33,814 bases of DNA, taken from assembly GCA_018267545.1 (NCBI GenBank), contig JAFDYG010000545.1, positions 1 to 33,814 of the forward strand, given 5' to 3'. This DNA comes from Bacteroidota bacterium (GTDB taxonomy: Bacteria; Bacteroidota; Bacteroidia; Chitinophagales; Chitinophagaceae). Below, in pieces: positions 1 through 33,814 of this stretch. The notes under the pieces are model-generated. The model did not search any database, was not told where the DNA came from, and worked only from the letters and a program-made list of their open reading frames with translations. How positions within the stretch are numbered: the stretch's first letter is position 1; each line of letters begins with the position of its first letter. The translations under genes and the position numbers were made by a program.

Positions 1-17
1 CCCCCCATTTCAAAACC

Positions 18-899
18 CTATTTCGCCAGGTAGGCCTTCACCTTGCCGTGCAGCCCCTCGCTCAGCGGAACCACGGGCAGACGTAAATAATTCCCGATAA
101 GCCCCAGCTCCGCCATCGCCGCCTTTACACCCGCGGGATTATTTTCGGCAAAAAGTAGTTCGTATCCTTCTATTAACTTATCGTTCAATGCTTTAGCGGC
201 TTTAAAGTCGCCATTAAGCGCCACCCGGACCATCTCTGCAAAATCCTTCGGAAAGCTATTGGCCGCCACGCTGATCACCCCTTGCATCCCACAAGCGATC
301 TGGGGCATCGCCAGCGCGTCGTCCCCACTGACCACCAGGAACTCCGCCGGACAGTCCCGCAGGATTTCCATACACTGCGCCATGTCCCCGCTGGCTTCCT
401 TGATACCGGCAATATTCTTCACCTCGCGCGCCAGCCGTACCGTCGTAGCCGCGGTGAGATTGCGACCCGTCCGCCCCGGCACATTATAGAGTAAAATGGG
501 CTTCGGCGAAGCAGCCGCCAGGGCCTTATAGTGCTGAAAAAGTCCTTCCTGAGAGGGCTTACTGTAATAGGGGCTGGCGCTTAGCACCGCAACCGCCTTG
601 TCCAGGGGAAACGTACCCAGCTCCTCGATCAGCTCGGCCGTATTGTTTCCGCCAATACCCGTCACCACAGGCACCCGTCCAGCTACCTTATCATACGTAA
701 ACAGCGCGATCTGCTTCTTCTCTTCCTTCGACAATGTCGGCGTTTCCCCGGTAGTGCCCAGGGTTACTACATAATTTACACCACCCTCGATCACGAAGTC
801 GATGACTTTCCCAAGGGCATTGTAGTCTACACTAAAGTCTTTTTGAAAAGGAGTTACCAAAGCTACTCCGGTTCCACGGAGCTGTTCACGAAAGGTCAT
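18..899 (-). CDS. dapA: 4-hydroxy-tetrahydrodipicolinate synthase
   Basis: This cytoplasmic enzyme condenses pyruvate with aspartate semialdehyde, the first committed step of the lysine/diaminopimelate pathway. The 293-residue length is normal for the family. Visible motifs are the GTTGE substrate loop (residues 48-52, with T49/T50), YNVPGRTG (catalytic Tyr about 138) and GIKEASGD with the Schiff-base lysine at K167; their spacing matches the E. coli T44/T45, Y133 and K161 triad. The protein begins MTFREQLRGTG and the ATG lies about 57 bases after the end of accA on the same strand, so the two may be co-transcribed. No clear Bacteroidota promoter is visible in the short gap. The stop lies 18 bases from the window edge, so any downstream partner is not visible. 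Confidence 0.97.
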   Translation of the reverse strand: MTFREQLRGTGVALVTPFQKDFSVDYNALGKVIDFVIEGGVNYVVTLGTTGETPTLSKEEKKQIALFTYDKVAGRVPVVTGIGGNNTAELIEELGTFPLDKAVAVLSASPYYSKPSQEGLFQHYKALAAASPKPILLYNVPGRTGRNLTAATTVRLAREVKNIAGIKEASGDMAQCMEILRDCPAEFLVVSGDDALAMPQIACGMQGVISVAANSFPKDFAEMVRVALNGDFKAAKALNDKLIEGYELLFAENNPAGVKAAMAELGLIGNYLRLPVVPLSEGLHGKVKAYLAK

Positions 900-955
900 T
901 ACAATTGAATATTAAAAATGAAAATTTACTTTTTTACCCACCAGTTTCATCGCCC

Positions 956-1930
956 CTACGCCACCTCATTCCAGAATCCCATCTTGCTAAACTTCTCAAT
1001 CCGCTTCGCCACCCGCTCCTCCGGCGTCATCTGTCCCAGCTCGCGCAGCGTCTCCACCAGCTTCGGCTTCAGCATTCCCGCTGCTTCCGAATAATCCCAG
1101 TGCGCTCCGCCGAGCGGCTCCGGAACGATGCTATCGATCAGACCAAACTTATACATGTTGTCCGGCGTCAACCTCAGCTCCTCGGCCGCCTTCTCCTTCT
1201 GGTCCCAGCTGCGCCAAAGAATCGAGCTGCAGTTCTCAGGGGAGATAACCGTATACCAGGAGTTTTCCAGCATATACACCCTGTCTCCCACCCCAATTCC
1301 CAAAGCGCCGCCAGAAGCCCCCTCTCCGATCACCACACAAATGACCGGCACCTTCAGCCGCATCATCTCATATATATTCCGGGCGATCGCCTCTCCCTGT
1401 CCACGTTCCTCCGCTTCCATCCCGGGATATGCCCCGGGCGTATCGATCAACGTAATCACCGGTTTCTCGAACTTCTCGGCCAACTTCATCAGGCGCAGCG
1501 CCTTGCGATACCCTTCCGGGTTCGCCATTCCGAAGTTCCGCAGCTGCCTCATCTTCGTATTGGTCCCCTTCTGCTGTCCGATCATCATCACCGTCTGACC
1601 ATCCAATTGGGCAAATCCGCCCACCATCGCCTTGTCATCCTTTACATTCCGGTCCCCAAACAGCTCCACAAAGTTCGTACACATCTTGTCTATATACTTT
1701 AGGGTATAGGGGCGGTCAGGATGCCGGCTCAGCTGAACCTTCTGCCAGGCAGTAAGATGCTGGGTGATCTCCCGGCGCTTCTCGATGACCTGGTCTTCCA
1801 GCTTCTTGATCGAGTCGCTCAAATCCACCTTGGTCTTCTCGGCGGTCTGCTTGAGCTTCTCTATTTCATCAAATAATTCCTTAATCGGTTTTTCAAAGTC
1901 CAGGAATTGACGATTTTTTGCTTGAGGCAT
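956..1930 (-). CDS. accA: acetyl-CoA carboxylase carboxyltransferase subunit alpha
   Basis: This is the alpha subunit of the carboxyltransferase half of acetyl-CoA carboxylase, which with AccD moves carboxyl from biotin-BCCP to acetyl-CoA to make malonyl-CoA for fatty acid synthesis. The N-terminus [18 protein letters not shown] is the typical coiled-coil start, and the crotonase-like core has [15 protein letters not shown] followed by [17 protein letters not shown] use the ATG at 1930 ([13 protein letters not shown], 324 residues). An in-frame ATG 30 bases upstream would add [10 protein letters not shown], which is not family-like. The gene lies just upstream of dapA on the same strand and is divergent from tRNA-Asp. 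Confidence 0.96.
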
Positions 1931-2031
1931 AGTGTAATTTGGGTTCCCCCGGCGCGCCATGGCCCGCCAGGATAAGTTATGATGGTGTAAAATTAAGGGT
2001 TGCAGATTTTTCTGTGAAAGTTTTATTGCAG

Positions 2032-2065
2032 TTTGTTGGAGAAAAACAAAATTCTCCTATCTTTG
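2032..2065 (+). promoter_or_regulatory. Bacteroidota-type promoter for tRNA-Asp
   Basis: A TTTGTTG at 2032-2038 provides the -33 element. TATCTTTG at 2058-2065 is a perfect match to the Bacteroidota -7 consensus TAnnTTTG. The spacer from TTG to TA is 19 bases, inside the range reported for this phylum. Transcription would start about 45-50 bases before the tRNA. The spacer also contains an inverted repeat, GGAGAA/TTCTCC (2038-2043 and 2052-2057), which may be coincidental. Confidence 0.65.
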
Positions 2066-2118
2066 CAATCCCGAAAATTTAAAGGCAGCCCCTAAAGCCG
2101 CCCGAAAAAAAGGGAGCT

Positions 2119-2192
2119 GGATCGGTAGTTCAGTTGGTTAGAATGCCGCCCTGTCACGGCGGAGGTCGCGGGTTCGAGTCCCGTCCGGTCCG
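2119..2192 (+). tRNA. tRNA-Asp(GTC)
   Basis: The 74-base cloverleaf can be read directly. The acceptor GGATCGG pairs with CCGGTCC (one T-G wobble). The anticodon stem is CCGCC/GGCGG with loop CTGTCAC, giving anticodon GTC. The T arm contains GGTTCGAGTCC. The discriminator is G, and CCA is not encoded (the next bases are CAA). A consensus promoter lies upstream and a strong hairpin terminator begins two bases after the 3' end. Confidence 0.97.
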
Positions 2193-2193
2193 C

Positions 2194-2219
2194 AAAACCC
2201 ACGCACAAGCGTGGGTTTT
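2194..2219. terminator. bidirectional intrinsic terminator after tRNA-Asp
   Basis: A perfect inverted repeat has arms AAAACCCACGC (2194-2204) and GCGTGGGTTTT (2209-2219) with loop ACAA. The A-run and T-run form the outer stem, so it can work in both directions. It lies between the tRNA (plus strand) and the end of the convergent ECF sigma gene (minus strand). Confidence 0.88.
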
Positions 2220-2220
2220 G

Positions 2221-2811
2221 TCATTTATTAAAGCTCAATAAGAATAGAAGCACAAAATAGAAGGATATATTCGAGTAGGACAGCCGCAGATGCCTCAAGG
2301 CGATCGTAAGCTGATTCTCTACCGTACGCTTGGATATATTGAGCTTGCCGGCTATCTCCTCATTGCTCAGGCTTTCGATCCTGCTCAACCAGAATATCTC
2401 CTGGCACCTGCGCGGCAGCGCTTTTAACAGCTGCGAAAGCTGCGACTCCAATTCACTATATCGCAGCTTGTCCCCGATTGTATTATCGACCACCAACGAT
2501 TCCGTTTTGGAAAACTGATCCATATATTCAACGATATCCACTTTGGCCGCCTTCAAATGGGAAAATACATGATACCGGGCAGCCGCATGGATATAGCCTT
2601 GAAAATTCGATATTTTCAGATGCTTCCGCTTGGTCCATAAAGAAAGGAAAACGTCATGGGTAATCTCCCGGGCGACAAACTCATCTTTCAGGTAATGATT
2701 GACAGTTTGATAAAGTTGCTTCCAATGCCTATTATAAAGGACTGTAAAAGCCCTCGTACTATCGGATACGACAGCATCCCATAATTCAGCGTCGGCAAGC
2801 TTACTAAACAT
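2221..2811 (-). CDS. ECF-type RNA polymerase sigma factor (module 1)
   Basis: This 196-residue sigma-70 family extracytoplasmic-function factor has region 2 at about residues 20-90 (AFTVLYNRHW, then EITHDVFLSLW) and region 4 at about 123-176 (LPRRCQEIFWLSRIESLSNEEIAGKLNISKRTVE is split by the sigma-4 helix-turn-helix). Its likely role is to direct polymerase to the neighbouring SusC/SusD genes when released by FecR. Unusually, it is divergent from its fecR rather than lying upstream on the same strand. The last 15 residues (FYFVLLFLLSF) are strongly hydrophobic. A 6-bp inverted repeat lies 14 bases upstream of the start. Confidence 0.93.
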   Translation of the reverse strand: MFSKLADAELWDAVVSDSTRAFTVLYNRHWKQLYQTVNHYLKDEFVAREITHDVFLSLWTKRKHLKISNFQGYIHAAARYHVFSHLKAAKVDIVEYMDQFSKTESLVVDNTIGDKLRYSELESQLSQLLKALPRRCQEIFWLSRIESLSNEEIAGKLNISKRTVENQLTIALRHLRLSYSNISFYFVLLFLLSFNK

Positions 2812-2824
2812 AGTTTGGCTTGTT

Positions 2825-2840
2825 AAAAGTATAAACTTTT
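2825..2840. promoter_or_regulatory. palindrome in the sigma/fecR divergent gap
   Basis: AAAAGT-ATAA-ACTTTT is a perfect inverted repeat in the AT-rich region between the divergent sigma and fecR genes. Its position fits an operator or a divergent promoter element. A perfect TAnnTTTG box is not visible here, which would fit recognition by an alternative sigma factor. The role is inferred from position only. Confidence 0.35.
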
Positions 2841-2918
2841 TCTAATTGGATATTTATTTTTTTAAAGTATGTGTGTTGGAGCTCCTTTTTGATGTCATTG
2901 ATGGAGGAAACTAATTCT

Positions 2919-4061
2919 ATGAGCCCGCAAGAGTATATCAAGCTGTATGAAAAGTACCTGTCAGGATCCTGCACGCCTGAAGAAGAAGCCGCATTGATGC
3001 GCTATCAGGATAATTTCAAAATGCAGGATGCCCCCCGCTCCCCCCTATCCGATCAGGATAAAGCTACCCGCCGCGAAATTTATTCCCGCATCGCACAATC
3101 GATCGGCCCCAAAACAAGAACCGTCAGGCTCAAATTCTGGTGGGCCGCAGCAAGTATCCTGCTGGTCGTAATAGCAGCCGTCTATTTTACCGGCCGCCAA
3201 TCCGCCAAACCACTGGCAGTCAATAAAAATCCCGACATAAAAAACACGACTCCCATCAAGCCGGGCACCACCGCCGCAACGCTTACACTGGCCAATGGGT
3301 CGCAGATCGTATTGGATGATGCGCACAATGGAGTGTTGAGCAATTCTGGCAATACCGCGATTACAAAAACGAAGAACGGCCAGCTCGCCTATGTCGACAA
3401 CGGAACCTCCGCAACGATAGACCCCAATGCCAAAAATACCCTTGTCATTCCACGCGGCGGACAATACATGGTAACCCTCTCCGACAGCACCAAAGTATGG
3501 CTGAATTCCACATCATCCCTGACCTATCCTATTGCATTTACGGGCAACGAAAGGGCCGTCACTCTCACAGGAGAAGCCTACTTCGAAGTGGCAAAGAATA
3601 AAGCGCATCCCTTTATTGTTCATACACAAAAAATGGACGTAAAGGTTTTGGGCACTCATTTCAACGTAGATGCCTATGAGGACGAAACGGATACGAAAAC
3701 CACCCTGCTCGAAGGTTCGGTGGCTTTATCACACCAAAGCAGCTCGATATTACTAACACCCGGCGAACAGGGGATCGCCGGCCCAGCCGCCGCCATCCGC
3801 ACCCGGAAGGTCAATACCGATCACGTCACGGCCTGGAAGCAAGGCTATTTTGTTTTCAGAGGAGATAATATCCGCGAGATCATGAAACAGATCAGCAGAT
3901 GGTACGACGTCGATATCGTATACGAAGGCAACGTAACGGATGAACCCTTCGGCGGCACCTATTCCAGGAATAAAGACATAACCGAGCTTCTGCACGGTCT
4001 TGAATTAACCGAATTAGTTCACTTTAAAATTGAAGGAAGGAGGATCATCGTCATGAAATAA
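2919..4061 (+). CDS. FecR-family anti-sigma factor (module 1)
   Basis: This is an inner-membrane anti-sigma factor that couples the STN domain of the adjacent SusC to the ECF sigma factor. It has a cytoplasmic N-terminal segment (MSPQEYIKLYEKYLSGSCTPEEE), one transmembrane helix (WWAAASILLVVIAAVYF, about residues 74-90), a periplasmic FecR domain (GGQYMVTLSDSTKVWLNS, then GEAYFEVAKNKAHPFIV and LGTHFNVDAY) and the C-terminal DUF4974-type domain (IREIMKQISRWYDVDIVYEG). I chose the ATG at 2919 because a GGAGGAAA tract lies just upstream and MSPQEYI is a common start for these proteins. In-frame ATGs at 2871, 2892 and 2901 are also possible. A 133-base gap with a hairpin element separates it from susC. 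Confidence 0.93.
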   Translation: MSPQEYIKLYEKYLSGSCTPEEEAALMRYQDNFKMQDAPRSPLSDQDKATRREIYSRIAQSIGPKTRTVRLKFWWAAASILLVVIAAVYFTGRQSAKPLAVNKNPDIKNTTPIKPGTTAATLTLANGSQIVLDDAHNGVLSNSGNTAITKTKNGQLAYVDNGTSATIDPNAKNTLVIPRGGQYMVTLSDSTKVWLNSTSSLTYPIAFTGNERAVTLTGEAYFEVAKNKAHPFIVHTQKMDVKVLGTHFNVDAYEDETDTKTTLLEGSVALSHQSSSILLTPGEQGIAGPAAAIRTRKVNTDHVTAWKQGYFVFRGDNIREIMKQISRWYDVDIVYEGNVTDEPFGGTYSRNKDITELLHGLELTELVHFKIEGRRIIVMK

Positions 4062-4081
4062 AACCAAACACTGCGATGATC

Positions 4082-4142
4082 ATCTGAAAAAGGGCCAGAA
4101 GCGCAGCAACGCTCCCAGCCCGCCAGCATAGCTGGATCAGGT
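4082..4142 (+). promoter_or_regulatory. candidate structured RNA element in fecR-susC gap (copy 1)
   Basis: The element begins ATCTGAA (4082-4088) and ends TCAGGT (4137-4142). Its core hairpin pairs AGCG (4100-4103) with CGCT (4110-4113) around loop CAGCAA, with an A-C mismatch next to it, another G-C, and an outer GGGC (4092-4095)/GCCC (4118-4121) helix. A second hairpin is CCAGC-ATA-GCTGG (4123-4135). TCAGGT could also pair with ACCTGA at 4182-4187, eight bases before the susC start. A similar element lies at the same place in module 2 (22013-22063, minus strand). Function is unknown. Confidence 0.5.
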
Positions 4143-4194
4143 GGTCTTATAACAATTGTGTGCCAATCAAATTATAATCTAACCTGACATTCAA

Positions 4195-7100
4195 ATGTAT
4201 AAAAATTTTAAGGAACGAAAGTTCTGGAGGGAATTTTATGCCCCAATTAAATTCATCCGCATTATGAAGCTGACCTGGATATTCATAATGGTGGCCGTTT
4301 TACAGGCAAATGCAAGGTCGTATGCACAAAAGATAAACATAGACGTGCAAAACGCCCAGCTGGAAGACGTATTATTTAAGGTCCAGCAGCAGAGCGGATA
4401 CGATTTTCTCTATAGCGCCCAGCTGATACGGACAGCTTCACCGGTATCCCTGAATCTCAAAAATGTCACGATTGCACAGGCCCTGGAGAAAATATTTGTC
4501 AATCAGCCTTTTATCTACCTCATTAATAGAAAAACAATCACCATCAGATCAAAGCTCGAAGCCGATAAAGTGGCCGAACCGGAACCGCCTGCCTTTGCAA
4601 AGATCACGGGAAAGGTGACCGATGACAAGGGTGTTCCTCTACAAGGCGTGTCGATCCAGCTGAAAGGCACACCCACCGGCACTCAAACAGACGCCAGCGG
4701 CTTTTTTTCCCTGAACGTACCCGACAACAACAGGGGGGTGCTGGTCTTCTCCTTCGTAGGCTTCGCCAAACAGGAGATCCGGTTGGGCACAGCCACCGAA
4801 TTCAATATCGCCCTGGCTCCCGACAACCAGGGATTGAACGAGGTGGTGATCACCGGATATAGCACGCAAGCCAGACACACCCTGACCAGCGCCATCGTCT
4901 CGGTCAAAGGCGAGGATATGACCAAGCGCATAGCGACAGACGCCACCTCCCTTCTGCAAGGACAGCTTCCCGGCTTATCGGTCATTCAAAATTCCGGCGA
5001 GCCCGGCAACGAAAATGTACAGCTCCGCATCCGGGGACTGGGCACATTCAGCGGCGCGAACAACAACCCGCTGGTCATCGTAGATGGTATTCCCGGCAGC
5101 CTGGCCGTCATCAACCCCAACGACATCGAGTCCGCCACCGTCCTGAAAGACGCAGCAGCAGCAGCCATTTACGGCTCGCAGGGCGCCAACGGCGTACTGG
5201 TAATCAAGACCAAAAAAGGAAAGGCAGGAGCCTTCAATCTTTCTTATAATTATAACATCGGATTCTCCACACCGACCCGCCTGCCAAAGCTGATTACCAA
5301 TTCCGCGCAGTTTATGGAATTGCTGAACGAAGCAGAAACCAATTCAGGAAATGTTCCCGTTTATACGCAGGCTCAGATAGACCTTTATAAAAATGCAACC
5401 GACCGGACCAAATATCCCAACCACGACTGGCTAAAAGACATGTTCCATACCGCTACGGTACAAAACCACTATATGAATCTCAGCGGCGGCAGCGAAACCA
5501 CCGCTTATACACTCGGTCTGGGCTTCACCGATCAACCCGGCTCGATGCTGGGATTCGACTACAAAAAATACACCGTCAGCCTGGGACTGACCTCCAAAAT
5601 AAACAAGCGGGTGACCCTCGGCGCCAATTTCCAAATCCGGTATGGAGACCGTCTCTATGCTTTCGACAACGCCACCGATCTTTATATCTCCACCCTGTCC
5701 CAGTCTCCGCTATACCCGGCACGAACAGCAGACGGCCAATGGATAACCAAGGCTTATGACAAAGAGCTCGGAAACAAAAACCCCGTTCTTTCCGCAAGCA
5801 TCCAAACCCACAACCCCAATTACTACGGACAGGGAAATATCTCGCTCGACGTTCAAATCTTCGATGCATTGAAATGGGAGAACCGCGCAGGTCTGTTCTT
5901 TAATGTCGACAAAAGCAAAACGCTGCACCCCGTCATTCCTCAATACCTGTATAGTGACCTTTCATACTATCGGAATGCAGACGTGGGCACCCCGGGAATG
6001 TATGTCAACGAAAATGACGATATCCATTCCACCGTCTATAGCCAGCTCAATTTTCATAAGGTATTTGACAAGCACGACCTGACCGTTTTGGGCGGGGTTC
6101 AGCAGGAAAATGATAATACTTCCTATGTCGATGCCTTCCGCACCGGCTACCCGACCAATTTACTGGCAGAGCTGAATGCCGGCTCGGTCAACGGCCAGAC
6201 AAACGACGGAACATCCGCCAAATGGGCCATCCAGTCTTTATACGGTAGCGCTAACTATAATTTCGACGATAAATATCTGCTGGGCGCTAACGTACGTTAC
6301 GACGGAACATCCCGCCTTCCTTCCAGCAGCCGCTGGGGTCTGTACGAATCCTTTTCCGCCGGATGGCGCATTTCGAAAGAAAAGTTCCTGGACAATGTTA
6401 GCTGGATCAACGACTTGAAGCTCCGCGGCTCATGGGGACGCCTCGGCAACCAGAATATCGGCACCTATCCATATCAATCCGCCCTTACACAAAACGTATA
6501 TGCCTTTAATGGAACCATCAACAATGGCTTCATCGGCAATCAGCTGGTCGACCCCTCGCTTACCTGGGAATCTACGCGCATGACCGATCTGGGACTCGAC
6601 TGGACAACGTTCAATAACAAGCTGACGGTTACTTTCGACTGGTTCAACAAATACACGTATAACATTTTAAGACAGTCCCAGGTTCCGCTGGCGCTGGGCG
6701 TCAATGCCCCCGTCGTCAACGACGGAGCAGTAAGCAATAAAGGGCTGGAGTTCCAGCTCCATTACCAGGATCGCGCCTCAAAGAAGCTGACCTGGTACGC
6801 AACGGCAAATTTCCAGCTCTACCGTAACAAGGTTGTCTCGTTTGGATCGCCTGAAATAGGAGGCCCCGACGGTCAAACGATCATGCAGAACGGACAACCC
6901 ATCAATTCTTTCTATCTCTACACCAAAGCGGGTATTTTCCAAAACCAGGCCGAAATCGACCGATCCCCCGATCAGTCCTCCCTTGGCGGCGTGCCCACAC
7001 CCGGCGATATCCGGTATAAGGATATCAACGGTGACGGAGTCGTAGACTCCAAAGACCGTAGCGTAATCCCTGGTCAATATCCCACGTTCGAATATTCTTA

Positions 7101-7581
7101 TTCTATGGGAGCCTCTTGCGGGAATTTCGACGCCAGCTTTCAGCTATATGGCTCATACGGCAACAAGCTCTATCTATATAAATGGGGTGTCGACCCGTTC
7201 GCGCAGGGCGCCATGCCGACCACCGACTGGCTCAACAGATGGACGCCGCAAAATCCTTCCACAACGATGCCGAAATTGTACATGGGTTTTTATGGCTACC
7301 CCAAGATCACAAGCGTTCAATCCACGTACCACTTATATAACGCAAGCTTTTTACGCATCAAAAATCTACAGCTAGGCTATACCCTCTCCGACAGGATGAT
7401 CAGAGGTATCAAAGGCCTTCGCATCTACGCCTCCGTAGACAACCTGGCGCTCTTTACACCGCTGAAAGTCCCTACCGACCCCGAAAGACAGGATATCAAC
7501 AACAAGCCGGATGCCTGGTATGGATTCGCCAATTACCCCCAGAACCGGACCATTACATTTGGAGCATCCGTTAAATTTTAA
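4195..7581 (+). CDS. SusC/RagA-family TonB-dependent outer-membrane transporter (module 1)
   Basis: This 1128-residue outer-membrane beta-barrel transporter is predicted to import an oligosaccharide or other nutrient together with its SusD partner. Domains in order are a signal peptide (hydrophobic MKLTWIFIMVAVLQANA starting at residue 24), an STN signalling domain (about 47-115, INIDVQNAQLEDVLFKVQQQ), a carboxypeptidase-regulatory-like domain (about 137-210, ITGKVTDDKGVPLQGVSI), the SusC signature EVVITGYSTQ, a plug domain with RIRGLGTFSGANNNPLVIVDG and AAAAIYGSQGANGV, and a C-terminal barrel ending ITFGASVKF. The STN domain marks it as a transducer that signals through FecR/ECF sigma. The start could be 4195 or the internal ATG at 4264. 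It is followed closely by susD. Confidence 0.96.
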   Translation: MYKNFKERKFWREFYAPIKFIRIMKLTWIFIMVAVLQANARSYAQKINIDVQNAQLEDVLFKVQQQSGYDFLYSAQLIRTASPVSLNLKNVTIAQALEKIFVNQPFIYLINRKTITIRSKLEADKVAEPEPPAFAKITGKVTDDKGVPLQGVSIQLKGTPTGTQTDASGFFSLNVPDNNRGVLVFSFVGFAKQEIRLGTATEFNIALAPDNQGLNEVVITGYSTQARHTLTSAIVSVKGEDMTKRIATDATSLLQGQLPGLSVIQNSGEPGNENVQLRIRGLGTFSGANNNPLVIVDGIPGSLAVINPNDIESATVLKDAAAAAIYGSQGANGVLVIKTKKGKAGAFNLSYNYNIGFSTPTRLPKLITNSAQFMELLNEAETNSGNVPVYTQAQIDLYKNATDRTKYPNHDWLKDMFHTATVQNHYMNLSGGSETTAYTLGLGFTDQPGSMLGFDYKKYTVSLGLTSKINKRVTLGANFQIRYGDRLYAFDNATDLYISTLSQSPLYPARTADGQWITKAYDKELGNKNPVLSASIQTHNPNYYGQGNISLDVQIFDALKWENRAGLFFNVDKSKTLHPVIPQYLYSDLSYYRNADVGTPGMYVNENDDIHSTVYSQLNFHKVFDKHDLTVLGGVQQENDNTSYVDAFRTGYPTNLLAELNAGSVNGQTNDGTSAKWAIQSLYGSANYNFDDKYLLGANVRYDGTSRLPSSSRWGLYESFSAGWRISKEKFLDNVSWINDLKLRGSWGRLGNQNIGTYPYQSALTQNVYAFNGTINNGFIGNQLVDPSLTWESTRMTDLGLDWTTFNNKLTVTFDWFNKYTYNILRQSQVPLALGVNAPVVNDGAVSNKGLEFQLHYQDRASKKLTWYATANFQLYRNKVVSFGSPEIGGPDGQTIMQNGQPINSFYLYTKAGIFQNQAEIDRSPDQSSLGGVPTPGDIRYKDINGDGVVDSKDRSVIPGQYPTFEYSYSMGASCGNFDASFQLYGSYGNKLYLYKWGVDPFAQGAMPTTDWLNRWTPQNPSTTMPKLYMGFYGYPKITSVQSTYHLYNASFLRIKNLQLGYTLSDRMIRGIKGLRIYASVDNLALFTPLKVPTDPERQDINNKPDAWYGFANYPQNRTITFGASVKF

Positions 7582-7591
7582 TTTGGAAACA

Positions 7592-9073
7592 ATGAAAAAC
7601 GTAATCAACATATTCATCGCAGGCGCCCTCCTGGCCTCCTGTAATAAATTAGATGTAACACCTCCGGACCGGCTGTCGACGGGCACCTTCTGGAAAACCC
7701 CGGCCGATGCCGACCTGGCCCTCACCGGCATTTATTCCACACTCTACGCCCAGCATGGTCAGATAACGACGTATGCCCCGGTCTGGTGGGAAAATTTCAG
7801 CGACGACTCCTATACGCAAAACAACCAGGGCGGCGCACAGCAAGCGCTGATCGCAGGTCTTACCCCTGCCTCCACCGGATTTATAGGTGATAATTCCCAA
7901 AGCCTTTATATCAATGCCTATAAAAGCATTGCTGCCTGTAATACGTTCTTAGCCAACGTCGGTAAAGTGCTCAGCGGAGATTCACTGAATCGCTATAAAG
8001 GAGAAGCGAGCTTCATACGCGCATTCAATTACTTTCTGCTGGCCGAGACTTATGGAAATGTCCCCCTATTGACAGCCGATCCGCTGACGGTGAATTACAA
8101 GGATAAGCTGACCAAATCCCCCCAGGCTGACGTCCTCAAGCTGGTGGAAAGCGACCTCACCGCAGCCATTAATTCTCTTCCCGACACAAAATACTCTAAC
8201 GGTCACGTAGTAAAGGGATCCGCAGAAGGATTGATGACAAGGGTGCTTTTGTTCGAGAAGAAGTATACCGACGCAGCTGCAATGGCAAAGGCAGTGATCA
8301 ACAGCGGCCTGTTTTCGCTGAACAGCAACTATGCCGCCAACTTTTACAAGCCGGATCAGACTGCCAGTCCCGAGATCATGTTCTCGGTACAATTCCAGGC
8401 CCCCGCAGCAGCCCATCCCACTTCTTTTACCTTGGTGCTGATTCTTCCCGGCTACGTGGATGTCCAGGGTACGCAGAACATGATCGACGAATATGAACCA
8501 AATGATCCCAGGAAAACGATGACTTTCTTTTTCCCTGGCGATACCCCGGCACAAGGATGGCCTTTTACCGGCACAGTCGGAACACCCGGCGTCAATAACT
8601 GGACGGTTGGTTTCTATCCCGGAAAGAAATGGCTGGACCCCAAGCTGGTCAATCCCCAGCCGGGACTGCTCGACGACCAGGACTATGTATGGCTGCGATA
8701 TGCAGATGTGAAGCTGATGTATGCCGAAGCACAAAATGAAGCCGTCGGACCGGACGCCAGCGTCTACCAGCAGATCAACGAGGTCAGGGCACGACCCGGG
8801 GTAAGTATGCCGGCACTGCCGGCCGGCCTTAGCCAGGCCGATATGCGCACCCGGATCATACACGAAAGAAGAGTAGAGCTGGCCCTCGAAGGGCTACGGT
8901 ATTTCGATCTGCGCAGGTGGGGACTCGCCAAACAAAAGCTGGACGGCTTCGTACAAAACCCGCTGACGCCCACGATCAAAACATTGTATAAGGACAATTT
9001 TCAATTCTGGCCGATACAACAATCGGAAATCGACAGAAATGCTCCTGCACTAATACAAAATCCCGGCTATTAA
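7592..9073 (+). CDS. SusD/RagB-family surface glycan-binding lipoprotein (module 1)
   Basis: This 493-residue lipoprotein forms the lid on the SusC transporter and binds the substrate at the cell surface. MKNVINIFIAGALLASC is a lipoprotein signal peptide with the acylated cysteine at residue 17. The start lies 10 bases after the susC stop. Family features include GEASFIRAFNYFLLAETYGNVPLL (split in the TPR-like region), YVWLRYADVKLMYAEAQNE and the C-terminal HERRVELALEGLRYFDLRRWG, ending in PGY. An in-frame ATG 81 bases upstream lies inside susC and would remove the signal peptide, so I reject it. A strong terminator follows. Confidence 0.96.
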   Translation: MKNVINIFIAGALLASCNKLDVTPPDRLSTGTFWKTPADADLALTGIYSTLYAQHGQITTYAPVWWENFSDDSYTQNNQGGAQQALIAGLTPASTGFIGDNSQSLYINAYKSIAACNTFLANVGKVLSGDSLNRYKGEASFIRAFNYFLLAETYGNVPLLTADPLTVNYKDKLTKSPQADVLKLVESDLTAAINSLPDTKYSNGHVVKGSAEGLMTRVLLFEKKYTDAAAMAKAVINSGLFSLNSNYAANFYKPDQTASPEIMFSVQFQAPAAAHPTSFTLVLILPGYVDVQGTQNMIDEYEPNDPRKTMTFFFPGDTPAQGWPFTGTVGTPGVNNWTVGFYPGKKWLDPKLVNPQPGLLDDQDYVWLRYADVKLMYAEAQNEAVGPDASVYQQINEVRARPGVSMPALPAGLSQADMRTRIIHERRVELALEGLRYFDLRRWGLAKQKLDGFVQNPLTPTIKTLYKDNFQFWPIQQSEIDRNAPALIQNPGY

Positions 9074-9081
9074 CAATAAAG

Positions 9082-9111
9082 AAATGCCCCGCCAGGTGAA
9101 GCGGGGCATTT
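9082..9111. terminator. bidirectional terminator between susD and the T9SS protein gene
   Basis: A perfect 11-bp inverted repeat has arms AAATGCCCCGC (9082-9092) and GCGGGGCATTT (9101-9111) and an 8-base loop. It lies between two convergent genes, eight bases after the susD stop, and its A/T outer pairs allow it to act in both directions. Confidence 0.88.
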
Positions 9112-9122
9112 CGTTTATATGC

Positions 9123-12100
9123 CTAAAACACACTAAACGGAACCGTCTTACCCTCGACCTGCAAAAAATACATCCCCGGCCGATACCCCGCCACACTCAA
9201 ATCAAACGTATTCACACCCGATCGAATAACATTATTATAATCCGCCACTACCTTCCCCCCCGCATCCACAATCCTCATCACCGTCCTCCCACTCCCCACA
9301 GCCGTAAACGTAACACGAACATTCGTCCGAGCCGGATTCGGATAAAGCTGCACCCCCAGCTCCCGCGCAGCCACATCGACCGACACTACACGAGAATACG
9401 TCGCCCCTCCGTCATTATCCACCTGCCGGAGCCGGTAGAAACTCCGCCCGGCAAACGGATGTACATCGACCGCGCTATAATTCCGCAAAACATTGCTAGC
9501 CACCTCCGCAATCTTAGCATAAACTACCCCATCCTGACTCCTCTCAACCTCCCATCCCCTATTGTTTACCTCCACAGACGTACTCCACGTCAGCTCCACA
9601 TTCCCCTCCGTCGTCACTCGCGCATCGAAACCCACCAGCTGCACCGGCAAAGTCGTAAAAGTCAAATCCCGAATCCCGATGTACCAGGTATTATTCAAAT
9701 TGGCCGAGCTCAACCCCGTCCTATTGACTTCCAAATCAACAGTAGCATTCGTAGCACTTCCAAAAGTCCCCACCGCGCTCGACGCCAACGAAGCATTTAG
9801 ATCCGGAAGGGAAAACTGACCGAACCCATTCCCGCCATATCGCAGTTGTCCCGTACTTCCATTCGGCGCCAGCCCATTACCCGTACTAATCTGCCAGGCC
9901 GCAATAGAAACCGCTTTCACCATCGAGCCCCAGCTCGCGTCAAAATAAGAAATCGGCGTATAGCTCTCCCCCGTAGGATCATGCTTGACACTCATCGTCC
10001 CACCCGTCGTAAGATTGGTCGAATAGCCAAACCACAAGGGACGAAAGGCATTCCGTGAAGGACTCGTCCCCATCGGAAAAAGCCCGGTAGTGCTGGGAAT
10101 AGACATGCTTGCCTTCGGAAACCAGCGGGTAAAGGTCCCGCCATACGCCCAACCGGCGCTATAGCTCAGCGTTCCCGGAGAACCCGTGCTCGTACCCAGC
10201 GTCAGCGTATTCCCATTCAGGTCGATAAGCCCCTGATTCATCGCAAGGGTACCCGTTATCGTCGGAGAAAAGCTAAACTGCAAAATACTAGTCGCAGACG
10301 GCTTTGCCATCGTCAGGTTGACGATCTGCGGCACCGGCGCACTGCCGTTCGAAAACGTCTGCGTCCCCGAACCATTGATGGTCACATTACCACTATTGCT
10401 CGCAAAGGTAATCGGAGCACCGACAATCCCCGCGACCGAAATATTCGCGGCAAATGTCGACGTGGCCCCATACGCCGGATAAATAATCGCACTCGCCGAG
10501 CTCTGAAGAAAAGCAACGTCGTTGTTAAAGGTATCCCCAAGCCCCGTATATCCTCCCTGCCGAAGCGTCCCCGAACCCGAATTGATGATCCGCGTAAGCC
10601 CGTTGAACGTATTCCCGCCGTTACTGGTGCTGTTGAAGCCAGAAGTATGCTGCAGCGAAGTCGATCCGTTAAACGTATTTTTCTGAAACCGGATATTCCC
10701 CACGATCGCGACAAAATCGGAGTTCATCGTATTGCCGATGATATAGCCATTCGCATTGGCGTCATTGACCGTAACTTTCGTGCTCCCGTTAAACGTGTTC
10801 CCAACGAAATATCCTGCCGTATCCGCGGTGAAATTACACGGGCCGTTAAACGTACAGGAGTAGGAAGGAAGCGACGTCGTACCTCCGACATAAAGCGCAC
10901 CGGTACTACCGGCGGTATTCACGGTCTGCGTCAGCGTACCGAGCTGCGTGAGATTGCACAAATAGACATTTGTCTGTCCATTGATAGAACCAGTAAGAAA
11001 TTGCGCACCGCTGTTCAGTATGATAGTCCCATACGCATTATTATTGGCAAAGTGGAAAAAACCGGTCGAGGTCGACGTCGAATTCAACGTGATGGTATTA
11101 TCGAAGGTCACACTGTTCACATTACCCGAACCCGCATCGGCAAAAGTCATATTCCCCGTCAATCCGATATTGGCAATCACCGGTCCATAGAACCTGGCCG
11201 AGGCATTCCCACCGCCGTTCTGCCGGCAGATAAAAAAGCCCCCATCCGTAACAGAGGTCATGGTCGTCGTACCGTAAAAGGCATTGCCGATGGAATTGGC
11301 TCCTACGATAAAATTATTATTCGATCCACCCGTCGCCAACGCGTTAAACGTAGCGTTGTAAAAGGTATCAGGCAAGGCCATATTATCGCCCATCCTCCAC
11401 CGGCTCGCCGTCGGAGCCGCAGTAAATGTCACCGGACCATGATAAACATTCCCGCCTCCGAAAATATCATCCGCATTCAAGGTCTTTACAAAATTCGCGG
11501 TACCGTACTGCGTAAAGTTTTCAAATTGGATCCTCCCGGAACTGTCGCTAATCGTCACCCCTGCCGTCGCCGTTCCAATCTGCGTCCCCATATAATTAGT
11601 CGTCTTATTACTATTCGGATCCGACACCTTGAAGGTCGAACCAGCCACGCTCGTCAGGATTAGCCCTCCGTTCAGCTGGTCCGTGGTATTGGTAACATCC
11701 CCCGTAATGATAAAGTCACGACCTTTCAGGTCGAGACTCCCCTGGGTGAAAGTTGTATTGTGTGTAACATTTAAATTAACCGACGTAGCAATACCCGGAC
11801 TCGAAACAGAAGTGTTATTAAACGCAACATTATAAAAAGTCTGCCCCCCCGTAACAACCGTACTGATAGCCTGCGTACCACTGCTGCCATTAAAAGTTAC
11901 CATACCCTGCTGTGGCAGGAACGGCGTAGCGCTAGTACTTGTAATGGTCCAGTTACCCCCGGCATTGATACTATAATTTTTTACCACATTGACGTCCAAC
12001 GTAGCCGTCCCCTGCACGGTCAAATTACCACCCACGTTTAAATTCCCCCCAAGCATCTTAACCCCCGAATTGGAAATATTCAGATTAGAATAAGTAACCG

Positions 12101-13199
12101 AATTGCCGCCATAGACCGTCTGTGCACCCGCATAGCTATAATCGACCAGGTTAACGCCCGCACTCGGATTAAAAGTACTCACGACAATGAGCTTCGGAGC
12201 AGTATAGAGCAAGGTGGAGCCAGCTCCCTGGAAATATTTCCCCGAACCATACAAAGAATCGGAAATAGTCAACACATTCGTATTCGTCAAAACAGCTCCC
12301 GAAGCAACGCTCAGATTAGGAATCGTCAGCGTACCGGCAATAGTCGCCGTAGCAGACGTGAATTTATATTCGTTTGGACCAGTAACCGTAGCGCTGGCAT
12401 TGAACGTACCGTTGTTCGTAAGGTTTCCAGCCATGACAAAGGCCATGTCGCTCCCCGAACAATCCCAAAGACCGCCCGAAGCAATAGTGACGTTGCCAAA
12501 CGTCTTCGCGCCATTCGCATTTGTATACAGAATAGTACCCGCATCGGTAGTAGCACCCGTGACGGAAAGATTCGTACTGCCAATATTCAGCACCGACGAA
12601 GCCGGAACATTCAGCGTAGAAGCCATGTTCAGGTTACCCACCGCAGAACCCGAAAAAGTAACCGTACCGCTCGTCGAAGCCGCCCCGCCGAAGTTCACCG
12701 TCTTTGCCGCATTAAACGCAATCCCAGATCCATTATTCAGAGAAACAGGACCATTGAAATTCTGCGTTCCCGTAGCGCTGGTATACGTAACAACCCCGAT
12801 AAAAGTCGAGTTGGAACTCACCGTCATCGTATTCTGACCAATGGTTCCCGCACCCGCCGCAGCCGCAAATGCCCCTGTAACATTAAGAACCCCTGTCGCA
12901 GTGCCGGTAATGGCGCCGCCCGAATTCAAACGCAGATTCCCACCCACGTTAAGAGTCCTTGCATTCGCCCAGGTGAGCGTTCCCCAAATGGTAAGATTAT
13001 TACAAGCGCCGGGATTGGCATTCATCGTGATGACGTGCCCGGCCAGAATGGTTACATCGTCTCCAACGTCCGGTACGCCAGCCGGAAGCCAGCTCGACGT
13101 GGAAGTCCATGATCCGGTTCCAGTACTGGTATACGCAGTTGCTAGTGCAGGGAGGGACAGACATAGGGCTATAAAAAGCGCCAAAAAGCTTTTTTGCAT
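9123..13199 (-). CDS. large beta-strand-repeat surface protein with T9SS sorting domain
   Basis: This 1358-residue protein starts with a Sec signal peptide (MQKSFLALFIALCLSLPALA). An N-terminal segment follows with the WTSTSSWLPAGVPDVGDDVTI pattern common in Bacteroidota secreted beta-helix proteins. A long middle part is rich in Gly, Asn, Ser and Thr, with recurring NTFNGxT units around residues 780-900 that suggest a right-handed beta-helix. Near the C-terminus is a fibronectin-like segment (VELTWSTSVEVNNRGWEVERSQDG), then the T9SS type A sorting domain (residues 1285-1358, from LYPNPARTNVRVTF to GMYFLQVEGKTVPFSVF). It is probably exported and attached to the cell surface, as an adhesin or matrix protein. 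No enzymatic motif is seen. It lies 113 bases downstream of the module 2 genes on the same strand. Confidence 0.9.
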   Translation of the reverse strand: MQKSFLALFIALCLSLPALATAYTSTGTGSWTSTSSWLPAGVPDVGDDVTILAGHVITMNANPGACNNLTIWGTLTWANARTLNVGGNLRLNSGGAITGTATGVLNVTGAFAAAAGAGTIGQNTMTVSSNSTFIGVVTYTSATGTQNFNGPVSLNNGSGIAFNAAKTVNFGGAASTSGTVTFSGSAVGNLNMASTLNVPASSVLNIGSTNLSVTGATTDAGTILYTNANGAKTFGNVTIASGGLWDCSGSDMAFVMAGNLTNNGTFNASATVTGPNEYKFTSATATIAGTLTIPNLSVASGAVLTNTNVLTISDSLYGSGKYFQGAGSTLLYTAPKLIVVSTFNPSAGVNLVDYSYAGAQTVYGGNSVTYSNLNISNSGVKMLGGNLNVGGNLTVQGTATLDVNVVKNYSINAGGNWTITSTSATPFLPQQGMVTFNGSSGTQAISTVVTGGQTFYNVAFNNTSVSSPGIATSVNLNVTHNTTFTQGSLDLKGRDFIITGDVTNTTDQLNGGLILTSVAGSTFKVSDPNSNKTTNYMGTQIGTATAGVTISDSSGRIQFENFTQYGTANFVKTLNADDIFGGGNVYHGPVTFTAAPTASRWRMGDNMALPDTFYNATFNALATGGSNNNFIVGANSIGNAFYGTTTMTSVTDGGFFICRQNGGGNASARFYGPVIANIGLTGNMTFADAGSGNVNSVTFDNTITLNSTSTSTGFFHFANNNAYGTIILNSGAQFLTGSINGQTNVYLCNLTQLGTLTQTVNTAGSTGALYVGGTTSLPSYSCTFNGPCNFTADTAGYFVGNTFNGSTKVTVNDANANGYIIGNTMNSDFVAIVGNIRFQKNTFNGSTSLQHTSGFNSTSNGGNTFNGLTRIINSGSGTLRQGGYTGLGDTFNNDVAFLQSSASAIIYPAYGATSTFAANISVAGIVGAPITFASNSGNVTINGSGTQTFSNGSAPVPQIVNLTMAKPSATSILQFSFSPTITGTLAMNQGLIDLNGNTLTLGTSTGSPGTLSYSAGWAYGGTFTRWFPKASMSIPSTTGLFPMGTSPSRNAFRPLWFGYSTNLTTGGTMSVKHDPTGESYTPISYFDASWGSMVKAVSIAAWQISTGNGLAPNGSTGQLRYGGNGFGQFSLPDLNASLASSAVGTFGSATNATVDLEVNRTGLSSANLNNTWYIGIRDLTFTTLPVQLVGFDARVTTEGNVELTWSTSVEVNNRGWEVERSQDGVVYAKIAEVASNVLRNYSAVDVHPFAGRSFYRLRQVDNDGGATYSRVVSVDVAARELGVQLYPNPARTNVRVTFTAVGSGRTVMRIVDAGGKVVADYNNVIRSGVNTFDLSVAGYRPGMYFLQVEGKTVPFSVF

Positions 13200-13312
13200 T
13201 GGATATCAGATAAATGGTTAATTATCAACCACATCTGTACCAATTTACAAAAAACACATTATCAGGAAGTTAGTACAACTCCTTATTCCCAATTCCGGAA
13301 AACCTTCCCCTT

Positions 13313-13933
13313 TTAAGGCACAATCCGCACCTTAACGACAAATTTCTTATCCGTCCCCTCATCGATCTGTAAGTTCGGCCGATGCCCCTCACCCGGAAAG
13401 AAAATGCAAAACGTCCCCGCACCCACTTCGAAATACTGCCCATCACCCTCATAAAACCGTATATCACGTACAGAATCATACGCAGTCGCCGGCTTCAGCT
13501 TAGCGATTTCAGCCCGACCCATCTTCTCCCGTCCCCTATAGACATACTGCAGATCCGCATACAGCACATGCCCCTCCCACTTCGTCGTATCCATCATCCT
13601 CGGCCGCCCATCACTCACCATCACGGTCTGACCATCGACGGTAAACTTCCCCGCAGCTACTGTGCTTAAATCCGTATCCCGCAGATACGCAAACGCTTTA
13701 TCCCACTCCGCCTTGTTCTTATGATACTGCTCGGCGAACAACACCCTGTTGATAGAAGAATGTGGTTTCAGAGGATTGGCTTCGAGCGGCCGGCCAAAGC
13801 CATCGTACTTCACCTGCTGCCAAACTTCCTTCTTGAACCATTCGTCGGCGATCTTCTTATTCCATTCCTGTGCAAAGACCTGTCGGCCAGCCAGCATCAT
13901 CAACAAAATACAAACGATCTTATTTACCCGCAT
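13313..13933 (-). CDS. exported YhcH/YjgK/YiaL (DUF386) family protein
   Basis: This 206-residue protein has a signal peptide (MRVNKIVCILLMMLAGRQVFAQ), so it is predicted to act in the periplasm, whereas the E. coli family members are cytoplasmic. Cupin-like family motifs are GHVLYADLQYVYRG, IRFYEGDGQYFEV, CIFFPGEGHRPNL and KKFVVKVRI. The family is linked to sialic acid, ulosonate and alginate-type sugar metabolism, but its reaction is poorly defined. Its start overlaps the end of the upstream Tat-signal protein gene by 14 bases, which implies translational coupling and a role in the same pathway. Confidence 0.88.
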   Translation of the reverse strand: MRVNKIVCILLMMLAGRQVFAQEWNKKIADEWFKKEVWQQVKYDGFGRPLEANPLKPHSSINRVLFAEQYHKNKAEWDKAFAYLRDTDLSTVAAGKFTVDGQTVMVSDGRPRMMDTTKWEGHVLYADLQYVYRGREKMGRAEIAKLKPATAYDSVRDIRFYEGDGQYFEVGAGTFCIFFPGEGHRPNLQIDEGTDKKFVVKVRIVP

Positions 13934-15407
13934 AAAAGTCTTTTATAGCTTTACCGCCGCCAGCGATATTCGGCAGCTTCATTTCAGAATACTTCCGGGA
14001 GAAGATGACACCCTCGGCCCCCGCCTTCAACGCATTCATCGTAGACCGGTACACATCTTCCGGCGACGTCTGCTTATTCTCGGGCTTCGCCGGAATATCG
14101 ATATCCAGACCCGTATAGATCTTTGTTTTTCCCTTTACGCTGTCCAGCGCCCGCTTGGTTTCCAGCGTCACATACTCTTCGGGCATCCCATCCTTCCCAA
14201 GGTCCTTCAATGACATATCTCCATAATTCATCAGGTGGTTATTGAGCCGCAGGTATTCCTCCGCAGGCACGTCCCGGAACACGGTCGACGCAGCCGCATT
14301 GATATAACCCGCATACCGGGAACCTCCGACAATGTTATAAACCACCGGCTTTATAAAGTCGGCATAGGCCAGCCGCTCATACGGCATCTCGGCCTTGGTA
14401 AAAGGACTCAGCGAGTTCGAATGCCAGATATGAAAACCCGCCTGGATAGAAGGCTTCGCTTCCTTGGCCGAATGATAGACATTGGCATAGGTTGCGTGAT
14501 TTCCCTCGGTCCACAGTTTCTCATAGGCCAATATTTCCGGGTAGTCCGTCAGAATCCTCCAAAAACTAGAGAAATATCCATCCACTGGCCGCTCACCCTG
14601 CGTCGAAGCCCGCGAGAAATCCACCAGCTTGCGATACCCCTCCAACGCCCGCTCGACGTCGATCCCCCGTTCCTTCGCCGCCTTCCGGTGATGCTTACAG
14701 AAACAGGTTATGCGATTGGTCGGCCGCTCACCCTTGAAAGGCTGAATGGCATTGTTGAAAGGCCCCTGCCGCTCCGAGCTCCACATCAGCCCGTCGATAT
14801 CATAGCTGGAACAGATGTCCTTGGTCATACCGCTGACGAAATTGATATAGTCCGGATTCAAATCGCAGCAGCTTTCGATATGCTGTCCATAGATCCCCGT
14901 CTCCTGCAGCTCTGCAATGTGCGGCGTATCCTTATGCCAGGTGAAGCTATCCTGGTTGAACACATAGGTCTTCAATCCCCTCTTCTTAGCCTCCGGCAGC
15001 ACCGCCGCCAGCATATCCCAGTCCCCATGATCGGGCGCCTTCGTGTTTTTCAAAATAGTATTCTTGTAAAACTGCGCGTGCGGCGTAGCGAAGTTACCCC
15101 CACGAAAATCCAGGTACTCCTGCTTCCCATGATCCGGGAACGGATACCCCGGAAGCTGCCTGCCCCCAATACCCGTGTCATAGGTAAAAGTGGCAAGAAA
15201 GAGGGTGTTGACCTGCCCCCTCTCTTGTATGTTATCCAATACTTGATTGATGCCTTCGTCGACAAAGGAAATAGCGCCGATCTGCAAGCCCACCAGCTTT
15301 TCTCCCGCCGCCGCCGGAGTCTCCGCTCTAAGAACCGAAGGCAGCAACGCAGCCGCGCCAATCTTTACACTCGTCTGTACGAATTTTCTACGCGAAATAG
15401 CTTTCAT
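13920..15407 (-). CDS. Tat-signal predicted TIM-barrel glycosidase-like protein (paralogue B)
   Basis: This 495-residue protein begins with a twin-arginine signal (SRRKFVQ at residues 5-11 and a following hydrophobic stretch). It contains LQIGAISFVDEGINQVLDNI, KKRGLKTYVF, SYDIDGLMWSSERQGPFNNA (Glu212 a candidate catalytic residue) and TCFCKHHRKAAKERGID (Cys235, Cys237, His239, His240). The alternating beta/alpha pattern and the DG....E motif suggest a TIM-barrel hydrolase like the hypothetical glycosyl hydrolase groups, but I cannot assign a named family. It is a clear paralogue of the upstream gene, starting 7 bases after that gene's stop, and it overlaps the downstream YhcH-family gene. Confidence 0.8.
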   Translation of the reverse strand: MKAISRRKFVQTSVKIGAAALLPSVLRAETPAAAGEKLVGLQIGAISFVDEGINQVLDNIQERGQVNTLFLATFTYDTGIGGRQLPGYPFPDHGKQEYLDFRGGNFATPHAQFYKNTILKNTKAPDHGDWDMLAAVLPEAKKRGLKTYVFNQDSFTWHKDTPHIAELQETGIYGQHIESCCDLNPDYINFVSGMTKDICSSYDIDGLMWSSERQGPFNNAIQPFKGERPTNRITCFCKHHRKAAKERGIDVERALEGYRKLVDFSRASTQGERPVDGYFSSFWRILTDYPEILAYEKLWTEGNHATYANVYHSAKEAKPSIQAGFHIWHSNSLSPFTKAEMPYERLAYADFIKPVVYNIVGGSRYAGYINAAASTVFRDVPAEEYLRLNNHLMNYGDMSLKDLGKDGMPEEYVTLETKRALDSVKGKTKIYTGLDIDIPAKPENKQTSPEDVYRSTMNALKAGAEGVIFSRKYSEMKLPNIAGGGKAIKDFYAGK

Positions 15408-15414
15408 ATTGTAT

Positions 15415-16950
15415 TTACGATTTTAATTTAAGACCATCCCGAATCGCACGACCCGCCGCATCCACCTGCGCCATCGTCATCTCGGAATATTTGCGCGACA
15501 GTATCGTCCCATCCGCACCCGCCTTATACCCCGCCAGCGTAGCGGCATATACATCCTCCGCAGAACACTGACGGCTCGTATCCTTTACCGGAATGTTGAC
15601 GTCGATACCCGGCAAGATCTTACATTTTCCTTTGACGCCATCGATCGCCCGCTTGGTTTCCCGGTAAACGTAATCCGCGGAAAGACCCTCCGTCGGCAGC
15701 TTGTCCAACGGAGCTTCGTTCCCATAACCCAGCAAATGATTGTTGAACCGATACAGCTCATCCAGCGGAACATCGCGGAAGACCGTAGAGCCGATGTTCT
15801 TGATAAAATTCGCATACCGCTCGCCTGCGCAGACATTGTAAGCCACCACTTTCAAAAAATCTGCTTTTTCTGCCAGCTGCGAATAATCCCTCGCTGCCCT
15901 AAAGATAGGATTGAAGGAATTGACGTGCTCGATATGAAATCCCACCTGGAGGTTCTTATTGATGCCCTTTACAGTATCATAGACTTCGTGCAGCACCTGA
16001 TGCTTGCCTTCGTCGAAGACACGGTCCCAGGCAGCGATTTCGGGATATTCCATCATCAGCCGCTCGAAAGCCACATAGTAACCATCTACCGGCCGCTGCC
16101 CTTTCAGCGAAGCCTGGATAAACTGATCCAGCTTTAGATAGCCTTCCTTAGCTCTTTTGAAATCGATGCCCTTTTCCTTCGCCGCACGCTGGTGATGCTC
16201 GCAAAAACAGGTCACACGAGAGCTGTCGATGGACTGAAAATGGCTCGCACCAAGCGCATTCAGCAGTGGCCCGCTGCGCTCATTAAAAAGCAGAATGCCG
16301 TCGATATCGTACGACTTGCAGAGGTCCGTCACCAGGCTGGTCCAATAGTTCCGGATATTCGGGTTGTAAAGACAGACGGTGTTGGCCTTCCTGCCCATCA
16401 GATCGATCTCATAACAGTCCTGAATACCGGGGACGTCGCTTTTCCATTGGTCTTCGATGCTGGCATATATCTTAATCCCCCTTTTCTTCGCAGCCGGCAA
16501 TACCTCTTTCAAAATATCCACATTCCCTATTTCAGGAGCATGTGGGACTTTAATCGTGGTATTATTATAATACTGGGGATGCGGCGTTGCATAGTTCCCG
16601 CCATGAAAAGTACTTTCATCGGAGGTCTGCGAGCCATGATCCGGAAATTTTTTGCCGGGCATCTGACGGCCCGCCAAACCGCGGCCATACGTAAATGTGG
16701 TCAAAAAAACAGTATTACAGGCAGCACGCTGCTGAACGATGTCCAGCACCTTGTCTACTCCTTCATCTACAAAAGAGATAGCCCCGATCTGGATACCATT
16801 GATCATATCGGCAGCAGCCTTCTTCTTCGCCACCAGGTCCATCGGTGAAAACCCTGTCATCGGCGCAGTCGCAGCAAGAGCCGCAATCTGGGCGCTGCTT
16901 TTCAAAAAGGCACGGCGGGAGTTGTTCTTCGCGGTTGAGATTCTTTTCAT
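15415..16950 (-). CDS. Tat-signal predicted TIM-barrel glycosidase-like protein (paralogue A)
   Basis: This 511-residue protein has a twin-arginine signal (SRRAFLK at residues 11-17). It shares the full length and all main motifs with paralogue B: IQIGAISFVDEGVDKVLD, GRQMPGKKFPDHG, KKRGIKIYASIED, SYDIDGILLFNERSGPLLNA (Glu224) and TCFCEHHQRAAKEKGID (Cys248, Cys250, His252, His253). A later GFHIEHVNSFNP matches GFHIWHSNSLSP in the paralogue. It follows susD of module 2 after a gap with three hairpins. The likely role is periplasmic breakdown of the glycan imported by SusC/SusD. The exact activity is unknown. Confidence 0.8.
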   Translation of the reverse strand: MKRISTAKNNSRRAFLKSSAQIAALAATAPMTGFSPMDLVAKKKAAADMINGIQIGAISFVDEGVDKVLDIVQQRAACNTVFLTTFTYGRGLAGRQMPGKKFPDHGSQTSDESTFHGGNYATPHPQYYNNTTIKVPHAPEIGNVDILKEVLPAAKKRGIKIYASIEDQWKSDVPGIQDCYEIDLMGRKANTVCLYNPNIRNYWTSLVTDLCKSYDIDGILLFNERSGPLLNALGASHFQSIDSSRVTCFCEHHQRAAKEKGIDFKRAKEGYLKLDQFIQASLKGQRPVDGYYVAFERLMMEYPEIAAWDRVFDEGKHQVLHEVYDTVKGINKNLQVGFHIEHVNSFNPIFRAARDYSQLAEKADFLKVVAYNVCAGERYANFIKNIGSTVFRDVPLDELYRFNNHLLGYGNEAPLDKLPTEGLSADYVYRETKRAIDGVKGKCKILPGIDVNIPVKDTSRQCSAEDVYAATLAGYKAGADGTILSRKYSEMTMAQVDAAGRAIRDGLKLKS

Positions 16951-16967
16951 GATAATATTTTAAGTGT

Positions 16968-17053
16968 GTGCCGGAGATGCGCTTTTCAAAAATTAGCGCA
17001 TCTCCGGCACAGCGCTAATGATTGTCCTTCGGACGAGGCCCTTCCAGGGCCTC
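16968..17053 (-). promoter_or_regulatory. cluster of three stem-loops between susD and paralogue A
   Basis: Three hairpins lie within 86 bases: GAGGCCC/GGGCCTC (17035-17041, 17047-17053), GTCC/GGAC (17024-17027, 17031-17034) and a perfect 15-bp stem GTGCCGGAGATGCGC/GCGCATCTCCGGCAC (16968-16982, 16996-17010) with a 13-base loop. The long stem lacks a following T-run in the direction of transcription. It may therefore be a leaky attenuator or an mRNA-end stabiliser that sets the ratio of SusC/SusD to the enzymes, rather than a full terminator. Confidence 0.6.
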
Positions 17054-17069
17054 AGGTGTTAGTAGACTA

Positions 17070-18515
17070 CTAGTACCCTGGATTTTGCGGAAAAATAGTA
17101 GGATTGTTAATGATCTGAATCTGACTCAACGGTATCGGAAATATCGTCTGGTGTGCCTTCATCCCCGCCGGCTGCATCGTCGCAAGCGCCCGGCCCGTAC
17201 GAACCAGGTCGAACCAGCGGTGCCCTTCCAGACACAGCTCCAGTCGCCTTTCCAGATAGATCTTCTCCCTCGCGTCTGTCTGATTCAAACCAGAATACGC
17301 AGAAAGTCCCGCACGCACGTGCACCAGGTTCAGCTGGTCCTGCGCAAGCCCCGTCTTGCCATTCTCATTCAAGGCTTCTGCATACATCAGCAGCACATCC
17401 GCATAACGAATAACTTTCCAGTTGGCGCGGCTGTCATTCGAAGATGCAACGGGTGTGATATATTTCATCGAATAGGATTTTGATGCCTGAATCTGTGTAG
17501 TAGGTATCGGTGTATATACGCCATTGATCGTCAAGCCATATTGCACGTTGATATCTCTTCTCTTATCCGACGGGTCGAAGGCGGCATAGAAACCAGTAGT
17601 AGACGCCCCATCACTTTGCGCCTGCCCGCCCTTGATACCGTAATAATCGGTCAGCGTCAACCACGCCGGGACAAATTGATGCGTATAGCTGCTCCCCTCC
17701 TGGATACCTTCCTCGAATTCGATATCGAAGATGTATTCGCTATGATGCTCATTCTTGGTATAATCCCAGAGGTCCTTGTAATTGGGTAGTAATGAATATC
17801 CCAGCGTAGTGACCTCTTGCAGCTTAGTCTCCGCCTTTGCAAAGTCCTTGCGCGTGAGATAGACCTTTCCAAGCAGCGCCTTTGCCGCACCCTTCGTAGC
17901 CCTCCCCACGTCTACTCCACTATACTTCACAGGCAACTTGGCTTCTGCGTCGAGCAGGTCCTTGATGATGATATCGTTGTAGATATTATCCACCTTCGCC
18001 CGGCCCGACTTGTAGGACTCGGCGACCGTTACCTCGGTGGTGATAGCCGGTACATCGCCATAGATCCGCACCAGGTCGAAATACGCGAGGGCCCGCATGA
18101 ATTTTGCCTCGCCGATGTGCCGGTCCTTATTCGTAATAACGGCCGCGTCCTTCCCCTCGATTTTGGCGAGCACGCTATTGGTACGGCTGATCAGTTTGTA
18201 GTAGTTCATCCAGGTGGATTCCAGGATCGCCGTCCGGTCGTTGACGGTAAACTGTTCGACGGCCGTGTGCTCGAAATGGTTGGGAATGTCTTCCTGGATG
18301 TCATCGGCGGGCAGATCGCCGAATACCCAGAAGTTGAGGTATTGGGTCTGCAGAATGGCGTAGCACCCGGCTACCGCATCCTGAAAATCCTTGTCCGTCT
18401 TATATAATACGTCGATACTGACGGTGGCCGTCGGCACACGTTCGATGAAGCTCTTTTTACAGGCCGTCAGCGCTATCAGTGACAGCCCGGTTATCGTCAT
18501 GAATATCTTTTTCAT
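17070..18515 (-). CDS. SusD/RagB-family surface glycan-binding lipoprotein (module 2)
   Basis: This 481-residue lipoprotein partners the SusC encoded immediately upstream (21-base gap). MKKIFMTITGLSLIALTAC is a lipoprotein signal with the acylated cysteine at residue 19. Typical features are GEAKFMRALAYFDLVRIYGDVPAI (TPR-like region), VIRYADVLLMYAEALNENG, and the C-terminal LERRLELCLEGHRWFDLVRTGRA followed by FPIPLSQIQIINNP and a terminal PGY. It is followed on the same strand by the two Tat-signal enzymes after a hairpin-rich gap. Confidence 0.95.
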   Translation of the reverse strand: MKKIFMTITGLSLIALTACKKSFIERVPTATVSIDVLYKTDKDFQDAVAGCYAILQTQYLNFWVFGDLPADDIQEDIPNHFEHTAVEQFTVNDRTAILESTWMNYYKLISRTNSVLAKIEGKDAAVITNKDRHIGEAKFMRALAYFDLVRIYGDVPAITTEVTVAESYKSGRAKVDNIYNDIIIKDLLDAEAKLPVKYSGVDVGRATKGAAKALLGKVYLTRKDFAKAETKLQEVTTLGYSLLPNYKDLWDYTKNEHHSEYIFDIEFEEGIQEGSSYTHQFVPAWLTLTDYYGIKGGQAQSDGASTTGFYAAFDPSDKRRDINVQYGLTINGVYTPIPTTQIQASKSYSMKYITPVASSNDSRANWKVIRYADVLLMYAEALNENGKTGLAQDQLNLVHVRAGLSAYSGLNQTDAREKIYLERRLELCLEGHRWFDLVRTGRALATMQPAGMKAHQTIFPIPLSQIQIINNPTIFPQNPGY

Positions 18516-18536
18516 ATAGTTGATAGATTAAGATCG

Positions 18537-21500
18537 TTAGAAAGCAAGGTTTAGACCTATCACCAGGCTCTTCGTCAGGGGATAGTTGTTGTTATCGATG
18601 CCGGGGGTCAGGCTGTCATCCGTATTGCTGACGTCCGGGTTGAAGGATTCGTTCTTGGTGAACAGAAACGGATTGGTGATGCTGCAATAGAGCCGTATAG
18701 ACTGCACTTTCAGCTTGTTGACGAAGGACGCCGGCGCCAGGTAGCCAAGGTTGATATTGTTGATACGCAGATAGGTGCCGTAGTCCAGGTAACGCGAGTT
18801 CCAGGGCTCCCGGTTGTTACCCGTTGGCGCGTCATTCGGTCTTGGAACATAACCGTCACCAGGGTTCTGCTCGCTCTTCCAGTAAGCGTTGGAAGACTTG
18901 AGCTGTCTTACGCGGCCGCGCGTATTCAGCGTCCCGAGCCGGCTGATGCTCAAAATCTTATTCCCCACCGAACCCTGCAGGCTGACGCTCAGGCTGAAGC
19001 TCTTGTAGGAAACGCGGTTGCTCATTCCGAAATAGTAGTTGGGATAGGGATTCCCCATGATGGTCTGGTCGCGGCTGTCGATGATGCCGTCGGGCTTTCC
19101 ATTGGGCCCCGAAATATCACGAAAACGGGAGTCCCCTACCCTGGAACGTACCGCAGAGCCCGGAGAGAAGATCGGACCTTTGTCCAGCTCACCCTGGTTC
19201 TTGAACACGCCGTCGTTGATAAAGCCATAGAACATCCCGATAGGCTGACCGATCATGGTGACGTTACCGCCCGAATAAATGGGGTCACCCTGCGGACCAA
19301 GCTTCGTCACCTTATTGCGAAAAATGGAGATATTGAAATCCGTAGTCCACTGAATTTTACCGGTAGTATTGACCGTATTCAATCCAAATTCCCACCCCGT
19401 ATTCTTTACTTCCCCGATATTTTCCAGCGCCCTGCTGAAGCCCGTAGTCATCGGCACGTTGACGCTTAGCAGCAGATCGGTATTGGTGGATTGAAAATGA
19501 TCGACCGTGAGGTTAATCCTCCGCTGGAACAGCGAGATGTCGGCGCCCAGGTTGATCTGCTTTTGCTTCTCCCAGGTGAGTAAGGGATTGGCGAGCCGCC
19601 CCGCAGAGAACCCACCCAACGCAGTGCCAGCAAGGGTATACCGCTCGTAGTTGATGGTCGCGTACTGGTCATAGTTGCCGATATTGTTATTCCCGGTCTG
19701 ACCATAGCTGGCGCGCAGTTTCAGCTCGCTAAGCCAGTCCAGCGGCTTCATAAAGACCTCGTCCGAAAGACGCCATGCAACCGCAAAAGATGGGAAAAGA
19801 CCGTATTTGTTCTGCGAACCGAAGCGCGAAGAGCCATCCGACCGTAAAGAAGCAGTCAAATAATACCGGCTATCGTAGTTATAGTTGATCCTTCCCAGGT
19901 ACGAAATGAGAGACCATTGATAGGCATTCGAAGAACCGTCCGTTATCTGGCCGCTGACAGCGCTCAGGTAAGGCACCAGGTTGTTGGGATACTTATTGCT
20001 GGTGATGGAGTTGGACCGGAAGTCTTCCTTTTGAATGGTATAACCACCCAGCGCCGATAGATTATGCTTACCAAAGCTCTTGGTGTACGTCAGGGTATAT
20101 TCCGAGAGCCAGTTGGTCAGCATGTTGGAAGAGTCATTACCGATGGCTGGGTCGTTGAAAAACGCCGGCAGCTGCGGCTTGAAACGGCTGCTCTTGGTGC
20201 TCATCACATTGGTCCCCAGCAATACGTTCAGCTTTAACGATTTCACGATCTCGTATTCGGCACTGATATTTCCAAGCAATCTGATCATACCCTGATTGGC
20301 TTTTACTTCATTGGCCAGCGCCAAAGGATTGGTCAGGTTGGACGAACCGGCCAGTCCGCTAAAGGCAAAATAAGTACCATCGGGGTTTTTCAGCGGATAC
20401 CAGGAATTCGCCATCATAGCCTGGGCGATGACGCCATCGTTGGGACCCGTACCCGCACCGGCTGCGACGATATTGTTCGAGCTGGTATAGGTCGGATTAA
20501 GATTGACCTTCACCGCAAATTTCTTGGAGAAGCGGGCGTCGATATTCGCCCGGAAGGAATAGCGTTTGAAGTTGCTGTTGATGACGATACCGTCCTGGTT
20601 GAAAAACTCGCCGCTCAAGGCATATCGGATGTTCTCGGTACCGCCCGTAGCGCCGATCTGGTATTGCTGCTGCGGCGCCGTCTGAAGGACCGCGTCGAGC
20701 GCATCTGCGTCATAGGTGTTCTTCCCGGAGAGTACATCCAGCGCTTCCTGCGGCACCTGCCGGAACCAGCCGGTGACAGGACCGGAAACGTCCCGGCCTT
20801 CATCGATGTTCCTATTACGGATGCCGTCGTAATAATACTGCGCCTGTTCCATCGCATTCATAAACTTGGGACGCTTGGCCACTTTCTGCCAGCCCTGATA
20901 TGTATCGAAGGTGAGCGTCGCCTTGCCGGACCTGCCCCGCTTGGTATTGATGATGATAACGCCGCCGGAACCACGGGAACCATAGATAGCCGTGGCGGAA
21001 GCGTCCTTTAAGATGTCCATGCTCTCGATATCGTTCGGATTGAGCGTTTCGATATTGGTCGTCGGGAAACCATCCACGACATAAAGTGGACCGGAGCTTG
21101 CAGAGATGCTGCCGATACCCCTGATCCGTATCTGGGGCGGAGCGCCGGGTTCGCCGGACACAGGCTTGACCTGAACACCGGCAACCTTGCCGATAAGCGC
21201 CTGGTCGACCCGGGGAGCCGCCAGGTCCTTGATATCCCTGCTGCCGACCGAAGCGACCGAACCCGTCAGGTCCTTTCTCTTCTGCGTACCATACCCTACC
21301 ACCACCACGTCGTTCAGACTGGTGTTGGTCGGAGCAAGCGCGATATCCAGCGTAGCACGGCCGCCTACCGCGATTTCCTTGCTATCGTATCCCACAAAAG
21401 AGACAACGAGACGCGCGTTCTCATTCTTTACAGCAATAGAAAAGCTGCCATCGTCACGCGTCACTACCGTGTTGCTGGTGCCTTTCTCCGTAACGCTTGC

Positions 21501-21959
21501 ACCGGCCAGCGGCTCACCTTTGTCACTGGCAATCCGGCCGGTGATGGTAAACGCAGGAGGTGCGGGGGGCTCTTCCTTCTGTACAGGAGGAGGAGCCGCC
21601 TCGACCTCTCTGAGAATAATCATCTTGTTGAGAATGGTGTAAGTAAAGGGCTGATCGTGAAAACAGAGATCCAATACCCGCTCGAGCGGAGCATTGTTGA
21701 TTTGAATGGTAATGTTCTTAGCGTTTTGTAGAAGACTTTCTCTGTAGACGAAGGTGTACCCGGTCTGCTTTTTTATTTCCCGGAAGACCTTCGGAAGAGG
21801 GGAGTTGGTTTCTGAAAGCGTTAGGTTCTGAGCTTCCGTTTTGGCCGAGAGCTGAAGGCTAAAAACGAGAAGCAAAAAGGCTGTCAGTTTCATAATCAGC
21901 AACGTTTTGGTCAAACTTTTCCGGGCAAAGAAAAGTTTGCAGCAAGCAATAATTGGCAT
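18537..21959 (-). CDS. SusC/RagA-family TonB-dependent outer-membrane transporter (module 2)
   Basis: This 1140-residue outer-membrane transporter carries a signal peptide (MKLTAFLLLVFSLQLSAKTEA from residue 23), an STN domain (about 45-112, LSETNSPLPKVFREIKKQTGY), a proline-rich linker, a carboxypeptidase-regulatory-like domain (ITGRIASDKGEPLAGASV), the SusC signature DVVVVGYGTQKR and a plug domain (RIRGIGSISASSGPLYVVDG, ATAIYGSRGSGGV), then the barrel. The STN domain fits regulation by the adjacent FecR and ECF sigma. The ATG at 21959 gives the extended N-terminus common in these transporters; the ATG at 21893 would start directly at the signal peptide. Sequence similarity to the module 1 SusC is only at family level. 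Confidence 0.96.
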   Translation of the reverse strand: MPIIACCKLFFARKSLTKTLLIMKLTAFLLLVFSLQLSAKTEAQNLTLSETNSPLPKVFREIKKQTGYTFVYRESLLQNAKNITIQINNAPLERVLDLCFHDQPFTYTILNKMIILREVEAAPPPVQKEEPPAPPAFTITGRIASDKGEPLAGASVTEKGTSNTVVTRDDGSFSIAVKNENARLVVSFVGYDSKEIAVGGRATLDIALAPTNTSLNDVVVVGYGTQKRKDLTGSVASVGSRDIKDLAAPRVDQALIGKVAGVQVKPVSGEPGAPPQIRIRGIGSISASSGPLYVVDGFPTTNIETLNPNDIESMDILKDASATAIYGSRGSGGVIIINTKRGRSGKATLTFDTYQGWQKVAKRPKFMNAMEQAQYYYDGIRNRNIDEGRDVSGPVTGWFRQVPQEALDVLSGKNTYDADALDAVLQTAPQQQYQIGATGGTENIRYALSGEFFNQDGIVINSNFKRYSFRANIDARFSKKFAVKVNLNPTYTSSNNIVAAGAGTGPNDGVIAQAMMANSWYPLKNPDGTYFAFSGLAGSSNLTNPLALANEVKANQGMIRLLGNISAEYEIVKSLKLNVLLGTNVMSTKSSRFKPQLPAFFNDPAIGNDSSNMLTNWLSEYTLTYTKSFGKHNLSALGGYTIQKEDFRSNSITSNKYPNNLVPYLSAVSGQITDGSSNAYQWSLISYLGRINYNYDSRYYLTASLRSDGSSRFGSQNKYGLFPSFAVAWRLSDEVFMKPLDWLSELKLRASYGQTGNNNIGNYDQYATINYERYTLAGTALGGFSAGRLANPLLTWEKQKQINLGADISLFQRRINLTVDHFQSTNTDLLLSVNVPMTTGFSRALENIGEVKNTGWEFGLNTVNTTGKIQWTTDFNISIFRNKVTKLGPQGDPIYSGGNVTMIGQPIGMFYGFINDGVFKNQGELDKGPIFSPGSAVRSRVGDSRFRDISGPNGKPDGIIDSRDQTIMGNPYPNYYFGMSNRVSYKSFSLSVSLQGSVGNKILSISRLGTLNTRGRVRQLKSSNAYWKSEQNPGDGYVPRPNDAPTGNNREPWNSRYLDYGTYLRINNINLGYLAPASFVNKLKVQSIRLYCSITNPFLFTKNESFNPDVSNTDDSLTPGIDNNNYPLTKSLVIGLNLAF

Positions 21960-21969
21960 AGATTTGAAT

Positions 21970-21985
21970 TTGTTAGCGTTAACAA
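21970..21985. promoter_or_regulatory. palindrome upstream of susC (module 2)
   Basis: TTGTTA-GCGT-TAACAA is a perfect 6-bp-arm inverted repeat centred about 18 bases upstream of the susC start. It could be an operator or a small RNA hairpin. Nothing comparable lies at the matching position in module 1, so the role is uncertain. Confidence 0.3.
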
Positions 21986-22012
21986 TATGCGATCCACGTT
22001 CGAAATTGATTA

Positions 22013-22063
22013 ACCTGACTATTCGCCGGGAGTGTTACCAGCACTTCCGGTTTTCGTTCAGAT
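22013..22063 (-). promoter_or_regulatory. candidate structured RNA element in fecR-susC gap (copy 2)
   Basis: Read on the minus strand, the element runs from ATCTGAA (overlapping the fecR stop) to TCAGGT. Its core is CCGGAAGTG (22050-22042), loop CTGGTAA, CACTCCCGG (22034-22026): nine positions with a single A-C mismatch. The same mismatch and the same GAAGYG/CRCTCCC strands occur in copy 1 at 4082-4142, with the second stem pair changed from C-G to T-A. The second hairpin of copy 1 is missing here. Confidence 0.5.
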
Positions 22064-23241
22064 CAATGCTTTATGATAATCTTCTTATCTTCTATTTGAA
22101 ACTTTGCCTTACACGCAATCTCCAGCGCTTTTAACACGTCATCCAGCTTCGTATCCCTCGGTATATCCGCGTGCAGCACGTCACCCATCCGTTTGTTTTG
22201 AAAGCCCCCGTCCTCATAAACCAGATCTACGTCATACCAACGCGCCAGCTGATTCATGATCGTTTCGATGGTAGCATTCTCGAAATGAAACATCCCGTTC
22301 TTCCAGGCGATCACCGCATTCACGTCTACATTATCTACCCGCTTGACGCGTCCATTGGAAAGACGCGATTGCTGCCCCGGAGCCAATAAGGTCTCATTGT
22401 CGCCATTGACGAATTTGACGCTGCCCTCGAGCAGAGTCGTCGTCAGCTGCCGTTCATCGGCATAAGCCGACACGTTGAAGCTCGTACCGAGGACCTCAAT
22501 CCGCGAGCCATTGACGACGACGACAAAGGGCTTGTCTTTATTCTTGGCAACTTCCAGATATGCTTCACCAGTGATCTCGACGGACCTCTCCTTCCCCTTG
22601 AAGGCCGTGGGAAAATGTAGAGACGACGCGGCATTCAGCCAGACTATCGTTCCGTCCGCCAGCTCCACCTGGTATTGACCTCCTCGTGGAGTGGAAATAG
22701 TATTGTATAAAACCTCATCGACACTGGAAGCGCTATAAGCCAGCTTACCATCGATCTTAATTACTTTACTGCCGCCCTGCTTGGCCAGCTCGCCATTCTT
22801 CGCATCATCCAACGCCACCACAGTGCCATCGGCCAGCTTGAGCGTAGCCTTATTACCCTTCTGTTTAACCTGGGCAACGCTAACAACGGCCTTCTCAGAC
22901 ATAGGTTTTTCAACCGGCTTTTTCCAATACAACCAGACGCCCGCCACAAGCAGCAACATCGCTGCTGCAATACCGGTCATCCAATACACGCCGGCTCTCC
23001 TCCGAATAGGAACGACCGGAGCCTCCGTACCGACAATCTGCTCAAACACCGACTCCCTTTCCGCCTCGTCGGACACCGGCCTGGCATCGGCAGAAGCCGC
23101 AAAAAGCCGGTCGACGTATTCGCGCAGCTGCGGGTCGATCTTATCCTCTTTTAAGAGAGTAAGAAAATTCACTAATTCTTCATCGGAAAGGTTGTTGTGG
23201 AGGAAGCCCTCTATCAGTTCTTCCTGGGATTTTCTCGTCAT
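22063..23241 (-). CDS. FecR-family anti-sigma factor (module 2)
   Basis: This 392-residue protein has a cytoplasmic N-terminal segment (EELIEGFLHNNLSDEELVNF), one transmembrane helix at about 85-107 (VYWMTGIAAAMLLLVAGVWLYW), a periplasmic FecR domain (GGQYQVELADGTIVWLNAASS, GEAYLEVAKNKDKPFVVV, LGTSFNVSAYAD) and a C-terminal DUF4974-type domain (IETIMNQLARWYDVDLVYED). It should hold or activate the ECF sigma encoded 18 bases upstream, in response to the STN domain of the downstream SusC. Confidence 0.95.
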   Translation of the reverse strand: MTRKSQEELIEGFLHNNLSDEELVNFLTLLKEDKIDPQLREYVDRLFAASADARPVSDEAERESVFEQIVGTEAPVVPIRRRAGVYWMTGIAAAMLLLVAGVWLYWKKPVEKPMSEKAVVSVAQVKQKGNKATLKLADGTVVALDDAKNGELAKQGGSKVIKIDGKLAYSASSVDEVLYNTISTPRGGQYQVELADGTIVWLNAASSLHFPTAFKGKERSVEITGEAYLEVAKNKDKPFVVVVNGSRIEVLGTSFNVSAYADERQLTTTLLEGSVKFVNGDNETLLAPGQQSRLSNGRVKRVDNVDVNAVIAWKNGMFHFENATIETIMNQLARWYDVDLVYEDGGFQNKRMGDVLHADIPRDTKLDDVLKALEIACKAKFQIEDKKIIIKH

Positions 23242-23259
23242 GTGCAGTGCATTTCTACA

Positions 23260-23865
23260 CTAAAGACACATAAAATAAGGGGGGAGTATTAGCAGAAATA
23301 AAAAAAATTTATCCGGAGAAGGAAGGATGTACTCCCGGATATGCTGCAAGGCCTTGGTGAGATGGCTTTTGACCGTGAGCCTGGAAATACCCAGCCGCCT
23401 GCCGATGGCAGCCGTGTCCAGCCCTTCCTTGCGGCTTAAAGTATACACTTCCCGTTGACGCTGAGGCATTTGCCGTATGGCCATGGCCACCAGCTGCTGG
23501 GTCTCTTTCAAAAGTAATTCCTGTTCGGGAGTGACGGACGAGCCCGAGAAATGGGCTTCCAGGTGGTCGGTAAACTCTTTGTCGTGCGACTTTTTTCGCA
23601 GCTGATTCAGAATATGATTACGGGCGGTAATAAATAACCAGGATTCGAATTGCAGGACGCCGGGGAGCTGCTCCCTCTTCTGCCAGATTTTTAGAAAAAT
23701 GTCCTGGGCCATTTCCTTGGACAGCTCGGCAGACTTCGTAAGCGTGAAAGCGACCAGGTAAACCCGGTCCCAATAATGGTCAAACAACCGCCGGAAGGCC
23801 TTTTCGTCCCCTTCTGCTATACGGGAAAGCAGCTCGGTTTGATTCTCTAATGACATAACAAGCAT
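23260..23865 (-). CDS. ECF-type RNA polymerase sigma factor (module 2)
   Basis: This 201-residue ECF sigma factor has region 2 at about 24-92 (KAFRRLFDHYWDRVYLVAF, EMAQDIFLKIWQKREQLP) and region 4 at about 125-180 (MPQRQREVYTLSRKEGLDTAAIGRRLGISRLTVKSHLTKAL is the sigma-4 stretch, shown here in part). It is the first gene of the module and lies directly upstream of fecR, the usual order. The start may be 23865 or the ATG at 23856 (MSLENQTEL). Like the module 1 factor it ends in a hydrophobic tail (FFLFLLILPPYF). Confidence 0.94.
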   Translation of the reverse strand: MLVMSLENQTELLSRIAEGDEKAFRRLFDHYWDRVYLVAFTLTKSAELSKEMAQDIFLKIWQKREQLPGVLQFESWLFITARNHILNQLRKKSHDKEFTDHLEAHFSGSSVTPEQELLLKETQQLVAMAIRQMPQRQREVYTLSRKEGLDTAAIGRRLGISRLTVKSHLTKALQHIREYILPSPDKFFLFLLILPPYFMCL

Positions 23866-23891
23866 ACCGTCGGTTGAATCGTAAGTAGTTA

Positions 23892-23901
23892 GTACCGGTA
23901 C
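23892..23901. promoter_or_regulatory. palindrome upstream of the module 2 sigma gene
   Basis: GTACCGGTAC is a perfect 10-base palindrome 26 bases upstream of the sigma start, inside a short region that also repeats TACCG/CGGTA. It is a candidate operator; short palindromes can occur by chance. Confidence 0.25.
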
Positions 23902-23920
23902 GGTAAATATACAAAACTGT

Positions 23921-24361
23921 TTATTTCTCTCTTATATATTTTTCGATGATCTCTCTATCTACACCAGCGCCTTCCACTTTTTCCATCCCCCTTTGAACAA
24001 GCGTATCTCCATTAATGGTCACCGTAAACGTAAACGTTTTGCCTTCCCAATTCTTATCGCCATAAAAATCCAGGTGCTCGGTATACTGGTTCCCGTCAAG
24101 CGTATAGCTTCCTCCACCCGCATCGAAATGATTAGAGGAATCCTTTGGGCTGTTAATGTCATGCTTGATAAAGGTGAAGTGAGTTCCGTTGATGATCTTG
24201 AGCATCCGGGTATTTTTGGAATAATAATCTGTAACCTCCGAAACACCCTTGGTAATGGTAGTGCCGGAAACAAGCCGCCAGGTTCCTACAATCGCAGGAG
24301 CAGAAGACGACTGACAGGCGAAAAGAAAAAGACAGGCCGGGATAATGGTTTTATAATTCAT
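23921..24361 (-). CDS. small lipocalin-like lipoprotein
   Basis: This predicted 146-residue lipoprotein starts MNYKTIIPACLFLFAC, with the acylated cysteine at residue 16, so I choose the ATG at 24361 over the one 21 bases upstream. IVGTWRLVSG near the N-terminus and the following beta-rich pattern (RMLKIINGTHFTFIKH, GGGSYTLDGNQYTEHLDFYG, GKTFTFTVTINGDTLVQRG) are typical of small lipocalin-like domain proteins of Bacteroidota. Its ligand is unknown. It is divergent from the AraC-family gene and lies upstream of the module 2 sigma gene on the same strand. Confidence 0.75.
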   Translation of the reverse strand: MNYKTIIPACLFLFACQSSSAPAIVGTWRLVSGTTITKGVSEVTDYYSKNTRMLKIINGTHFTFIKHDINSPKDSSNHFDAGGGSYTLDGNQYTEHLDFYGDKNWEGKTFTFTVTINGDTLVQRGMEKVEGAGVDREIIEKYIREK

Positions 24362-24411
24362 ATAGAGTCTCGTTTCCTGCAATCTAACGATAAAATTTGT
24401 AGCTTCATACT

Positions 24412-25302
24412 ATGTCTGTACTGAACATCGACCAGCAGGTGCGGGTCTATCCCCTGGGCACCGGCGACATGCCAGGAAACCGTCTGCTCAAAATTGGCCG
24501 CGCCGAAGGAGAAGCTGCCTACACCCCCGACTTCCTCCTCCCGCACCGGAAAGACTATTACTTCATGGTTTTTGTAAAACGCGGCTCCAGCCGCCATTGG
24601 GTCGACATGATCCCCTATGATCTTAAAGACAATACATTCTATTTTACCGTACCGCAGCAGGTACACCTAAAGGAAGAACCTAAGCCAATCTGGTGCACCA
24701 GCATCTCCTTCACCACCGAGTTCCTCGCCCTGCAGGAAAATGCCGCACTGAGCAAGCTTCCACTGATCCTAAATCCACAGAATGGCCACGAGCTGCTGCT
24801 TTCCGATCCTGACCTGACCTTTGTGGAGGACCTGACGGACAAGATCTATTCCGAATATAACAAACCCGGCGAATGGCAGCAGCGTATGCTGACCGCCTAC
24901 CTGACGGTGCTGCTTACCTACCTGAGCCGCCTGTATACCGAACAATACAAAAGCGACACGCCCTCGCCTGACCGTCTTCTGCTGAAACGATACCAGGCCA
25001 AAATCGACGAGTCCTTCCGCAGCCTGCACGAGGTAGCAGAATATGCGGCACTCCTCAACATTTCCCCCGGCCACCTGGGCGAGGTCGTAAAAGCGCAAAG
25101 CGGCCACTCCGCCATCGACCACATCCACCAGCGGCTCGTCCTCGAAGCCCGTCGCCTCCTCTTCCATACCGACAGCCCCATCAAAGAGATCGCCTTCGAC
25201 CTCGGCTTTGCCGACGCCTCCTACTTCAACCGCTTCTTCAAACGGGAAACCGGTACAACTCCAGCCGAATACCGGACCAGCATCCGCAAAATGTACCATT
25301 AA
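24412..25302 (+). CDS. AraC-family transcriptional regulator
   Basis: This 296-residue protein has an N-terminal cupin-like sensor domain (HRKDYYFMVFVKRGSSRHWVDM is its sheet region) and a C-terminal AraC double helix-turn-helix (about 195-292), with NISPGHLGEVVKAQSG and IKEIAFDLGFADASYFNRFFKRETG as the two recognition regions. It probably activates the SDR oxidoreductase gene that follows 51 bases later on the same strand, a common pairing. It is divergent from the lipocalin-like gene. Confidence 0.94.
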   Translation: MSVLNIDQQVRVYPLGTGDMPGNRLLKIGRAEGEAAYTPDFLLPHRKDYYFMVFVKRGSSRHWVDMIPYDLKDNTFYFTVPQQVHLKEEPKPIWCTSISFTTEFLALQENAALSKLPLILNPQNGHELLLSDPDLTFVEDLTDKIYSEYNKPGEWQQRMLTAYLTVLLTYLSRLYTEQYKSDTPSPDRLLLKRYQAKIDESFRSLHEVAEYAALLNISPGHLGEVVKAQSGHSAIDHIHQRLVLEARRLLFHTDSPIKEIAFDLGFADASYFNRFFKRETGTTPAEYRTSIRKMYH

Positions 25303-25341
25303 TACCGGTGAATGTGTTCCTGCCATAGCTCCTGCCCATGG

Positions 25342-25349
25342 TAGCTTTG
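25342..25349 (+). promoter_or_regulatory. -7 box of a promoter directly before the SDR gene
   Basis: TAGCTTTG is a perfect TAnnTTTG box ending only four bases before the ATG, so transcription would begin at or very near the start codon and give a leaderless message. No clear TTG -33 box is seen at the expected distance, which fits a promoter that needs an activator such as the adjacent AraC protein. Confidence 0.4.
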
Positions 25350-25353
25350 TAGC

Positions 25354-28826
<3,473 letters not shown>

Positions 28827-28878
28827 CAATTGTTATCGTATCCGCCCCGCCCACTCATGACCTTTGATAAAAAAAGTC

Positions 28879-29840
28879 ATGAAAGCAGCCGTCATCCACC
28901 AGTTCGGGCAGATTCCCCAGTATGAAGAGTTCCCCGCTCCCATCGCCGCTCAAGACTATACCCCTGTCCAGGTAAAAGCCGCCGTCCTCGAAAACTTCGA
29001 CAAAGGAACCGCAGCCGGCACACACTATTCCAGCAAACACCTGTACCCGCAATTCCCGGCAATCGTAGGCACCGACGGCGTCGGAACCACCCCCAATGGC
29101 CACCTCGTCAGCTTCGGAAAAATCCCCGCTCCATACGGAGCCTTCGCCGACCAAACAATCGCCGGCTATACCCTCCCCGTCCCCGACGGAATCTCCCCTG
29201 CAAGCGCAGCAGCCATTTCCCCCGCCGTACTCACGTCCCTTTTACCCTTAAGATAATCAGCGAAACTACAACCAGGAGAAACCGTCCTGATCAATGGCGC
29301 CACCGGCGTCTCCGGCCGCATCGCCATCCAGGTCGCGAAAATACTAGGCGCAGGCAAGATAATCGGAACCGGCCGTAACCCACGCTCGCTCGACCTGCTA
29401 TCCACCCTCGGCGCAGACGAGGTAATCGACCTGCGCCAATCCGACGAAAACCTCGCCAAAGCCTTCACCCGGGCCGGCGGCGAAAACAACTACGACGTAA
29501 TCCTGGATTTCCTATGGGGCCACCCGACCGAAGTCCTCCTAAGCACCTTCATTCCCTCAACCATCGGCTTTGCAACTAACGAATCCGTTATATCCAGATC
29601 GGAGAAAAAGCCGGCGCAACGATCACCATCCCCGGCCCGGTCTTCCGCACCTCCGGCCTGGAAATGATGGGCGTCGGTGTCCTACCACTCGAATCCGTCT
29701 TCGAAGAGATCAATAATATTTGGAGCTGGATCAAAGAAGGAAAATTCTACATGGAAATCGAAGAAGTCCCGCTCGCGGAAATCGCATCCGCCTGGCAGCG
29801 CAACGACCTCGAAGGAAAAAGGCTGGTGATCATACCCTAA
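28879..29840 (+). pseudogene. zinc-type alcohol dehydrogenase/quinone oxidoreductase, disrupted
   Basis: The reading frame starts MKAAVIHQFGQIPQYEEFP and matches a medium-chain NAD(P)H quinone oxidoreductase. It is broken by an in-frame TAA at 29254-29256, just before AKLQPGETVLINGATGVSG (the cofactor-binding Rossmann loop). The same frame then continues to about 29577, where a one-base loss shifts it to the frame encoding RIRYIQIGEKAGATITIPGP and ending at the TAA at 29838-29840. With these two lesions repaired the product would be about 320 residues, the normal family length. Its last bases overlap the end of the convergent AlkB-like gene. Sequencing error is possible, but two separate lesions favour a true pseudogene. 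Confidence 0.85.
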
Positions 29841-30451
29841 TAGACCTTTTCCCCAGTGTCGGAGATCCTGAACGTCAAATTAATCCGTCCCCCGATACTC
29901 CTGCTGGTCTTTGGCACATGATGCTCATAGTATTCCTGCATCGTATCGCCCATCAGCAGCAAGCTCCCATGCGTCAGCGGAACATCCAGCTGCGGAATAT
30001 TCTTATCCGTCTTATGCCTCACTTTAAACACACGCGTTTCTCCAAACGTAACCGACGCAATCGGATGATGCTTTCCATCAGCGGGCAACGTATCACTATG
30101 CCATGCGACCGAATCTTTTCCATCCCGATAATAATTCAACAGCACGCGATTGAACCCGAGTCCGCATTTCTCCTCTACCTTCGACTTGATCGCCAGCAAA
30201 GGCGCCGTCCATTCATGTCCGTTCGGGCCGCCATAATAAGCCGTCAACCTGGGATCCAGCACCACCTTATCATACATCTTCCTTTCCCGCTGCTGCCATG
30301 GGCTACCCACCTTCAAAACATTGAAGTAACTATCCGATTCGGTCTTCGAAAAGAAACGTTCCCAAAGCCTCAAATCCGCACCGGGCAGCCGAAAATCCTC
30401 GAACCTGCTCCTGCCCTCATCAAATAAGGCGGTATCTTCAAACAATAGCAT
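29837..30451 (-). CDS. AlkB-like 2-oxoglutarate/Fe(II) dioxygenase
   Basis: This 204-residue protein has the iron-binding HxD...H set WHSD (His118, Asp120) and EHHVPKT (His177), and the 2-oxoglutarate-binding arginines in GGRINLTFR (Arg189, Arg195), with the same six-residue spacing as AlkB R204/R210. NRVLLNYYRDG is the usual NxYxxG-type substrate strand. The family repairs alkylated bases in DNA or RNA by oxidative demethylation. No Ada-type partner is nearby. An AT-rich gap of about 170 bases separates it from the divergent antitoxin gene. Confidence 0.94.
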   Translation of the reverse strand: MLLFEDTALFDEGRSRFEDFRLPGADLRLWERFFSKTESDSYFNVLKVGSPWQQRERKMYDKVVLDPRLTAYYGGPNGHEWTAPLLAIKSKVEEKCGLGFNRVLLNYYRDGKDSVAWHSDTLPADGKHHPIASVTFGETRVFKVRHKTDKNIPQLDVPLTHGSLLLMGDTMQEYYEHHVPKTSRSIGGRINLTFRISDTGEKVY

Positions 30452-30623
30452 TCCACAAAGTTATTAAATACTAATTATATTAGCAAATCAGAAAAAAATC
30501 ATATCCAATTGTTAACCAATCAAATAAGTACTAATTAGCTTGAATTCATCCCTAGCCAAAAATATTAGTATCTTGCAGTAAAATATTCATACTTTCACAG
30601 TACGTGAATCATAATTTCATTTC
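30452..30623. other. AT-rich intergenic region with short repeats
   Basis: This 172-base gap is much richer in A and T than its left-hand neighbours. It contains CTAAT-TAT-ATTAG, a repeated TACTAATTA (about 30468 and 30528), and an inverted repeat TTCAC-AGTAC-GTGAA at 30594-30608, 15 bases before the antitoxin start. The last could be the autoregulatory operator of the toxin-antitoxin-like operon. No ORF or perfect TAnnTTTG box is seen. Confidence 0.5.
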
Positions 30624-31235
30624 ATGCCTATATCAGGAGTTAATCGTCGTTATAAAGGCTATACAAAGCAACAGGTCGAAAAGATGGGCCATGCGATTAT
30701 CTATCTCGCCAATGGCATGGGCATGTTATACAAAACTAAATTGCTCAAGCTGGTATATCTTTTAGATGAAATTTCTGTATCCAGACAAGGAATACCTTTT
30801 TTTGACCTCGAATACAAGGTGTGGCAAGCGGGCCCTGTATCTGTAGATCTCTATGAAGAATTCAATGAACACCCATTTATGCTTGAAAGTTTCATCGATC
30901 TAAAATTCGATGAGAAGGGAACGAGAATTATTCCGAAAATAGCTTTTTGCGACGATGAATTTAGCCCAATGGAGATAGATTTGCTTCGTGAAATAGTTGA
31001 TACATACAAATGGACGTCTGCTGAAAAGCTGGTTGAGCTCGTTCACCGAAAAGAATCGCCTTGGTATACCATGGCAGATCAGCACGATTTGCTGGAAGTT
31101 TTTGATAGCAGAAGCCTCAATACAACAGACCTTACAATAGATTTATCATTGCTGATAAAAAACGATCCAGTAAAATTAGCACTCTTCAACGAGAATAAAG
31201 AAATAGCTAATTTTTCCAGACCTTTGAAACACTAA
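30624..31235 (+). CDS. Panacea-domain (SocA/DUF4065-like) antitoxin
   Basis: This 203-residue protein carries the Panacea/SocA-type domain: KTKLLKLVYLLDEISVSRQG (residues 37-56) followed by YKVWQAGPVSVDLYEEF (64-80) fits the family pattern LLKLLYLAD...G......AW..GPV. These domains act as antitoxins paired with many different toxins. Its stop and the next start share a base (TAATG), so the two genes are translationally coupled. Base composition is clearly more AT-rich than the flanking genes, which suggests recent acquisition. Confidence 0.85.
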   Translation: MPISGVNRRYKGYTKQQVEKMGHAIIYLANGMGMLYKTKLLKLVYLLDEISVSRQGIPFFDLEYKVWQAGPVSVDLYEEFNEHPFMLESFIDLKFDEKGTRIIPKIAFCDDEFSPMEIDLLREIVDTYKWTSAEKLVELVHRKESPWYTMADQHDLLEVFDSRSLNTTDLTIDLSLLIKNDPVKLALFNENKEIANFSRPLKH

Positions 31236-31690
31236 TGTATACTCCAGGTACTATCTTGTATTGTACTCCCTTTTACTTTCGAAACGGTGCAGTAGCCAAG
31301 CCAAAGTATTTCATTACTCTATATACTGATAGGGATAATGTAGTAGTAGCCACTTTGCCAACAAGGGAAGATTATGTACCTGCTCAGCTTCCAAAGAAAC
31401 ATGGTTGTATCAATTACCCAGAAGGAGATTTTAATGCCTACTATTTTCCTCCAGAAATTCCGATAACTATCTAAGGATGGTCATTCCGTACCCATACTTA
31501 TATCTATGGTTTTTGGGTGGATATATTCGAAATAGACCTAATGCGGAAAAACTATGAACAAGAAGGTAAAGATTATGAGGTGATAGGACGGCTTACCCGT
31601 GATGAATTTCACGCGATTATCCATTGTATGTTACAAACGCGCACTATGAAAAACAAAGTGCGACGGTTACTGGAAAAAACAACTTATTAA
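31235..31690 (+). pseudogene. toxin-like partner of the Panacea antitoxin, interrupted by an in-frame stop
   Basis: The gene begins at the TAATG overlap and encodes MYTPGTILYCTPFYFRNG, then AKPKYFITLYTDRDNVVVATLPT, an SH3/PemK-like pattern. TAA at 31472-31474 (codon 80) interrupts it. The same frame is then open for 71 more codons (GWSFRTHTYIYGFWVDIFE to VRRLLEKTTY), ending at 31690. Without the stop the product would be 151 residues. The sense quality of the downstream half shows that this was one gene. I see no good internal restart except ATG at 31540. Toxin identity is inferred from gene order and coupling, not from a recognised catalytic site. Confidence 0.75.
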
Positions 31691-31694
31691 ATTA

Positions 31695-33260
31695 TCACAT
31701 ACTCCCCGTCAAGGGTTTCCTCGAATCCGGCGTCTTCGTCCTCGCCGTCTCCGCCACACTATTCAAAAACGTAACGTTCAGCTTCTCGCCATCGAACGCG
31801 CAAGTAAGCCTGTCCCCAAAAATAGCCTCCACAAACCTTGTATTCAGCTGCAATGTGCGATCGTCGACCCAGGTAGCCGTACCTGCTATACGCGAAGGCA
31901 TCGGAAGCATATCCTTTCCCATAAACACATAAGGATCCCTCCCCGGGCTCGTCACCCAGCTCTCCCAGCCGTACTCCAATCGAGTCGTCTTGTCACCAGC
32001 CATAGCCGTCAGGACAACACCCTTTTTCGAAAAAGCAAACTGCAACGACTGCACTTTAAGATCATTGGCGTCGATCGTCCATTTCTTCTTATCATACTTT
32101 GCCGTCGACGAAGACGAGGTCATTCCCTTGGCGACCGGCAATACCAATCCCGCCAGCTCCTTCTTCAATGCTTCCTGCTCCGGCTTATTCTGCGGCAACG
32201 CACCAGTCTGCATCCCCGTCGGCAGATGGTCCCAAATAATATTCATCGACTTCTGCATATCCTGGCTCTGCCCCGTAACCGCCAGCACGGCGTCATGCTC
32301 CGGCATCACGATACAGAACTGGCCATATGCGCCATCTCCCCGGTAGAAGTTATGCGTACAGCGCCAGAACTGATACCCGTACCCCTGCGACCAATCTCCA
32401 TTATTTACCTGCGACTCCGTTTGTTTACTCGTCGCCTCGTCCACCCAGCTCTCCGTCAGAATCGTAGAGCCATTCCATTTTCCTTTCTGCAGGTACATCT
32501 GCCCCAGCTTCGCGATGTCCTCTGTTCTTATGCGAAGTCCGTAACCCGCCGTATTCAAGCCCTGCGGAGAAACCTCCCAGTCATATCCGGAGAAACCCAA
32601 TGGTTCGAATAGCCTGGGCCGCAAATATTCTTCCAGCGTCTGGCCGGTTACCTTGTTTAAAACCGCTCCCAGCATATAGGTATTCCCCGTATTATAAAGG
32701 AAGTGAGTTCCGGGAGCATACTCCACCGGCTGCGCCAGGTAGGTCTTTACCCAGCTATCCTGCGATGCCCGCATCTTGGGCATCGTATCGGCGCCATGCC
32801 CCGTATTCATCGTCAGCATACTCCGCACCGACATCTCCTTTAAATTATCGCTGATATTGGCGGGCAGGTCATTGGGGAAGAAAGAGATTACCTTCGAATG
32901 GATGTCCAGCTTTCCCTCTTTCACCAACAGCCCAATCGCAGTGCTGGTAAAGCTTTTGGAAAGAGAGAACAGCGTATGAACATTCCTGGACTCGAACGGC
33001 TTCCACCAGCCCTCGGCCACCACCTTCCCATGCCGCAGCAGCATAAAGCTGTGCCAGCTGATCCCCGACTCATTAGCCGCGGTAATAAATTGACGGATGG
33101 ACTGCGACGAGACGCCCTGAGACTCGGGTGTAACCCGCTGGAACGCCGCTATATCGTATGGATTGAAAAATTGGCTGATTTCGCCAAATGCGGGAGTAAT
33201 CCCCACGCCGATGAGTCCGGCACCGGCCGTTTTGATGAATTGTCTTCGGTTCGACTTCAT
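31695..33260 (-). CDS. Tat-signal serine hydrolase (class C beta-lactamase-like fold)
   Basis: This predicted 521-residue exported protein starts MKSNRRQFIKTAGAGLIGVG, a twin-arginine signal, which is why I choose 33260 over the ATG 33 bases upstream. The catalytic SxxK is in TLFSLSKSFTSTA (Ser99, Lys102), the tyrosine motif is in HFLYNTGNTYMLG (Tyr189) and a GAYGQ segment follows near the third motif. This penicillin-binding-protein-like fold includes esterases, D-aminopeptidases and beta-lactamases; the substrate cannot be told. The C-terminal 170 residues (from about KKELAGLVLPVAKG) form an extra beta-rich domain. It is convergent with the broken toxin gene. Confidence 0.92.
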   Translation of the reverse strand: MKSNRRQFIKTAGAGLIGVGITPAFGEISQFFNPYDIAAFQRVTPESQGVSSQSIRQFITAANESGISWHSFMLLRHGKVVAEGWWKPFESRNVHTLFSLSKSFTSTAIGLLVKEGKLDIHSKVISFFPNDLPANISDNLKEMSVRSMLTMNTGHGADTMPKMRASQDSWVKTYLAQPVEYAPGTHFLYNTGNTYMLGAVLNKVTGQTLEEYLRPRLFEPLGFSGYDWEVSPQGLNTAGYGLRIRTEDIAKLGQMYLQKGKWNGSTILTESWVDEATSKQTESQVNNGDWSQGYGYQFWRCTHNFYRGDGAYGQFCIVMPEHDAVLAVTGQSQDMQKSMNIIWDHLPTGMQTGALPQNKPEQEALKKELAGLVLPVAKGMTSSSSTAKYDKKKWTIDANDLKVQSLQFAFSKKGVVLTAMAGDKTTRLEYGWESWVTSPGRDPYVFMGKDMLPMPSRIAGTATWVDDRTLQLNTRFVEAIFGDRLTCAFDGEKLNVTFLNSVAETARTKTPDSRKPLTGSM

Positions 33261-33331
33261 GTAACTAATATACTTTAAAAAATCCTGGGTCACCTAAACA
33301 ATTATTATATTAGTGAACCCCCTTGTCAAAC

Positions 33332-33814
33332 ATGATACCCCGCCTCGCAGCTATCTTATCCTGCCTCTTCTTTTGTCTGTATGCCCCGGCGCAGACAATC
33401 ACGGACAGCTTCTGCGCGCAGCAATCCTATACACAATTACTCTTACAACAGAATCCTGATCTTCGTGCACACCGGCTCGACGCGGAGAAGGCCATTGCCA
33501 CCCGTCAAAAGAAGATTGCCGCCGGCACAAGCCCCACCCCGCTTTCCAATGGCCCCGTCGTCCTGCCCGTCGTCGTACACATCATCCACAACAACGGCCC
33601 GGAGAATATCAGCGACCTGCAGGTCCAAACCGCCATCCAGCACCTGAACGAGGCCTACGCCAATACCGGCTACTATGATCCCTCGGACGGCGTCAGCACC
33701 AACATACAGTTCTGTCTTGCAAGCCGTGACCCCAACAACAACCCCACCAATGGAATTACCCGCGACGTTTCCGTCAATACCGTCATGGACCCCGACGATC
33801 CATTAATTGACGAT
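33332..33814 (+). CDS. M43-like (pappalysin/cytophagalysin) secreted metalloprotease, N-terminal part
   Basis: An open frame runs from the ATG at 33332 to the window end (161 codons, no stop). It begins with a signal peptide (MIPRLAAILSCLFFCLYAPAQT), followed by a propeptide-like stretch and VVLPVVVHIIHNNGPENISD, then VQTAIQHLNEAYAN and IQFCLASRDPNNNPTNGI, the usual N-terminal part of M43 family proteases of Bacteroidota. The zinc-binding HExxH lies beyond the window and cannot be checked. These proteins often carry a C-terminal T9SS domain. It is divergent from the serine hydrolase gene. Confidence 0.8.
   Translation, partial: MIPRLAAILSCLFFCLYAPAQTITDSFCAQQSYTQLLLQQNPDLRAHRLDAEKAIATRQKKIAAGTSPTPLSNGPVVLPVVVHIIHNNGPENISDLQVQTAIQHLNEAYANTGYYDPSDGVSTNIQFCLASRDPNNNPTNGITRDVSVNTVMDPDDPLIDD

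Follow-up and report, generated by a model that had tools for sequence, protein, structure and literature searches.

The window, i.e. the whole stretch of 33,814 nucleotides of Chitinophagaceae DNA that was analysed, contains two modules in which a gap separates fecR, encoding an anti-sigma factor, from a susC homologue, and both modules include fecR and ECF sigma factor genes (Pfam). In module 1 the ECF sigma gene (2221-2811, minus strand) is divergent from fecR (2871-4061, plus strand), and a tRNA gene (Rfam; 2119-2192, plus strand) lies near it. In module 2 the sigma gene (23865-23260) is codirectional with fecR. The genes and the parts of the two fecR-susC gaps are as follows:

2871 to 4061, plus strand: fecR of module 1, anti-sigma factor (Pfam FecR and FecR_C)
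4076 to 4087, plus strand: micro-ORF of module 1, ATGATCATCTGA (M-I-I-stop), located 5' of the hairpin (sequence; a weak copy without the N-S/T-S/T end of its relatives)
4087 to 4091, minus strand: U-run of module 1 (TTTTT on the minus strand), 3' of the terminator stem (sequence)
4092 to 4121, minus strand: predicted antisense terminator hairpin of module 1 (13 unbroken pairs, four of which are G.U, or A.C on the plus strand)
4123 to 4135, minus strand: middle hairpin of the predicted antisense RNA of module 1, CCAGC TAT GCTGG (fold)
4137 to 4142, minus strand: ACCTGA of module 1, predicted partner of the 5' end of the antisense RNA (fold)
4182 to 4187, minus strand: TCAGGT of module 1, 5' end of the predicted antisense RNA, pairing with 4137-4142 (fold)
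4087 to 4187, minus strand: predicted cis-antisense RNA of module 1, approximately 101 nt (box, fold and U-run), its start at about 4187 being set from the distance to the -7 box and accurate to some bases
4192 to 4199, minus strand: putative -7 promoter box TACATTTG of the antisense RNA of module 1 (sequence), overlapping the susC start codon (4195-4197)
4195 to 7581, plus strand: susC homologue of module 1 (Pfam Plug, CarbopepD_reg_2 and STN; TIGR04056)
18537 to 21959, minus strand: susC homologue of module 2 (Pfam Plug and STN; TIGR04056)
21959 to 21966, plus strand: putative -7 box TAGATTTG of the antisense RNA of module 2 (sequence), overlapping the susC start codon
21971 to 22054, plus strand: predicted cis-antisense RNA of module 2, approximately 84-88 nt (box and fold)
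22026 to 22050, plus strand: predicted antisense terminator hairpin of module 2, followed by TTTTCGTT (fold energy)
22063 to 23241, minus strand: fecR of module 2 (Pfam FecR and FecR_C)

A conserved, regulatory-looking hairpin of fecR-susC gaps is shared by both modules, but is better read on the opposite strand. The hairpin strands reported in the initial annotation are present: module 1 has GAAGCG/CGCTCCC, within 4092-4121, and module 2 has GAAGTG/CACTCCC (22050-22026, minus strand). The sequence bears out both the C-G to T-A exchange between the two stems and their common A.C mismatch. The outer blocks also occur in both window copies, with ATCTGA ahead of the hairpin and TCAGGT behind it, and ACCTGA is found at 4182-4187, seven bases separating it from the susC ATG (4195). 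While the ordered set of blocks thus holds for the two window gaps, it is not general, with TCTGA and TCAGG occurring together in three of seventy curated units, namely the two window copies and L088.

Further copies in other fecR-susC gaps, on which the initial annotation had staked its element, are numerous. Using an automatic, strand-neutral search and a threshold of at least five A in the eight bases directly 5' of the hairpin, A-run hairpins were identified in 63/99 gaps behind fecR (same genome, 35; same genus, 64; fetched via the FecR C-terminal domain), against a mean of 6.2 (maximum 11) in twenty dinucleotide shuffles. A T-run directly 3' of the hairpin was found in 11/99 gaps (shuffle mean 1.35; maximum 4). 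When the best hairpins were taken whatever their flank, an A-run preceded 44/90 and a T-run followed 2/90. Within the own genome 17/35 gaps behind fecR carry the unit, while the automatic search detected no A-run hairpin in 36/99 genus gaps, many of them short. The automatic picks were subsequently corrected to seventy curated units, with 7/63 dropped as the wrong hairpin and fourteen set by hand (four replacing dropped ones); the automatic count over the 99 gaps is therefore the unbiased one, the curated units being hand-edited.

The positions that deviate from Watson-Crick pairing in the A-run hairpins are predominantly A.C rather than G.U on the susC strand (48 versus 11; shuffles 163 versus 121; p = 1.7e-4), and in 52/70 curated units the antisense strand gives the more stable hairpin. 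For example, the module 1 hairpin folds at -22.4 kcal/mol on the antisense and -11.3 kcal/mol on the sense strand, with corresponding values of -15.4 and -9.3 kcal/mol for module 2. Since an A.C mismatch and an A-run on the susC strand correspond to G.U pairs and a U-run on the other, the hairpin reads as an intrinsic terminator pointing away from susC. A G+C-rich stem directly followed by a U-run is indeed present on the antisense strand, the U-run of module 2 being short (TTTTCGTT), and the antisense U-run lies just after fecR or the micro-ORF. The compensatory stem changes anticipated in the initial annotation are borne out in part. In an alignment fitted to the hairpin structure, in which 5/57 rows are opposite-strand readings of sites already included, 84 cells were changed on both sides of the stem as opposed to 30.7 in shuffles and 8-49 in slid versions, but the number of pairs with a double-sided change (9 versus 8.1 in shuffles) does not exceed expectation. 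In agreement with the earlier statement that no named riboswitch with this layout was known, comparison of the window against Rfam at the gathering cut-off returned only a tRNA. With E-values up to 10, the module 1 gap gave eight matches far below cut-off, of which Atu_C4 (13.6 bits; cut-off 80) was the sole one over the hairpin, on the minus strand, and the module 2 gap gave none. In twelve loci the matches were confined to a TPP element and a tRNA, both in L198.

The start of the putative antisense RNA is indicated by a sequence pattern across the susC start codon. This start could be set in 68 of the seventy curated units, and at these the positions -7 to -4 and -1 before the ATG are mostly Y-A-A-A and T, respectively. 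The pattern YAAANNTATG occurs at 46/68 starts, 23 with C (TTTG on the other strand) and 23 with T (TTTA), and CAAANNTATG is the form found at 23/68. On the opposite strand it reads TAnnTTTG or TAnnTTTA, and it is thus identical to, or one letter off, the -7 consensus TAnnTTTG described for the Bacteroidota housekeeping sigma factor (PMC7366714). By comparison, the pattern was observed at 5/154 gene starts of the same genome with a gap of at least 60 nt (5/210 overall) and at 2/29 fecR-linked susC genes without hairpin. Among twenty fecR-less susC genes of the same genome, chosen by eye out of 56 scored matches, the box was found at none, even by a looser pattern, and an A-run hairpin at one. 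The possibility that the ATG context is a mere translation signal was checked on these background starts, hairpin-less gaps and fecR-less susC genes, and set aside. The module 1 box TACATTTG (4199-4192) lies four bases off the usual place relative to the ATG, and so falls outside the counted pattern. No TTTG at -33 was seen upstream of the -7 box among the predicted units, and there is no clear preference for a purine at the predicted first base (T 55, G 45, A 18 and C 1 in 119 units). The promoter frequencies over the 119 predicted RNAs are biased by the filters applied, while those of the 68 susC starts are unbiased.

With the RNA start set five bases past the box and its end at the U-run, a length of 70-112 nt (median 96) was predicted for 119 of 130 units tried, subject to a length filter of 70-180 and, in the part of the set chosen by hairpin sequence (62 loci), a start-site pattern filter. 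Compared to dinucleotide shuffles, by which the G/U-rich composition was discounted as the cause of the antisense folding, these RNAs have a median z of -4.31 on the antisense and -2.79 on the sense strand, with the antisense value lower in 105/119 units; the sense strand, too, folds better than shuffles, as expected from complementarity alone. Even without the terminator, the 5' part gives a median z of -2.46 on the antisense versus -1.12 on the sense strand (119 units). The antisense strand of module 1 (segment 4084-4187) folds at -44.6 kcal/mol (z -5.3; 0/300 shuffles as low; sense z -1.82), and that of module 2 (segment 21971-22060) at -29.8 kcal/mol (z -4.04; 0/300 shuffles; sense z -0.06). 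As a sense leader, the whole gap with the susC start reaches z -1.80 in module 1 (10/200 shuffles as low) and -0.54 in module 2. In the predicted module 1 RNA the UCAGGU at the 5' end forms a stem with an ACCUGA that immediately precedes the next hairpins, and closing stems of a like kind occur in several other folds. The pairing of TCAGGT with ACCTGA noted in the initial annotation exists, but is better read from the fold as the closing stem of an antisense RNA. A kissing loop was also considered and dropped, the U-turn motif (YUNR) being present in 4/117 loops as opposed to 15.3 with shuffled letters.

The hairpin core extends beyond the genus. The 21-mer hairpin core GGGAAATGTTGGMGCATTYCC was located at 62 places in 84,980 genomes, with fecR adjoining all 62 and susC detected at 59, the other three being near locus ends. 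FecR and SusC were recognised by script with profiles built from loci of the own genome rather than from Pfam. This locus set was picked by hairpin sequence, which biases it towards the hairpin but leaves fecR, susC and the micro-ORF unaffected; at least ten of its loci are identical to genus loci. Genomes are taken as independent of kinship in the counts given here, with duplicates removed only in a recount of 117 segments. The 21-mer occurs in Chitinophagaceae, Flavobacteriia (Gelidibacter, Sinomicrobium, Zunongwangia and Croceitalea), Sphingobacteriales (Mucilaginibacter and Pedobacter), Bacteroidales (Odoribacter and Puteibacter) and one Ignavibacteria MAG. Its loop stands forward relative to susC in forty copies and inverted in 22, and the A-run faces fecR in 40/40 forward and 20/22 inverted copies (exceptions L192 and L202), while a T-run on the susC side was found in 1/62. 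The hairpin stems are nearly palindromic (L141-L202), and the loop may consequently flip by recombination. Several gaps of Odoribacter, Puteibacter and Pedobacter show a similar hairpin layout by eye (twenty rows, including Gelidibacter and two repeats), and the loose box pattern is present in 9/20 rows of these four genera. FecR_C matches number 64 in 3.4 Mb of an Odoribacter MAG (G322, the source of L202) and 122 in 8.0 Mb of a Puteibacter genome (G325, the source of L166); the density of anti-sigma genes in the two looks high, although some of these matches may be N-terminal domains of susC products.

In samples that were not chosen by hairpin, in which 64/81 loci yielded a fecR-susC pair, an A-run hairpin was present in 16/22 gaps of at least 70 nt at the family level, 10/23 at the phylum level and 0/7 at the class level. 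The loose box pattern was found in 20/26 of these gaps with the hairpin versus 13/26 without a detected one. The antisense hairpin was also cast as a covariance model (R1), which gave 22.5 bits for module 1 and 25.8 bits for module 2, both copies having been among its training units. When the model was run on the window together with 400 kb from the own genome, its strongest match was L108 (11183-11331; contig C406 of the own genome, at approximately 291,200), a full unit with a M-I-T-stop micro-ORF, an A-run hairpin and a CAAAAGTATG start, which fronts a fecR-less susC homologue behind an ORF resembling an AraC-type regulator. Over the whole genome with E-values up to 1, and with 150 of 1019 candidates scored, 12/20 matches were correctly oriented at fecR and/or susC (eleven with susC and one at a contig end), one was a reverse reading of such a site and seven lay elsewhere.

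A further component of many units is a micro-ORF between fecR and the hairpin. Encoded on the susC strand and 2-14 codons long, it is present in 96/111 segments of at least 30 nt (fifty shuffles: mean 40.3; maximum 48). Following removal of duplicates, it was found in 97/117 segments, with [ND][ST][STA]-stop as the end of 45 and S or T as the last residue of 65. Prior to this removal the C-terminal motif was present in 55/109, compared with 0.07 (maximum 1) in one hundred shuffles, and the background rate was 5/3163 micro-ORFs in 400 kb of genome (both strands). The serine codons derive from both families (22 AGY and 36 TCN) and all three stops (TAA, TGA and TAG) are used, which suggests that the constraint is on amino acids; on this sequence evidence the micro-ORF looks to be constrained at the peptide level, with the kinship of the genomes entering the counts. 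Where the motif is present, 8-20 nt separate the stop from the hairpin in 47/55 micro-ORFs. Among the Flavobacteriia and Bacteroidales copies that were read, most lack the micro-ORF or have one of a different kind; in genus gaps without the hairpin it ends in S or T in 2/29, and the motif is absent at the twenty fecR-less susC genes. In the window, the module 1 copy is reduced to M-I-I-stop and module 2 has none. A second type, ending in F-S-D-S-stop, was observed in three genus gaps (L071, L059 and L086). Among the papers listed by a search of one open-licence library, none dealt with a conserved micro-ORF ahead of susC or with such a hairpin outside Bacteroides, and PMC12632263 and PMC11501099 yielded nothing about RNAs of this type.

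Taken together, the -7 box across the susC start, the closed 5' stem, the terminator hairpin with its G.U pairs and the U-run suggest that each fecR-susC gap of the window is very probably the gene for a cis-antisense RNA of approximately 85-100 nt opposite susC, of the DonS type and probably repressing susC. The translational or attenuation switch on the sense strand that the initial annotation envisaged was abandoned in favour of the opposite strand on account of the side of the A-run, the A.C as opposed to G.U positions, the stability of the hairpin, the folding of the units and the co-occurrence of the box with the hairpin. A sense leader element in the fecR-susC or susC mRNA, with a hairpin whose opening or closing could depend on ribosomes at the micro-ORF, is considered rather unlikely. 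It would account for the micro-ORF in front of the hairpin in 97/117 non-duplicate segments, 45 of them with the C-terminal motif, for the sense fold of module 1, in which TCAGGT can pair upstream or downstream, and for sense folds across the family that surpass shuffles (median z -2.79). It is at odds with the A.C mismatches on the susC strand, with the outer blocks being confined to 3/70 units and with the lack of a micro-ORF in module 2. Furthermore, a riboswitch or attenuator on this strand would display a conserved sense structure with an alternative terminator or sequestration of the ribosome binding site, whereas the window sense folds are ordinary (z -1.82 and -0.06) and a T-run follows 2/90 hairpins. 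As the micro-ORF precedes the hairpin in many copies, a role on the sense strand is also possible.

Given that the hairpin has the form of a terminator, it might alternatively do no more than shield fecR from antisense transcription, or end stray transcription from susC, with no regulatory RNA involved. This is very unlikely, as the -7 box at the susC ATG goes with the hairpin, the 5' part upstream of the terminator itself folds as antisense RNA (median z -2.46), the hairpin core is conserved in sequence and found only beside fecR (62/62), and 19/20 fecR-less susC genes have no A-run hairpin. Least probable of all is a dyad acting at the DNA level, for instance as a protein binding site. Although the occurrence of the loop in both orientations to susC (40 forward and 22 inverted 21-mer copies) could be explained in this manner, the A-run keeps to the fecR side in 40/40 and 20/22 of these, respectively, and the stems vary in sequence yet retain their antisense pairing.

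Under the preferred reading of a cis-antisense RNA, RNA polymerase with the housekeeping sigma factor would produce the RNA while FecR holds the FecI-type sigma factor. The RNA, whose sequence would complement the susC leader to within some 10 nt of the start codon, could repress susC by pairing with this leader, through either blocked initiation or RNase III cleavage. Transcription interference may contribute as well, as the putative antisense promoter sits on the susC start. Upon release of the sigma factor, strong sense transcription would overcome the antisense RNA. A ribosome on the micro-ORF could, more speculatively, shield the susC leader from the antisense RNA. It is conceivable, albeit with the balance tilting against it, that the unit is a three-part module in which translation of a micro-ORF with an N-S/T-S/T-stop (or x-S/T-stop) end leaves the terminating ribosome parked mostly 8-20 nt before the hairpin, where it blocks antisense pairing, the state of the ribosome deciding on the silencing of susC; the encoded product might then be an unrecognised leader peptide of ECF-controlled uptake in Chitinophagaceae and relatives. 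The conserved micro-ORF in any event raises the question of translation-coupled control of the antisense RNA. The number of units and their taxonomic range suggest that antisense control of ECF-type uptake may be a general habit of the Bacteroidota rather than a speciality of gut Bacteroides, and the signature of terminator hairpin, box on the ATG and micro-ORF would allow such RNAs to be annotated without RNA-seq.

In leader-peptide attenuators, too, a short conserved ORF is located ahead of a hairpin towards the 5' end of an operon. These employ runs of one regulatory codon, whereas the conserved residues here are at the C-terminus, and the present units differ in having no U-run on the sense side. 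The closest likeness is to the DonS family of Bacteroides fragilis and Bacteroides thetaiotaomicron, described as cis-antisense RNAs of 78-128 nt opposite susC homologues, whose expression they lower (PMC7366714). Repression of the cognate PUL by this family, through a mechanism given there as unknown, and control of PULs with such RNAs by an ECF sigma/anti-sigma pair have been reported (PMC11697453). In B. thetaiotaomicron, 32 PUL-associated antisense RNAs have been described, with positive as well as negative correlation among the antisense RNA-susC pairs (PMC10994844), and the positive pairs count against the reading preferred here. A Flavobacterium psychrophilum transcriptome paper cites antisense RNAs at fifteen B. 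fragilis PULs and provides an antisense RNA list of its own as a starting point (PMC9723704). The FopS and GibS sRNAs of B. thetaiotaomicron also bear some resemblance, with a terminator hairpin in FopS and repression of the susC mRNA BT_3983 (PMC11697453), but these sRNAs have a 5' seed in common and target a susC encoded elsewhere, while the 5' part of the RNAs predicted here is complementary to their own susC leader. As in the DonS family, the RNA is predicted to lie opposite a susC homologue, upstream of its start, and the lengths of approximately 101 and 84-88 nt in the window fall within the DonS range (family 70-112, median 96, with the filter set at 70). An ECF sigma/anti-sigma pair is likewise present in both modules, one copy elsewhere in the genome (L108) being fecR-less. 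The units differ from DonS in occurring in Chitinophagaceae and other Bacteroidota, and apparently, as judged by its description, in a hairpin core that is the same to the letter across orders, in the -7 box across the susC start codon and in the micro-ORF before the terminator, three features that the Bacteroides members may nevertheless share. A type of control known from gut Bacteroides thus seems to recur, strongly conserved as a unit, among relatives living in other habitats, often beside a tiny conserved peptide gene.
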